A DNA stretch of 64,000 nt from Dactylococcopsis salina PCC 8305. GTDB taxonomy: Bacteria; Cyanobacteriota; Cyanobacteriia; Cyanobacteriales; Rubidibacteraceae. A model generated the notes under the pieces. That model ran no database searches and was not told where the DNA came from. It saw nothing but the letters and a program-made list of their open reading frames with translations. This document shows, one piece after another, positions 1 to 64,000 of the stretch (position 1 is the first letter of the stretch; every line of letters begins with the position of its first letter). The DNA is taken from contig NC_019780.1 of the NCBI RefSeq assembly GCF_000317615.1, positions 1-64,000 on the forward strand, in the 5' to 3' direction. Position numbers and translations under genes: made by a program.

Positions 1-19
1 TTTTGATCTATAAGTAATA

Positions 20-1378
20 ATGGATGATTTAGCACAGCAAATCTGGCGACAGATTCTTGAACAGTTAAAACCTCAATTGAGTCCGCCAACTTATAAGACT
101 TGGTTAGAAACAGTAACACCGCAAAGTATTAATAATAACTGTTTAATCATTTGTGCGCCTAACCCTTTTTCCCGTAATTGGTTACAGAAATACTATTTAT
201 CTTTAATTACAAAAACGGCTCAAGAATTGACTAACTCTAGTTTAACCATTAAAGTGATTACCGCTTCTGTTGCTAACGCTAACGCCGAAGAAATTCCTTT
301 AACTTGGTGGAAACAAAGCGAAGAGTATATTAATAATAGTTTATCAACCGATCGAGCGTTTGAAAATAGCCTTAGCCCTAAACATACCTTTTCCGATTTT
401 GTCGTTGGCTCAAATAATCGGATGGCTCATGCTGCGTCTTTAGCAGTCGCTGAATATCCAGGAAGAGAATTTAATCCCCTTTTTATTTGTGGCGGTGTGG
501 GATTAGGAAAGACTCATTTATTACAAGCGATCGGTCACTACCGTTTAGAATTATATCCCCAATCTCATGTTTTTTATGTTTCAACTGAACAGTTTACTAA
601 TGATTTAATTAACGCTATTCGGCGCGATCAAATGCAAACGTTTCGCGATCATTATCGCGCCGCCGATATTTTGCTGATTGATGATATCCAATTTATTGAA
701 GGAAAAGAATACACTCAAGAAGAGTTTTTTCATACCTTTAATACCCTCTACGAAGCGGGAAAACAAGTGGTTTTAGCGTCCGATCGCCCTCCCAAACAAA
801 TCCCCAGTTGTTCAGAAAGACTTTCGTCTCGATTTGCTATGGGATTAATTGCGGATATTCAACCCCCTGATCTCGAAACAAGAATGGCAATTATCCAGAA
901 AAAAGCAGAGTATGATCAGCTTCCTTTGTCTGCAAATATTGTCGAATATCTCGCGAGAAATTATCCTTCTAACATTCGAGAATTAGAAGGAGCTTTAACT
1001 CAAGTTGTTGCTCATTTATCTTTATCGGGATTACCATTAACTTTAGAAAATGTGGCTTCAGTTTTAAACCCAAGAACGGAAAAAGTTACCGCTTCTCCTG
1101 AGACCATATTAGAAATTGTTGCAGAATACTTTAACATTTCTAGAGAAGACTTAAAAGGGAGTTCCCGTCGGCGAGAAATTAGTTCAGCCCGTCAAATTGG
1201 AATGTATCTAATGCGCCAATATACTAACTTAAGCCTACCTAAAATTGGAGAAGTATTCGGGGGAAAAGACCATACTACCGTGATGTATAGTTGCGAAAAA
1301 ATTTCCCAACACAGAGAACAAAATTCAGAACTCGATCAAACTTTACGTCAACTGAGCGATCGGGTGGTTTCTCGATGA
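20..1378 (+). CDS. dnaA: Chromosomal replication initiator protein DnaA
   Basis: DnaA binds DnaA boxes at the origin, oligomerises with ATP and opens the duplex. The 452-residue product has the complete family layout: an N-terminal interaction domain (about 1-85), a variable linker, an AAA+ domain with Walker A GGVGLGKTH near residues 158-166 and Walker B ILLIDDIQF near 217-225, and a C-terminal helix-turn-helix domain carrying the DnaA-box signature GGKDHTTVMYS near 411-421. The ATG at 20 matches the usual start, leaving only 19 bases upstream, so the promoter and any origin on that side lie outside the window. The 3' end overlaps the convergent glycosyltransferase gene by 31 bp. No DnaA-box cluster was recognised downstream. 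Identification is secure. Confidence 0.98.
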   Translation: MDDLAQQIWRQILEQLKPQLSPPTYKTWLETVTPQSINNNCLIICAPNPFSRNWLQKYYLSLITKTAQELTNSSLTIKVITASVANANAEEIPLTWWKQSEEYINNSLSTDRAFENSLSPKHTFSDFVVGSNNRMAHAASLAVAEYPGREFNPLFICGGVGLGKTHLLQAIGHYRLELYPQSHVFYVSTEQFTNDLINAIRRDQMQTFRDHYRAADILLIDDIQFIEGKEYTQEEFFHTFNTLYEAGKQVVLASDRPPKQIPSCSERLSSRFAMGLIADIQPPDLETRMAIIQKKAEYDQLPLSANIVEYLARNYPSNIRELEGALTQVVAHLSLSGLPLTLENVASVLNPRTEKVTASPETILEIVAEYFNISREDLKGSSRRREISSARQIGMYLMRQYTNLSLPKIGEVFGGKDHTTVMYSCEKISQHREQNSELDQTLRQLSDRVVSR

Positions 1379-2199
1379 TTAACATTAGCGGTGAGGATTT
1401 TTTCATATTGTTCTGTAATGCGTTGCCAATTATGATTTTTCTCGACTAAATTACGAGCATTTTGAGAGAGTTTTTCTCGCAATTGTTTGTCTTTAAATAA
1501 ACGCCCGATGGCGTAAATATATTCCTCTAAACGATTCGATCGCATCGCCGCTAGATTAACCGTTGCTCCATCCACTTTTAAGCCTTCTAACGCCCGATCA
1601 TTGGCAACTAAAGGCACACCAACAGCCATCGCTTGTAAGGGAGAAAATTTAGAACAATAATTTTGTTCATAACGTCGGAGCAATGGTAAGTTTAATTGTT
1701 CCCGAATGCTCTTTTTAACAGCAGTTGAGCGATCGAGATACTTCTGACAAGTGCCGTAAATTGAACCATGAATATTAATAACTGTTCTCACTTGATTTTG
1801 CCATTCGGAACGAACATAAGTTTCATTGATACTGTGTTCACAGGTAATAACATCAAAGGCTTTTTCCCTAACCTTTTCATCAATCCATTGCTGCATTTCT
1901 GGGGAATAATAGGATAAAACGCTTTGTGGTGTTCCCGCTTTTAAGAGTTGTCCTAATCTTTTCGCTCGACTAACAATTCCTCGGCGAGTAGGTTCTTGAT
2001 TTTGAGGAAAAATAACCAAATCTTCTATCCATTCCCGTAACGCTTCAATATGGGTATCTTTTGCCATTTGATAATGTTGGGCAACGAGGGTAATTTGATG
2101 AAGTTTGCTGAGATTTTTCATCAAATTAAATGTTCGTGTGGGAATCGAATGTGGCGTGTAAGGAGAGGGCAATATTGCCGAAATCATTAGAATTTTCAT
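1348..2199 (-). CDS. Glycosyltransferase with probable internal deletion
   Basis: The N-terminus (MKILMISAILPSPYTPHS, then a loop of the type that recruits a sugar acceptor) and the C-terminus (MAVGVPLVAN, followed by the usual helical tail ending WQRITEQYEKIL) are those of GT-B fold, family-4-type glycosyltransferases that transfer sugars from nucleotide-sugars in glycan synthesis. At residue 185 (about position 1645) the sequence jumps from RRYEQNYCSKF straight into SPLQAMAVGVP. The whole middle of such enzymes, including the linker and most of the nucleotide-sugar-binding domain, is missing; the product is 283 residues against about 390-420 usual. The frame is kept, so this is an in-frame deletion and the product is probably inactive. 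It converges on dnaA with a 31-bp tail overlap. Confidence 0.7.
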   Translation of the reverse strand: MKILMISAILPSPYTPHSIPTRTFNLMKNLSKLHQITLVAQHYQMAKDTHIEALREWIEDLVIFPQNQEPTRRGIVSRAKRLGQLLKAGTPQSVLSYYSPEMQQWIDEKVREKAFDVITCEHSINETYVRSEWQNQVRTVINIHGSIYGTCQKYLDRSTAVKKSIREQLNLPLLRRYEQNYCSKFSPLQAMAVGVPLVANDRALEGLKVDGATVNLAAMRSNRLEEYIYAIGRLFKDKQLREKLSQNARNLVEKNHNWQRITEQYEKILTANVNHRETTRSLS

Positions 2200-2594
2200 C
2201 GTTTTTCCCTCGATTTTAAAGACCTGTTTAATTCATTTTAGATTACAGTTTTCCGTAATTATACTATTGCTCTTTTGACGTTCGATCGCGCTTTTCCTTG
2301 ACTTTAAATTGATCAGGAAGTTCCCAACATTAAACAAGAGCGAAATTACAGAAGAAATCATCGCCCCCTAGCCCCCAAGTCTGGGGGAACTCAGTTAAGA
2401 AATCATCCCCCCTAGCCCCCAAGTCTGGGGGAACTCAGTCAAGAAATCATCGCCCCCTAGCCCCCAAGTCTGGGGGAACTCAGTTAATCGGCTTCTCACC
2501 AATTCAGAACAGATTGCTGTGAGAACAGATTGAACCTTTTTCTCTCCCTTCTTGTCTAAACGGGTGCATCAATTGGTTTGGGGAGATAGAGTGT
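2200..2594. other. Intergenic region with no further gene
   Basis: The 395-bp gap between the divergent glycosyltransferase and sigma-factor genes holds the promoters of both and the three-copy C/G-rich repeat at 2357-2487. No additional coding frame or RNA gene was recognised. Confidence 0.6.
2357..2487. repeat. Three tandem 44-45-bp palindromic repeats
   Basis: Copies start at 2357, 2402 and 2446. Each contains a hairpin made of CCCCCAAG and a CTGGGGG arm followed by AACTCAGT; they differ by one or two bases. The C-run/G-run hairpin resembles the core found in the large array at 29096-29785. The repeat is entirely tandem, with no unique spacers. Confidence 0.9.
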
Positions 2595-3152
2595 GTGTTA
2601 ACCGAACAAGACACTAACATCACTGACAGCGAAATTATCAAACGTTGTCAAAACAACGATCGAGCCGCGTTTCGGCTTCTTTATCGGCGCTATCAAACAC
2701 GAGTGCGTTCCACCCTTTATCAACTATGTGGCGAATCCATGTTAGACGATTTAGTGCAAGAAGTGTTTTTCCGAGCGTGGAAAGGGCTACCCAAACTGCG
2801 TCAACCGAAAACCTTCTCCACTTGGCTGTATCGTATTTGTTGGAATGTTGCTTGTGACCAGAGACGAGCATTTGCTCAATTACGAGAACAAAATCAAATT
2901 CTCTCTTGGCAAGATTTATCACTAAATAATCCTGATCTTAATCAGATGTACTACCAAGACCTAGTGCAACAAGGATTAAAAGCCCTTAATCTTGAACAAC
3001 GAGCGGTGATTGTCCTTCACGACTTAGAAGACATCCCCCAAAAAGAAGTCGCCAAAATTCTCGACATTCCCACCGGAACCGTTAAATCCCGTTTGTTTCA
3101 TGGTCGTAAGGCACTACGAGAATTTATAGAACAGCAAGGAGTAGTTTTATGA
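2595..3152 (+). CDS. ECF-type RNA polymerase sigma factor (sigma-70 family)
   Basis: The 185-residue product has only sigma regions 2 and 4, the definition of an extracytoplasmic-function sigma factor. Region 2 runs from about residue 25 (LLYRRYQTRVRSTLY) through the core-binding DDLVQEVFFRAWKG and the promoter-melting TFSTWLYRICWNVACDQRR. Region 4 is a helix-turn-helix near 140-175 (EVAKILDIPTGTVKSRLFHGR). The start is GTG at 2595, chosen because GGGAG at 2581-2585 is correctly spaced. The ATGA overlap with the next gene implies translational coupling and makes that gene the likely anti-sigma factor. It probably directs transcription of its own operon, as ECF factors commonly do (family knowledge). 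Confidence 0.93.
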   Translation: MLTEQDTNITDSEIIKRCQNNDRAAFRLLYRRYQTRVRSTLYQLCGESMLDDLVQEVFFRAWKGLPKLRQPKTFSTWLYRICWNVACDQRRAFAQLREQNQILSWQDLSLNNPDLNQMYYQDLVQQGLKALNLEQRAVIVLHDLEDIPQKEVAKILDIPTGTVKSRLFHGRKALREFIEQQGVVL

Positions 3153-3499
3153 GTCACAATTCTGACGATCGTTTAGTTAACTTTATCCGTCAATATAACT
3201 CTTCGCCGCCACCGCCAAAAGTGGATTTAGAAGCCGAGATCATGGCGCACGTCGAAATTGAACCCCAAAGAGAAAAAGTCGTTGCTTTCCCTCAAGTTGC
3301 CTTTGGTGGCGTGATTGCAGCCAGTGTGTTACTGCTATTTACCAGCGTTCGGCTGTTACAACCCACTTTTTATTCTCCTCAACCCAGCGCAGAGTTAGAA
3401 CACTTCCTCACAGAAAACTGGGAAGCAGTGACCACTCCTCCTCCCAGTGATACCAGTTGGCAAACGTTAACCACAGAAAAAACAAAATCATCTAATTAG
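3149..3499 (+). CDS. Probable membrane-anchored anti-sigma factor
   Basis: A 116-residue protein whose ATG overlaps the sigma-factor stop codon. The first 50 residues are cytoplasmic in type and proline-containing (SSPPPPKVDLEAEIMAHVEIE); one hydrophobic segment spans about residues 49-70 (VAFGGVIAASVLLLFTSVRLL), and the last 45 residues would be periplasmic. No zinc-binding HxxxCxxC motif is present. The call rests on position, the membrane segment and size; no strong family motif is visible. It would hold the sigma factor inactive until an envelope signal releases it (inference). Confidence 0.7.
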   Translation: MSHNSDDRLVNFIRQYNSSPPPPKVDLEAEIMAHVEIEPQREKVVAFPQVAFGGVIAASVLLLFTSVRLLQPTFYSPQPSAELEHFLTENWEAVTTPPPSDTSWQTLTTEKTKSSN

Positions 3500-3510
3500 A
3501 GGTAAAAATC

Positions 3511-4017
3511 ATGTCTTTTCGTCGTATTTCACTTTTAACCGTTTTATTACTCTCTCTCAGCGCAACCAGCGCTTTTGCAGAAACTTATTCTGATGTTTCC
3601 TCTCCAGAAAAGTCTCAGTTAACTGCCCAACGTTTTGAAAGAGGAGGAAGACGAGGAAACCTGATGGAAGAACTCGATCTCACCGCAACGCAAAGAAATC
3701 AATTGCAAAGTATCCGCAGCGAATATCAACCGCGTTTAATGGAACAGAAAGAAGCGCTTTCTGATGCTTATGAAACCTTACGAGACCTGATGACTGATGA
3801 TGCTTCTACCAGTGAAGTTCGTCGTCAACATCAACAAGTGCAAGCACTTCGTCAAGAAATGTCTGATTTGCGTTTTGAAAGTATGTTAGAAATGCGAGAA
3901 GTTTTAACCCCAGAACAACGAGAAGAGTTTGCCGAGTTAATGGAAGATCGTCGCGCGGGTCGTGGTCGCGGTCGCGGTCGTGGTCGCGGTTTTCGTGGCG
4001 GACGGTTTGATGATTAG
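3511..4017 (+). CDS. Spy/CpxP-like periplasmic protein with Arg-Gly tail
   Basis: The 168-residue protein begins with a signal peptide ending at about residue 23 (LSATSAFA/E). The mature part is helical and contains two LTxxQ-type motifs, LTATQRNQL near residue 57 and LTPEQREEF near residue 131, typical of Spy/CpxP-type periplasmic chaperones and metal/stress sensors. The C-terminus is a low-complexity run of Arg-Gly repeats (about residues 148-163), unusual for this family. It lies 11 bp after the anti-sigma gene, so the three genes form one operon, plausibly an envelope-stress response in which this protein is sensor or effector (inference). Confidence 0.82.
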   Translation: MSFRRISLLTVLLLSLSATSAFAETYSDVSSPEKSQLTAQRFERGGRRGNLMEELDLTATQRNQLQSIRSEYQPRLMEQKEALSDAYETLRDLMTDDASTSEVRRQHQQVQALRQEMSDLRFESMLEMREVLTPEQREEFAELMEDRRAGRGRGRGRGRGFRGGRFDD

Positions 4018-4045
4018 CCCCCTATAATCCCCAATATTTGGGGCT

Positions 4046-4170
4046 TATGTCAGGTTCGCGCTCAAAAGTAGGTTGGGTAGAGACGTTCCATACTTCGACA
4101 AGCTCAGTAACAGGAACGTCTCCACGCGAAACCCAACACCAATTATAAGCAATTGTCTGAAACTGACATT
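4046..4170 (+). repeat. MITE-like nested palindromic repeat (family A), with interrupted core
   Basis: This copy reads TATGTCAGGTTCG at the left and ends GAAACTGACATT, a decayed version of the ATATCAGGTTCG inverted ends seen in the 111-bp copies. The GTTGGGT/ACCCAAC arms are intact, but the central GAGACGTTCC palindrome is split by a 21-23-bp insertion containing CGACAAGCTCAGTAACAGG. It follows the Spy-like gene. Confidence 0.8.
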
Positions 4171-4228
4171 AAAACAGAAAGAGTGATCAGTGATCCCCCC
4201 AACCCTCCTTACTAATATTAATAACTCG

Positions 4229-5527
4229 TTATGTAGATGTTAGTTCAAGAATCCACTTAATCCATTTTTCAACCGTTTGTGCGCGTCTAGATATAGTATT
4301 TTGATTTAGCCCCTCAACATGACCCCTCATTATTTCTATAATTCTTTCTCGCTTTGGTTTTTCACTACTATTTAGATATTCACATAGAATAAGATAAAAA
4401 ACTTTATAAGATAGGATAGTTTTTACTAGCTCAAGATTTCTCCTTTTTGGGTCAAGCTCGATAATTTCTTTACCTCTAGGACTCAAGCTATAGTAAACAC
4501 TACCATTATTTCGTAGTTTTTCAAATAGTCCGAGATATATTCCTGCTGAAATATAATAATCAGTTTGTCTGACATCAAAGGCATAATTTGTTGTAATTTC
4601 TTCCTTCCTTAGCGGACTTTCATTAACATACAACTTTTCTAAAAGGTCAATCACTCTAATGAAAGTATCAGCCTGGGGAAATGTTAAATCTTTATCATCT
4701 TTAAATCTCTGTATATTTTTAATAATTTCTCTAATATCCGACAACTCAATTTCATATTGTCCAATACAATATCTATGAACTGATTCTAGATGAATAGAAT
4801 TATATCGACTGGAATCAAGGAACTTAAAGACATAAAACGTAAAAATATTATTAGAAACAGAAAGAAATATAGGCACTATTTCTTTATTGACTTTTAATTC
4901 CCATGCTCGATACGGATAATAAAGTTGCCTAACAATAAAATCATCAACAGATTGACACTTAGCCTCAATTATTGCAAACTTACTTTCTCCTTCAAATCCA
5001 CCGTCAATTTCACACTGAGCATTTTCTACCCTAATTTGATTAGACCCACCAGTTTTAAGGTTATCAATTTTATAGTCAAAGATTCCTGTTGACATTCTGC
5101 CAAATACCGTAAAATAGGTTTCTTCTCCCAAAATTTCCTCTAGCATACCAGAAAGATGTGCACATAGAATTGCCGATGATTCGGAACTGATTAGATTGGG
5201 GACGATGGTTTTGATATGAGGAGGAAATTGCAGATATTTTACATCAAACGATGCTTTATTTTCAGGAATTGAAAAATAGCTAGAAAATGCTCCAATAACA
5301 TATCTTCCTCTAGAATTAGGTTGTATAGAAAGATTATTGTCTTTGAAAATTTTCGGACGCTGAAACTGATGATCAAATTTGGTCATCAGACGTGCTTCGC
5401 GTTCCTGATTGATTCTTTCAGATGAAATCTGGAAGTAACCATATTTTTCTATGTTCTCTAATATCTTTTCCTCATGAAATAAAGTTTTCCAAGCCTGATC
5501 ATTTTTTTTAAACAGATTTGCACTCAT
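4229..5527 (-). CDS. Type II restriction endonuclease (PD-(D/E)XK type), partner of adjacent methylase
   Basis: This 432-residue protein overlaps the upstream DNA adenine methylase gene by 20 bp, the arrangement of a restriction-modification pair. A PD-(D/E)XK-like catalytic core is visible near residues 174-192: EIDGGFEGESKFAIIEAKCQ, with the acidic residue before the strand and ExK in IIEAK. It is followed by VRQLYYPYR. The C-terminal 150 residues (from about 285) look helical and may be a winged-helix DNA-recognition region (inference). The specificity cannot be read from the sequence. The methylase class would allow GATC, but this is not shown. Base composition is more AT-rich than the flanking genes, suggesting transfer. 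Confidence 0.8.
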   Translation of the reverse strand: MSANLFKKNDQAWKTLFHEEKILENIEKYGYFQISSERINQEREARLMTKFDHQFQRPKIFKDNNLSIQPNSRGRYVIGAFSSYFSIPENKASFDVKYLQFPPHIKTIVPNLISSESSAILCAHLSGMLEEILGEETYFTVFGRMSTGIFDYKIDNLKTGGSNQIRVENAQCEIDGGFEGESKFAIIEAKCQSVDDFIVRQLYYPYRAWELKVNKEIVPIFLSVSNNIFTFYVFKFLDSSRYNSIHLESVHRYCIGQYEIELSDIREIIKNIQRFKDDKDLTFPQADTFIRVIDLLEKLYVNESPLRKEEITTNYAFDVRQTDYYISAGIYLGLFEKLRNNGSVYYSLSPRGKEIIELDPKRRNLELVKTILSYKVFYLILCEYLNSSEKPKRERIIEIMRGHVEGLNQNTISRRAQTVEKWIKWILELTST

Positions 5528-6419
5528 ACTGATTATGAATTAATAACTCTCCAATTTTTCCTCGCTTTGAGCCAACAGCATTGATGGCACGTCCAGCTTT
5601 AACTTCTTCAATTTTATATCGGTAATCACCATACAGTTCACGAATAAAAGGGGTATCTGAATTACTAACTAAAACGTAACAACCTCGATCAGATAACTGA
5701 TCGCAGACTAGCTTCAGTCGCTCCTGCTCTTTTTCGCCAAAACCATTGATATTATATCCTGTAAAAGAAGATGTGTTAGAAATCGGGTGATAGGGAGGAT
5801 CAAAATAAATAAAATCCCCTTTTTTGGCAGATGTAACAGCGTTCTGAAAATCATCTTTACAAATTTCAACTGATTTTTGATTGAGAAATTTATTGACTGC
5901 CATTATTACACTTGAATCGGCAATAACAGGATTAGAATAGTCGCCATAGGGAACATTAAACTGTCCATGACTGTTAACACGAAAAAGCCCATTAAAACAG
6001 GTTTTGTTTAAGTAAATAATTCTAGCGGCTCTTTCTACTGATGATAGGTTTTTAAAACTAGAATCTCGATCTTTTTCACGGAGCTTATAATAATATTCTT
6101 TTGAATTATTTTCTTGATGTCTCTGACAAAGTTTTAATAATTCTTCGGGATTTTCTTTAATTACGTGGTAACAGTTAATTAACTCCCAATTTGTGTCATT
6201 AATGAGAGTTTTTCTAGGTTGAAGATAAAATAAAACTGCACCTGCTCCTACAAAAGGTTCATAGTATTTATTATAGTTTTTAGGAAGGTACTTTTTTATG
6301 GTAAGTATTAATTTTCTTTTTCCTCCAGCCCACTTTAAAAAAGGTTGAGCTAAAGGATTATAATAATTACTTTTTTTGATTCTGTTTGCTGTTGAATTCA
6401 AAATTACTTTGTCTTTCAT
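5508..6419 (-). CDS. DNA adenine N6-methyltransferase (D12/Dam class)
   Basis: A 303-residue D12-class methylase. The S-adenosylmethionine site is FLKWAGGKRKLI (residues 28-39) followed by YYEPFVGAGAVLF (about 52-64), and the catalytic motif IV is DPPY within FIYFDPPYHP (about 204-213). Full length for the Dam/DpnM family. It protects host DNA against the endonuclease encoded immediately downstream on the same strand; the two genes overlap, suggesting translational coupling with the methylase first. Dam-class enzymes often modify GATC, but other targets are known. The region is AT-rich relative to neighbours. Confidence 0.93.
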   Translation of the reverse strand: MKDKVILNSTANRIKKSNYYNPLAQPFLKWAGGKRKLILTIKKYLPKNYNKYYEPFVGAGAVLFYLQPRKTLINDTNWELINCYHVIKENPEELLKLCQRHQENNSKEYYYKLREKDRDSSFKNLSSVERAARIIYLNKTCFNGLFRVNSHGQFNVPYGDYSNPVIADSSVIMAVNKFLNQKSVEICKDDFQNAVTSAKKGDFIYFDPPYHPISNTSSFTGYNINGFGEKEQERLKLVCDQLSDRGCYVLVSNSDTPFIRELYGDYRYKIEEVKAGRAINAVGSKRGKIGELLIHNQYECKSV

Positions 6420-6624
6420 TGCTCAAATTTTCAGGGAAGTGTTATTATATTATTTTACAATAAGTTTACGATCAAAGCTAGTCTATAGTTTAATCAATTT
6501 CAAGCTATAATTCTAATTGAATTAATAATGTTTCATAAACATAAAACCTCAATATAATAATGTGTAAATTATTGTAGAGGATGAGAGATTTTATCGAATC
6601 AATAGCTAACAATAAGTAATAAAG
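6420..6624. other. AT-rich promoter region of the R-M pair
   Basis: The 205 bp upstream of the methylase gene are strongly AT-rich with no coding frame or repeat recognised. Promoters for the methylase (minus strand) are expected here, but no single -35/-10 pair stands out. Confidence 0.4.
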
Positions 6625-6978
6625 ATGTCAATTTTATTAGCACGCAATATCTTTTCACTTGGCATAATCAAACTTGCTAGAGCAATTACTGAATTAACCA
6701 TTAGTGAAGGTGATTCCAGAGATGAATCGGCTATAATTTCTCTAGCTTTCTTGGATATAATTTACTCTTCAGAGTTAATCATTCGATCAGTTATCCTAAA
6801 GACTGAACTAGAAAAAAAGGATACAGTCTCTGAGATTAGAAAAACTGAGCTAATTAATGGCTCTTCTAGACTCTGTTTTTTAGAGTTATATCAAGTTCGG
6901 GTAATTGCTTATAATGTGTGTTGGGTTTCGCTTCGCTTCACTAGGGCCTACTCTTTATCATCGATCGAGCGAACCTGA
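6625..6978 (+). CDS. Doubtful ORF, 3' end formed by a repeat
   Basis: A 117-residue frame that resembles no family known to me. The first 90 residues (MSILLARNIFSLGIIKLA onward) are not low-complexity and could be a remnant of a real gene, but no good ribosome site precedes the ATG. From about residue 91 the frame runs into a family-A repeat (6898-6982), so its last 25 residues and its stop are repeat-derived. It could be a truncated gene or chance. Confidence 0.25.
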   Translation: MSILLARNIFSLGIIKLARAITELTISEGDSRDESAIISLAFLDIIYSSELIIRSVILKTELEKKDTVSEIRKTELINGSSRLCFLELYQVRVIAYNVCWVSLRFTRAYSLSSIERT

Positions 6979-6982
6979 TATT
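6898..6982 (-). repeat. MITE-like repeat (family A), reverse orientation
   Basis: Inverted ends ATATCAAGTTCG and CGAACCTGATAT frame a body with ATTGCTTATAAT and GTTGGGTTTCGC. It is shorter than the 111-bp copies because the core palindrome and one arm are decayed. Confidence 0.75.
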
Positions 6983-7111
6983 ACCACAAGAATTAGAAAG
7001 AGTGTCCGGAAAATCAATTGCAAATAGCACAGCTTACAGTGAAGATTTGGGGAAACCCCCCTTTCCCTTAATAGAGGGGTTGACTTTTTGAAAATGGTAT
7101 AATAATGGGCT

Positions 7112-7172
7112 CGAGTAATTGCTTATAATTGGTGTTGGGTTACGCGGTAGCTTCACCCAACCTACTTTTTAT
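7112..7172 (-). repeat. Partial family-A repeat
   Basis: Half copy: TAATTGCTTATAATTGG, then GTTGGGTTACGC and CACCCAACCTAC, in reverse orientation. The terminal inverted ends are missing. It lies between the doubtful ORF and gcvP. Confidence 0.7.
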
Positions 7173-7206
7173 CTAGGCAAGAATAACCAATAACAAATTA
7201 TTCATT

Positions 7207-7229
7207 AAAAAAGGTGGGCAATGCCCACC
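7207..7229 (-). terminator. Rho-independent terminator of gcvP
   Basis: Read on the minus strand, GGTGGGCATTGCCCACC is followed by six T residues: a 7-bp GC-rich stem plus T-run just 9 bp past the gcvP stop codon. Confidence 0.85.
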
Positions 7230-7237
7230 CTACAAGT

Positions 7238-10159
7238 TTACTCTTTATATGCTTCCATTCCCACACAGGAACAGACTAAATTGCGATCGCCGTAAGCGTT
7301 ATCAATCCGCCCCACTGCGGGCCAGAATTTATAATCTCGCAACCATTGCGCTGGATACGCGGCTGTTTCACGGGAGTAGGAATGTTGCCAACCGTCCCCA
7401 ATTAGCATTTCATGGGTATGAGGGGCATTTTTCAAGGGATTATCCTCAGCATCTACCTCCCCAGACTCGATCGCGCGAATTTCCTCTCGAATCGCAATCA
7501 TCGCATCACAGAAGCGATCGAGTTCCTCTTTCGACTCACTTTCCGTCGGTTCAACCATCATGGTTCCCGCAACGGGCCAAGAAACCGTCGGCGCATGGAA
7601 ACCAAAATCCATCAACCGCTTCGCAATATCATCAACCCCGATGTTGGCGCTTTTCTTCACCAAACGCAGGTCAATAATACACTCATGGGCGACCAATCCA
7701 CTATTTCCCTTATACAACACGGGATAATGATCATCCAAACGATGGGCGATATAGTTGGCATTCAAAATCGCTACCTTACTCGCATGAGTCAGCCCTTTTG
7801 CACCCATCATGGCGATAAACATCCAAGAAATGGGTAAAATGCTAGGACTTCCCCAAGGCGCAGCGGAAACCGCACCGATCGCCTGTTCTCCCCCTGTTTC
7901 AATCACAGGATGACTGGGTAAAAACGGAACTAAATGTTCTCGCACACCGATCGGTCCCATCCCCGGACCACCGCCACCATGAGGGATACAGAAGGTTTTA
8001 TGTAAGTTCAAATGACAGACATCTGCGCCGTAATCACCTGGACGACATAATCCTACTTGCGCGTTCATATTCGCCCCATCGAGATAAACCTGTCCACCGT
8101 GTTGGTGAATCGTCTCGCAAATCGTTTGAATCTCTGTTTCAAATACCCCATGAGTCGAGGGATAAGTCACCATTAAAGCCCCAAGATTATCACTATATTT
8201 CTCTGCTTTTGCCCGTAACTCATCAAGGTCAATGTCTCCTCGTTCATTACAGGTAATGGGGACAACTTTCATCCCACACATTACCGCACTTGCTGGGTTA
8301 GTTCCGTGTGCTGATTCTGGAATTAAACAGATATTACGATGACTTTCTCCTCGCGTTTCGTGATACTGACGAATCACTAGGAGTCCTGTATATTCTCCCT
8401 GCGCTCCCGCGTTCGGTTGGAGAGAAATATCAGCAAAGCCAGTAATTTCAGACAGCCATTGTCGCAACTGGGTAAATAAAGTTTGATACCCTTGGGTTTG
8501 TGCTGTCGGTGCGAAAGGATGGATTTTTCCAAACTCTGACCAGGTTACAGGATACATTTCCGCCGCCGCATTCAGCTTCATCGTACATGACCCAAGCGGA
8601 ATCATGGATGTTGTCAAAGACAAATCTTTGCTTTGGAGATGATTTAGATAACGCACCAATTTCGTTTCCGAATGGTACTGGTTAAACACGGGTTCTGTCA
8701 GATAGTCACTGGTGCGAGTAAAGGCTTCTGGAAACTCAAAGGTTAATTCGGGGACTAATTCCTCTAAACGGAAGGGAAGTGTCTCTTTTCCTGAAAAAAC
8801 CTGTAACAGCGTCACGATTTCTGCGACGGTTGTCGTTTCGTCTAAGCTAATTCCCACTGCGCCATCAGCATAACGCCGCAAATTAATGTTCTGAGCTTCT
8901 GCTGCGTTGAGAATCTGTTGTTGATGCTCTGTTTCCACCTTCAACGTATCAAAATACGGCTCAGAGGAAATCGTATAACCGATCCGTTTTAACCCTTCTG
9001 CGAGGGTGACAGTCATGCGATGGACTTTTTCGGCGATACGTTTAATCCCATCCGGTCCATGATAAACCGCATAAGTGGAAGCAATAACAGCGAGTAACAC
9101 CTGCGCTGTGCAAATATTACTGGTGGCTCGATCGCGCCGAATGTGCTGCTCTCGTGTCTGTAACGCGAGGCGGAGCGCCGGCTTATCTTGAGTATCTTTG
9201 GAGACACCCACCAATCTTCCTGGCAGTTGGCGTTTATACTTCTCTTTCGTTGCAAAATAGGCAGCATGAGGTCCACCATACCCTAACGGTACCCCAAACC
9301 GTTGGGTAGAGCCAACCGCGATATCTGCTCCCCATTCTCCAGGCGGCGTTAATAACGCTAAACTTAGGGGATCAGCCGCCACTGTCACCAATGCTTTTTG
9401 TTCGTGGACTTTTTCCACAAACCCTCGATAATCACAGATTTTGCCTTCTGTGGTCGGATATTGCAGTAACGCACCAAAAATTGGTGTACTGAAATCAAAC
9501 TGTTGATGATCCCCAACGATAATCTCAACACCGAGGGGTTTCGCTCGGGTTTGCAAAAGCTCGATCGTCTGTGGGTGGCAGTTTTGGGAGACGAAAAACG
9601 CATTCGCTTTATTTTTAGCCACTCCCAAACTCATGCTCATCGCTTCAGCAGCTGCGGTTGCTTCATCCAACAGAGAAGAATTTGAGATTTCCAACCCTGT
9701 TAAATCACTAATCATGGTTTGAAAATTGAGCAACGCTTCTAAACGCCCTTGAGCAATTTCTGGCTGATAAGGCGTGTAAGCAGTGTACCAACCTGGATTT
9801 TCGAGGATATTCCGTTGAATTGCTGCCGGAGTGATACAGTCATAGTATCCCATGCCAATCAGAGAACGAAATACCTGATTTTGGGACGCGATCGATTTCA
9901 GTTGTTTTAACGCCTCATGTTCGCTTTTCGTTTCGGGAAGATTTAACCCTTTTTGGAAACGAATCGAACTGGGAACGGTCTCATCAATCAGCGCATCAAG
10001 AGAAGAAACTCCTAACTCTTTCAACATCTGATCAATTTCATTAGGGGTGGGATCAACGTGACGGTTCACAAATTGATCATCTAACCCTAACACCTCATCC
10101 ACTGGGGAACGAGATTTTTTTGTTGTCGTTTGTTTTGTTTTTGAATCTAAACTAACCAT
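7238..10159 (-). CDS. gcvP: Glycine dehydrogenase (decarboxylating), P-protein
   Basis: The PLP-dependent P-protein of the glycine cleavage system decarboxylates glycine and passes the aminomethyl group to the lipoyl arm of GcvH; in cyanobacteria it serves photorespiratory glycine turnover and one-carbon supply. The 973-residue length is that of the fused single-chain form. The PLP lysine is in [18 protein letters not shown] (about residue 720), and the N-terminal half contains the duplicated fold ([13 protein letters not shown] near residue 162). gcvH lies 99 bp upstream on the same strand, so the two are probably co-transcribed. gcvT is not in the window. A strong hairpin terminator follows. 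Confidence 0.98.
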
Positions 10160-10258
10160 AGAAAATGGGTGTATTTACTACACTAAAAAACTTAGCGAGT
10201 CCTCCTGTATCAATTTGTAACAAATTTGGCGAGAGAAATGAATTCTTCTCCCCTGTTC

Positions 10259-10648
10259 TTATTCTCCCTCTACTTTTGCCCGATATTCATCTGCCGAAAG
10301 CGCCTCATTTGCTTCATCGGGGTTACTGAGTTTGATTTTTAGCAACCAGCCAGCCCCATAAGGGTCCTCTACAATCGTTTCTGGGGCATCAACTACCGTG
10401 CTATTCTGTTCGATAACTGTTCCTGAAACTGGCGCATACATATCTTCTACTGCTTTCACCGATTCCACTGTGCCAAAAGTTTCGCCCTTTTCTAGGGTGT
10501 CATCCACATCGGGAAGTTCTACAAAGACAATATCACCCAACTGATCCACCGCAAACGCACTAATTCCAATCGTTGCGGTTTCTCCTTCTACACGAACATA
10601 TTCATGGGAATCAAGGTATTTCAAATCGCTAGGATATTCGAGAGCCAT
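10259..10648 (-). CDS. gcvH: Glycine cleavage system H protein
   Basis: GcvH carries a lipoyl group that shuttles the aminomethyl intermediate between the P, T and L proteins. The 129-residue product has the lipoylation site at Lys65 in [15 protein letters not shown] and the conserved [15 protein letters not shown] start. It is the first gene of the gcvH-gcvP pair on the minus strand. Confidence 0.97.
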
Positions 10649-10772
10649 AGCCTTTCCTTACTACAATAGACATTAACAGTAGGGAGTTATCATAACCCTA
10701 CCCTGCTTAGTTTACAACGTCATTGACCTGAACATTTAAAAATTGGTTTATCGTCCGTGACTCGTGATTCAA

Positions 10773-10811
10773 AGAACAAATAACGAATAACGAATAACAA
10801 ATAACAAAAAT
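10773..10811 (+). repeat. Nonamer tandem repeat abutting the yebC start codon
   Basis: Four to five copies of AACGAATA/AACAAATA-type units run directly into the ATG of the next gene. The same nonamer (as TTCGTTATT on the other strand) occurs at 17101, 25435, 33440, 43808, 44008 and 49965. Confidence 0.85.
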
Positions 10812-11573
10812 ATGGCTGGACATAGTAAGTGGGCAAATATTAAGCGACAAAAAGCACGAGTTGATGCGAAAAAAGGGAAAACATTTACACAACTTTCTCG
10901 CGCAATTATTGTCGCCGCACGCAATGGCGGACCCGATCCCGAAGCGAATTTTCAATTGAGAACTGCGATCGAAAAAGCCAAAGCTGCCAGTATTCCCAAT
11001 GATAATATTGACCGCGCGATCGCAAAAGGAGCGGGAACTTATGATAGTGATGAAGCACAATTAGAGTCCATTCGTTACGAAGGTTATGGACCGGGTGGAG
11101 TTGCCGTTTTAATTGAAGCACTAACAGATAATCGGAATCGTACCGCCGCTGATTTACGATCGGCATTTTCTAAAAATGGCGGCAATTTAGGAGAAACGGG
11201 TTGCGTTAGTTGGATGTTTGAACAAAAAGGAGTGGTAATTTTAGAAGGAGAAATTAATGAAGAAGAATTGTTAGAAATTTCTGCTGATGCGGGTGCCGAA
11301 AGTTATGAAATGAATGATGATCCAGGTGCGGAAGTGTTTACAGAAGCGACTGATTTAGAACAGTTGAATCGCACTTTAATCGAGGCTAGATTCCCTGTAA
11401 AAGAAGCAGAATTACGCTGGCTTGCTAATAATTATGTGGAAGTGACTGATCCTGATCAAGCGCGATCGTTGCTGAAATTAATGGATGCTTTAGAAAGTCT
11501 TGATGATGTGCAAAATGTCACCGCTAATTTCGAGATGGCGGAGGAATTAATGTTTGAAAGTAGTCGATCTTAA
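10812..11573 (+). CDS. YebC/PmpR family protein (TACO1-like)
   Basis: A 253-residue protein with the family start [23 protein letters not shown] and the conserved [28 protein letters not shown] and [16 protein letters not shown] segments. Members bind DNA and act as regulators in some bacteria; newer work links the family to relief of ribosome stalling on proline-rich sequences. No Shine-Dalgarno sequence is visible; instead an AAC(G/A)AATA tandem repeat occupies the leader up to the start codon. It stands alone between gcvH (divergent) and a repeat. Confidence 0.95.
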
Positions 11574-11576
11574 TTT

Positions 11577-11664
11577 AGTTCGCTTAATCAATAATAAAAA
11601 GTAGGTTGGGTGTAGCCAAGCGAAACCCAACACCGATTATAAGCAATTACTGAACCTAATATTA
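11577..11664 (+). repeat. MITE-like repeat (family A), short-core copy
   Basis: TTAGTTCGCTTAATCAATAA at the left, then TAGGTTGGGTG, a short loop, GCGAAACCCAACACC, ATTATAAGCAATTAC and TGAACCTAATATTA at the right. It lacks the GAGACGTTCC core. It ends 31 bp before the methyltransferase start. Confidence 0.8.
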
Positions 11665-11695
11665 GGGGGCATTATAATTAATCATTTCTATCAAA

Positions 11696-12841
11696 ATGAA
11701 AGAACAATATTTAATCAAAACAGTAAAAGAAGCGAAAGCAATCAGTAACGAATTTCTAAAAACCATTGAACTGGAAAATGTAATTACTTATGGCTTACCT
11801 GAAATTGACGATCGTTACCATATTTGGCGAGTGCCACTTAAAAGTAATGAGAAAACGATCGGCGAAATTGTAATTGATGCCAAGACCAGTTTAATTAATG
11901 AACAAAAAACCACATCTAAAGAAGTTTTAGAAGAAAGAATGGGAGGTCGAAAATCAGAAATTAAAGCTAAAAAAAACAAGTCCAATTTACCAAAAATTTC
12001 TCCGCTCTGTAATACTGTAGGGATGGGTGATTCAGAAGAACTTTTGCAAGAGACTCCATCCGAATCAGTGGATTTAGTTTTTACCTCACCGCCCTATTTT
12101 AACGCCAGACCCGAATATGCTGATTATATTGAGTATGAAGAATATCTTCTAAAGATGAAAAAAATCATACATCAATGTTACCGAGTCTTAAATGAAGGTC
12201 GTTTTTTTGTAATTAATATTGCTCCCGTTTTAATGAGAAGAGCAAGCCGAAATGAATCCTCAAAAAGAATTGCAGTTCCCTTTGATTTTCATCGTCTATT
12301 TATGGAAGAAGACTTTGAATTTATTGATGATATTATCTGGCAAAAACCAGAAGGAGCAGGTTGGGCGACAGGAAGAGGGCGACGGTTTGCCGCCGATAGA
12401 AACCCCCTACAATATAAACCCGTTCCTGTGACAGAATATGTTTTAGTTTATCGTAAAAAAACGCCCAGACTCATTGATTGGAATATTCGTAAACATCCCG
12501 ATGAAGACTTAGTTAAACAATCAAAAATAGAAGGAGAATATGAAGTTACAAATATCTGGGAAATTCATCCTGCTCATTCTAAAAAGCATCCAGCAATTTT
12601 TCCAGAGGAACTGGCAACAAAAGTGATTAAGTATTATAGTTTTATTAATGATGTGGTTTTAGACCCCTTTGCAGGAATTGGAACCACCGCAAAAGCAGCT
12701 TATAAAAATCAGAGACGATTTGTTATGTATGAACTAAATCAGGAATACATAGATAGTTTTAAATCGGACTTATCAAGTTGGTTTGTAGATGATTACGAAA
12801 GCATTAATTGGATGAACCCTGTAATGTTTGCGTCGGGTTAA
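11696..12841 (+). CDS. DNA methyltransferase of the N4-cytosine/N6-adenine class, no visible nuclease partner
   Basis: A 381-residue beta-class amino-methyltransferase. Catalytic motif IV TSPPYFN is near residue 130 ([15 protein letters not shown]) and comes before the SAM-binding motif [13 protein letters not shown] near residue 322, which is the beta-class order. The N-terminal 100 residues are unlike the catalytic fold and may bind DNA (inference). Flanking genes are YebC and TnpB, and no endonuclease is adjacent, so it is an orphan methylase or the survivor of a restriction system. TSPPY is compatible with N4-cytosine or N6-adenine methylation; the target cannot be read from the sequence. 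Confidence 0.9.
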
Positions 12842-12990
12842 TTAAATCGGTGTTGGGTTACATTTCATTTCGCCTAACCTACAGTTTGCTGTTGCATTAA
12901 GATAAAATTGCCTTAGATATAAGTTTAAGGAACATCCTCGCTAATTCGGAACGTCTGGAAGCATCAGCGAGAAAATTTAACTGAGTGTGA
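12842..12990. other. Intergenic region with decayed family-A repeat
   Basis: Contains GGTGTTGGGTTACATTTC and GCCTAACCTAC (about 12848-12888), a decayed GTTGGGT/ACCCAAC element. The rest (CGCT at 12939 to AGCG at 12969) may fold but is unassigned. It separates the methyltransferase from the TnpB element. Confidence 0.5.
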
Positions 12991-13100
12991 GCGAGAAGTC
13001 CCCAATTGAGCGCGAAGCGAATTGGGGTGAAGCGCGAACTTAGAACACAAACCAGTAAATTTGTGCTAAAATTTATTTATCATCAAAAGTTTTATTGACC

Positions 13101-14360
13101 ATGTTGAGAGCGACCAAAGTTAGAATCTATCCTACAAAAGAGCAAGAACAGCACTTAGCCAAGAGCTTTGGGTGTTATCGCTTTTTGTGGAATTACTCGC
13201 TCAACTTGACTAATGAAACTTATAAAGCAACGGGAAAAGGTCTAAACCGATTCGCTATTCAGAAAGAGATTAAAAAACTGAAACAAGAATACGAATGGCT
13301 TAAAGAACCTTATTCCCAATGCTTACAGTTAGTGGCTCTCAACCTGTCTCGTGCTTTTATCAACTTTTTTGAAGGACGAGCTTCTTTCCCTAACTTCAAG
13401 GCTAAACATCGTAAACAATCAATCACTTATCCTCAAAATGTTTCTTTAGTTGATAATGGTCTAAAGTTCCCAAAAATGGGAGTTGTTTACGTCAAAATTC
13501 ATAAAGAAATTGAAGGAACAATTAAAAGTGTTACAGTGTCTCTAAATTGTCAGGGTCATTATTATGCTTCAATTTTGACGGAAGACGGGAAAGAGATTCC
13601 TGAACAATCTGGTGAAGGGAAAGCTATTGGTATTGACCTAGGAATCAATCATTTTGCGATTACCAGTGATGGTTCTAAATTCGAGAATCCAAAGTGGTTG
13701 AATAAACACGAGAAAAACCTTAAAGCCAAACAAAAACGTTTATCTAGAAGACAGAAAGGCTCTAGCAATCGGAACAAGACTCGGAAACAAGTCGCTAGAG
13801 TTCATAAAAAGATTGCTGATTGTCGGTTAGATTTTCATCACAAGCTATCACGCAGGATAGTCTCCGAAAACCAAGTTATTTGTGTCGAGAATCTAGCAGT
13901 CAAAAACATGGTCAAAAATCACAACCTAGCTAAAGCAATTAGTCAGGTAGGTTGGGGTCAATTTTGTACGATGTTGAAATACAAAGCGGAATGGGAAGGA
14001 AAAGTGTATCAAGAAATTGACCGTTTCTTCCCTAGCTCTAAGACTTGTCATGTATGTCTAAATCAAGTAAGAAGCCTGACCCTTGATGTAAGGAATTGGC
14101 AGTGTGAAAAATGTCAAACTAACCACGATAGAGACATAAACGCTGCCAAGAATATAAAAGATGAAGGACTGCGAATTTTGCGAGTGCGTAATTCTGGGGT
14201 TTCCCCAGAATGTAAGACGCACTCAAGACAGACCTCTGGAACGGGGGTTACCGCCTCTCGCCTAGATGTTAGTCGAGATAGTAGAGGTCGTAAGACTTCT
14301 ACTGTGTCGCATTCTATTGGGGAGGAAGCGCAAAGCTCAGTCGAAGACGGCTTTGCGTAG
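13101..14360 (+). CDS. tnpB: TnpB, RNA-guided endonuclease of an IS200/IS605-family element
   Basis: TnpB is the transposon-encoded ancestor of Cas12; it cuts DNA matching the end of an omega RNA made from the element's right end. Positions are numbered from a TTG two codons upstream. The RuvC acidic residues are all present: Asp181 in GIDLGINHFA, Glu265 in CVENLAVKNM, and Asp345/347 in HDRDINAAKN. A zinc ribbon uses Cys318, Cys321, Cys337 and Cys340. The start is taken as ATG at 13101 (MLRATKVRIYPT), the usual family beginning. From about residue 363 the frame reads into the right-end/omega-RNA region, giving a nonconserved tail. The gene appears intact. Confidence 0.93.
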   Translation: MLRATKVRIYPTKEQEQHLAKSFGCYRFLWNYSLNLTNETYKATGKGLNRFAIQKEIKKLKQEYEWLKEPYSQCLQLVALNLSRAFINFFEGRASFPNFKAKHRKQSITYPQNVSLVDNGLKFPKMGVVYVKIHKEIEGTIKSVTVSLNCQGHYYASILTEDGKEIPEQSGEGKAIGIDLGINHFAITSDGSKFENPKWLNKHEKNLKAKQKRLSRRQKGSSNRNKTRKQVARVHKKIADCRLDFHHKLSRRIVSENQVICVENLAVKNMVKNHNLAKAISQVGWGQFCTMLKYKAEWEGKVYQEIDRFFPSSKTCHVCLNQVRSLTLDVRNWQCEKCQTNHDRDINAAKNIKDEGLRILRVRNSGVSPECKTHSRQTSGTGVTASRLDVSRDSRGRKTSTVSHSIGEEAQSSVEDGFA

Positions 14361-14362
14361 TT
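14180..14362 (+). ncRNA. Predicted omega RNA (reRNA) overlapping the 3' end of tnpB
   Basis: In characterised TnpB systems the guide RNA scaffold spans the 3' end of tnpB and the right end of the element. Here coding conservation stops at about 14175 and the sequence becomes hairpin-rich: TTCTGGGG/CCCCAGAA at 14191-14208, and the perfect 8-bp CGCAAAGC/GCTTTGCG at 14329-14357. The guide would start just after about 14362. The prediction is from family knowledge and folding by eye. Confidence 0.5.
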
Positions 14363-14401
14363 CACGCCTAAGTTGTAACGTAATCATCTATTCGTAAAAC
14401 C

Positions 14402-14797
14402 ATGTCTAACAACGAAACTCTTACTTTTCCATCCTCAATTCAGTTTTCCTCCGCTACTGAAACCGAATCTCGTCCCTGGGGATCATTTAGTACCTTAGAA
14501 GAGGGAATTGGGTACAAAATCAAACGCATTGAAGTTAAACCAGGACATCGGCTGAGTTTACAAATGCACCATCATCGTAGCGAACATTGGATTGTTGTTT
14601 CTGGGACAGCTAAGGTTGTTTGTGGAGAGAAAGAAGAGATTTTAACCTCGAATCAATCCACTTATGTTCCTCAGTGTACCGCTCATCGTCTGGAAAATCC
14701 TGGGGTGATTAATTTGGTGTTGATTGAAGTGCAAAACGGAGAATATCTAGGCGAAGATGATATCATTCGGTTTCAGGATGATTACGCTCGTCAATAA
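14402..14797 (+). CDS. Mannose-6-phosphate isomerase type II-like cupin
   Basis: The 131-residue protein is a single cupin with RPWGSFSTLEEG near residue 25, the metal-binding KPGHRLSLQMHHHRSEHWIVVSG split motif near 48-68, and the second cupin motif YVPQCTAHRLENPG near 91-105. These match the C-terminal isomerase domain of type II (bifunctional GMP) phosphomannose isomerases, here as a stand-alone domain. It probably interconverts mannose-6-P and fructose-6-P for glycan synthesis. The next gene starts 6 bp downstream, so they may be co-transcribed. Confidence 0.88.
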   Translation: MSNNETLTFPSSIQFSSATETESRPWGSFSTLEEGIGYKIKRIEVKPGHRLSLQMHHHRSEHWIVVSGTAKVVCGEKEEILTSNQSTYVPQCTAHRLENPGVINLVLIEVQNGEYLGEDDIIRFQDDYARQ

Positions 14798-14803
14798 AGG
14801 ATA

Positions 14804-15130
14804 ATGATTCAAATTAGTGCAGCAGCCCAACAAGAGATTAAACGGATTCAGAGAACCCGTCAAAAATCGGATAGCTATCTTCGTCTCGGTGTGGAAGAAG
14901 GTGGCTGTTCTGGGCTTTACTATACTTTAAACTGGGAAGAAGAGATCAAAAGCACCGATCGAGTTTATCCCCAAACCGATTTCTCTATAATCATTGATGA
15001 GAAAAGTCTTCCCTATCTCCACCAACTCGCCTTAGACTATACCGAAGACTTGATGGGAGGTGGCTTTCGTTTCAAGAATCCTCAAGCGATTAATCCCTGT
15101 AGTTGCGGGCTTTCCTTTGCCATCGGTTAA
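14804..15130 (+). CDS. HesB/IscA/SufA-family iron-sulfur carrier protein
   Basis: A 108-residue A-type carrier that accepts Fe-S clusters or iron and hands clusters to apoproteins. The three conserved cysteines are visible: one in EEGGCSGLYY (about residue 31) and two in the C-terminal NPCSCGLSF (about residues 98 and 100). The start ISAAAQQEIKRIQ is typical of the cyanobacterial IscA/HesB-type subgroup. Confidence 0.93.
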   Translation: MIQISAAAQQEIKRIQRTRQKSDSYLRLGVEEGGCSGLYYTLNWEEEIKSTDRVYPQTDFSIIIDEKSLPYLHQLALDYTEDLMGGGFRFKNPQAINPCSCGLSFAIG

Positions 15131-15222
15131 CGAATTAACATTACCACTGACAACTGTGGCGTTTATAATTGGGGCAGTTCAATTAATTGAACTGCAATCA
15201 TTGGATCGTCTTCTCATCAATT

Positions 15223-17097
15223 ATGACTAATCATCCTATTCCTTCTCAACCTCAATCACCGCAAACAGGTAACAGAGTAGAAACGACGGTGGCTGCGACG
15301 ACTTGGCAGAAAATTTCTAAACTATTCGGTTGGCAGTTTTGGACGGCGGTAGTGATGGTGAGTTTCAGCGCCACTGGTTATGTCGCAACTTCTACGTTAT
15401 TAAGCCTCAATACTCCTGAAGGGTGTGAATCAGTCTATTGGCCCCTCGCTTCGGGTTCAAGACGATTATACTGCGCTCAGGTGGAAGCAAAGGAAGGGGA
15501 TACGGATAGTTATCTCGCTGCCATTAATTTAGTCTCAGACTTACCCAAAGATCATCCCTTGCGTCAGGAAATTAATAAAAATATTAAGGTATGGTCGGAG
15601 CAAGTCTTAGTTTTAGGAGAAAGACAGTTTCAAGCGGGAAATTTAGAAGCTGCCATGGCAATTGCGAAAAAGATTCCTTCGGGAGTGGCAGCAAAAGCAG
15701 TGGTTGATGAGAAAGTCAAGCGTTGGCGTGAGATTTGGCAACAAGGAGAAGCGATCGAGCAAGATGTGGAGGCGCAATTAAATCAAGCCGCCTGGAATCA
15801 AGCGTTTAAGGAAGCAGGAAGATTAGTTGATCTGGAAAATGACTATCTGGCCAACCGCCGTTATACCGAGTTAATGGCGAAAATACAAGAAGCAAAAGTA
15901 GAAGGGGCGGTTTTAGATGAAGCGCGTGATGCGTTCGATCGAGGCGGTGTGGAAGATTTGTTAACCGCGATCGAAAAAGCAGAATCCATTGAAGAAAGTA
16001 GTTACTCCTACCGAGCCGCACAAAATCTAATTACAAAGGTAGGAGAAACCCTAATGAGGAAAGCTCAAGAAAACTTAGACCAAAGAAAATGGAATACAGT
16101 TTTAGATATAGCGCAAGCAATTCCAGAGAGCTTAAACTTACAAGCAGAAGTGCGCGATCTTAGAGCGATTTCTCTAGCAGGGTTACAAGCGCAACAAGGA
16201 ACAGTCTCAGGGTTACAAGAAGCGATTTCCCAAGCGCAACAATTAGAAGAAGAACGTCCTCTTTATTCTAAAGCACAGGCTCTCATCGATCGGTGGGATC
16301 AGGAAATTGAGGATGTAAAAGTAATTACAGCAGCCAAACAATACGCAAACGGCGGGAGAATTTCTGACTTGAGAGCGGGAATGGTAAAAGCAGAAGAAGT
16401 GCCAAGGGGAAATCCTCGTTATCAGGAAGCAAGACAGTTAATTAGCCAGTGGAATCGCAGAATCCAAATCATTGAGGATCGCCCGATTATCAACCGCGCT
16501 GTGAATCTAGCAAGAGGGAGCAGCATTCGCTCCTATCAAGCGGCGATCGCGATCGCCAGTGAAATCTCCTCTAACCGCGCTCTTTATCGAGAAGCACAAA
16601 GAAAAATTGCCAGTTGGCAAAATCAAATCGAACGCATTGAAGATAGACCAATTTTATCAGAAGCGAGTAACTTAGCGAGTCAAGGTCGCTTAGAAAGCGC
16701 GATCGAAACCGCACAACAAATTAGTTCTAACCGCGCTCTTTATCGAGAAGCACAAAACAATATTCGTCGTTGGCGTAGTGAACTCAATGCTAGAAATAGC
16801 ATTCAAGAAGCCTCAAACCTCGCCGAAGCTGGAACTTTAGAAGCTCTTAGCCAAGCCATTCAAACCATCACCCCAGCCCAAAATTCCAGTAACTACAGTT
16901 ACCGCGCCGAACGTTTAGTCAACCGTTGGAGTAAGCAAATTTACGCGATCGCCCTCCGACAAGCCGATCAAAACGACTTACAAACCGCCATCAACATCGC
17001 TCAACGGATTCCCTCTCAAAGCAGCGTTTATAGAGAAGTGAGAGCAAAAATCAGAAATTGGCAACAAGAGTTAACCGTCAACCTCGAAGAAGAATAA
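15223..17097 (+). CDS. Large cyanobacterial membrane protein with helical-hairpin repeats, function unknown
   Basis: The ATG at 15223 is preferred over an in-frame TTG at 15187. The 624-residue product has a disordered start, one transmembrane segment at about residues 40-60 (WTAVVMVSFSATGYVATSTLL), and then a long charged helical region. At least three degenerate units of about 60 residues can be seen from about residue 400 onward, each ending in an (A/V)YREAxxKIxxWxxxI-type motif (for example SSNRALYREAQ twice, SQSSVYREVR once) and preceded by IEDRPIxxxA. The pattern is that of a TPR-like alpha-solenoid, probably exposed outside the cytoplasm. I do not recognise a function. Confidence 0.8.
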   Translation: MTNHPIPSQPQSPQTGNRVETTVAATTWQKISKLFGWQFWTAVVMVSFSATGYVATSTLLSLNTPEGCESVYWPLASGSRRLYCAQVEAKEGDTDSYLAAINLVSDLPKDHPLRQEINKNIKVWSEQVLVLGERQFQAGNLEAAMAIAKKIPSGVAAKAVVDEKVKRWREIWQQGEAIEQDVEAQLNQAAWNQAFKEAGRLVDLENDYLANRRYTELMAKIQEAKVEGAVLDEARDAFDRGGVEDLLTAIEKAESIEESSYSYRAAQNLITKVGETLMRKAQENLDQRKWNTVLDIAQAIPESLNLQAEVRDLRAISLAGLQAQQGTVSGLQEAISQAQQLEEERPLYSKAQALIDRWDQEIEDVKVITAAKQYANGGRISDLRAGMVKAEEVPRGNPRYQEARQLISQWNRRIQIIEDRPIINRAVNLARGSSIRSYQAAIAIASEISSNRALYREAQRKIASWQNQIERIEDRPILSEASNLASQGRLESAIETAQQISSNRALYREAQNNIRRWRSELNARNSIQEASNLAEAGTLEALSQAIQTITPAQNSSNYSYRAERLVNRWSKQIYAIALRQADQNDLQTAINIAQRIPSQSSVYREVRAKIRNWQQELTVNLEEE

Positions 17098-17100
17098 ACC

Positions 17101-17464
17101 GTTATTCGTTATTCGTTATTTGTTATTTGTTATTCGTTATTCGTTATCCTTCGACAGAGAAGTAGGTTGGGTGAAGAGAAGCGAAACCCAACATCAGAGA
17201 AGTAGGTTGGGTGGAGATAAGCGAAACCCAACATCAGAGAAGTAGGTTGGGTGGAGATAAGCGAAACCCAACATCAGAGAAGTAGGTTGGGTGGAGAGAA
17301 GCGAAACCCAACATCAGAGAAGTAGGTTGGGTGGAGAGAAGCGAAACCCAACATAAATTAGTCATTGGTCATTGGTCATTGGTCATTGGAAAACAAAGAA
17401 CAAAGGACAAAAAAGTAGATTGGGTAGAGACGTTCCATGGCACGTCTCCACGCGAAATCCAACA
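17101..17464 (+). repeat. Repeat cluster: nonamer array, five 40-bp units, heptad array, family-A core
   Basis: First comes a TTCGTTATT array (17101-17148). Five tandem 40-bp units then start at 17161, 17201, 17241, 17281 and 17321, each a TAGGTTGGGT / GCGAAACCCAACAT hairpin with AGAGA linkers. A short array of TCATTGG units follows (17362-17391). Last is one copy with the GAGACGTTCC-type core (17417-17464, one mismatch in the palindrome). There are no unique spacers, so it is not a CRISPR. It lies between two convergent genes. Confidence 0.9.
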
Positions 17465-17491
17465 TAAGCGGATGTTTATTCTCATCAACGA

Positions 17492-17522
17492 CAAAAAAAA
17501 AGACAGGCTCTAAGCCTGCCTC
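17492..17522 (-). terminator. Rho-independent terminator of petC-petA
   Basis: On the minus strand GGCAGGCTTAGAGCCTGTC is followed by nine T residues. It lies just downstream of the petA stop codon. Confidence 0.9.
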
Positions 17523-17548
17523 ATCCTAACTTGCTGTTTCGGAAAAAC

Positions 17549-18535
17549 TTAGAAATTCATTTCCACAGCTTGAACTTTCTCCACCTGTTTCTTCTTCAGC
17601 ACTAAAAGCACTTGTGCGAGCATAATCGCCCCTAAAAATGCCATTAAGCCTTTAATTCGGGCTGGACTTTGTAAGACAATCTCGCTGTCTTCTTGTCCAA
17701 AACCGCCAACATTAGGATTAGTCGTTAACGCATCACCCTTTCCGACTTCATCACCTTCAGACACAATCAACTCAGGACCGGGGGGAATACTCTCAACAAT
17801 ACTCTCTCCCTCACTGGTGGCAATGGTGACATCATAACCAAAGCCGTTATCAACAACTTGAGTAACTGTTCCCGCTTTTTTAGCATTATAAACCGTGTTG
17901 TTGCTCTTATTACCAGCAGGATAAACCTGTCCCCGTCCTCGGTTAGCACCTAAATAAACGGGATATTTTCCGAAATAAAGATCACGATTTTGATTGGGGT
18001 CTGGGGATAAAACAGGGAAAGTGATTTCTTGATATTCGTTTCCAGGTAAAGGACCGACTAAAACCACATTTTCTAACCCTTCCCGATAGGGTTGGAAGAA
18101 GACATCTCCCACTTCTTCTTTCATTTCCTCAGTCATCCGTTCGGGAGGAGCAATTTTAAAGCCTTCGGGAAGCATTAAAACCGCACCCACATTGAGATCG
18201 CCTTTCGAGCCATCTCCTAATACCTGTTGCGTGTCAGTTTCGTAAGGAATGTGAACCACCGCCTTAAACACACTATCAGGAGCAACGGAAAGAGGAAGTT
18301 CCACCTCCGCTTCTTTTTCCGCTAAATGACAGTTAGCGCAAACAATGCGACCTGTTGCCTCACGAGGGCTGTCAGGAGCCGTTTCTTGCGCCCAGAAAGG
18401 GTAAGCAGCGGCACTTTGGGGAAACAAAGCATCACTGGCGAAAAAGACAGTTAGGGTGGCAAAAACGATACAAAGTAGCGACGTGAGAAGACTCTTGGTT
18501 TTCTGCGTAAACGCTTGCCAAAAAGAGTTGTTCAT
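17549..18535 (-). CDS. petA: Cytochrome f (apocytochrome f)
   Basis: Cytochrome f is the lumenal c-type haem protein of the cytochrome b6f complex and passes electrons from the Rieske protein to plastocyanin or cytochrome c6. The 328-residue precursor has a signal peptide ending [10 protein letters not shown], so the mature N-terminal Tyr can act as the axial haem ligand. The haem site is CANCH near residue 65. A lumenal beta-rich domain and one C-terminal anchor (about residues 290-310, [16 protein letters not shown]) follow. It is preceded by petC on the same strand with a 61-bp gap to the Rieske gene's stop, so the two form a petCA operon with a strong terminator. Confidence 0.98.
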
Positions 18536-18596
18536 GGGTTATTTTTCTTGCTTTATTTATGCTCTACTTGCAAATTATTTATTAAAAGAGGATGAT

Positions 18597-19139
18597 TTAA
18601 ACCCACCAGGGTTCTTCGTTGGTGCGGAAGTCTGTGTCTTTCCAGGGAGTGAAGACAATGTTACCGTCTTCGTTAACATCAGAATTAACCAACGCTAGGG
18701 ATAAAGGAGCCGGACCGCGAACCACTTTTCCTTCGGCGTTGTACTGTGAGCCGTGACAAGGACAAATGAATTTTCCTTCACTGGCATTCCAAGGCACAAC
18801 ACAGCCGAGGTGGGTGCAAACTGCGTTTAAGCCATAGCTGGCGATTTCTTCGTCTTCAGTGACGATAACGTAGGTGGGATCGCCTTTTAGTCCTTGCGCC
18901 AGAGCGCGATCGCCGGCGGGATGCTTCCCTAAAAACTCACTGGCAAGAATATCATTTCCTAATTCATCTTTGGCAGTGACTCCCGCTCCTGCGCCACTAG
19001 AAGAAGGAGGAATGAAATAACGAACCACTGGATATAACGCACCGAGGGCGACTCCGGTAATGCTACCGAAGGTTAAGAGGTTCATAAACTGTCTTCGCCC
19101 CATGCCTGGGGCTTCTTGTTGCTGTTGTGAAATGGTCAT
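18597..19139 (-). CDS. petC: Rieske iron-sulfur protein of cytochrome b6f
   Basis: This is the [2Fe-2S] Rieske subunit that oxidises plastoquinol. Cluster ligands are in CTHLGC and CPCHGSQY. A single N-terminal membrane helix and Tat-type sequence [20 protein letters not shown] precede a glycine-rich hinge (SSSGAGAG). The ATG at 19139 gives 180 residues, the usual length, and GGGAGAGA lies upstream of it; an in-frame ATG at 19196 would add 19 residues of unlikely sequence and has no good ribosome site. The gene leads the petCA operon; a family-B repeat lies in the promoter region. Confidence 0.96.
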
Positions 19140-19202
19140 GTTTTGGTGTTTCTCTCTCCCAGAGTTAAGATTAATCGCTTTTTCGGTAGTCATCAACGGA
19201 CT

Positions 19203-19305
19203 ATAGCAGTCCTATTTCTTATGTAAAAAGTTGATTCATCGAAGCCCCCAGAATTGGGGGTTTGGGGGCAAAAACAATTTACAATTCATTTAGTAGGATG
19301 GCTAT
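19203..19305. repeat. MITE-like repeat (family B)
   Basis: The ends ATAGCAGTCCTA and TAGGATGGCTAT are inverted repeats with one mismatch. The interior contains TGTAAAAAGTTGA, a CCCCCAGAATTGGGGG hairpin and ACAATTCATTTAG. It is about 103 bp and closely matches 61112-61212. It lies in the 300-bp gap between divergent petC and clpS and may contribute promoter or terminator signals. Confidence 0.8.
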
Positions 19306-19514
19306 CTCCTTTTCTGTTGCGTTAAAAATCGCAACATCGCCTTAAACATTGTAAACTACCTCTATCGGTATAATTTAACAAATCTAATCTCTTTCTGGGG
19401 AAAGAAGTCTCAACGGCGCAATGTTACCTTGGGTATGCAGCTTTGGTTTTTGGTTAAACGAGATTCGATCGATATCATAAGGGTAAGAATTTTTAATTTT
19501 CTCAAAAGAAACGG

Positions 19515-19823
19515 TTGGTTATGATACAAGCGACAGCTTCCCCGATACAAGCTCCCGAAAAAACAAAAGAGACAGTTCGCACGGGCTACCCGAATTATAA
19601 GGTGATTGTTCTCAATGATGAGGTGAATACCTTTCAGCACGTGGCGAATTGTTTGATGAAGTACATTCCAGGGATGACGAGCGATCGCGCTTGGAGTCTC
19701 ACCGAACAAGTCCACAATGAAGGACAAGCCATTGTTTGGGTTGGCCCCCAAGAAGCGGCGGAACTCTATCATCAACAGTTACGACGAGAAGGCTTGACAA
19801 TGGCTCCTTTGGAGAAAGCGTAA
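19515..19823 (+). CDS. clpS: ATP-dependent Clp protease adapter ClpS
   Basis: ClpS delivers N-degron substrates to the ClpAP/ClpCP protease. The 102-residue protein has the core NYKVIVLNDEVNTFQHV and MTSDRAWSLTEQVHNEGQAIVWVGPQEAAELYHQQL, with the substrate-pocket NDEVNTF motif. It is 1 bp from the next gene and was presumably co-transcribed with it. The partner unfoldase ClpC is encoded at 46746-49217. Confidence 0.96.
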   Translation: MVMIQATASPIQAPEKTKETVRTGYPNYKVIVLNDEVNTFQHVANCLMKYIPGMTSDRAWSLTEQVHNEGQAIVWVGPQEAAELYHQQLRREGLTMAPLEKA

Positions 19824-19824
19824 C

Positions 19825-20115
19825 ATGGGAGATTCTTCGCAGGGACGATTAGTTTGGAATCATTCCACCCATATTGAGGGGTTGATTCCGGTTTTAGAGC
19901 GGCTGATTACTCACCAGGGGATTTATACCGTTACTCCTGGGGTGATTAGTCGCGCTCGTAGTAATTGTCAAAAGTTAAAGTTAAGGGTATCCGTTCCCAT
20001 TCGCGGGGGCTATAAAGCGATCGCTCGTCAGGGAAAAAGTGTGCAAGAAGTTTTTATTATTACTGATCTCAGTCAAGAAAATTTAAAGAGCGCGATCGAG
20101 GCTTGCTTTCGATAA
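19825..20115 (+). CDS. DUF2103-family protein, putative metal-binding
   Basis: A 96-residue basic protein with WNHSTHIEGLIPVLERL near the start and VTPGVISRARSNCQKLKLRVSVP in the middle. I match it to the DUF2103 family annotated as metal-binding, from memory and at moderate confidence. The HSTH segment and a single Cys could bind metal. The tight link to clpS suggests a shared operon; a functional link to proteolysis is unproven. Confidence 0.75.
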   Translation: MGDSSQGRLVWNHSTHIEGLIPVLERLITHQGIYTVTPGVISRARSNCQKLKLRVSVPIRGGYKAIARQGKSVQEVFIITDLSQENLKSAIEACFR

Positions 20116-20121
20116 TTAGCT

Positions 20122-20232
20122 ATATCAGGTTCGCTCAATCAATGATAAAAAGTAGGTTGGGTAGAGACGTTCCATGGAACGTCTCCACGCGAAACCCAAC
20201 ACCAATTATAAACAATTACCCGAACCTGATAT
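20122..20232 (+). repeat. Complete 111-bp MITE-like element (family A reference copy)
   Basis: Terminal inverted repeats ATATCAGGTTCG and CGAACCTGATAT frame three nested levels: imperfect AATCAATGATAA/TTATAAACAATT arms, GGTTGGGT/ACCCAACACC arms, and a perfect 22-nt palindrome at 20164-20185 that starts GAGACGTTCC. The whole element could fold into a single long hairpin. A second copy of identical length is at 38464-38574 with about ten differences. No open reading frame. Confidence 0.9.
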
Positions 20233-20353
20233 TACTCAAACAAGTTTACCAAGCAGATAAAGACAGACAGAAGAAAAAACTTCTTTCGTTAGATTGGTGA
20301 GAAACTGATTACTCTATGTTAAAGTAACGCAATTCGAGAGCAAAAATAAAATA

Positions 20354-20391
20354 CTCTAGATCAGCCTAGAGATGTAAAATTAAACATCTCT
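20354..20391 (+). promoter_or_regulatory. Two mutually exclusive hairpins in the ggpS leader
   Basis: CTCTAG/CTAGAG (20354-20371) and AGAGATGT/ACATCTCT (20368-20391, 8-bp perfect stem, 8-nt loop) share AGAG at 20368-20371, so they cannot form together. They lie just upstream of the GGAGG ribosome site (20407-20411) of ggpS. A role in expression control is inferred only from position. Confidence 0.4.
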
Positions 20392-20418
20392 GCTACTGCT
20401 TAAATTGGAGGTTAAATT

Positions 20419-21918
20419 ATGAAATCTTCTTTAGTAATTCTTTATCATCGCCAACCTTATGATGAGGTGATGGACGAGGATGGCGTTATTCATTACAAGG
20501 CGAAACAAAGCCCAAATGGAATTGTTCCCACCTTAAAAAGTTTTTTTTCTAATGTTAATCAAGGAACTTGGGTAGCTTGGAAAGAGGTCAAGTCTAAAGA
20601 TAATGCTGAGTTTAAATCTCATATTCCTGCAGAAGAAATCGAAGATGGCGCCAACTACAATGTCCGTCGCATTGCTTTAACCCCAGACCAAGTTAAAGAC
20701 TTCTATCACATTACTTCTAAAGAGGCATTTTGGCCCATCCTGCACTCTTTCCCTTATCATTTTACTTACGAAACTTCTAACTGGGAAAACTTCCGAGAGG
20801 TTAATCGTTTGTTCGCAGAAGCGGCTTGCGAAGAGGCTGCGGATGATGCTTTAATTTGGGTTCACGATTACAATCTTTGGCTCGTTCCTGAATATATCCG
20901 CAAGATTAAACCGAATGCAAAAATTGCTTTTTTCCATCATACGCCGTTTCCTTCGGTGGATGTTTTTAATATCTTGCCTTGGCGAGAAGAAATTGTTGAT
21001 AGTCTTCTCTGTTGTGATATTGTCGGTTTCCACATCCCCCGTTACTCACAAAATTTTGTAAATGTCGCTCGCAGTTTACGTTCAGTGGAAGTGGTAAAAA
21101 ATACCGTTGTTCCTGAACATATTACTCCTGTGGGAACGGCTTTGGCGGAACCAGAAATGACGACACAGTTACGCTGGCGCGATCGAATCGTTAATATAGA
21201 TGCGTTTCCAGTGGGAACAAATCCCCAACAAATTTTAGAGACTTTACGAAATCCAGAAACCAAGGAACGTTATGAGGCGATTTTAGAACGTCTTCAAGGA
21301 CGCAAGTTAATCATGTCTGCCGGACGAGTGGATTATGTGAAGGGAGTACGGGAGATGTTAGAAGCCTATGGTCGCTTGTTAGAACGTCGTCCAGAGTTAC
21401 AAGGGAAGGTTAATATGATGGTGACTTGTGTTTCTCCCGCCAGTGGAATGCGGGTTTATGAAGAAGCCCAAAATCTCATTGAACAGTTGGTTGGGGAAAT
21501 TAATGGGCGTTTTGCGACGTTTGATTGGATTCCAATTATGTTATTTACTCAGCCGATTCCTTTTGATGATTTGATTTGTTACTATCGCGCTGCGGATGTG
21601 TGTTGGACGACTCCTTTACGAGATGGCTTAAATCTGGTGGCAAAAGAATATGTGGTCGCGCGGGAAGGAAAAGGCGGAACGTTGATTCTATCGGAGTTTG
21701 TTGGGGCTGCGGTGGAGTTACCACAAGCGATTTTAACCAATCCTTATTCGATGGATCGGATGGATGACGCGATCGATCAGGCTTTAGATATGCCACAAGC
21801 GGAACAAGAACAACGGATGGAGAAGATGTATAAGACGGTTACTGATTATGATGTGGCTTATTGGGGCGATCGGTTATTCGAGAAGTTCCAAGAAATCCAA
21901 AAATTAGGTAAAGCCTAA
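20419..21918 (+). CDS. ggpS: Glucosylglycerol-phosphate synthase
   Basis: GgpS joins ADP-glucose and glycerol-3-phosphate to make glucosylglycerol-phosphate, precursor of the osmoprotectant glucosylglycerol in salt-stressed cyanobacteria. The 499-residue length equals that of known GgpS proteins, and the start MKSSLVILYHRQPYDEV is characteristic. It is a GT20-fold relative of trehalose-6-phosphate synthase: WVHDYNLWLVPEYIR near residue 145, FHHTPFPSVDVF near 170, SAGRVDYVKGVREMLEAYGRL near 294 and PLRDGLNLVAKEYVVAR near 400. An excellent ribosome site GGAGG precedes the ATG. It supports a salt-tolerant host. The phosphatase and transporter genes usually linked in function are not here. Confidence 0.93.
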   Translation: MKSSLVILYHRQPYDEVMDEDGVIHYKAKQSPNGIVPTLKSFFSNVNQGTWVAWKEVKSKDNAEFKSHIPAEEIEDGANYNVRRIALTPDQVKDFYHITSKEAFWPILHSFPYHFTYETSNWENFREVNRLFAEAACEEAADDALIWVHDYNLWLVPEYIRKIKPNAKIAFFHHTPFPSVDVFNILPWREEIVDSLLCCDIVGFHIPRYSQNFVNVARSLRSVEVVKNTVVPEHITPVGTALAEPEMTTQLRWRDRIVNIDAFPVGTNPQQILETLRNPETKERYEAILERLQGRKLIMSAGRVDYVKGVREMLEAYGRLLERRPELQGKVNMMVTCVSPASGMRVYEEAQNLIEQLVGEINGRFATFDWIPIMLFTQPIPFDDLICYYRAADVCWTTPLRDGLNLVAKEYVVAREGKGGTLILSEFVGAAVELPQAILTNPYSMDRMDDAIDQALDMPQAEQEQRMEKMYKTVTDYDVAYWGDRLFEKFQEIQKLGKA

Positions 21919-21920
21919 GC

Positions 21921-22013
21921 CGTAGGTTGGGTGAAGGGAAGCGAAACCCAACAACAATACAACAATATATGAGAGATAAAAATTAGAGACGTTCCTGGAA
22001 ACGTCTCTATAAC
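21921..22013 (+). repeat. Family-A fragments after ggpS
   Basis: A short-loop copy (TAGGTTGGGTG ... GCGAAACCCAACA, 21921-21953) is followed by an isolated core hairpin with a variant loop (GAGACGTTCCTGG at 21985-22010). Confidence 0.8.
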
Positions 22014-22048
22014 TGATCAGTGATTCAATTTCAGATTAATCAACTGGA

Positions 22049-22267
22049 TTATTCACCAGTGAATAAACTTTTAACTTTGTCAACGATGTTTTCGCCATTT
22101 TCTTTAGCTTCGGAAGCGGCTTGATCCGCTGCTTCTTCCATCGCCGCTAAAGGAGTGGATTCGGGAAGTGCGATCGCATCAGCAGTAAATACTGATCAGC
22201 TAGGGAATGCAATCACTCCGACACAGCAAATTTCGATCGCGATCTTTTGAATAGTTTTTAGCATCAT
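22049..22267 (-). pseudogene. Small secreted protein gene interrupted by an in-frame TGA
   Basis: Reading from ATG at 22267 gives a signal-peptide-like start (MMLKTIQKIAIEICCVGVIA), then TGA at 22196-22198 (codon 24), then an open frame in the same register to TAA at 22049 (ADAIALPESTPLAAM ... NIVDKVKSLFTGE). The GAGGA ribosome site about 11 bases before the ATG and the coherent halves indicate a real gene of 72 codons that has acquired a nonsense change. The mature part is a short acidic, helical peptide of unknown function. Stop readthrough or sequencing error are alternatives. Confidence 0.6.
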
Positions 22268-22476
22268 TTTTATTTTGTCCTCACACAAATTGGGGGAATT
22301 ATTTAAAATTTTCCTGCCTTTAATTCTATTCATTTTATTGAAAAAGTCAAGTCTTTTTTATCAATATAAATTAACTTCCAATCCGATTCTATTTTGTTTT
22401 CTTACTCTCCGTGAAAAATCCCTCTTTTAGTCTTGACTCGATCATTGTTTTCAACTATGATAATATGTTTATTTTA

Positions 22477-22620
22477 GATGAGATTGGTGTTGGGCTTCGC
22501 GTAGAGACGTTCCATGGAACGTCTCTACCCAACCTACATACTGATTGATGTTGGGTTTCGTAAACTTCACCCAACCTACATACTGATTGATGTTGGGTTT
22601 CGTAAACTCCACCCAACCTA
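22477..22620 (-). repeat. Three family-A units, one with the palindromic core
   Basis: Unit one carries the perfect 22-nt core at 22504-22525; two further units (TGATGTTGGGTTTCGTAAAC ... CACCCAACCTAC) follow in tandem at about 22547 and 22588. The last unit's CCTA provides the TAG stop codon of the neighbouring glycosyltransferase. Confidence 0.88.
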
Positions 22621-23532
22621 CGGCTTAGAAAGGGGGATTTTGCCAGAGACGGCTTGAACGTTGTACCAGTTTAAGAAAATGCGAGCAATTTCTAGCGCTA
22701 GTTGTGGTTTTCCCTGATTGATTAACCATTGTAAAAGAGGACTCATGGTTTTTTCGTTTAAACGTCCTCCTCCCGATAAGATTCCCCACAAAAGACGATG
22801 GAAAATTGTCATTTGAATCATCATTTTTACTTCCCAAGTGGGATGTTTTTCGTAGAAGACAACGCCCATTTTTCCTCGATCGATCTCCTGTTGAATTAAA
22901 CGCGGCAATTGTTCTAAACTAAAGGGCGGATGCCAATGATAACCCACCGCATCGGGACATTTAATCAGTTTTAAGCCTAACTTTTTCAACCGAACCCCTA
23001 ACTCTAAATCTTCCCAACCATACAGTTGAAATTGCGGATCAAATAAACCCGCTTTTTCTAACCATTGGCGGTGAATCGCAACGTTACCTGTGGCAAAATA
23101 GGCGGCGGAAAAGTCGGTTAGTTTATAAGGTTCGGCGGTGGGATTTTCAAAGTTAGAGGTATTAATGACTCGTCCATAAGTAAAGGCGCGATCGATGCTA
23201 GAGTTTAAAGCATGAGCATGAGCTTGTAAAAAAGTTTCAGTGACAACTAAATCACTATCAATAAACACAATTATCTCCCCGTTTGCCTTTTCTACCCCTA
23301 AATTTCTCGCGGTTGCGGGTCCTTGATGATCTTGTTGAAACCAGCGCAGATGGGGAAAAGCCTTTTGTTTTAACCAAGAAATGGTCTCATCGGTTGAACC
23401 ATCATCGACAATAATAATTTCGTAATCACTAATCAGATTAGAGTCAGTAATCACTTGGTTTTCTAGTGCTTGGATACACTTTTCTAAAATGGGTTTCCGA
23501 TTATAGGTGGGAATAACAATACTAAACAGCAT
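22618..23532 (-). CDS. Family 2 glycosyltransferase
   Basis: A 304-residue GT-A fold transferase that uses a nucleotide-sugar donor, probably in cell-surface glycan synthesis. Seen directly: VIPTYNRKPILEKCIQAL at the start, IIVDDGSTDETISW near residue 40, the DxD-type metal site VFIDSDLVV near 90, and GWEDLELGVRLKKLG near 167. No membrane segment. The stop codon TAG is contributed by a family-A repeat, so the C-terminal residues may have been altered by the repeat's arrival. Confidence 0.9.
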   Translation of the reverse strand: MLFSIVIPTYNRKPILEKCIQALENQVITDSNLISDYEIIIVDDGSTDETISWLKQKAFPHLRWFQQDHQGPATARNLGVEKANGEIIVFIDSDLVVTETFLQAHAHALNSSIDRAFTYGRVINTSNFENPTAEPYKLTDFSAAYFATGNVAIHRQWLEKAGLFDPQFQLYGWEDLELGVRLKKLGLKLIKCPDAVGYHWHPPFSLEQLPRLIQQEIDRGKMGVVFYEKHPTWEVKMMIQMTIFHRLLWGILSGGGRLNEKTMSPLLQWLINQGKPQLALEIARIFLNWYNVQAVSGKIPLSKP

Positions 23533-23583
23533 CTTTGATGATCAATGATTAATGGCTTGTACTCGATCGCGCTTATAGGATAG

Positions 23584-24615
<1,032 letters not shown>

Positions 24616-24617
24616 AA

Positions 24618-24668
24618 CCGTTGCTTTTTTTATGGGGTGAACGGCGTTTCGCCCCTGCAACGTTTTTT
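24618..24668 (+). terminator. Terminator of ilvC with nested stems
   Basis: An outer CGTTGC/GCAACG stem encloses an inner GGGGTGAA/TTCGCCCC stem, followed by TTTTTT at 24663. It ends just before the convergent PIN-domain gene, so it may serve both strands. Confidence 0.75.
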
Positions 24669-24686
24669 GATCAAAAGAAGAGCCTA

Positions 24687-25094
24687 CTACTTATCTTCTA
24701 TTAATTCGAGAAACTGAGATACAGTAACAACTTGAGTAACACCTAAATCTAGTATTTCTTCAAAATCCCGATCGCCTGTCACTAAATAATCGGCATTAGA
24801 CGCGATCGCGCAAACTAAAAATTTAGCATCTTTTCGATCTCTAGGAAAGTCAACAGTTATAGAAACATCAATCAGTTTTACTGCTAAATCAATCATCTCT
24901 AACCACTCCTGTTTTGTGGTTGCTGGTAACTTCAATTTAGGACGATTTAATACCTCTTTATATTCTTGGATAATGACATCTGAGGCAATCCATACAAATC
25001 TGGAACTAGCAATCACTAGGGAGATCGCGCTTTTAGGTTTACCTCCTTTTAAGGCTGCGGAGATGAGAATATTTGTATCAAAAATAATTTTCAT
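24687..25094 (-). CDS. PIN-domain toxin of a type II toxin-antitoxin pair (VapC-like)
   Basis: A 135-residue PIN nuclease of the COG1569-type group. The acidic active-site residues are visible: IIFDTNILISA (Asp6), QEYKEVL (Glu about 45), and DAKFLVCAIASNADYLVTGDRDFEE (Asp about 88 and 107-109). Such proteins cleave RNA when released from their antitoxin. Its ATG overlaps the stop codon of the preceding gene (ATGA), the coupling expected of a toxin-antitoxin operon. Confidence 0.88.
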   Translation of the reverse strand: MKIIFDTNILISAALKGGKPKSAISLVIASSRFVWIASDVIIQEYKEVLNRPKLKLPATTKQEWLEMIDLAVKLIDVSITVDFPRDRKDAKFLVCAIASNADYLVTGDRDFEEILDLGVTQVVTVSQFLELIEDK

Positions 25095-25363
25095 TCACCT
25101 CTCCGATAAGCCTCAATTTCTGCTTGTATTTCTTCCTCAGTAATAGAATTATCTGCAAGCAGAGCTTGAGTTTTATCACATAATCTCTCAAATCTTTCCG
25201 CTAAAGCCTTTCTTTCTTCATCTGTTTTTTGAGTTTGAAACTCTCCATTATCTTTTCCAGACTGTTCTAACTTCTCTACGAATGATAAGACAGCATTTAG
25301 TTCGACTTCAGAAAGTGTGTTAATCTTTTCAATTAAGCGATTTTTAGTTGTATTTGTACTCAT
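25091..25363 (-). CDS. Probable antitoxin for the PIN-domain toxin
   Basis: The ATG at 25363 (MSTNTTKNRLIEKINTLSE) is preferred to one 33 bp upstream. The 90-residue protein is acidic and helical, with an N-terminal segment NRLIEKINTLSEVELNAVLSFVEKLE typical of small antitoxins and an acidic tail. The call rests mainly on position and the ATGA overlap with the toxin gene. Confidence 0.75.
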   Translation of the reverse strand: MSTNTTKNRLIEKINTLSEVELNAVLSFVEKLEQSGKDNGEFQTQKTDEERKALAERFERLCDKTQALLADNSITEEEIQAEIEAYRRGE

Positions 25364-25398
25364 TTTTTCACTTCCATTAATTCCAACAATTATCAAAC

Positions 25399-25600
25399 GT
25401 AGGTTGGGTGGAGGGAAACGAAACCCAACACCAATATTCGTTATTCGTTATTCGTTATTCGTTATTCGTTATTTGTTCACTGATTACTGATCACTGGGAG
25501 ACGTTCCATGGAACGTCTCTACATTGGTCACTGATTAGTGATCACTGATCACTGTTCACTGCAATGGGTGGAAAGAAACGAAACCCAACACAAATTACTT
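25399..25600 (+). repeat. Composite repeat block
   Basis: Order: a GTTGGGT/ACCCAAC hairpin with short loop, a TTCGTTATT nonamer array (25435-25475), TGATCACTG-type heptads/octads, the perfect 22-nt GAGACGTTCC palindrome (25498-25519), more TCACTGATCACTG units, and a final half hairpin. Blocks with the same module order occur at 43768-44170 and 49947-50045. Confidence 0.88.
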
Positions 25601-25639
25601 ATTAGGATGCGAGACCCTTTTTTAAGTTTCATTCCAAAA

Positions 25640-25668
25640 GCAAAACCCCTCGCGTGGAGGGGTTTTGG
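25640..25668 (-). terminator. Terminator after initiator tRNA-Met
   Basis: On the minus strand CAAAACCCCTC and GAGGGGTTTTG form a long perfect stem just past the tRNA 3' end. Confidence 0.8.
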
Positions 25669-25673
25669 GTTTA

Positions 25674-25747
<74 letters not shown>

Positions 25748-25809
25748 ACGCACTCTTATTATTATAAACATAAAGATTAAAGAGTGACAACCATTTAATT
25801 CGCTATTTT

Positions 25810-27477
25810 TTAAGCGAGAGAGGAGACATCAAAAAGGAAATCTTCGGCGCTGATCTCGTTGACTTCCACTCCTGGTAAACGAACTAGGGTTTCTTCTTGT
25901 TCTAATCCCGCGAGACGAAGGATGACAAGGGTGGTGGGAATGGCAGTTTCTTCTTGTACGAGACGAATATCGTTGTCAAAACTGAGGAAAGGGCGATCGA
26001 TGCCGAGGGTATCGTCTGCGGGAGTAAAGTCACGGATCGTATTCGCCGCATCAGGAAGAAGATCGCGTTCGGCGATCATAAAGTCATCGTTTCCAGAGCC
26101 ACCGAACACCGTGTTATTCCCACTTGCCCCAATTCTAAATAAATCATCTCCTGCTTGTCCGTAGAAACGACTCTCACCATTTCCTGTGATTTCGTCATTA
26201 CCGGTGCCACCGAAAACGCGATCGCCCTCGGCGGCAATAATTACATCATTCTCACTTCCCGCATAAATGCGATTATTACCACCCCCCGCGCTGGCGTTAA
26301 TATTGTCTCCACCAGCACCAGTGAAGAGGAGGCGATTACTGCCATCAAAGGGGGTTTGGGAGTCGTTACTATCAAGGGTGTCATCGTCAAGACTACCAAA
26401 TAACAGAGGACTATCTGGGGAGGTGGTAACATTGACAGTAATCGTTGCGATCGAGGACTGGTCTGGATTAGCGGTTTCTGAGGCTCGAATCGTCAGGGAA
26501 AAAGAGTCTCTCTCGTCGAGTTCTTTTGCATCACGAACGGTGATTTCTCCAGTGTTATCCAAGACGAATGCTGGTTCACCATCTTGATCTGCGTCCAAGT
26601 TACCGCTAATAATCTCTAAGTTTAAGTCGTCTGTTTCAGGATCACTGGCGTTGACCGTTCCGATGACGGTTTCGTTTGTAGCGCTCGATCGAACGCTGAA
26701 AGTTTGATCAGGGACGATCGGAGACTCATTAACATTATTCACGTTAACCGTGACGCTAACCGTATCCGTTAACTCCCCATCATCAACCGTGACATTAAGG
26801 GTAAAACTGGGGTTAGTTTCAAAATCAAGGACTGTGTTATCAACAACGGTGATCTCCCCTTGATCATCAATCTCAAAGACACTATTATCATCGAGGCTAA
26901 ACGTTAACGACTGTCCTTCTGGATCACTTGCTCTGACCGTTCCGACTACCGTTTCTATAGGACTATTTTCCTCGATCGAGAACGTTTCATTGCTTACTGA
27001 AGGGGGAGCATTTCCAGAATCCGTCGCATCGATCGCCACGACAGGAGTATCCAATTCAAACCCAGGAGGGGTGCTGATGCGAGAAAAATTAAGAGTCGTC
27101 GCATCAGAAAAACTAGAAGTTGCTCTAAAATTAACGGTGTAGAGTAAAACTGGTGTTTCTCCTTCTCCAGGGAAGTTACCACTGACATCAGTCCAATTGG
27201 TACTGATCAACTGGTCAGTGCTGGGATCATTATCAGAAGTTGTCTCACCTTCCGATTCCGCACTTTCGGGGACCGTATTCAAGGGAACATCTTCTCGAAA
27301 AAAGTTTTCTACACTCAAAAACTCTAAAGCGCTAGAGTCAAAATGAAGACGCATCCCCAAACCTGTTAAGGTTTCCGTGTCAGCATTCGTGGGATCAACT
27401 CGGTATTCGATATCTAAGCTGAAGGTACTACCAGGAGAGGGAGAAGGAATTTCGGGAATAGAAATAATTTGGCGCAT
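25810..27477 (-). CDS. Cadherin-like, RTX-type calcium-binding surface or secreted protein
   Basis: This 555-residue acidic protein has no signal peptide. Residues about 15-135 resemble a cohesin-type beta sandwich (GSTFSLDIEYRV ... LHFDSSALEFLSVENFF). Two cadherin-like repeats follow (about 160-255 and 256-350), each with ASDPE and DNTGEITV-type calcium-binding motifs. The C-terminus has degenerate RTX nonapeptides (GAGGDNINA, FGGTGNDEI, YGQAGDDLF, FGGSGNDDF) and an FTPADDTLGI cap. Such proteins are calcium-stabilised, leave by type I secretion and act in adhesion or the S-layer (family knowledge). Confidence 0.85.
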   Translation of the reverse strand: MRQIISIPEIPSPSPGSTFSLDIEYRVDPTNADTETLTGLGMRLHFDSSALEFLSVENFFREDVPLNTVPESAESEGETTSDNDPSTDQLISTNWTDVSGNFPGEGETPVLLYTVNFRATSSFSDATTLNFSRISTPPGFELDTPVVAIDATDSGNAPPSVSNETFSIEENSPIETVVGTVRASDPEGQSLTFSLDDNSVFEIDDQGEITVVDNTVLDFETNPSFTLNVTVDDGELTDTVSVTVNVNNVNESPIVPDQTFSVRSSATNETVIGTVNASDPETDDLNLEIISGNLDADQDGEPAFVLDNTGEITVRDAKELDERDSFSLTIRASETANPDQSSIATITVNVTTSPDSPLLFGSLDDDTLDSNDSQTPFDGSNRLLFTGAGGDNINASAGGGNNRIYAGSENDVIIAAEGDRVFGGTGNDEITGNGESRFYGQAGDDLFRIGASGNNTVFGGSGNDDFMIAERDLLPDAANTIRDFTPADDTLGIDRPFLSFDNDIRLVQEETAIPTTLVILRLAGLEQEETLVRLPGVEVNEISAEDFLFDVSSLA

Positions 27478-27528
27478 GATTTTGATTCCAATTGAGAAGA
27501 AGATGAGCGTTTGCTAGAGTTCAATGTA

Positions 27529-27843
27529 TCAGAGTACGCTTAAGTTGACGGTAACATCAACTTGATCGGTACGTCCTGGTGCGTCCCCTGCTGCGCGATC
27601 GCGCACTACTACTTCAAAGTTAAACGTTGGTGTGGTTTCAAAGTCTAAATCGCTGGTATCCGCAACAGTAATTAGGGGTTGCTGATGATCAATAATATAA
27701 GGAGCTTGCTCAAAATTGGGCGTATCTTCAAAGCGACTGAAAATACTAGACTGAGTGTTTCCTGCTCCTGGTGGAAATTGGATCGGAAAATTCTGCCTAA
27801 AATCTTCCTTTCCAATCCTTTTGTCACTATTTCGTGATTTCAA
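27529..27843 (-). pseudogene. Cadherin-repeat fragment
   Basis: A 104-residue frame whose second half (QPLITVADTSDLDFETTP ... DQVDVTVNLSVL) is one incomplete cadherin-like repeat, with no repeat or C-terminal RTX region after it. It lies just upstream of the complete cadherin/RTX gene on the same strand, and its start overlaps the leader of folC. It is probably the remnant of a longer paralogue lost by deletion. Confidence 0.55.
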
Positions 27844-27854
27844 TCAATTTAATA

Positions 27855-29108
27855 ATGAAAATTACATCTTATTTGCAATCCTTCCAACGATTTGGGGTTA
27901 ACTTAGGGTTAACTCGAATTAAAAAATTACTCGCCGCACTAGGCAACCCAGAAAAAAAAGTCCCTCTCATCCATGTCGCGGGAACAAATGGTAAGGGATC
28001 AGCGTCTGCCTATCTGTCCTCTGTATTAACCACAGCAGGTTATCAGGTGGGGCGTTATACTTCTCCTCATCTCATTGATTGGACAGAGCGCCTCTGTCTC
28101 AACGAACAGCCCATTACAGAAACCGATTTTCTCGCAGTTTTAGAAACTGTTAAAAATGCAATTAACCGTAATTTTTCTGAGGAAAAGATACCGACGCTTT
28201 TTGAAGTTGTCACCGCAGCCGCTTGGCTATATTTTGCCGAAAAAAAAGTTAATGTTGCCGTGATGGAAGTCGGGTTAGGGGGTCGTTTAGATGCAACAAA
28301 TGTTAAAGAAGAAATTATTGCCTCAGTAATTACACCAATTAGTTTGGAACATTGGCAAGTTTTGGGAGATACCTTAACAAAAATTGCCACCGAAAAAGCA
28401 GGAATTCTAAAGTTAAATTGTCCCGCTTTTATCGCCCCCCAACACCCCGAAGCTGCCGCCGTAATTCAACAAAAGGCGACAATTTTAAACTGTGCGACAA
28501 CTTGGGTAGAACCAGCAACTCGACTCACAGAAAAAGAAAATTGGGCGGTATCTGACGGTTTATCTTACCCGTTACCACTACTGGGAGACGTGCAATTAAC
28601 CAATTCGGCGGTAGCAGTGGCGACGCTTCAATCTCTCCAAAAAAACGGTTGGCATCTCCCTGATGCAATCATTCAACAGGGAATGGCAAAAACGCGCTGG
28701 TTAGGACGGTTACAGTGGGTGCAATGGCGCGGTTTATCCCTTCTCCTCGATGGCGCTCATAATCCAGCGGCGGCGGCGGCGCTTCGTCAATATGTGGATA
28801 CGTTACCACAACCTGTAACTTGGATTATGGGGATTTTATCAACTAAGGAACAGGATAAGATATTAAATACTTTGTTGCGTCCAGGGGATACGCTTTACAC
28901 TGTTCCCGTACCCGATCATCGTACGACTCCACCGCAGGAATTGTGTGAAATGCAGACACAAGTTGAGGCGTGTTTTCCTTGTGAGTCGTTAGAAGCGGCA
29001 TTGGAAAGAGTCGTGAGTGGTGAGGTGTCTCATCCGACAACGATTTTGTGTGGGTCGTTGTATTTGGTGGGGTATTTCTTGGGGAACAGAAACTTGTCGG
29101 TTGGGTGA
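27855..29108 (+). CDS. folC: Bifunctional folylpolyglutamate synthase/dihydrofolate synthase
   Basis: FolC adds glutamate to dihydropteroate and folates. From the ATG at 27855 (MKITSYLQSFQRFG), the 417-residue product has the Mur-ligase ATP site VAGTNGKGSASAYL near residue 45, RYTSPHLIDWTERL near 76, and EVGLGGRLDATN near 142. An in-frame ATG at 27834 is less likely. The last four codons (Leu-Ser-Val-Gly) and the TGA stop lie inside the first unit of the following repeat array, so the natural C-terminus has been replaced or clipped. Confidence 0.95.
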   Translation: MKITSYLQSFQRFGVNLGLTRIKKLLAALGNPEKKVPLIHVAGTNGKGSASAYLSSVLTTAGYQVGRYTSPHLIDWTERLCLNEQPITETDFLAVLETVKNAINRNFSEEKIPTLFEVVTAAAWLYFAEKKVNVAVMEVGLGGRLDATNVKEEIIASVITPISLEHWQVLGDTLTKIATEKAGILKLNCPAFIAPQHPEAAAVIQQKATILNCATTWVEPATRLTEKENWAVSDGLSYPLPLLGDVQLTNSAVAVATLQSLQKNGWHLPDAIIQQGMAKTRWLGRLQWVQWRGLSLLLDGAHNPAAAAALRQYVDTLPQPVTWIMGILSTKEQDKILNTLLRPGDTLYTVPVPDHRTTPPQELCEMQTQVEACFPCESLEAALERVVSGEVSHPTTILCGSLYLVGYFLGNRNLSVG

Positions 29109-29785
29109 AGGGAAGCGAAACCCAACGTCTATTCTAATTTGTCGGTTGGGTTGTTTGCCCCCCAACCCCCCAAGTTTGGGGGGCTAAGAAGCGAAACCCA
29201 ACGTCTATTCTAATTTGTCGGTTGGGTTGTTTGCCCCCCAACCCCCCAAGTTTGGGGGGCTAAGAAGCGAAACCCAACATCAATTATCATTTGTCGGTTG
29301 GGTTGTTTGCCCCCCAATCCCCCAAGTTTGGGGGGCTAAGAAGCGAAACCCAACATCAATTATCATTTGTCGGTTGCGTGAAATGTTAATCCCCCCAATC
29401 CTCACTTCGCTCCGGCCCTTTGTAAGGGGGGCTAAGAGTAGTTGTAGGTTGGGTGGAGGGAAGCGAAACCCAACGTCTATTCTATTTTGTCGGTTGGGTT
29501 GTTTGCCCCCCAACCCCCCAAGTTTGGGGGGCTAAGAAGCGAAACCCAACATCAATTATCATTTGTCGGTTGGGTAATCATCCCCCCAATCCTCACTTCG
29601 CTCCGGCCCTTCGTAAGGGGGGCTAAGAGTTGTCGGTTGGGTTGTTTGCCCCCCAGCCCCCCAAGTTTGGGGGGCTAAGAAGCGAAACCCAACATCTATT
29701 CTAATTTGTCGGTTGCGTGAAATGTTAATCCCCCCAATCCTCACTTCGTAAGGGGGGCTAAGAAACTCTCACCTTAGTCAGGGGG
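29096..29785 (+). repeat. Large array of nested palindromic repeats with C/G-run cores
   Basis: About nine units of TCGGTTG(G/C)GT. Five of them (cores near 29155, 29232, 29308, 29505, 29648) carry a CCCCCCAAG/TTTGGGGGG hairpin between the GTTGGGT and ACCCAAC arms, with a period of about 75 bp. Three carry CCCCCCAATCCTCACTTCG / AAGGGGGGCTAAGA cores; others have only a short loop. Reading frames across it are repeat artefacts. Confidence 0.9.
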
Positions 29786-29798
29786 GATCAAGAGGCGG

Positions 29799-33077
<3,279 letters not shown>

Positions 33078-33113
33078 TTACTTAAGTTTGGGAAAATGAG
33101 CATCGATCGATCG

Positions 33114-33245
33114 TTATTTGCGTTGACAAGGGTCTTGTGGGCAAATTTTGAGCTTATAAGAGGTTTTTCCAATAGATTCATTTATTAATCCTTCGTGTCG
33201 TTTTTTGTTGCCCTTGCTACGATAACGGTTAACGATGTTTCTCAT
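33114..33245 (-). CDS. Possible 43-residue basic leader ORF upstream of apcE
   Basis: The ATG at 33245 is preceded immediately by GAGGGGGAAA, one of the best ribosome sites in the window. The product (MRNIVNRYRSKGNKKRHEG ... CPQDPCQRK) is very basic, with two Cys near the end. It lies 66 bp upstream of apcE on the same strand, in the region where the apcE leader transcript is expected. I do not recognise it. It may be a small protein or a regulatory upstream ORF. Confidence 0.4.
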   Translation of the reverse strand: MRNIVNRYRSKGNKKRHEGLINESIGKTSYKLKICPQDPCQRK

Positions 33246-33379
33246 TTTCCCCCTCAATATCTTAGATGAATGACAAAGGATTGGTTTAAACCTTTGCAAA
33301 CTAAGACATGGGTTAGCTTTTAGAGTAAAACGTTTTGGGATTTCTTAGGGAATTTATTAAGAAGTGTATCAAAAATCTT

Positions 33380-33525
33380 TTGATCAGTGACCAGTGACCA
33401 GTGACCAGTGACCAGTGACCAGTAATCAGTGACCAGTGAACAAATAACAAATAACAAATAACAAATAACAAATAACAAATAACAAATATTGGTGTTGGGT
33501 TTCGTTTCTCTCCACCCAACCTACG
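33380..33525 (-). repeat. Heptad, nonamer and family-A repeat block
   Basis: CAGTGAC units (about 33385-33440), AACAAATA-type nonamers (33440-33488), and a GTTGGGTTTCGTTTC / CCACCCAACCTAC hairpin (33490-33523). It sits just downstream of the FetB-like gene. Confidence 0.85.
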
Positions 33526-33526
33526 G

Positions 33527-34294
33527 CTACCGAAGTTGTGCTTCTGGCGTGAAAAACTGACGGTAGATGGCGACAGTGATTAAGGAAGTGGTCAAAAGAT
33601 TCGCGAAGACTAAGCTAAACAAGATCAAAATCTGATAGGAGACAGCGTTTAAAGGATTTACTCCCCCTAACAGTTGACCGGTGAGGATACCAGGTAAGGT
33701 GACAATTCCCACTAAAGCCATTTGGTTTAAATTCGGCAAAATCCCAGCACGGATGGCTTGACGGCGATAAGGCTCGATCGCGCTTTTCGGGGTTGCGCCT
33801 AAACATAAATGGGTTTCAATTTCTCCCCGATTGTTTTCAATGGCATTAATTAACCGTTCTCCAGCGATCGTCGCGCCATTAACCGCATTACCGATAATGA
33901 TACCAGCGAGAGGAATCCAATATTGGGGATCATACCAAATACTGGGTTGGACAATGAACATCACGACATAGCCTAAAGTTAGACTGGTGGTTAACAGTAA
34001 ACTTCCTCCCACCCACCAAAATAACTGTGAGAGTTTTTGAGAAATGCGATTTTTAGTGACTGTGGTGGCAATTCCAACCATGACGCATAAAACCGCTAAC
34101 ACTCCCCACACGGTTTCTAAAGTAAACACCAACTCCAAGATATAACCCACTGCGATCAGTTGTAAAAAAGCTCTAATCGCACTGAAAAATAACTGTCCTT
34201 CTAGTCCCAATTGTTGCCAACGCGATACACTAAGAGCAACAACGATCAGAACCATTGTCAGCACTAAATCAATTGTGTCTAACTCAATCAGCAT
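33527..34294 (-). CDS. FetB/UPF0014-family ABC transporter permease
   Basis: A 255-residue protein with about six to seven membrane segments, for example LVLTMVLIVVALSV, GVLAVLCVMVGIATT and LLTTSLTLGYVVMFIV. The family motif LGATPKSAIEPYRRQAIRAGILPNLNQMALVGIVTLPGILTGQLLGG is present in the C-terminal half. E. coli FetB works with the ATPase FetA in iron export; no ATPase gene is adjacent here. Its start is only 9 bp from the divergent aminotransferase start. Confidence 0.9.
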   Translation of the reverse strand: MLIELDTIDLVLTMVLIVVALSVSRWQQLGLEGQLFFSAIRAFLQLIAVGYILELVFTLETVWGVLAVLCVMVGIATTVTKNRISQKLSQLFWWVGGSLLLTTSLTLGYVVMFIVQPSIWYDPQYWIPLAGIIIGNAVNGATIAGERLINAIENNRGEIETHLCLGATPKSAIEPYRRQAIRAGILPNLNQMALVGIVTLPGILTGQLLGGVNPLNAVSYQILILFSLVFANLLTTSLITVAIYRQFFTPEAQLR

Positions 34295-34303
34295 TATCTT
34301 CTA

Positions 34304-35449
34304 ATGACTTCTATCCCTCCTATTGATCTCACTCGACAATACCACCTCCTCAGCGAACAAGTTAATCACGCAGTCAATAAGGTTTTAACCTCTGGGCGCT
34401 ATATCGGCGGTGCGAAGGTGAAAACCTTTGAAGAAAATTTTGCGGCGACGATCGGGCGACAAGAATGCGTTTCCTGTAATTCTGGCACAGATGCCCTTTA
34501 TCTGGCTCTCCGCGCTCTCGAAATTGGCTCTGGAGACGAGGTAATTACTCCGCCCTTTACTTTTGCCGCCACCGCAGAAGCGATCGCTATTACAGGCGCA
34601 AAACCCGTGTTTGTGGATATCAACGCCACGACGTTTAACCTCGATGTTGAAAAAATTGAAGCGGCGATTACTCCTCAAACCAAAGCGATTCTTCCCGTTC
34701 ATTTATTTGGTCAACCCGTGAAGATGACGGAAGTGATGAGAATTGCTAAAAAACATCATCTTTTTGTGATTGAAGATTGCGCTCAAGCCACTGGGGCGAC
34801 TTGGCATAACCAACAGGTGGGAAGTTGGGGGGATGTGGGTTGTTTTAGCTTTTTTCCTACTAAAAATTTGGGAGCTTGTGGTGATGGTGGGGCGCTAGTT
34901 ACGAATAACGCATCGATCGCGCAAGCGGCGAGAATGTTGGCGAATCATGGACAACGAGAGCGTTATCTTCAAGAAGAAATTGGAATGAATAGTCGCTTAG
35001 ATGCTTTACAAGCAACGATTTTATTAATTAAACTCCCTTATTTAGAGTTTTGGAATAAACAACGTCAAGAAATTGCCACTCGTTACCATCAGCTATTGTC
35101 GCAGGTAGAAGGGGTGATTTTACCCTCGGTGCTTTCAGGAGGGAAAGGAGTTTGGAATCAGTACACAATTCGCATTGATGCTAAACACCGAGATCAAGTG
35201 CGTTACCAATTACAGGAAAATGGAATTGGGTCAATGGTTTATTATCCTTTACCGTTACATCTTCAACCCGCTTATCAGAGCTTAGGCTATCAAGTGGGAG
35301 CATTTCCAGTGGCAGAAACGACAGCGCAAGAGGTGCTTTCTTTACCCCTGTTTCCTGGTTTATCTTACCAAGAACAAGAAACGGTTTCTACTGTCTTGGC
35401 GCGTTCTCTTCAAGGTTTGACGATCGATGTAGGAAAGCGTAAGAAGTAA
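34304..35449 (+). CDS. DegT/DnrJ/EryC1/StrS-family aminotransferase
   Basis: A 381-residue PLP-dependent sugar aminotransferase, usually transferring an amino group to a nucleotide-linked keto sugar for surface glycan synthesis. Visible: NSGTDALYLALRAL (residues 59-72), VIEDCAQATGA (155-165) and the PLP lysine Lys187 in FFPTKNLGACGDGG. The substrate cannot be read from the sequence, and no sugar-biosynthesis partner is adjacent. It is divergent from the FetB-like gene with a 9-bp gap. Confidence 0.93.
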   Translation: MTSIPPIDLTRQYHLLSEQVNHAVNKVLTSGRYIGGAKVKTFEENFAATIGRQECVSCNSGTDALYLALRALEIGSGDEVITPPFTFAATAEAIAITGAKPVFVDINATTFNLDVEKIEAAITPQTKAILPVHLFGQPVKMTEVMRIAKKHHLFVIEDCAQATGATWHNQQVGSWGDVGCFSFFPTKNLGACGDGGALVTNNASIAQAARMLANHGQRERYLQEEIGMNSRLDALQATILLIKLPYLEFWNKQRQEIATRYHQLLSQVEGVILPSVLSGGKGVWNQYTIRIDAKHRDQVRYQLQENGIGSMVYYPLPLHLQPAYQSLGYQVGAFPVAETTAQEVLSLPLFPGLSYQEQETVSTVLARSLQGLTIDVGKRKK

Positions 35450-35452
35450 ATT

Positions 35453-35473
35453 GGGGCGAATCGGGTTCGCCCT
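35453..35473 (+). terminator. Hairpin after the DegT gene
   Basis: GGGGCGAA and TTCGCCC form a perfect stem just after the stop codon, without a long T-run. It lies between two convergent genes. Confidence 0.5.
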
Positions 35474-35492
35474 GATCTGTCTTAAAAGTGGA

Positions 35493-35705
35493 TTAGTTTA
35501 CTTCCCACCAACCGAACGCCGGCCCAATAATGCGAATGGTGAGCCAATAGAAGACTAACAGAGCAATTCCAATCCATGCGCCGCGAGTCGTCCAACTCAC
35601 AAATCGTTCCCCGTCTTTTTTGGTAATTCCGAGCCAGGGAACGAGCTTTTTTTCCTCACCGTATTTCTCTCCTAAAGCCTCTCGGCGGCGTTTTGATTCA
35701 CCCAT
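35493..35705 (-). CDS. DUF2839-family small membrane protein
   Basis: The 70-residue protein begins MGESKRRREALGEKYGEE, a basic cytoplasmic head, and ends with one membrane helix (GAWIGIALLVFYWLTIRIIG). The pattern matches the cyanobacterial DUF2839 family. Function unknown. Confidence 0.88.
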   Translation of the reverse strand: MGESKRRREALGEKYGEEKKLVPWLGITKKDGERFVSWTTRGAWIGIALLVFYWLTIRIIGPAFGWWEVN

Positions 35706-35760
35706 AATTTCCCTAGATTTAATAACGGTTTTTCCCTATTTTATCGCAGTAATCTCTAAC

Positions 35761-36252
35761 TTAACGATAGTTTGTAATTTGTAAGGGGACGGGATAATTT
35801 TCCTGTTTAATCGTCTGTACAACTGCTTGCAGATCATCCTTTGATTTACTAGAAACGCGAACACTATCCCCCTGAATTGAAGGTTGTACTTTTTTAAATT
35901 CGTTTTTGATCTTTTTGGTGATTTCTTTCGCTAATTCTTTGTCGATTCCCCGCTTTAAGGTGATTACCTGACGCACACGATTTCCGCTCGCTGATTCCAC
36001 CGTTCCATATTCAAAGATTTTTTGGGAAAGATTGCGTTTGGCTGCCTTATTTCGCAGAATGTCGTGAATCGTATCTAAAGTAAATTCGCTATCTGTATTA
36101 ACGGTGATTGTGTCTTCGGTTAGCTCCAAAGTGGTTTGAGAATCTTTGAGATCATAACGAGTTTCGATTTCTCGTCGCGTTTGATCCACTGCATTCACCA
36201 TTTCTTGATGATCGAAATCGCTAACAATATCAAAAGTGTAATTAGAAGCCAT
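35761..36252 (-). CDS. YajQ-family nucleotide/c-di-GMP-binding protein
   Basis: The 163-residue protein has the family start [20 protein letters not shown], then [15 protein letters not shown], and the end [19 protein letters not shown]. Members bind nucleotides or RNA, and some bind cyclic di-GMP. It lies 38 bp upstream-to-downstream of the MAPEG-family gene on the same strand, with separate roles likely. Confidence 0.95.
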
Positions 36253-36289
36253 AGCATCCAGTTAATGTGAGTCAACAAACAAGCAGAAA

Positions 36290-36706
36290 TTAAAGTGAGG
36301 AGTTAATTTCTAGAATGCTTAAACCATATAAAATCATACTACTCAGCGACCCGATCGCAAACATGAGCGATCGCGCGGGTGCAATATTGGTAATATAAAA
36401 AATCGGATAGAAGAAACGAGCAATGACATAAGCAATCGCCACCGACAAGGCCAACTGAGAATCAACCTGTGTCACATAGGCGCTAATCGCCGCTGGTGCG
36501 TAAAAAGTAAAGGATTCAAATCCATTTTGATGCGCCCAAGTGGCTCGTTTGGCATAGGCGGGTAATTTCTCCAACATAGCGCGAGGAGATTGATAGTCGT
36601 AACCGACTTGTAAACGCCCCCACCCGACGGCGAAAAAGGGCAGATAAATTAATATTGCCCCTCCCGCCAAGGAGTAGAGTAGTACAGCCTGAGTAGAAGT
36701 TTCCAT
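36290..36706 (-). CDS. MAPEG-family membrane protein
   Basis: The 138-residue protein has four hydrophobic segments, MARAMLEKLP in the first loop, and the family-type FESFTFYAPAAISA followed by ARFFYPIFYITNIAPARSLMFAIG. The MAPEG family includes membrane glutathione transferases; the activity here is unknown. It starts 4 bp after the stop of the next gene upstream, so the pair is probably one transcript. Confidence 0.88.
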   Translation of the reverse strand: METSTQAVLLYSLAGGAILIYLPFFAVGWGRLQVGYDYQSPRAMLEKLPAYAKRATWAHQNGFESFTFYAPAAISAYVTQVDSQLALSVAIAYVIARFFYPIFYITNIAPARSLMFAIGSLSSMILYGLSILEINSSL

Positions 36707-36709
36707 GAG

Positions 36710-37216
36710 TTAATCAAAGTAGAATAAGGTGACTAATTTTCGATCGTCCTCTGCTTCTTCGCAGGTTTTGAGTAGCGTGTGGCTGTCGTGAAACGCAAAA
36801 CAAATTAATTGCTGACAGCGAGAGATAATTTCTCGGTTACACAACGCACTCGCTTCGCCTAGAGAAAGTTCATTTTGTTCAGGGTTTTCTACTAAATGAA
36901 TCACCTGTTCTAATTGATCTCTAGATTCTTTCGGTTGTTGGTCGAGGCTTTGAGGCAAAATCACGGTTAATAAATTGGGATCAGCCCGCATTGCCCCCTT
37001 AATGACAGCGGAGTTCGTTCCAGTTGCCCCAGAAGTAACCAGACGGTTTCCCCCTAAAACGAGGGCATAGCTCATCATTTCAATGAGTTGCTGATGAGTA
37101 ATGGGGACGTGACGAGAGCCAAGGATGGCAATTCGTTTAGAACCGGTTTGCTGAATCGCTGCCAGTTCTTGGGTTAAAGTATCAAGTTGGATGGGTTCGG
37201 TTGTCGATTGAGTCAA
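36710..37216 (-). CDS. DprA/SLOG-like Rossmann-fold protein
   Basis: A 168-residue protein with KRIAILGSRHVPITHQQLIEMM near residue 27, then RLVTSGATGTNSAVIKGA near 58 and the end LLKTCEEAEDDRK. This is the nucleotide-binding core of the DprA/SLOG superfamily. It lacks the length of full DprA recombination mediators, although cyanobacterial orthologues are often labelled that way. It is probably a ligand-binding or nucleotide-processing protein. Confidence 0.7.
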   Translation of the reverse strand: MTQSTTEPIQLDTLTQELAAIQQTGSKRIAILGSRHVPITHQQLIEMMSYALVLGGNRLVTSGATGTNSAVIKGAMRADPNLLTVILPQSLDQQPKESRDQLEQVIHLVENPEQNELSLGEASALCNREIISRCQQLICFAFHDSHTLLKTCEEAEDDRKLVTLFYFD

Positions 37217-37314
37217 AGACGCTTACACTTGCCTAGATTGACCTTGATCATTGTACCAGACTGCAGCGTCGATGGCGCTAATTTTGTTAAAACTACTTAA
37301 ATTAATCTGTCCTC

Positions 37315-37344
37315 TTGGCAGTTCTGGAAAATTCATGTTAAAGT
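37315..37344 (+). promoter_or_regulatory. Possible promoter of tRNA-Val
   Basis: TTGGCA at 37315-37320 and TAAAGT at 37339-37344 are separated by 18 bp and end 15 bp before the tRNA. A plausible sigma-70-type promoter, by consensus only. Confidence 0.35.
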
Positions 37345-37359
37345 AATAAAGCGTCGTTG

Positions 37360-37433
<74 letters not shown>

Positions 37434-37452
37434 TGCCTTGCCCTATTCACGA

Positions 37453-37812
37453 TTATTGCGGTTGATAGTGTTGACATCCTTCGCAAGGCCCTTCTGGGTT
37501 GACCGCACAGCGCAAAAGCTCCGATCGAGCGTTATACTCACAAGTAATGTCGCCGATGACCCATTTTCCTTCTAGATAGGTAATTTCGTCGGGACGTTGT
37601 GCGGATTGAACATAAACCGACATTTTTTCCAGCCGATATCCTCCCACCTTGTATTGATAATGATGGTGGCGTTCTAAAATGCGGTAAGTTTCACCATTCA
37701 GTTCGATATGTTGTCCGGGTTGTGGTTGAGAATCAAGTTGAATTTTCCCCAAAGACTGACGAGGATGATTCAAAATAATTTCAGTGGGAAGTGAATCTAA
37801 CTCCATCATCAC
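37453..37812 (-). CDS. DUF6464-family protein with C-terminal cysteines
   Basis: The 119-residue protein starts with PTEIILNHPRQSLGKIQLD and has YRILERHHHYQYKVGGYRLEKMSVYVQ in the middle. The C-terminus has three cysteines (CAVNPEGPCEGCQHY), together with one in ITCEYNARSELLRC, suggesting a metal site. It matches a family widespread in cyanobacteria; function unknown. Confidence 0.82.
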   Translation of the reverse strand: MMMELDSLPTEIILNHPRQSLGKIQLDSQPQPGQHIELNGETYRILERHHHYQYKVGGYRLEKMSVYVQSAQRPDEITYLEGKWVIGDITCEYNARSELLRCAVNPEGPCEGCQHYQPQ

Positions 37813-38129
37813 CTACGTTTTTTCTAGACGACATTACCTGATGTTAACGCATTTACAGTGACCAGTTTTCTTTGTCCTTCGTTATCCATAAGAGAGTTTT
37901 CGCATTTAATAATAATTTATCCTGTGATTAACTTAAATTTAAGAGGATATTATCGGGGTCGAAATCGAATTGGCAAAGGGTTACAATTTTTACGAGAATG
38001 TACCCAGTAGATGCGACTAAAAAATGGCTGAAAGTCGCTCACAGCAGCAGTTTTCTTTTTCCCATTTTCCAAAGTTCCGCTAGATCAAGCTAGGCAATTT
38101 TACAGGTAACTCAAACTAAAGGTATCAAT
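37813..38129. other. Intergenic region with no recognisable gene
   Basis: The 317-bp gap has no repeat of the two main families, no tRNA and no convincing coding frame. Confidence 0.5.
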
Positions 38130-38464
38130 ATGGTCAACTTCGATAGTAGTTTAAGTGGACAAGTCGTAACTTTTGATATGGAACTTCCCTTAGCGACGAA
38201 ATCATCAATTTTTCTTCTCCGTCTTTCCAAGTGGCGGGTGATGATACTCCTACCCCTGACATTTCAGCGCGTTCTTCAAATGAGAGTTTGATTAATTTCG
38301 ATGAGATTACTAGAGATTTACTACCTAATTCAGTACAAGAAGAACTAGACACGATCGCGCAAAACTTAGGAACAGGTGTAGATACCGTTTTACAGAATAC
38401 TCAGATTGCTGAAATTAGCGCTAGTCCTTCAGGAGAAAAAGTCTTGAATGATTTACTAGACTAA
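38130..38464 (+). pseudogene. Frameshifted small protein gene
   Basis: From ATG at 38130 the frame reads MVNFDSSLSGQVVTFDMELP and is lost near 38187-38200. One base out of register it continues as SDEIINFSSPSFQVAG and on to TAA at 38462-38464 through an acidic protein (SNESLINFDEITRDLLPNS ... EKVLNDLLD). The two halves have the same acidic, Ser/Asp-rich character, so a single-base shift in one gene of about 110 codons is likely. I do not recognise a family. The final A of its stop codon is the first base of the 111-bp repeat. Confidence 0.5.
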
Positions 38465-38574
38465 TATCAGGTTCGCTCGATCGATGATCAAGAGTAGGTT
38501 GGGTAGAGACGTTCCATGGAACGTCTCCACGCGAAACCCAACACCCATTATAAGCAATTACCCGAACTTGATAT
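38464..38574 (+). repeat. Complete 111-bp MITE-like element (family A, second copy)
   Basis: Same length and architecture as 20122-20232: ends ATATCAGGTTCG and CGAACTTGATAT, GGTTGGGT/ACCCAACACC arms, and a perfect core at 38506-38527. Roughly ten substitutions separate the copies, so the element is preserved as a unit. Confidence 0.9.
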
Positions 38575-38649
38575 AAAGACTATAAACGAGGATATCATTA
38601 TCAATAGCACAATTGCTTATACCATTTCTAATTATTCAGGTTACAGTTT

Positions 38650-38730
38650 ATCCCCCCAACCCCCCTATGGGGGCTTAGGTGATCACTGTAAAAAGTCCCC
38701 CAGAATTGGGGGATTTAGGGGACAAAAAGA
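38650..38730. repeat. C/G-run hairpins and family-B fragment
   Basis: Contains CCCCCCAACCCCCCTATGGG and a TGTAAAAAGTCCCCCAGAAT-type fragment shared with family B, without the terminal inverted repeats. It abuts the cysS stop codon. Confidence 0.65.
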
Positions 38731-40185
38731 TCATTCTCGATACCAACGAGTTTCTCCCCCAGGTTGATCAATTAAAGTAATATTATCAGTTTCTAACTCA
38801 TCCCGAATTCGATCGGCTTCGGCGAAGTTTTTCGCTTTACGGGCTGCCGCACGCTGTTCAATTAAAGATTCAACCGCCTCATCACTCAAACCCGATTCAG
38901 AAGTCGTTTCCGTGACGGCGGCGGCTTCAGTTTTCAAACCAAACACCGTCGCTAATTCCGTCAAAGTCTGCCATTTTACAGCTAATTCTTGAGAGGAAAT
39001 CTCCGTTTTCCCTTGATGGACAAATAAATTCCCCTCTTTCCGTAACTCCTTCGCTAATTCAAATATAATCGCTAAACCACCCGCAAAATTAAAGTCATCA
39101 TCGACAACATCAGCAAACCGTTGTTTAATCTCTTCATCACTTTGATTGGGAAGCGTATCTTCCCATCCCAATTTTGTCCCATAGTTATCCTTAAACAACA
39201 ACCCTTCCCGTAAGGTATTCCAACCATTTTTCGCCGCCTCTAACCCTTCATCGGTAAAATCTAAAGGCTTGCGATAATGTGCTTGAAGAATAAATAATCG
39301 CACCACCATCGGATCAATTTTGTCCAATAAATCACGAAGGGTGACAAAATTTCCCAAAGACTTGGACATCTTTTCTCCAGCAATTTTAACCATGCCATTA
39401 TGTAACCAATAACGGGCTAACGGTTTTCCCGTTGCTGCTTCTGATTGGGCGATCTCATTTTCGTGGTGAGGGAACATCAAGTCACCGCCACCGACATGAA
39501 TATCAATGGTTTCTCCCAATTCTTCTTTCACCATTGCCGAACATTCGATATGCCAACCAGGGCGACCATTTCCCCAAGGTGAAGGATAGGAAGGTTCATT
39601 GGGTTTAGCGGCTTTCCAGAGGGCAAAATCAAAGGAATCACGCTTTTTCGGGGCATCTGGATCAGTTTCTTCCAGCCGACCACTCGCCCCTGCTTGTAAG
39701 TCTTCTAGTTTCCGTTTCGAGAGTTTCCCATATTCGGGGAATTTTCGCACGGAATAATAAACATCTCCCTCGGAAGGATAAGCATAGCCTTTGCTTTCTA
39801 ATTCTGAAACCAGTTTTTTAATCCCATCAAGGGTATGAGTGGCGCGAGGATAGTGATCTGCTTTTTCAATCCCTAAACGTTCCATATCTTCAAAATAAGC
39901 GTTGATGAAACGTTCGGAAATGGTTTCCATCGTCACCCCTTCAGTTTGGGCGCGTTTGAGGATTTTATCATCAATATCGGTAAAATTCTGGACATACCGC
40001 ACTTCATAGCCTCGCCAGCGTAAGTAGCGACGAACCACATCCCAAATTAAACAAGTGCGTCCGTGACCTAGATGGCAATAATCATACACGGTGATGCCAC
40101 AGCAGTACATCCGAATTTTGTTCGCTTCGATGGGAATAAATGGTTCTTCACGACTGGTTAAGCTGTTGAATACGGTTAAGGTCAT
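38731..40185 (-). CDS. cysS: Cysteinyl-tRNA synthetase
   Basis: A 484-residue class I enzyme charging tRNA-Cys. The HIGH motif is CHLGHGRT near residue 37 and the KMSKS loop is AGEKMSKSLGN near 269. The zinc ligands include the Cys28 region (YCCGITVYDY) and HIECSAMV, with HHENEIAQSEA near 236. The C-terminal anticodon-binding region is complete, ending GGETRWYRE. It is divergent from the CobW-type gene with a 57-bp gap. Confidence 0.98.
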   Translation of the reverse strand: MTLTVFNSLTSREEPFIPIEANKIRMYCCGITVYDYCHLGHGRTCLIWDVVRRYLRWRGYEVRYVQNFTDIDDKILKRAQTEGVTMETISERFINAYFEDMERLGIEKADHYPRATHTLDGIKKLVSELESKGYAYPSEGDVYYSVRKFPEYGKLSKRKLEDLQAGASGRLEETDPDAPKKRDSFDFALWKAAKPNEPSYPSPWGNGRPGWHIECSAMVKEELGETIDIHVGGGDLMFPHHENEIAQSEAATGKPLARYWLHNGMVKIAGEKMSKSLGNFVTLRDLLDKIDPMVVRLFILQAHYRKPLDFTDEGLEAAKNGWNTLREGLLFKDNYGTKLGWEDTLPNQSDEEIKQRFADVVDDDFNFAGGLAIIFELAKELRKEGNLFVHQGKTEISSQELAVKWQTLTELATVFGLKTEAAAVTETTSESGLSDEAVESLIEQRAAARKAKNFAEADRIRDELETDNITLIDQPGGETRWYRE

Positions 40186-40242
40186 AGCACAGTTGATTAA
40201 TATGGGAGAGACGACGTTATAAGTTATTGTCTCAAGTTTATT

Positions 40243-41301
40243 ATGGAAACAGTAAACTCGCAGGTGAACGCTACAGGAAAGATGGAAGCGCCGAAGTTGG
40301 GCTTACCTGTCACTATCATCACAGGTTTTTTAGGCAGTGGCAAGACGACTCTCCTCAATCAGATTTTAAGTAATAATCAGGGCTTAAAAACAGCGGTTTT
40401 GGTCAATGAGTTTGGGGAGATTGGCATTGATAATGAATTGATTGTTCAATCCGATGACAGTATGGTGGAGTTGAATAATGGTTGTATTTGCTGCACGATT
40501 AATACTGATTTGGTGGAGGCGGTTTATAAGGTTTTAGAACGAGAGGAAAAAATTGATTATTTAGTGGTAGAAACGACGGGTTTGGCTGATCCGTTACCAG
40601 TGGCTTTAACCTTCCTCAGTTCGGAATTACGAGACATGACTCGTATGGATTCGATTGTTACGGTGGTGGATTGTGCGAATTTTAGTCTGGATTTGTTTAA
40701 TAGTGAGGCGGCTTATAGTCAGATTTCTTATGGGGATATTATTCTGATGAATAAGACGGATTTAGTGCCAGAATCTCAGGTGGAGGCGCTAGAAAATCGC
40801 ATCCGTAGTATGAAAGAAGGGGCGAGATTAGTTCGTACTCAAAATGCTAATGTTCCGCTTCCTTTGATTCTCAGTGTTGGTTTGTTTGAGTCGGATCAGT
40901 ATTTTAATCCTGATGATGATCACGACCATGATCATCACCATGATCATCACCATGATCATCACCATCACGACCATGATCACGACCATGATCATCATTCCCA
41001 TCATTTAGATAATGATGGTTTTGTTTCTTTATCATTCCAAAGTGACAAGCCGTTTTCGATTCGGAAGTTTCAATCTTTTCTCGATAATGAGTTACCTGAA
41101 AGTGTTTTTCGCGCGAAAGGGATTCTCTGGTTTGAAGAAAGTCCCGATCGACATATTTTTCATCTTAGTGGAAAGCGGTTCTCGATCGAGGATGATGATT
41201 GGAAAGGCGAACCCAGTAACCAATTAGTTTTAATTGGTCAAAATCTCGATTTAGCCACGTTACAAAAACAACTAGAAGACTGTCTAGCAACCGCTGCTTA
41301 A
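40243..41301 (+). CDS. CobW/COG0523-family GTPase with His-rich metal-binding loop
   Basis: This 352-residue G3E GTPase is probably a zinc (or cobalt) chaperone that loads metal into client proteins. Walker A is GFLGSGKT (residues 29-36), the conserved metal-site motif is CICC (81-84), and NKTD (170-173) is the guanine-specificity motif. A His/Asp-rich stretch at about residues 225-254 (coded by tandem CATGATCATCAC-type units at 40913-41005) is a metal-sensing or storage loop of variable length. The C-terminal domain is complete. It overlaps the convergent hydrolase gene by 18 bp. Confidence 0.94.
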   Translation: METVNSQVNATGKMEAPKLGLPVTIITGFLGSGKTTLLNQILSNNQGLKTAVLVNEFGEIGIDNELIVQSDDSMVELNNGCICCTINTDLVEAVYKVLEREEKIDYLVVETTGLADPLPVALTFLSSELRDMTRMDSIVTVVDCANFSLDLFNSEAAYSQISYGDIILMNKTDLVPESQVEALENRIRSMKEGARLVRTQNANVPLPLILSVGLFESDQYFNPDDDHDHDHHHDHHHDHHHHDHDHDHDHHSHHLDNDGFVSLSFQSDKPFSIRKFQSFLDNELPESVFRAKGILWFEESPDRHIFHLSGKRFSIEDDDWKGEPSNQLVLIGQNLDLATLQKQLEDCLATAA

Positions 41302-42198
41302 GGTTTTCTCCTCAATCCATTGCTGAACAATGGGGTTAACTTCCTCTGGGGCTTCATCTTGGGGACAATGTCCTAATCCAGGTAGAGGGATAAATTGTTC
41401 TACGGTGGGATAATTGGCGAATTGTTTTCCCTGTTCGATCGGTTCCCAGGGGTCATCAGTTCCCCATAAAATTAGCGCGGGACAGGTTAATTGCGGTAAT
41501 AAATCCTCTGGTAGTGGCCCTTGAGAATAGCTGGTGAAGGCGACAAAAACATCCGCTGCGCCTTCATCCCTCGCTGGGGTGAGTAATATCTCGATCAGTT
41601 CATCGGTGACGGCTTCTTGGCGTTTGTAGGCTTGTAATAAAACATTGCGGACGGTTTTCGGTTTCGCCAGTTGATTGAAGAAGAAACGACCAAGGGGGGG
41701 ATAACTGAGGAGTTTTTGCGCGATCGGTGCGCCGAGGCGACGATACCAAGGTAAGGTTTGGCGTTTCCGTTCGTGTAGCAGTCGTAGGGAAATGTTAATA
41801 TTAATTACGCCTCGGCAAATGCGCGATCGAGCCACCGCCGCTTGCATTACCGCCACGCACCCGATCGAGTTTCCCACAAGGAAAACTGGTGTTCCCACCA
41901 CTTCCTCACAGAAATCAGCAATTTGTTCTCCCCAGGTTTCAAAGGTATAATTAATTTCCGTCTGGGGTTTCGGTTTCGCCGAGCCGCCAAATCCAATTAA
42001 ATCAAGGGCGTAACAGCGATGAGACTCTCCCCAAACCGCTAAATTTTTTCGCCAATGTCCACTAGACGCGCCAAAGCCATGAACACAGACGATCGCGCTT
42101 CCGTGTTCCCCACAAGTCGCATAAGCAATCTGATGACCGCGCCAAGTCCAAGTTTTCTTTTCGATCGTTGATTGAGAGATAGTCATTAATTTTGTCAA
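41284..42198 (-). CDS. Alpha/beta-hydrolase
   Basis: A 304-residue hydrolase with the fold's landmarks: VHGFGASSGHW oxyanion region near residue 40, nucleophile elbow GNSIG near 109, catalytic Asp in ILWGTDDPWEP near 245, and His in GLGHCPQDE near 277. The substrate is unknown; the sequence resembles the cyanobacterial MhpC-like group. Its 3' end overlaps the convergent CobW-type gene. Confidence 0.88.
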   Translation of the reverse strand: MTKLMTISQSTIEKKTWTWRGHQIAYATCGEHGSAIVCVHGFGASSGHWRKNLAVWGESHRCYALDLIGFGGSAKPKPQTEINYTFETWGEQIADFCEEVVGTPVFLVGNSIGCVAVMQAAVARSRICRGVININISLRLLHERKRQTLPWYRRLGAPIAQKLLSYPPLGRFFFNQLAKPKTVRNVLLQAYKRQEAVTDELIEILLTPARDEGAADVFVAFTSYSQGPLPEDLLPQLTCPALILWGTDDPWEPIEQGKQFANYPTVEQFIPLPGLGHCPQDEAPEEVNPIVQQWIEEKTLSSGC

Positions 42199-42309
42199 GA
42201 GTATCTAAATATTTTTTAACAAAAAATCGCAAAATTGGCAATGATTCAGGTACAATGACGGTTTATTAACGATTAATGATTTCTTTTTACCAATAAAATC
42301 CTCCGAAAA

Positions 42310-43761
42310 ATGTCAATACAAACTCCCAATTGGGTGAAAAACGCTGTCTTTTACGAAATTTTTCCCGATCGATTTGCCAAAGCAAAACCGCCTAAAAATG
42401 CCTCTCAAAACTTCCAACAAGTTGAGTTTGAACCTTGGCATGATCCCCCAACCATACAGGGATACAAAGGAGGAAACCTTTGGGGAGTCATGGAAAAACT
42501 TGACTATTTGCAAGACTTAGGAATTACAGCGCTATATTTCACCCCCATTTTCCAATCAGCTTGTAACCATCGCTATCACACCCATGATTATTATCGGGTT
42601 GATCCCATTTTAGGAGGAAATGAAGCGTTACAAGAACTATTAAAACAAGCCCATCAGCGTAATATGAAAGTGGTTTTAGACGGCGTTTTTAATCATGCTA
42701 GTCGTGGCTTTTTCTACTTTAACGACATTTTAGAAAATGGTCCTTATTCGCCTTGGGTGAATTGGTTTCACATTCAAGATTGGCCCGTTTCCGCTTATAA
42801 TGGTGACTTACCTGCTAATTATGCGGGTTGGGTGGGAAACCGCGCTCTTCCTGAATTTAATCACGAAAATCCCGACGTGCGAGAGTATATTATGCAGGTG
42901 GGGGAGTATTGGATAAAACAGGGCATTGATGGCTGGCGCTTAGATGTACCTTATCAAATTGAAATTCCTGGGTTTTGGGAAGAGTTTCGAGAAAGAGTCA
43001 AGAAAATTAATTCTGAAGCCTATATTGTCGGAGAAGTCTGGAGTGACGCACGCTATTGGCTAGATGGAAATCAGTTTGATGGGGTGATGAATTATGTGTT
43101 TACAGGTCCGACGATCGCATTTACCGCAGGCGATCGCGTCGATCGCGCCCTAGTGGAACAGCCCGATTATACCCCGTATCCCGCACAAAATGCCAGTGAG
43201 TACGCCCAACACATAGAAACCTTGCTAGGAATGTATGATTGGGAGATTCAACTTACACAATTGAACCTTCTCGCCAGCCATGATACAGCAAGATTATTCA
43301 GCATTGCCCAGGGCGATCGCGCCAGTGTTAAACTAGCAACCATGCTCTTGTTAACCTTTCCAGGTGCCCCTTGCATTTATTATGGGGACGAAGTGGGATT
43401 ACCTGGCGCACTCGATCCTGATTCTCGTCGATGTTTCCCCTCAGAAGAAGCATGGGATCAAGATTTATTACAATGGCACAAAACCCTAATTCAGTTACGC
43501 CATCGTTACCCCGCATTGCGAACTGGAGAGTATAAAATCCTTTATGCTAAAAATTTAGTTTATGTATTTGCGCGAAGTTTAGCCGCCTCAGAATTAATCA
43601 TTGGGATTAACGCCGCAACAGAAGCAACAGAAGTTCAGGTTTCCACAGATCAACTACACAGTCAACCCCAAAACAAACTCTGTGGGGAAGGAAATTGGCG
43701 TTGGGAGAAAGACACACTCGTTTTAAGTTTACCCCCACGACAAGGCTGTTTAATCGGCTGA
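42310..43761 (+). CDS. Glycoside hydrolase family 13 alpha-amylase-type enzyme
   Basis: A 483-residue GH13 enzyme beginning WVKNAVFYEIFPDRFAK, typical of the cyclomaltodextrinase/neopullulanase-like branch. The conserved regions are visible: DGVFNHASRG, catalytic nucleophile Asp in DGWRLDVPYQ (about 217), acid/base Glu in IVGEVW (about 242), and transition-state Asp in LASHDTARL (about 325). No signal peptide, so it probably acts on glycogen-derived maltodextrins in the cytoplasm. The C-terminal beta domain is short but present. Confidence 0.92.
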   Translation: MSIQTPNWVKNAVFYEIFPDRFAKAKPPKNASQNFQQVEFEPWHDPPTIQGYKGGNLWGVMEKLDYLQDLGITALYFTPIFQSACNHRYHTHDYYRVDPILGGNEALQELLKQAHQRNMKVVLDGVFNHASRGFFYFNDILENGPYSPWVNWFHIQDWPVSAYNGDLPANYAGWVGNRALPEFNHENPDVREYIMQVGEYWIKQGIDGWRLDVPYQIEIPGFWEEFRERVKKINSEAYIVGEVWSDARYWLDGNQFDGVMNYVFTGPTIAFTAGDRVDRALVEQPDYTPYPAQNASEYAQHIETLLGMYDWEIQLTQLNLLASHDTARLFSIAQGDRASVKLATMLLLTFPGAPCIYYGDEVGLPGALDPDSRRCFPSEEAWDQDLLQWHKTLIQLRHRYPALRTGEYKILYAKNLVYVFARSLAASELIIGINAATEATEVQVSTDQLHSQPQNKLCGEGNWRWEKDTLVLSLPPRQGCLIG

Positions 43762-43767
43762 CATCCA

Positions 43768-44170
43768 ACAATGTAGGTTGGGTGGAGGAAACGAAACCCA
43801 ACATCAATATTCGTTATTCGTTATTCGTTATTCGTTATTCGTTATTCGTTATTTGTTCACTGTTTACTGGTCACTGTTTACTGGTCACTGGTCACTGTTT
43901 ACTGGTCACTGGTCACTGATCACTGATCACTGATTACTGCTTACTGATCACTGATCACTGGTCACTGGTCACTGCAATGGGTGGAGGAAACGAAACCCAA
44001 CATCAATATTCGTTATTCGTTATTCGTTATTCGTTATTCGTTATTGGTTGTTGATCACTGTTTACTGGTCACTGGTCACTGGTCACTGTTTACTGGTCAC
44101 TGGTCACTGGTCACTGATCACTGATCACTGATTACTGCTTACTGATCACTGATCACTGGTCACTGGTCAC
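43768..44170 (+). repeat. Duplicated composite repeat block
   Basis: Two near-identical halves of about 195 bp (43780-43975 and 43976-44170). Each has a GGGTGGAGGAAACG / AAACCCAAC hairpin, four to six TTCGTTATT nonamers, then TCACTGG / TTTACTGG / GATCACT units. The end of the second half codes the last residues and stop of the neighbouring CHAT-domain gene. Confidence 0.9.
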
Positions 44171-46245
44171 TGCGCCATGAGTTGCAATATGGAGGATGCG
44201 GGAGTTTTCAGAGGATTTGAGAGCGTTTTCTGTAGCTGCTTCTTCCGTTAAGACTTGCATTTGAGGAAATAATTGCGCGATCGCGCTTCCTTCTGTTGCG
44301 GTGCCTGGTAACGCACCAAATTCTAAAGTGTCTAAATCGCCAGAGCGTTGATTACTCCCGCGAGTCTGACTGCTTGTAAGTTGAATCGTGGACTGACCTG
44401 GACTGCTGTAAGTGGGGTTAGCAAAAAGGAGAGAGCGTTCGGTTTTGCCGTCTGGGAGTTGGAAGCGCAATAAATCTCGACCTGAAGTGAGATAAGTAAT
44501 GCGATGGGTTTCTAACAGATAGCGGTTTTGGGAATCGATCAGCCCAGCAAAAGGAATTAAGTTGAGGCTGCTGTCAGGAGCAATGAGAAGATGTTCACTC
44601 TCTTCTATCATCTCACTGATCGGGGCAAGAATTTGCTGATAGAGTTCTTGGGCTGCTGGGGTATAAGATTGGGCTAAGTTTTCCGCTAAAACCTGCGGGA
44701 GGGCAAATCGTGGGGTAGAAGCAATGGTTTCTTCCACTTCCTTAAATACATTTCTCGCGCGATCGATTTTTTGATCAATCACTTCTGCTTCTCCTAAGTC
44801 CGCCCATTGTACTTCCCCTGATGAACGCAGCAGATAAACGGCATAGCGAGGGCTTCCCGACTCATTGGTTTTCGGGTTGACAGGTTGATATTGAATAAAC
44901 TCTAATAAGATAGCATTATCAGGAATGACCTTTTGAACGTCTGCGATATTAACAGGCTTCACCTGCTGACGAAATTCCGCACTGCGGTTCATCAATTCCG
45001 CTTCTAGATTGGTGGCTTTCGTTTCTAAATCTTGAATAACTTGGCGGTTAGATTGTGGAGAGGGGTTGTAAACCAGTTGAGAGAGTTGGTTTTGGACTTG
45101 GGACAATTCTTGAAAGAGTGCTTTGGTTTGAGAATCGCTATTGGCTTGCAGTTGACGCAGAGAGTTGCCTAAAACATCAAGCACCCGACCCTTTCGTCGC
45201 AGAATCGTGGTTAAAGCAAGGTTTGCAGCGTCTTGGTTATTGGGGATATTTTGTAAGTGGAGGGAAATGGGATAGTTGGTTGACCCACTGAAAGTCTCTA
45301 AATAAGCCCGCTTCTGTTGTTCAGAACCCGTCACAAGGTTGCGGGAAAGAACCGCTTCTTCCACATCTGTTCCCCGTTTGAGAAAAGCAACTGCTTCACT
45401 GTAGTTTCCTTGACTTGAGTACAGCCCTGCCAAGTTATTGAGACTTAAAGCAACACGGGGATGGTCATCGGGGAAGAGGCGTTTATACATCGCCAAGGCT
45501 TGTTGCAACAAAGGTATCGCCTCACTGTATCTGCCCTGACTACGGTACAGCGCTGCCAAATTATTGAGACTGGTAGCAACACGGGATGGTCATCGGGGAA
45601 GAGGCGTTGTCTCATCGCCAAGGCTTGTTGGTACAAGGGTTCCGCTTCACTGTATCTGCCCTGACTTTCGTACAGCAATGCCAAATTATTGAGACTGGTG
45701 GCAACATTGGGATGGTCATCGGGAAAAAGGCGTTTATGCATCGCCAAGGCTTGTTTAAACAAGGGTTCAGCTTCACTGTATCTGCCCTGTCTATAGTACA
45801 GCCCTGCCAAATTATTGAGACTGGAGGCAACATTGGGATGGTCATCTCCCAAAGCACGTTTTTGTATTGCCAAGGCTTGTTGGTACAAAGGTTCGACTTC
45901 ACTGTATCTTCCCTGATTTTCGTACAGCACTGCCAAATTATTGAGAGTTTGAGCGACAGCAAGATGGTCTTCTCCTACAGCCTCTTTATACAAAGTCAAG
46001 GCTTGTTCTGCCAATGGTATCGCTTCAGCATACTTTCCTTCCTGATACAGTTGAACCACCTGCTGAAACAAGCGATTAGCTTCATTTATACGGGTAGCTT
46101 CTCTAATAAACTGTTCTTGGTCAAACTCTTTGACATCTATCTGAGCAAGCTCTAACTGTTGAGGATAAGCCACATCTCCACCTATAACAGTGAACCCCAA
46201 TGCTCCCAGTAGGGCGATCATCGCTTTTTGTCTCTTTGCTTTCAT
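44153..46245 (-). pseudogene. TPR-CHAT domain protein gene, frameshifted and truncated
   Basis: The 5' part has a signal peptide (ending GGDVAYPQQ) and four to five 42-residue TPR units of the kinesin-light-chain type (LNNLAxLYxxQGRYSEAEPL). At 45581-45583 a GGG run stands where the equivalent site in the next repeat (45456-45459) has GGGG; the missing base shifts the frame after LFPDDHP. The other frame continues through two more TPR units and into a CHAT (caspase-like) domain. This ends at LHIATHGAVTSDQ: the His motif is present, but the C-terminal half with the catalytic Cys is gone, replaced by the CAGTGAC repeat that also supplies TGA. The gene is very unlikely to be functional. Confidence 0.85.
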
Positions 46246-46520
46246 CCTTCCCCCTCTTCAACTGCCTCTAACTCTGGTTAAATAAGATGCTATTTCCCTT
46301 AAAATTATTTCTTAGCTTATCTCTCCTTCTCAGTCGCGATGTGACTTTATTCACGATTTGTTAAAAAATGAGATGTTTGTCAACTTTTCCAGCCCAAAAA
46401 ATCGCGCTCTAATCTAAATCACTTAACAATATAAACGATTCTTCTAGAGATGGTAAGTGGGCAATGCCCACCCTACCGTCTCTAGCGATATATATGTCTT
46501 CCTTTCAATTTCTGATCATA
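46246..46520. other. Upstream region of the TPR-CHAT pseudogene
   Basis: No gene seen. GTGGGCAATGCCCACCC at 46451-46467 matches the stem of the gcvP terminator and is another short dispersed palindrome. Confidence 0.5.
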
Positions 46521-46553
46521 AAGAAAAGCGGTAGAAGCAAACGTTCTACCGCT
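46521..46553 (-). terminator. Rho-independent terminator downstream of clpC
   Basis: On the minus strand AGCGGTAGAA and TTCTACCGCT form a perfect 10-bp stem followed by TTTCTTT. It lies past the repeat cluster that follows clpC. Confidence 0.75.
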
Positions 46554-46569
46554 CATTTTGTTATGTCAT

Positions 46570-46742
46570 TAAGGGTAATATCAGGGTCACAGAATTACCT
46601 ATAATTGGTGTTGGGTTACGCTTTGCTCCACCCAACCTACTGATATCTTTGCTCCACCCAACCTACTTTTAATTGGTGTGGGGTTGCGCTTTGCTCCACC
46701 CAACCTACTGATATCTTTGCTCCGCCCAACCTACTGATATCT
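46570..46742 (-). repeat. Family-A repeat with two tandem bodies
   Basis: It begins AATATCAGGGTCACAGAATT (a reversed right end), then ATAATTGGTGTTGGGTT. The GCTCCACCCAACCTACTGAT unit is repeated four times with variations, and the block ends at the clpC stop codon. Confidence 0.8.
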
Positions 46743-46745
46743 GAA

Positions 46746-49217
46746 TTACTCTGATCCTTGAGGGAGCAATTCTTTCTTCTTCTCTTGAGGAAAGACTTTA
46801 ACTTCCCCTTCTACCACATCGACGGTTGCTGTGTCTCCTTCGCTTAAACGACCAGAGAGAATTTCCTCGGCGAGGATATCTTCTAACAAGCGCATAATGG
46901 CACGACGGAGAGGACGAGCGCCATAGCTGGGGTTGTATCCTTCTTCTACTAACCGCTCTCGGAACGCCTCGGTCACTTCTAAATTGATTTCTTGTTCGGT
47001 GAGACGAGAAAAGACTTCTCGTAACATGATTTCCGCAATTTCTTTGACTTCCTCACGGTTGAGTTGACGGAAGACGATGATTTCGTCAAGACGGTTGAGG
47101 AATTCAGGTCGGAAGTATTGTTTCAATTCTTCGTTAACGAGGGAACGAATGCGGTTATATTGAGATTCGGCTTGGTCTTGATCTAATTCAAAGCCTAAAC
47201 CGCCACCACCTTTTTCAATGACTTTAGACCCAATGTTGGAGGTCATAATTAACAGAGTATTTTTGAAATCCACTGTCCGACCTTTCGCATCGGTTAAGCG
47301 ACCGTCTTCTAAAATTTGCAGAAGCATATTGAAGACATCGGGGTGCGCTTTTTCGATTTCGTCAAAGAGGACGACGGTATAAGGACGACGGCGCACGGCT
47401 TCGGTGAGTTGTCCCCCTTCGTTATAACCGACATATCCTGGCGGTGAACCAATCAGTTTGGAAACGGTATGACGTTCCATGAACTCGGACATATCAAGGC
47501 GGATCATGGCTTCTTCTGAACCGAAGAAGTAACTGGCTAAGGATTTAGTTAGCTCAGTTTTACCAACGCCAGTGGGACCAGAGAAGATGAAGCTGGCGAT
47601 CGGGCGGTTGGGATTTTTCAAGCCAACACGGGCGCGACGAATGGCACGAGAAACGGATTTGACCGCCTCTTCCTGACCAATGAGTCGTTCGTGTAGGGTT
47701 TCTTCCAGATGTAAGAGTTTTTGGGATTCGGTTTCCGTGATTTTACTGACGGGAACCCCAGTCCAAGAGGAGACGATGTGGGCGATTTCTTCCACACCAA
47801 CGATGGGTCCGGGTTGATCTTCTTTATTGCTTTCTGCGGTTTTTGCCGAGGCGAGGGCGCGAATTTCCCCTTTGATTTCCATTTCTCGATCGCGCAATTC
47901 TCCCGCTCGATCGAAGTCTTGAGACCGTACTGCGTCATCTTTTTGTTTCAACACCTGACGCAATTCTTGGTCTAATTCTTTCGCTGCTGGGGGGAGTTGT
48001 GAATTTAATAAACGCACCCGTGAACCCGCTTCATCAATGAGGTCGATCGCCTTATCTGGTAACTGACGATCGCTGATGTAACGATCGGAAAGTTTTGCCG
48101 CCGCATCGAGCGCCTCATCGGTAATTCTCAGTTTATGATGCTGTTCATACCGATCGCGCAATCCGTAAAGAATTTCCACTGTTTCTTCGACAGAGGGTTC
48201 TCCCACCATCACGGGTTGAAAACGACGTTCTAACGCCGCATCCCGTTCGATGTGCTTGCGGTACTCATCGAGGGTTGTTGCACCGATACACTGTAACTCA
48301 CCGCGAGCCAATGCGGGTTTAAGAATATTCGCCGCATCGATCGCCCCTTCGGCTGCACCAGCACCAATTAAAGTGTGAACCTCATCAATTACGAGAATGA
48401 CATTTCCCGCTTGACGAATCTCATCCATAATTTTCTTGAGGCGTTCTTCAAATTCCCCACGATATTTCGTTCCAGCGACCAGTAAACCAATATCGAGCGT
48501 TACCACCCGTTTATTTTCCAAAATATCGGGGACATCCTCATTACCGATGCGTTGCGCTAATCCTTCCGCGATCGCCGTTTTACCGACACCTGGTTCACCA
48601 ATTAAAACGGGATTATTTTTTGTCCGCCGACCCAAAATCTGGATCACCCGTTCAATTTCATTCTGACGACCGACAACGGGATCAAGTTTGCTATCGGCAG
48701 CGAGTTGGGTCAAATTAGAACCAAACTCATCGAGGGTTGGGGTTTTCGTCCGACCTTGACCCCCACCACTAGAAACTTCTGCGGTTTCTCCTAACATCCG
48801 AATCACTTGGGTGCGAACTTTCGAGAGGTCAACCCCTAAATTTTCTAACACCCTTGCTGCCACGCCTTCTCCTTCTCGAATCAAACCTAGAAGCAGGTGT
48901 TCAGTTCCAATATAATTGTGTCCTAGTTGTCGCGCTTCTTCTAAAGAAAGCTCCAATACTCGTTTCGCTCTCGGAGTAAATGGAATTTCCACCGCAACAA
49001 AACCAGAACCGCGTCCGATAATTTTTTCCACTTCAATGCGAGCATCTTTAAGATTGACTCCCATTGACTTAAGAACTTTCGCTGCCACTCCTGTTCCTTC
49101 TCCGATTAAGCCAAGAAGGATTTGTTCTGTGCCAACGAAATTATGACCGAGGCGACGTGCTTCCTCTTGAGCAAGCATAATCACCTTAATTGCTTTTTCT
49201 GTGAAGCGTTCAAACAT
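46746..49217 (-). CDS. clpC: ATP-dependent Clp protease ATP-binding subunit ClpC
   Basis: ClpC is the Hsp100 unfoldase that feeds ClpP and is essential in cyanobacteria. The 823-residue protein has the double N-terminal repeat ([32 protein letters not shown] and its second copy), Walker A sites GEPGVGKTA (about 208) and GPTGVGKTE (about 548), and the UVR-type middle segment ([22 protein letters not shown]) that separates ClpC from ClpB. The adapter gene clpS is elsewhere in the window. Confidence 0.98.
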
Positions 49218-49391
49218 AGCCTTTAGTTACCACCTGCTGCTTACCCTTATTACGCTGATTCTAACATAGGCGATCCCATGCTTTGTTCGCTACGGAGTCT
49301 GTCTCTGAGGGGATATGTAGCGGCAATTTCCCTACTTTTAGGGTAAATAACGGTTTTACAGCAGGTTTTACAATTTTTTTAGACTAAATCC
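49218..49391. other. Intergenic region with no gene
   Basis: The 174 bp between clpC and rimI have no clear motif, except a T-run at 49374 close to the rimI stop. Confidence 0.4.
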
Positions 49392-49940
49392 CTAATTACT
49401 TTGCAATATCTGCCATCCTTTCGTCAAGAGGGTAGCCGATCTTTTCTGCTGTAACTTCTGTAACTTTTCCCTTAAATTTTCATCATCGAGTTTTGAGTGC
49501 CACAGAATCAGCGCATCTTCTGGGGGAATGGGATAATAGTCTTTTCTGCGTCCGGCGACGGCGAATCCCAGTTTTTCGTAAAGGGCGATCGCGCTGGTGT
49601 TGGAGACTCTCACTTCTAAAGTTGCTCTTTCTAATGACCACTCTCTCGCTTTTTCTAACAATTGACAGAGTAATAATTCTCCTAATCCTTGTCGGCGATA
49701 GTGGGGATCAATTCCTAAAAGAGTAAGATGTGCTTCTTCTACGATCGCCCAGAAACAACCAATTCCAATGAGTTTTTCTCTTGCTGCATCTTTCTTGACG
49801 ATTGCTAATAAGAGACTGTTGGGGCTATCAATTTCTCGTTCATAAGCGCCTTTTGTCCAAAGTCCGCCAAAACAGATTCGATCGAGCGCTACAGTTTCTT
49901 CTAGATAGTCTTTTGTTAACGGTTTAATTTCTAGCTGCAT
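49392..49940 (-). CDS. rimI: Ribosomal protein bS18 alanine N-acetyltransferase (RimI-like)
   Basis: A 182-residue GNAT-family acetyltransferase. The acetyl-CoA site is LGIDPHYRRQGLGELLL near residue 75, and ATLEVRVSNTSAIALYEKLGFAVAGRRKDYY (about 102-132) is the RimI signature. The predicted reaction is acetylation of the N-terminal Ala of ribosomal protein S18 or similar targets. Substrate assignment is by family resemblance. The C-terminal 35 residues are lineage-specific. Confidence 0.88.
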   Translation of the reverse strand: MQLEIKPLTKDYLEETVALDRICFGGLWTKGAYEREIDSPNSLLLAIVKKDAAREKLIGIGCFWAIVEEAHLTLLGIDPHYRRQGLGELLLCQLLEKAREWSLERATLEVRVSNTSAIALYEKLGFAVAGRRKDYYPIPPEDALILWHSKLDDENLREKLQKLQQKRSATLLTKGWQILQSN

Positions 49941-49946
49941 TTTTTA

Positions 49947-50045
49947 ACGTAGGTTGGGTGAAGTTATTCGTTATTCGTTATTCGTTATTTGTTCACTGGG
50001 AGACGTTCCATGGAACGTCTCTACATTGATCACTGATCACTGAAT
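49947..50045 (+). repeat. Composite repeat block
   Basis: TAGGTTGGGTG half hairpin, TTCGTTATT nonamers, the perfect 22-nt core at 50000-50021, then GATCACTGATCACTG. Same module order as 25399-25600. Confidence 0.88.
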
Positions 50046-50123
50046 CTGAGATGTTCACCAACAACTATCAAAATCTCTAGAAAATGCTATCAAAGAAAAG
50101 ATGTGTTTTAGGTAAAAGCAAGC

Positions 50124-50447
50124 ATGAATTGGCGTAAACAGTTTCGAGAATGGCATCGACGTTTGGCTGGCATTATGATTCTTCCTCTCATCGTCACCGC
50201 TATTACAGGGGTATCTTACCGCTTATCTAAAGATTGGTTTGGTTTTACCAGAGATCAAGCTCATTTTTTGATGGTGATTCACGAAGGAGAATATCTCGGC
50301 GATGAACTAAAAGGGATTTATGTGTTATTAAATGGGTTAGGTGTGTTATTCCTTTTAACCACAGGAGCAACAATGCTTTTCTCGAATATAATGAAGTCGG
50401 GACTTTTCTCGTCTCCGAAACAGCAAAAAGAACAATCCAAGTCTTAA
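50124..50447 (+). CDS. PepSY-type small membrane protein
   Basis: The 107-residue protein starts MNWRKQFREWHRRLAGIMILPLIVTAITG and has a second helix near residues 62-84 (GIYVLLNGLGVLFLLTTGATMLF), the two-helix plan of the PepSY-associated group. The central HFLMVIHEGEYLGDELKGI is characteristic. It may assist a membrane redox or peptidase process; function unknown. It is followed after 83 bp by the peroxiredoxin gene. Confidence 0.75.
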   Translation: MNWRKQFREWHRRLAGIMILPLIVTAITGVSYRLSKDWFGFTRDQAHFLMVIHEGEYLGDELKGIYVLLNGLGVLFLLTTGATMLFSNIMKSGLFSSPKQQKEQSKS

Positions 50448-50530
50448 CAAGGGTGACAGAAATTGACAATTAACAATTCACCCTCGAAAATAACTGATGT
50501 TAGCCCAATTTAGAATCAGAAATTAAACGT

Positions 50531-50965
50531 ATGGCACTCGCAATTGGTACAAAAGCACCCGATTTTACAACGAAAGATAGTGACGGAAATACCGTTTCTC
50601 TTTCAGATTTTAAGGGGAAAATGGTTGTTCTCTATTTTTATCCTAAAGATGACACTCCCGGTTGTACGAAAGAAGCAGAAGGTTTCCGCGATAACTACCA
50701 AAAATATCAAGATCAAGAAATGGTGGTTTTAGGAGTCAGTCGGGATGATGAAGCCTCTCACAAAATGTTTAAAGAGAAGTATGGCTTACCTTTTACCCTC
50801 TTAGCGGATGTGGATGGTAGTATTACCAAAGCCTATGATGCTGATGGGGGTGCGGTTTCCAAGCGTATTACCTATGTTATTGATGGTGACGGAAACATTA
50901 GTTATGTTGACAGCAATGTTAATACTAGCACCCATGCTGATGATGTTTTGAATGCAGTTCAATAA
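50531..50965 (+). CDS. bcp: Thioredoxin-dependent peroxiredoxin Q (BCP)
   Basis: The 144-residue protein reduces hydroperoxides using thioredoxin. The peroxidatic Cys is in DDTPGCTKEAEGFRD (about residue 45). In many PrxQ proteins a resolving Cys sits five residues later (CTxEAC); here that position is Glu, so this is a one-Cys or atypical form. The rest of the fold is complete. Confidence 0.94.
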   Translation: MALAIGTKAPDFTTKDSDGNTVSLSDFKGKMVVLYFYPKDDTPGCTKEAEGFRDNYQKYQDQEMVVLGVSRDDEASHKMFKEKYGLPFTLLADVDGSITKAYDADGGAVSKRITYVIDGDGNISYVDSNVNTSTHADDVLNAVQ

Positions 50966-50986
50966 TCAATAAATCATTCAATGTAG

Positions 50987-51017
50987 AGACGTTCCATGGC
51001 GGGAACGTCTTTTTTAT
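50987..51017 (+). terminator. Bcp terminator made from a family-A core hairpin
   Basis: AGACGTTCC and GGAACGTCT with a loop ATGGCG form a stem immediately followed by TTTTTTA. It is the same palindrome as in the MITE-like repeats, with a changed loop, now in terminator position 22 bp after bcp. Confidence 0.75.
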
Positions 51018-51117
51018 CTGGGAAACCCCTAGGAGTAGAAGTGGTGACTATTTCCCCTGCTTGATCTACGGGATTATTAGGACAAAATTTCTTTGGTCGT
51101 TATGATGTGGTGATTAA
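51014..51117 (+). pseudogene. 5' exon fragment of a retropepsin-like aspartic protease gene
   Basis: In one frame the DNA reads LSGKPLGVEVVTISPA, a TGA (51062-51064), then STGLLGQNFFGRYDVVI up to the intron. Joining 51117 to 53834 recreates codon AAA and continues KENVVEFRDR then TGA at 53862-53864. The combined GLLGQNFFGRYDV...KENVVEF is, as I recall it, the C-terminal segment of cyanobacterial clan-AA aspartic proteases. The catalytic Asp-Thr/Ser-Gly region is absent and a stop interrupts the frame, so this is a gene remnant. Confidence 0.6.
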
Positions 51118-51842
51118 GTGCGATTCGTTTCTGGTGAAATCGCATCGTAGTTCTCTTGAACTGCGGAGAGTATAAGCCAGAGCAGGGAGGAAATCCATCT
51201 TGGACTTTATATCCTTCGATGGTTACAGAACCTTGACAACGTGATATCCATGATGGTGAAATACCCCTGAGTATTACGAAATGTATAGAAAAGAGGGTGG
51301 GAATTACCGAACAATGAATGTAGGGAAAACCGAACATTAAATCCATCTCTCTTAGGATGTAAGAGGACAGCGTAACCCTTATCTAAAGAGTTGACTACTT
51401 GAGGATAAAGCAGGGTTAAATGGGATCACTGCTGGAAGCCTAATCTGGTAAATTCCCTAGCAAGAGGCTATGTCTAGTCAACGAACTTACGTCCGAACCA
51501 TCGTTATTACGACCCTGCGTAAAGGCTGTCGCAGGGAGCGAAATATGCTCAACACAAGAGGATATAAGTTTTTAGTAGCTTATATCACATTCCCAAATTT
51601 GTGCGGTGGATAGTAAGGGACTAAGGTCTCAATCAAATGGATATCAGGAACGAAGTAACCCTCGTTCATACTCTTGGGAAGGTCGATTTCCAAGTAGTCT
51701 GTCGGGATGCAATCTCCGATTATCTTAATCGGGTTGAGCGAGGGCAGGATTGGATAAGAAGCGAACGCCTTCTGTAACAGGAAGGATATGCTGACGTATC
51801 CACTTTCGATTACGAAGAAAATGAAATTAAGTAGAGGGAATC

Positions 51843-53750
51843 ATGGACTTACAAAAGTATGAAAGTAATGCGGCGATTAAGACCTTTCTTAATTATCCAT
51901 TTTGGTTAAGTTTCGGATTACTCCTCATGGAGAAAACGGAATGGAGCGATATGGATTGGAAACAGGTTGAAATCAATGTGTTTAAACTCCAAAAACGGAT
52001 TTTTCGAGCTTCTCAAAGTGGTGACGTGGCTAAAGTTCACAAACTCCAGAGATTATTGTTGCGGTCTTGGTGCGCCAAACTCTTTGCAGTACGACGCATT
52101 TCGCAGGATAACCAGGGTAAGAATACTGCTGGGATAGATGGTGTAAAAACCCTAAGTCCTAAGCAAAGATTAAACCTTGCTGAAAACCTAACTCTTACAG
52201 GGAAGGGTAAATCCTTAAGACGGGTCTGGATTCCAAAACCAGGTAAAGCGGAAAAACGCGGCTTGGGTATTCCAGTAATGGAAGACCGTGCGAGGCAAGC
52301 ACTTCTTAAACTGGCTTTAGAGCCAGAGTGGGAGGCAAAATTTGAGCCAAATTCGTACGGATTCAGACCAGGACGCTCTTGCCATGATGCGGGAGAAGCA
52401 ATTTTTGATGCAATTCGGTACAAGCCTAAATGGGTGTTAGATGCCGATATCTCGAAATGCTTCGACCGCATAAATCACGACGCTCTCTTACAAAAATTGA
52501 ATACAACTCCGACTATTGCTCGACAAATTCGAGCTTGGCTAAAGTCGGGGGTCTTGGATAAAGGTGATTGGATGCCAACAAATGAGGGAACACCACAAGG
52601 AGGGGTGATAAGTCCTCTATTGGCAAACATTGCTCTGCATGGACTTGAGGAGTACATAAAACAATGGGCTGAAACTTGGAAAGGTAGAAAAGAACGCAAT
52701 CGTTCTTCCATCTCCTTAATCAGGTACGCAGATGACTTCGTTGTTCTCCATAAGGATAAATCCACCATCCAACAAGCGAAAACGCTAATTGAACAGTGGT
52801 TACATGGCTTAGGCTTAGAAATTAGCGAGAGCAAGACGAGAATTTGTCATACAGTTATGGATTCCGAAGAAGAGAAAGCAGGTTTTGATTTCTTAGGATG
52901 GAATATCCGTCAACATGAAATCGGAAAAAACCATTCAGGAAAAAGTACAAATGGCAAATTACTTGGATTCAAAACAATAATCAAACCTAGCGACAAAAGT
53001 ATCAAAACTCACTATGAAAAGATTGTCTCAGTGTTGGATTCAATGAAAGGTAAATCCCAAGAGGTAATCATTGATAGGCTAAATCCCATAATCACGGGAT
53101 GGTGCAACTACCACAAAACAGTCTGCTCAAAAGAAGTATTTCACCATCTAGACCATCTAGTGTGGAATAAACTACGTCGCTGGATGAAAAGTCGTCACTC
53201 TAATAAAACTCTCAAATGGTGCATAGATAAATACTTTCATTTGACTAAGGAGAAAGATTTAAAGGGAGAGAAAAGGGTTAATAAATGGGTCTTTTCAACT
53301 CCTTCTGATATACCAAATTCTTCTGTTGCGGGCAAGCATGAATTACGCAAGCACGCATGGACTCAAATTGAAAGACATATAAAAATTGAGGGTTCGAGGT
53401 CTCCTTACGATGGAGATTGGCGGTATTGGAGTAAACGTCGGGGTGAATATCCTGGCACACCAAAACGGGTTGCTACTCTGATGAAGCGTCAGAAAGGCAA
53501 ATGCGCTCGTTGTGAACTTTACGTTAAGGATGAAGATGTAATGGAGGTTGACCACATCGTCCCTAAAGCTGAAGGGGGCAAAGACCATTACAAGAACTTA
53601 CAATTACTTCATCGTCATTGTCACCATCAGAAAACTGCCGAAGACCGACAACGACAAATGAACAACAAGGGGAAAAAGAAAGCCCAAAAGAAAACAAAGA
53701 AAGGTCGTAAATCGGAAACTAGACAGGGAAGTGCTGTTAATACAGCGTAG
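51843..53750 (+). CDS. ltrA: Group II intron reverse transcriptase/maturase (LtrA-type) with HNH endonuclease
   Basis: The 635-residue intron-encoded protein promotes splicing and retrohoming. The reverse-transcriptase domain spans about 90-350, with catalytic RYADDFVVL near 296 and GTPQGGVISPLLANI near 249. A maturase (X) domain lies at about 400-500 (IITGWCNYHKTVCSKEVFHHLD). The C-terminal HNH nuclease has CARCELYVKDEDVMEVDHI and LLHRHCHHQKT. AGAGGG precedes the ATG at 51843; an internal ATG at 51927 (MEKTEWSDMDWKQVE) is the more conserved beginning and is an alternative start. The frame is intact. Confidence 0.95.
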   Translation: MDLQKYESNAAIKTFLNYPFWLSFGLLLMEKTEWSDMDWKQVEINVFKLQKRIFRASQSGDVAKVHKLQRLLLRSWCAKLFAVRRISQDNQGKNTAGIDGVKTLSPKQRLNLAENLTLTGKGKSLRRVWIPKPGKAEKRGLGIPVMEDRARQALLKLALEPEWEAKFEPNSYGFRPGRSCHDAGEAIFDAIRYKPKWVLDADISKCFDRINHDALLQKLNTTPTIARQIRAWLKSGVLDKGDWMPTNEGTPQGGVISPLLANIALHGLEEYIKQWAETWKGRKERNRSSISLIRYADDFVVLHKDKSTIQQAKTLIEQWLHGLGLEISESKTRICHTVMDSEEEKAGFDFLGWNIRQHEIGKNHSGKSTNGKLLGFKTIIKPSDKSIKTHYEKIVSVLDSMKGKSQEVIIDRLNPIITGWCNYHKTVCSKEVFHHLDHLVWNKLRRWMKSRHSNKTLKWCIDKYFHLTKEKDLKGEKRVNKWVFSTPSDIPNSSVAGKHELRKHAWTQIERHIKIEGSRSPYDGDWRYWSKRRGEYPGTPKRVATLMKRQKGKCARCELYVKDEDVMEVDHIVPKAEGGKDHYKNLQLLHRHCHHQKTAEDRQRQMNNKGKKKAQKKTKKGRKSETRQGSAVNTA

Positions 53751-53759
53751 TTGGGAGAG

Positions 53760-53793
53760 GAGCGGTGTGATGGGAAACTATCACGCACCGTTC
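53760..53793 (+). ncRNA. Group II intron domain V
   Basis: A 34-nt hairpin with the catalytic AGC at positions 2-4, lower stem GAGCGGTGT/GCACCGTTC, a two-nucleotide bulge (AC), a 5-bp upper stem and a GAAA tetraloop. Confidence 0.92.
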
Positions 53794-53920
53794 TGAAGCC
53801 GAGTCAGGAGGGCGACCTTCTGGCTTAGGTAACAGAAAACGTTGTGGAATTTCGCGATCGATGATCACGGAAAAAACTTGATAAAATAGACTATTCTAAA
53901 CCTTATTTATTAAACCTGAT

Positions 53921-55051
53921 ATGGGTAGCATCTTCGGACAACTTTTTCGGATTAGTACCTTTGGCGAATCTCACGGCGGTGGTGTGGGTGTCATTATTGA
54001 TGGTTGTCCCCCGCAATTACCGATTTCCACTGAAGAAATCCAAGTCGAATTAGATCGGCGCCGCCCTGGACAAAGTAAAATTACGACCCCTCGTAAAGAA
54101 ACCGATACTTGTCAAATCCTCTCAGGAGTCTTTCAAGGGAAAACGACGGGTACACCGATTACGATTTTAGTTCCTAATAAAGACACCCGTCCTCAAGATT
54201 ACAGCGAAATGGCGACGACTTATCGCCCTTCCCATGGAGATGCCACTTATGATGCTAAATATGGATTTCGCAATTGGCAAGGGGGCGGCCGATCATCGGC
54301 ACGAGAAACCATTGGACGAGTTGCTGCGGGGGCGATCGCGAAAAAGATTTTACATCAATTGGCTGCGGTTGAAATTGTTGGTTATGTGAAACGGATCAAA
54401 GATTTAGAAGCGATCGTAGATACGGATATGGTGACTCGTGAACAAGTGGAAAGTAATATTGTTCGCTGTCCTGATCCAGAATGCGCTCAACAGATGATCG
54501 ATCGCATCGATCAAATTCGACGAGAAAAGGATTCGATCGGTGGCGTTGTCGAATGTGTGGTGAGAAATGTTCCCAAAGGACTCGGTGAGCCAGTTTTTGA
54601 TAAATTAGAGGCAGATTTCGCCAAAGGGATCATGTCGCTTCCCGCGAGTAAGGGTTTTGAAATTGGTTCTGGCTTTTCGGGAACGCTACTCAAGGGGAGT
54701 GAACACAATGATCCGTTTTATACCGATGAAACGGGAAACATTCGCACCCGTAGCAATTATTCTGGTGGGATACAAGGGGGGTTAAGTAATGGCGAGAATA
54801 TCATTCTCCGTGCTGCATTTAAGCCCACTTCTACCATTGGTAAAGCCCAAGAAACGGTAACTCGCACGGGTGAAGCCACAGAATTGTCGGCAAAAGGACG
54901 ACATGATCCTTGTGTACTTCCTCGCGCCGTGCCGATGGTAGAGGCAATGGTAGCACTGGTGTTATGTGATCACCTCCTGCGCGATCGCGCTCAATGTCAC
55001 CTGTTCCATGACAGTGACCAATGTAGAGACGTTCCATGGAACGTCTCTTAA
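53921..55051 (+). CDS. aroC: Chorismate synthase
   Basis: AroC converts EPSP to chorismate, the last shared step of aromatic amino-acid synthesis, using reduced FMN. The 376-residue product has [20 protein letters not shown] (about 10-29), [20 protein letters not shown] near 122 and [21 protein letters not shown] near 320. After the natural end ([11 protein letters not shown]) the frame runs on through a CAGTGAC unit and the 22-nt repeat core (coding RDVPWNVS) to TAA. The last 13-15 residues are repeat-derived. It converges on glcD with a 4-bp overlap. Confidence 0.97.
55026..55047. repeat. Isolated 22-nt core palindrome inside the aroC/glcD junction
   Basis: A perfect copy of the family-A core without the GTTGGGT arms. 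The adjoining TTAA (55048-55051) contains the stop codons of both convergent genes, and the hairpin could end transcription on both strands. Confidence 0.85.
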
Positions 55052-56532
55052 TAAAGTTGCGCCCCCTTCCATTGAGCCGTTTTTTGAGCATTAGCAGCTT
55101 CTCCACAAGTGCGAGGAGTCGGAAATAACTTGGTTGGGTTTGCCAACCCTTTGGGATTAAATGCGGTGCGAACATATTGCATGGTTTCCATATCCACCGC
55201 GCTAAACATCTCGCTCATATAACAATTTTTATCCGCACCAATGCCATGTTCGCCAGAGATACTTCCTCCCGCTTCCACACAGCGTTTTAGGATTTTGCCG
55301 CCGATTTCTTCTACTGTTTCCAATGCTCCTGCGACGGATTCATCATATAAAATCAAGGGATGCAAATTACCGTCTCCTGCATGAAAGACATTAGCAATGG
55401 GATAACCATACTCCTGGCTTAAGGCTTCGATATCCCGTAACACGGCGGCTAATTGGGTACGGGGAATGACTCCATCTTGGACAAAATAATCGGGGCTTAA
55501 ATGTCCCGCCGCAGCAAAAGCGGCTTTACGTCCTTTCCATAATTTAGCTCGTTTTTCGGCATCAGTGGCGATCGTTGTTTCTCGTGCGCCATTTTCCCGA
55601 CAAATCTCTGCTGTGCGCTGAATGTTGTGGGTTACTTCCACTTCTAACCCGTCTAATTCTACTAATAAAATTGCCCCTGCATCACGGGGATAGCAACCCG
55701 CACCCACCACATCTTCTACCGCATTGATGGTGAGGTTATCCATGATTTCCATGCCACCTGGAATGATGCCATCGCCAATAATCGCGGCGACTGCATTTCC
55801 CGCCGCTTCGATCGTGGTAAAATCAGCGAGAAGCACGGCTACTGATTCGGGAGCTTTCAAAATGCGGAGGGTGATTTCAGTAGCAATACCTAATGTCCCC
55901 TCAGACCCCACAAATAAGCCCGTGAGGTCATATCCTGGCATTTCTGGGACTTGAGACCCCACATCGACGATCGAGCCGTCTGCGGTGACAATTTTGAGGG
56001 CGAGGACATGGTTCGTGGTCACGCCATACTTCAAACAATGAACACCGCCAGAATTTTCTGCTATATTCCCCCCGATCGAGCAGATAATCTGACTAGAGGG
56101 ATCAGGGGCATAATAGAAGCCTTTACCACTAACTGCTTGTGTCACCCAATTATTAATTACTCCAGGCTGTACCACCACTCGCTGGTTAGAGAGATCAGTT
56201 TCTAAAATTTCGTTCATCCGTGCGGTAACAATCAACACCCCATCCTCTAAGGGTAATGCTCCCCCAGATAACCCTGTTCCAGCGCCTCTTGCCACCCATT
56301 TTAAGTTATATTGGTTACAGAGTTGAACCACAGCAGCGACTTCTTCCGTGCTACGAGGCAAAACCACCACCGCCGGACGTTGACGATAACTGGCTAAACC
56401 GTCGCATTCGTAGGTGAGAAGCTCATCTTTACGTCGAACAACGCCATCTTTTCCGACAACTTCCGTAAAGGCTTTGATAATTGGTCGCCATTGGTCTTTT
56501 GAGGCAGCTTTGAAAACGCTTTTTAAGAACAT
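55048..56532 (-). CDS. glcD: FAD-linked glycolate oxidase/dehydrogenase subunit GlcD
   Basis: The 494-residue flavoprotein oxidises glycolate (or D-lactate) to the keto acid, a photorespiratory step. The FAD-binding domain includes [14 protein letters not shown] near residue 57, [14 protein letters not shown] near 80, and the pyrophosphate-binding [19 protein letters not shown] near 152. The C-terminal domain has HAGDGNLHP near 387 and GEHGIG near 429. The GlcE and GlcF partners are not in the window. Its stop lies next to a repeat core. Confidence 0.94.
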
Positions 56533-56559
56533 GATCTGAGGGAAAGTTTTGATAACTAT

Positions 56560-56970
56560 CTAGAATTGTAACCCGACTCCTCCTTGAAAAGAGAAAGCCG
56601 TGTCACTTCCTTTACGATAAGCATCAAACGCCACGATCGCGTTACCAAATAAAACCGTATTACTATCTGGAATCATAAAATCAATCCCAGGCTGAATCGC
56701 AAAACTGGTTTGATCCCCCACTGGTGAAGGGGAATTTCCCGTCGCGAAGGAAACCCCTGCGCCCAAATAAGCGTCAGTTTGCCAATTGAGAGGGAAATCA
56801 TAAGATATAGTGGGAACAATTGCAGTTCCCGCTCCAATTAAACTTTGTACTCGTAGGGACAAGGGAACTTCTAAGAATTTATAACGCACGTTCACCAAAC
56901 CACCGATTTGTTCCCCTTCACCGCTACTATCTTCGGTTGCGCCATAGGTGACACCAACGCTAGCGGAATG
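56560..56970 (-). pseudogene. Outer-membrane beta-barrel protein, 5'-truncated
   Basis: The open frame from ATG at 56898 encodes 112 residues with alternating barrel strands, ending in FSFQGGVGLQF, whose final Phe is typical of outer-membrane proteins. The same frame extends upstream without ATG (ASVGVTYGATEDSSGEGEQIGGLVN) to about 56970. There is no signal peptide, so the true N-terminus has been lost or shifted out of frame. I cannot name the family. Confidence 0.55.
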
Positions 56971-56984
56971 ATTTCTACGGTGTT

Positions 56985-57141
56985 GGGAAGTTTATTAATT
57001 ACTTTAGTGGTGATTAGGACGTTTTCTCCTGCGGGGTATCATTTAAGAATTAGTCCAATTTTCTCTTTTTTAGGTTTATGCTTAATCACTGTTAAAGCGA
57101 GTAAACTATACTACTACGGAAAAGAGAAGCGATCGAGCTAA
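56985..57141 (+). pseudogene. Possible fragment of a small membrane protein
   Basis: The frame reads GSLLITLVVIRTFSPAGY and SPIFSFLGLCLITVKASKLYYYG, two hydrophobic segments that look like the C-terminal half of a membrane protein. No start codon belongs to it; the longer ORF from 56908 runs into antisense of the barrel gene. Confidence 0.35.
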
Positions 57142-57216
57142 ATTAGAAAACGCTTGGTTTTCTTGGTATCAAGTCATGCAAAAAGAAGTTTTATAATTGA
57201 ATGAGGAGCGTTAACT

Positions 57217-57942
57217 ATGGTACAAAAAACGACAAAATCAAATTCTGCGATTCCTATTTTACGGTATATTGGTTATGGATTATTAGTTTTTTCAGCGATC
57301 GACATTGCTACAATTTTATATCCTCCTCAGTTTACTAATCCCAGTTGGGAATTACAAACCATCGGTGGTATTGTGGAAAGAGTTCCCGTTCCCTTAATTG
57401 GTTTTGGATTTGTTTTTTTAGGTGAACCCTCACAATGGAAAATTCCAGAACGAGTCTTATTAAACTTAACCTCTTTTTTATCTCTAGTCGTCGCTGCGTT
57501 GTTTTTATTTCTCGTTCCTTTAGGGATTGTCAACACGATCCGAATTAATAATGAGAATACCGAAACAATTACCACTCAATCCGAACAACAAATTGAACAA
57601 ATTGAACAATTAAAAAGTTTAGTAGGAGATGCTAATCCGCAAAATTTAGCACAGTTAGCACAACGACTGAATAGTCAAGAAAATCCAATTGAAGCTAATA
57701 ATCCAGAAGAATTACGATCGGAAATTCGTTCTCGTCTTGAACAACAACAAGATCAAATTCAACAACAAGCAGAAAATACTCAGTCTCAACGTCGTCGTAA
57801 TTTATTAGAAAATGCCGCAAAATGGATTACAGGTGCGCTTCTTTCTTGTGTTTTATTTGCGATTATTTTTCTTCAGACGGCTTGGGTGCGAAAGTTACCA
57901 CTGAAAAAGAAAAAGCAAGAACAACCAAAGACAACTATGTAG
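57217..57942 (+). CDS. HpsJ-like membrane protein
   Basis: The 241-residue protein has three or four membrane helices: IGYGLLVFSAIDIATILYP, the region VPVPLIGFGFVFLGE, LTSFLSLVVAALFLFLVPLGIV, and a C-terminal WITGALLSCVLFAIIFLQT. A long Gln/Glu-rich coiled-coil stretch (about 120-205) lies between them. The WELQTIGGIVERVPVPLIG segment matches the HpsJ family, linked in filamentous cyanobacteria to polysaccharide secretion during hormogonium motility. In a unicellular host the role would differ. The stop TAG is the first base triplet of a family-A unit. Confidence 0.8.
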   Translation: MVQKTTKSNSAIPILRYIGYGLLVFSAIDIATILYPPQFTNPSWELQTIGGIVERVPVPLIGFGFVFLGEPSQWKIPERVLLNLTSFLSLVVAALFLFLVPLGIVNTIRINNENTETITTQSEQQIEQIEQLKSLVGDANPQNLAQLAQRLNSQENPIEANNPEELRSEIRSRLEQQQDQIQQQAENTQSQRRRNLLENAAKWITGALLSCVLFAIIFLQTAWVRKLPLKKKKQEQPKTTM

Positions 57943-58100
57943 GTTGGGTGGAGTTTACGAAACCCAACACCAATTATAAAGACAACCATGTAGGTTGGGT
58001 GGAGTTTACGAAACCCAACACCAATTATAAAGAATTACCTAAACTTGATCTAACCCCCCTTTGAAAGGTTTAATCCCCCCTAACCCCCCTTTGAAAGGGG
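57938..58100 (+). repeat. Two family-A units and C/G-run hairpins
   Basis: Two tandem TAGGTTGGGTGGAGTTTACG / AAACCCAACACCAATTATAA units (57940-58028), the second ending in a decayed MITE end (AATTACCTAAACTTGAT), then CCCCCCTTTGAAAGG hairpins (58053-58100). The first unit's TAG terminates the HpsJ-like gene. Confidence 0.85.
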
Positions 58101-58128
58101 GGAATAATGAGGTGGTGTGTAGCGTTCA

Positions 58129-59076
58129 TTATTCATCTATGATATAAGAAATTCGGGATTTTAATCTAGGAGATAACCAGTGGTAATATTGGGGATAAAT
58201 AGGAAGCCGAGGTTTCAATTTCCATCCTTCTTCGTTTAATATTTTCTGTAAGGAATCGACATGGAGATGCGGATAGTCTGGGTTAACTTCGTCAATGATA
58301 CCAATTCCTCCTAAATCCGTGACTCCTGCTTTGATACAAGTAAGTAAAAATTGCGAGTCTGGAATTAAGTTGGGAGGAATTTGGATGGCGATATCTGAGG
58401 GTAAAATCTCACGGGCTTTTTGAATTAGTTTAGGAAATTCTTTGAGGTTAAATCCGTCTTTTTTCCAGCTTTGTTTGCTTCCTAAGCGGTGCGGTTGTAA
58501 GATGACTTCTTGGATGTGTTGATAGGTTTGATGTTGCTGGGCGATCGCGCTTAAACTTTCCCACCAATCGGCTTCGGTTTCGCCAATTCCGAGTAATATT
58601 CCTGTAGTAAAAGGAATCTTTAATTCTCCCGCATAAGCTAACTGTTGTAAGCGAATTTCTGGCTGTTTACTAGGTGCATTTTTATGAACGGTTTCTAACA
58701 GTTTGGGGGTAATTTGTTCTAACATTAACCCCATAGAAACGTTAACTTGTTTGAGTTGTTTCATTTCCTCATAAAAAAGGGGTCCAGCGTTCGTATGAGG
58801 AAAAAAGCCTAACTCTAATGCTAACTCGCATAAATCATAGATATGTTGAAACCAACGCTGACGACGGGGGGAGTTAGGATGAACTTCTCCTGATAAAATA
58901 AGGATTTCCCACACTCCTTTTTGTTGGAGAGAAATTAACCGCCGTTTCGCGTTTTCTAAACTTAACCATGTATCGTTTCTTGGATCAGTGCGAAAGTTAC
59001 AGTAGGAACAGCGATTAAAACATTCATAGGTGGGAACAAGGGTGTAAGCTGGACTGTAGGTAATGAGAGAAGACAT
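58129..59076 (-). CDS. cofG: 7,8-didemethyl-8-hydroxy-5-deazariboflavin synthase subunit CofG
   Basis: CofG is a radical-SAM enzyme that, with CofH, makes the deazaflavin chromophore Fo, used in cyanobacteria as a photolyase antenna. The 315-residue product has the CxxxCxxC cluster motif in YECFNRCSYCNFR (about residues 18-26), then ILSGEVHPNSPRRQRW. The C-terminal part LTCIKAGVTDLGGIGIIDEVNPDYP is diagnostic. CofH is not adjacent. Confidence 0.9.
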   Translation of the reverse strand: MSSLITYSPAYTLVPTYECFNRCSYCNFRTDPRNDTWLSLENAKRRLISLQQKGVWEILILSGEVHPNSPRRQRWFQHIYDLCELALELGFFPHTNAGPLFYEEMKQLKQVNVSMGLMLEQITPKLLETVHKNAPSKQPEIRLQQLAYAGELKIPFTTGILLGIGETEADWWESLSAIAQQHQTYQHIQEVILQPHRLGSKQSWKKDGFNLKEFPKLIQKAREILPSDIAIQIPPNLIPDSQFLLTCIKAGVTDLGGIGIIDEVNPDYPHLHVDSLQKILNEEGWKLKPRLPIYPQYYHWLSPRLKSRISYIIDE

Positions 59077-59120
59077 ATCGCAATTTTAATTTTAGTTTTG
59101 GTGGTGATACAAACTTACAA

Positions 59121-59756
59121 TTATTCTTGATTTTGTAACCACTCCCGTAGTTGTTTCAACAGTGCGTTTTCTCCCATTGTGTCTCGTTGATTTAAAATTT
59201 TAATGATCTCATTTTTGTTCAAAACGGATAAAACCTGAGACTGTTCACAATCCTGATAACTGCCATTTTCTAGAACATAAATATAAAGTTCTTTGCCATT
59301 AAATCGCCACACTTCTCTTATTCCTAATGCGGCGTAAATGCTGAGACGATCGAGAGAACTACTAGTAATATCAATTTCGATCGCTAAGTCTGGCGGCGGA
59401 TCAACAGTAAGATCAAAATTAACTTTTCCTCGTACTGTTGCTTCTTCAGTAATATAGTAACATTCATCGGGTTCAATCCCACGCTGCAAATCTTTCCGAC
59501 TCCAAGTTGTTGATCCCAAACTATACACTTCTAATCCTAGGATTTCAGTTGTTGTTTCTACAATCCGTCCTAAAAGTCGCTTGTTCCTTTCATGTTCTGG
59601 TAAAGGAGTCATTATTTCTAGGATTCCGCGATCATAGGTTAAATGTTGATTAGAGGTTTCTGCTAAATCTAACGCTAATAATTGATAAGTTTGCCATTTT
59701 ACTCCTTGTAAAAGGGTGTAGTGTTCTCCAATCGATCGAGGGGAAATAGTTATCAT
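59121..59756 (-). CDS. Uma2-family (DUF820) putative restriction-like endonuclease
   Basis: The 211-residue protein has the PD-(D/E)XK-like core PDLAIEIDITSSSLDRLSIYAALGIREVWR near residues 117-147 and the N-terminal Uma2 pattern DRGILEIMTPLPEHERNKRLL. The family is greatly expanded in cyanobacteria and of unclear role. Confidence 0.92.
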   Translation of the reverse strand: MITISPRSIGEHYTLLQGVKWQTYQLLALDLAETSNQHLTYDRGILEIMTPLPEHERNKRLLGRIVETTTEILGLEVYSLGSTTWSRKDLQRGIEPDECYYITEEATVRGKVNFDLTVDPPPDLAIEIDITSSSLDRLSIYAALGIREVWRFNGKELYIYVLENGSYQDCEQSQVLSVLNKNEIIKILNQRDTMGENALLKQLREWLQNQE

Positions 59757-59796
59757 TGTTTTCAGTCAAGGATTAACAATAAACGGTTATTATGGG

Positions 59797-60006
59797 ATAG
59801 GAGTTGGGTTTCGTTTCTCTACACCCAACCTACGTTTAATTAGTGCCTCCTGTTGGGAAACTGAAAGTTTTACCAAATAAGGATTTGAGGCGATTCAGTT
59901 CAGGTAAAAATGCAAGTTCATTGATTGTTCAATCGTCAAAACCTTGCATGCAAGCCTTTTGCCTTTTGCCTTTTGCCTTTTGCCTTTTGCCTCTTGCCTC
60001 TTGCCT
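59797..60006. repeat. Family-A unit and decamer tandem repeat
   Basis: A GTTGGGTTTCGTTTC / ACACCCAACCTACG hairpin lies at 59800-59833, and tandem CTTTTGC/CTCTTGC-type units (59955-60006). The 110 bp between hold no recognisable gene. Confidence 0.8.
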
Positions 60007-60053
60007 TACTCAACCAACCAATGGACTTTTTTAGCAAACCCTAATTAGATAGA

Positions 60054-61052
60054 TTAATTCATTACTAAAGCGATTTTTCCAGTCATTCCTCCCGCTTCTA
60101 ATAATTGATGGGCTTCTGCTGCTTTTTCTAACGGAAAGGTTTGATGAAGATGGATTTTTAATCCTCCCTGATCAATGAGGCGAGAACATTGTTCTAAAAT
60201 TTTAGTTTGGGCGAGTTGTGCGTCTAAATTATGGGTAAGCTGGGGAGTTAACATTAATTCTAAACCAATGCGAAGATTGCGCGATCGAGCTTCTTTCCAA
60301 TTAATCGTTTCACTAGGACTTAAAATTGTCACCACATCGCCGTATAATTGCACTGCAGCAAAGGTTTTTTCTAAGTTTTCGCTGCCGACGGTATCAAAGG
60401 CTAATTCTACTCCTTCTCCCTCCGTCCAATCATTAACCGCATCCACAAAATTCGTTTCTTGATAATTAATGGGATGCGCTCCTAAATTCTTGACAAACGC
60501 TGCTTTTTCTGCTGAACTGATGGTAGTGCAAACTTCTGCTCCTTTCAGTTTTGCCAGTTGAATCGCCACATGACCAACGCCACCACTTCCCCCGTGAATT
60601 AACACTCGTCTTCCCGCTTCTAACCGTCCTCGATCGTACAAGGCTTCCCAAGCGGTAATCAAAACTAAAGGGGCGGCGGCAGCTTCAGCAAAGGAGAGAG
60701 ATTGAGGTTTCGCTGCCACAAATCGCTTATCTACCACTGCATATTCAGCATAGTTTCCTGTTCCTTTTTTGCCTAGTCCCCCATAACAAAAATAAACTTC
60801 GTCTCCCACTTGAAAACGGCTGACATTGCTTCCCACTGCTTCGACAATTCCCGCCCCATCGCAGCCTAAAATTGCTGGAATTTGTTCGGGGTAAAATGTG
60901 CCACGCTTGCGTAATTTTGTATCAATGGGATTAATGCCGACGGCGCAAAGACGGATTAAAATATCTTGTGGGGTGCTAATTTTGGGACTGATTACATCTT
61001 GCGGTTGTAAGACGTTTGCTGTCCCGTTGGTGGTCATTACGATCGCTCTCAT
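60054..61052 (-). CDS. Zinc-type alcohol dehydrogenase/quinone oxidoreductase family protein
   Basis: The ATG at 61052 (MRAIVMTTNGTANVL) is preferred to one 12 bp upstream. The medium-chain dehydrogenase/reductase has GCDGAGIVEAVGSNV near residue 65, the NADPH site LIHGGSGGVGHVAIQLAKLKG near 146 and LITAWEALYDRG near 130. The catalytic-zinc cysteine of true alcohol dehydrogenases is absent, so it fits the NADPH:quinone oxidoreductase branch. Substrate unknown. Confidence 0.88.
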   Translation of the reverse strand: MRAIVMTTNGTANVLQPQDVISPKISTPQDILIRLCAVGINPIDTKLRKRGTFYPEQIPAILGCDGAGIVEAVGSNVSRFQVGDEVYFCYGGLGKKGTGNYAEYAVVDKRFVAAKPQSLSFAEAAAAPLVLITAWEALYDRGRLEAGRRVLIHGGSGGVGHVAIQLAKLKGAEVCTTISSAEKAAFVKNLGAHPINYQETNFVDAVNDWTEGEGVELAFDTVGSENLEKTFAAVQLYGDVVTILSPSETINWKEARSRNLRIGLELMLTPQLTHNLDAQLAQTKILEQCSRLIDQGGLKIHLHQTFPLEKAAEAHQLLEAGGMTGKIALVMN

Positions 61053-61111
61053 AATTGCTAACAATTAACGATTTATTTACCCTTCAAATTTTATCAAATT
61101 GATTAACTCTT

Positions 61112-61212
61112 ATAGCGATTCCATATCATTTGTAAAAAGTTGACTCACGAAAGCCCCCCAGAATTGGGGGATTTGGGGGGCAAATCATTTACAATTCATT
61201 TAGGATTGCTAT
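61112..61212. repeat. MITE-like repeat (family B), second copy
   Basis: Ends ATAGCGATTCC and AGGATTGCTAT are inverted repeats with two mismatches; interior TGTAAAAAGTTGACTC, a CCCCCCAGAATTGGGGG hairpin and ACAATTCATTTAGG closely match 19203-19305. It occupies the promoter region between the oxidoreductase and the divergent hydrolase gene. Confidence 0.82.
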
Positions 61213-61234
61213 ATCAATTAAATTCCTTTCAATT

Positions 61235-61849
61235 ATGCGTCAATCACCTGATTATCTTCTTTTTGCCCAACATGGCTGGGCGGATACTTCGGTAACAATG
61301 AGAACTTTATCAAATCGTTTACAATTAAGAAATACAGTAATTATTACCCCTGATTTAGGGTTTTATAAAACTTGGTGGCGATTCAATCCTTTAATTCAAA
61401 AAGTTAGCACGATCGCGCACTATTACCTAGAGAATTTTCCCGATGTTCCCATCAGAATTGTTGGGCATTCGATGGGAGGATTAATCTGGCTAGAAATATT
61501 AAAACAATATCCGCAATGGTGGGAAAGAGTGGAAAGTTTAGTTTTAATTGCTTCTCCGATTAAGGGTGCAGAATTAGCGAGAATTATTGATCCGTTTCGT
61601 TTAGGAATTGGTGTCGCCAGAGAGTTAGCAAAAAATCGTCAGCGTTTAGCGGAAACCATTGCGAAAGATATTCCCACTTTGAGTGTTGCGAGTAACTATT
61701 TTTTAGCAACAGATGGCACAATTTCTGTGCGTTCAACGCAGTTTCAATATGCAAAATGTATTTGTCTTTCTGGGGTTTCTCATGCTGATCTGCGAATTGA
61801 TCCGCAAGTCATTAATAGTATTCGCGAGTTTTGGGGAATCGATCATTGA
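61235..61849 (+). CDS. Alpha/beta-hydrolase, lipase-like
   Basis: A 204-residue hydrolase with AQHGWADTS near residue 12, nucleophile elbow GHSMGG near 77 and LSGVSHADLRID near the C-terminus providing the His. It is shorter than typical family members but has all three landmarks. Substrate unknown. Confidence 0.87.
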   Translation: MRQSPDYLLFAQHGWADTSVTMRTLSNRLQLRNTVIITPDLGFYKTWWRFNPLIQKVSTIAHYYLENFPDVPIRIVGHSMGGLIWLEILKQYPQWWERVESLVLIASPIKGAELARIIDPFRLGIGVARELAKNRQRLAETIAKDIPTLSVASNYFLATDGTISVRSTQFQYAKCICLSGVSHADLRIDPQVINSIREFWGIDH

Positions 61850-62022
61850 TGGTTAATTTTAAGGCCTCGATCGAGTTTACAAAAATTTATATTTCTCATC
61901 CCTTGCGAGAGGAAAAAGCGTCATCGAAGCCAACAATTATAATTAGATGATATTTTGATAAGATCAGCAACAGAAAGACAAAAGATCAGTTCATCACAAG
62001 AAAAATCAAGGAAATCTAGATT

Positions 62023-62442
62023 ATGGAACAAACAACAGAAACCCAAAGCCAACAAACCGAAGCCGAAATTAACACCGAAGCGGGGGGAGAACTCGCACCA
62101 GCGAACACTAAACCCCAATGGCAAGAACAAATCAAACCTGCGGTAGATGTTTTTTCTAAACTTCCAGACTACGTGGGACAATTCTTTGCTGACTATCAGC
62201 AACCTCTCCTCACTCTTTTACTGATTATCGCCGCTATTGTCACCGTCAGAGTAACTCTCGCTGTTTTAGGTGCGATTAATGGGATTCCTTTACTCTCCCC
62301 AGTTTTTGAATTAGTGGGATTAGGTTATACTGCTTGGTTTGTATATCGCTATCTGTTACGCGCTTCTACTCGCCAAGAATTAGCTTCTGAGTTTAACACC
62401 CTGAAAGGACAAGTGGTTGGGAAAAACTCCCAAAAGTCGTAA
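62023..62442 (+). CDS. CAAD-domain (CURT1-like) thylakoid-type membrane protein
   Basis: The 139-residue protein has a disordered acidic N-terminus (TETQSQQTEAE), an amphipathic helix, and two membrane helices (PLLTLLLIIAAIVTVRVTLAVLGAING and ELVGLGYTAWFVYRYLL) followed by ASTRQELASEFNTLKGQVVG. This is the cyanobacterial aminoacyl-tRNA-synthetase-appended domain, related to plant CURT1 that curves thylakoid membranes. Confidence 0.9.
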   Translation: MEQTTETQSQQTEAEINTEAGGELAPANTKPQWQEQIKPAVDVFSKLPDYVGQFFADYQQPLLTLLLIIAAIVTVRVTLAVLGAINGIPLLSPVFELVGLGYTAWFVYRYLLRASTRQELASEFNTLKGQVVGKNSQKS

Positions 62443-62458
62443 CTTATCATCGATTATA

Positions 62459-62482
62459 GGGGCGAACTCTAATTCGCCCTTA
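62459..62482. terminator. Hairpin between convergent CAAD and ferredoxin-domain genes
   Basis: GGGGCGAA and TTCGCCC form a perfect stem around a short loop (CTCTAA). The same arms occur after DegT at 35453 and ilvC at 24634. There is no T-run on either strand. Confidence 0.5.
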
Positions 62483-62485
62483 CCG

Positions 62486-63061
62486 TTAACCAATCAAGAC
62501 ACTATATTGTTGTGCAATTAATTCTCGGACTTGTTCTGGCTTCAAGCCTAGATGACGGGATTTATCCCCTTGCATCACTAAACAGGGTCCTTTCTTACAT
62601 TTTCCCATGCAACCAGTCGCTTTTACTTGCACTTGCTCGCTCAATTGGTGTTTTTCTACCGTTTCCATCGCTGCTTGATACACTGCTTTTCCGCCACGTT
62701 TACAGCAGGAAGACTTTTGACAGACTAGGATTTTCTCTTTTTTACTCTCTTTTTTCGCTGACTTGGGTTGAGGAGAAGGCGTAACCGCTACAGGATCATG
62801 TGCTTCGATCGAGCTAATTTTCCGTTTCCGTTTCCCTTCTTTCGGTTTGTAGGTTTCTTTACCCGATACCGTGATCCAAGTACCAACGGGTAACTGATTT
62901 TCTGTCAGGAGAGGGCGTAACTCCTTGCTGAGTTTAAGCAACTGTTCCCCTTCGGCGGTGGCGAGACGGAGATACTTCGGTTTGAGAGGAGATTTCCCTG
63001 ACGCATCGAGAAACCGTCCTTCTAGAACAAAGGTGCTAACTTGTTTTTTACTTTTCTTCAC
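62486..63061 (-). CDS. [2Fe-2S] thioredoxin-like ferredoxin-domain protein
   Basis: The 191-residue protein has a basic N-terminal domain (about 1-105) and a C-terminal thioredoxin-fold ferredoxin domain with cluster cysteines in VCQKSSCCKRGG (about 113-118), GCMGKCKKGPC (about 149-158). The domain resembles the NuoE-type [2Fe-2S] fold. The partner is unknown. It is convergent with the CAAD gene. Confidence 0.85.
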   Translation of the reverse strand: MKKSKKQVSTFVLEGRFLDASGKSPLKPKYLRLATAEGEQLLKLSKELRPLLTENQLPVGTWITVSGKETYKPKEGKRKRKISSIEAHDPVAVTPSPQPKSAKKESKKEKILVCQKSSCCKRGGKAVYQAAMETVEKHQLSEQVQVKATGCMGKCKKGPCLVMQGDKSRHLGLKPEQVRELIAQQYSVLIG

Positions 63062-63139
63062 GTTAAACTCCCAACTTAAAACTGCAAATTATTCTCAACT
63101 TGTTAATTCTAGGATGACAAAAAAGATCGGATTTAACAA

Positions 63140-63236
63140 GTGCCTCTTACCTCTTACCTCTTACCTCTTACCTCTTACCTCTTACCTCTTGCCTTTTGCC
63201 TCTTGCCTTTTGCCTCTTGCCTTTTGCCTCTTGCCT
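63140..63236. repeat. Decamer tandem repeat array
   Basis: About nine to ten units of CTCTTACCTCTTACC, changing into CTCTTGCCTTTTGCC units. Related to the array at 59955-60006. Confidence 0.85.
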
Positions 63237-63295
63237 AGCGCGTAGCGCTATATAAGTTACAGTTAAGTTATATTAAAGTTTCCTCTGCATTAGGA

Positions 63296-64000
63296 ATGGC
63301 ATCAGAATCGCTGGCATCAGACCTGAAACAATTACAAGAACAACAAGCGTTAATTCTCGAACAAATTGACCGCGCGATCGCGATATTCGATCGCTACGAT
63401 CGCCTCATCACCTACAATCAATCGTTTTTGATTCTAGGGGGCTTTTCCCCAGATTGGCTTGCCCAACAACCCTCCCAACAAGAAATCATAGAAAAAATGG
63501 CAACTCAGGGGAAATGGTCAAAGGGAGAACAAGAAATTTTGATCGACCTGATCCAAAAAGCTGATTCTAACCCCACTCCTTGCACGATCGAGCAGCCATC
63601 GGGAGAAAGTTTACATATTTTAATTACCGCTACCAGCGACGGTGGCTATATTCTAAACCTCCGTCAACTGACGATCGAAACTGATTCTAAAGAAATTATC
63701 AATCGTGAACTCAGACGACTAACGTTTTTACTGGGATTAACAGAACGTCTCCAACCTGCCACAGACATCGAGGAAATTGGTCAATTTGCCCTTTCCTACC
63801 TCATTGAAACTACTAACGCCGCATTTGGGGACGTGAAAGTGATTAGCGGCGAAGGGAACGATCGAAAAGCAGAGCTTCTCGTCAACGAAATCACCTCAGA
63901 ATTTATTGCCACCTATGGGGATGCAATTCCCGAGATGGGGGCTTTGATGAAAGAGGGCATCCCCTATGGACAAGGTTTATTATGGCAGGTGGTGATCACA
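63296..64000 (+). CDS. PAS/GAF-domain signalling protein, 3' end cut by window
   Basis: The frame from ATG at 63296 stays open to the window end (235 codons). A short coiled coil (LKQLQEQQALILEQIDRAIA) leads into a PAS-like region (IFDRYDRLITYNQSFLILGGF ... about residues 30-130), then LRRLTFLLGLTERLQPATDIEEIGQFALSYL, the beginning of a GAF domain. The output domain (histidine kinase, GGDEF or phosphatase) lies beyond 64000. A sensor role is inferred. Confidence 0.7.
   Translation, partial: MASESLASDLKQLQEQQALILEQIDRAIAIFDRYDRLITYNQSFLILGGFSPDWLAQQPSQQEIIEKMATQGKWSKGEQEILIDLIQKADSNPTPCTIEQPSGESLHILITATSDGGYILNLRQLTIETDSKEIINRELRRLTFLLGLTERLQPATDIEEIGQFALSYLIETTNAAFGDVKVISGEGNDRKAELLVNEITSEFIATYGDAIPEMGALMKEGIPYGQGLLWQVVIT

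Follow-up and report, generated by a model that had tools for sequence, protein, structure and literature searches.

A group II intron of a mobile family within a decayed aspartic protease gene of Dactylococcopsis salina PCC 8305

A short distance upstream of aroC in Dactylococcopsis salina PCC 8305, a group II intron with an intact maturase lies within a gene that is itself broken. This raises the question of where exactly the intron begins and ends, what the interrupted gene once was, and whether that gene decayed before or after the insertion. The locus was analysed within a window of 64,000 nt (the whole stretch of DNA under study, in which all features described here lie on the forward strand), and was compared with the genome at large (one contig of 3,781,008 bases) and with related genomes. 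Our preferred reading, to which we assign a probability of roughly 0.93, is that a mobile group IIB intron from an amplified family retrohomed into a protease gene that was truncated earlier or later, where it has been tolerated, and has been kept intact by selection at the level of the family.

The element at 51118–53833 is an ORF-bearing group IIB intron of 2716 bp. It opens with GTGCG and closes with GGTAAC, in line with 5′ GUGYG and 3′ AY termini, and contains domain V (53760–53793), followed by domain VI and the 3′ end (53795–53833), both recognised through an Rfam match to RF00029 at 53758–53828 (49.7 bits; gathering score 40). From the usual arrangement in group II introns, the A at 53827 is presumed to be the branch point. 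Three guides are present, EBS2 (51507–51511), EBS1 (51572–51577), the flanks of which form a hairpin-like stem by eye, and the single base EBS3 (51611), which is complementary to the base that opens the 3′ exon; their partners IBS2 and IBS1 are found at 51106–51110 and 51112–51117, respectively. The intron-encoded protein (IEP; 51843–53750) is 635 aa in length and combines a reverse transcriptase with a maturase domain and an HNH endonuclease, as seen in matches to RVT_1, RVT_N, GIIM and HNH (PF00078, PF08388 and PF01844) and in a score of 340.6 bits against TIGR04416 (cut-off 300). Terminal motifs, domain V, the EBS1–IBS1, EBS2–IBS2 and EBS3–IBS3 pairings and the IEP domains are thus all those of a group IIB intron with an ORF, and the intact maturase, domain V and EBS1/IBS1 pairing reported in a first-pass annotation of this DNA are all present. 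The best solved structural relative of the IEP is the maturase reverse transcriptase of PDB 6me0 (E-value 1.9e-110), which aligns over residues 30–604, although it is shorter (562 residues) and well diverged in sequence. Together with the expansion of CL-type (chloroplast-like) introns in cyanobacteria, as described in the available part of one survey (PMC8919778), this similarity makes a CL-type class a candidate for the IEP. When contigs from 300 relatives, possibly excluding the organism's own genome, were scanned with the IEP, the best 80 matches had identities of 51–58 %.

Excision of 51118–53833 joins ATT-AA to A-GAA and generates the frame RYDVVI-K-ENVVEFRDR, terminated by a stop codon at 53862–53864; the complete joined open frame reads RYDVVIKENVVEFRDR before this stop. 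The restored frame RYDVVI/KENVVEFRDR had been predicted from the locus by itself, as had the placement of the insertion site to the base, and both predictions are upheld: the former by the joined sequence, and the latter by empty sites in two relatives and by 16 other copies of the intron. The intron-free site is continuous across the junction in two assemblies, G001 (GTCATTAA followed by AGAGG) and G005 (GTAATTAA followed by AGAGA). These empty sites provide the most direct support for the ends of the window intron, which are also supported by the 16 other two-ended copies and by covariation between guides and targets. A search for insertions at the same site, using a degenerate junction pattern against 388 genomes (a sample of the order), produced matches only in the own genome and in G031, and the sequence following the G031 match is unlike the window intron. 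This pattern is blind to insertions with other codons, and its reversed form, used as a control, matched in two genomes.

The intron belongs to a large family within its own genome, where the group II domain V family is matched 35 times and the DNA of the window intron at least 52 times, many of the latter matches being short pieces (40 of 62 candidates scored). Twenty stretches were fetched, and 17 of these, the window copy included, bear both ends of the family; the other three comprise a fragment (L026) and another, related intron (L027 and L028). All 17 start with GTGCGA and end with AAC. The 5′ end of L021 was set by eye, and ten copies terminate in GGTTAAC whereas the other seven have GGTAAC, which is shorter by one base, so that the alignment of the ten to the window intron halts at base 2713. 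For these ten, the 3′ end was placed at AAC, one base past the printed GGTTAA, a choice that is borne out by the uninterrupted L027, which equals the joined flanks of L015–L017 at the junction. For the GGTAAC class, to which the window copy belongs, the empty sites in G001 and G005 support the corresponding choice. The same GGTAAC terminus is found in seven of nine stretches fetched from another assembly of the genus (G003), in each case followed by differing exons, which begin with TCTT in four of the seven; intron homologues thus share their end points, both in the own genome and in G003.

Sequence identities across the 17 copies span 77 to 100 %, with three groups of perfectly identical introns occurring at like sites (L013 and L014; L015, L016 and L017; L018 and L019). 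The flanks are more diverged than these identical introns, as the tnpB flanks of L013 and L014 are approximately 85 % alike, and the outer introns surrounding L016 and L015/L017 approximately 90 %. Identical introns in diverged flanks are, judging by sequence, the mark of recent retrohoming. A stop-free frame of at least 625 codons is retained in 16 of the 17 copies, and that of L025 extends to 404. The intron ORF of L025 is interrupted by a second, family-derived copy of a reverse transcriptase-coding piece, at approximately 3888–4827 of the oriented stretch. The closest copy to that of the window is L010, with 91.5 % identity and a dS of 0.27 for the IEP. Comparison of the window IEP with 11 other distinct ORFs (identical copies being counted once, and the broken ORF of L025 excluded) gave dN/dS values of 0.152–0.208 in all 11 cases, which points to purifying selection on the IEP at the level of the family; the window IEP itself is intact. 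Weighing somewhat against the preferred reading, parsimony places 16 replacement and eight silent changes on the window copy's own branch, and 13 and 11, respectively, on that of L010, with 81 sites ambiguous; these counts alone are no proof of constraint, and are too few to test relaxation.

With G–U pairs allowed, EBS1 of the window intron pairs with IBS1 at five of six positions, the mismatch being at IBS1 position −6, and EBS2 pairs with IBS2 at five of five. In a blind scan of intron columns against exon offsets, EBS1 (intron bases 455–460) ranks first, with EBS2 (390–394) lower down. Both guides covary with their targets across 13 insertion-site lineages, for which one copy per group of identical introns was used and G–U was counted as a pair. 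For EBS1–IBS1, 64 of 78 positions pair, where shuffling gives 35.4 on average (sd 4.5); the EBS2–IBS2 count is 48 of 65, with a shuffled average of 31.6 (sd 3.4). Neither value was reached in 20000 shuffles. When 16 rows are used, near-duplicates among them, the counts are 77/96 and 60/80, respectively, and these are reached in none of 5000 shuffles. EBS3 (intron position 494) complements exon base +1 in 15 of the 17 copies, the exceptions being L022, where an inserted base renders the column ambiguous, and L025, which is mismatched. Its lead per lineage is slim, at 11 of 13 compared with 10 for the next best of all columns; the EBS3 assignment is therefore the weakest of the three and rests partly on knowledge of subclass IIB. 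These EBS3 figures and the mismatch at −6 count against the preferred reading. From the anatomy, pairing and empty sites, we infer a retrohoming reaction in which the excised intron RNA, together with its own reverse transcriptase, would recognise TGTGG-T-GATTAA^A via EBS2, EBS1 and EBS3, and would then reverse-splice into it.

With regard to the host gene, the sequences flanking the intron represent the final 35 or so codons of a gene for a clan AA aspartic protease. The 5′ part of the remnant occupies 51041–51117 by homology (by eye, perhaps back to approximately 51020), and the 3′ part, including the stop codon, occupies 53834–53864, its first base serving as IBS3. An intact counterpart, coding for 176 residues, lies directly 5′ of aroC in G001, which is of the same genus. 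This protein retrieves the remnant in the own genome with an E-value of 2.2e-7 and carries the aspartic protease domains PF13975 and PF13650, albeit falling below the NCBIfam cut-off of TIGR02281. The aspartic protease identity that had been assigned to the fragment is thus corroborated, and the fragment does have homologues, including an intact gene. The order protease–aroC recurs in G011, from another family, and G002 harbours an intact protease gene approximately 0.28 Mb away from aroC. That the flanking frame might instead be a chance open stretch, and not a protease at all, could be argued from its length of only some 35 codons and from the failure of NCBIfam to return a protease match for the 41-residue fragment (the sole match, with an E-value of 0.063, is irrelevant). 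In a search of 60 relatives, this fragment finds a match at E ≤ 1 in 50, many weak ones surely being chance. The similarity to the intact G001 gene and the shared position beside aroC in G001 and G011 speak so strongly against a chance frame that we regard it as extremely improbable.

The flanking gene had also been described as already broken, and so it proves. A TGA at 51062–51064 falls within the remnant frame, homology begins only at around residue 140 of 176, leaving approximately 139 residues missing, and the window lacks any counterpart of the catalytic D-T-G segment found in the intact G001 and G002 proteins (D-T-G-A in the former). On this evidence the piece is best described as a protease remnant, and not a protease. 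Sequencing error was considered as a sole cause of the decay, and rejected, because a false TGA call would still leave the absence of the greater part of the gene unexplained. Elsewhere in the genus, G005 possesses its own broken protease copy, with different lesions and no intron, and the gene was not found at an E-value of 0.01 in G003 (a draft of approximately 140 contigs) or in G004 (85 % complete). In a tree of aroC, G005 groups with the intact G001, albeit with support of 87/92, which is under the mark for strong support, and the window genome, G002 and G003 are unresolved beside them. If that fork holds, the losses in the window genome and in G005 would be independent.

The surroundings of the remnant are altered as well. 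Upstream lies an AhpC/TSA (peroxiredoxin) gene (50531–50965), followed by a palindrome (50985–51012) at the 5′ edge of the remnant, terminator-like by consensus match only, that belongs to the dispersed motif GTAGAGACGTTCCATGG. This palindromic motif has 16 matches (with up to three mismatches) at nine places in the window (4077, 17424, 20161, 22501, 25495, 38503, 49997, 50983 and 55023), against 0.08 expected, and terminator-like sites in the region number seven against 3.5 expected. In G001, a different ORF on the opposite strand precedes the protease and the peroxiredoxin gene is approximately 2 Mb off; the remnant therefore begins at a break of gene order. To account for this observed break, we infer that the protease gene beside aroC lost its first three quarters by a rearrangement or deletion edging the palindrome at 50985–51012, and that the last 35 or so codons would have remained to house the intron. 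The intron would be tolerated there because nothing depends on the gene, and would stay intact because the family as a whole appears, from the dN/dS values, to be selected for mobility and splicing.

The settings of the 17 copies bear upon the order of events. One lies in pstA, in frame, two in tnpB, three in other introns and one in the protease remnant, and the remaining ten show no ATG-started frame of at least 80 codons over the junction (among 11 copies so examined, the one crossing frame was that of pstA). The pstA copy, L024 (1233447–1236231 of the own genome), leads to the additional observation that phosphate transport may depend on its splicing. Removal of L013 or L014 at its mapped ends leaves the tnpB halves one base out of frame, with PF01385 in the downstream half, a further point against the preferred reading. 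Certain copies are located directly 5′ of genes in the sense direction, namely L011 before fbp (start at +58) and L012 before mtnP (+19), as is the window copy before aroC (chorismate synthase, 53921–55051), the start codon of which is 88 bases past the last intron base. Two others, L020 and L025, precede iscB-like ORFs, whose start codons lie at +154 and +114, respectively, a position expected of a guide RNA gene. The genome contains 15 matches to HEARO RNA (RF02033) at an E-value of 0.01, 11 of which are above the family cut-off. A HEARO guide RNA as the interrupted host of L020 and L025 found no support from Rfam, which gave no match on either locus at an E-value of 0.05, nor from a profile of 13 own-genome HEARO stretches, which failed to match the joined flanks at an E-value of 10, though BLAST gave short matches (29–51 bases) between these flanks and three of the stretches.

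Because of this base rate of settings, insertion into an already useless gene is slightly favoured. Ten of the other 16 copies lie outside any such frame and three more within other introns, and the protease gene is evidently dispensable in the genus, being broken in the window and G005 and not detected in G003 and G004. Entry after the truncation is accordingly given about an even chance; the IEP dS to the nearest copy (0.27) bounds just one of two insertions, and thus provides no dated event for this order. The converse, in which the protease gene was whole and functional when the intron arrived, the insertion was tolerated by virtue of splicing, and decay followed later, is a serious contender that we hold at somewhat less than even odds. 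The guides of the window intron pair with the intact G001 site just as with that of the window (EBS1 5/6 and EBS2 5/5), but they pair equally well with the dead site of G005. The frame is open across the junction, and L024 sits in frame within pstA, a plausible working gene; however, only three of the 17 copies are within another recognisable protein gene, and in both tnpB cases the frame is unrestored. Constraint on the protease persisted through much of the species divergence, as the remnant differs from G001 by approximately 17 silent and six replacement changes across 34 codons. This pattern resembles that of a long-constrained gene, and the loss therefore looks recent relative to the species split (aroC dS from the window genome to four relatives ranges from 1.16 to 1.98). 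Against this, G005 lost the gene in the absence of any intron, although its placement as sister to G001 is subject to the support given above; the intron is therefore not needed to explain the decay. A further proposal, which we consider unlikely, is that the dead gene serves as a refuge, in which the intron, costless to its host, would persist by lateral spread into the protease alleles of relatives, and would be held adapted to live copies since its guides match the conserved RYDVVIK codons of the intact protease in a relative. In a variant of this proposal, the intron might now form part of the aroC leader, as the fbp and mtnP copies might for those genes.

The three nested copies, L015, L016 and L017 (own genome 3363493, 1553287 and 1021874, respectively), are identical over 2659 bp and each lies approximately 221 nt into an outer group II intron. 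In the 222 nt that precede the insertion, the outer introns of L015 and L017 are 100 % alike, and that of L016 is approximately 90 % alike to either, whilst the outer 5′ flanks differ. The outer intron is uninterrupted in L027 and L028, the former having the exact empty site. These structures look like twintrons that would have formed by homing into diverged outer introns.

Comparison with described systems indicates that the situation is an ordinary one for group II introns, a decayed aspartic protease gene being, as the evidence supports, the host in this instance. A close parallel to the window intron is provided by the group IIB1 introns of Thermosynechococcus elongatus, which, in the portion of Mohr et al. 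(2010; PMC2882425) available, fall into families F1–F6, distinguished by EBS1/2/3, each with its own target; some of these introns lie in intergenic DNA, and others have entered an IS200-type element, a transporter pseudogene or further introns. Both sets have an RT, maturase and En ORF, many copies per cyanobacterial genome and targets defined by their EBS sequences. As far as that portion extends, the present family differs in that 16 of the 17 copies examined keep the long ORF, with identities of 77 to 100 %, in that the host remnant is an aspartic protease, and in that nesting occurs approximately 221 nt into the outer intron rather than between two start codons of the outer ORF. L015–L017, as copies other than the window element, also resemble the Trichodesmium twintron T.e.I7/T.e.I8, where, according to the accessible text of PMC4649490, the host intron is a distant relative of the inner one, which it holds within its domain I; a location in domain I is suggested here by position only, and the Trichodesmium example differs in that it interrupts a protein gene and its splicing has been shown. 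The survey mentioned above (PMC8919778), in its available part, likewise notes that introns are frequently nested within other mobile elements or located in intergenic regions. The literature searched yielded no paper linking Dactylococcopsis salina or Halothece with a group II intron.

At the protease locus, an intron whose machinery is intact occupies a host gene that has lost its importance; the three identical nested introns are of more interest than this copy. The case, with its well-defined ends, contributes to an understanding of the multiplication of group II introns in cyanobacteria: in one genome, 13 insertion-site lineages have guides that have each changed to suit their own target, and three sets of copies at like sites are identical throughout, so that the retargeting of guides can be traced from sequence alone.
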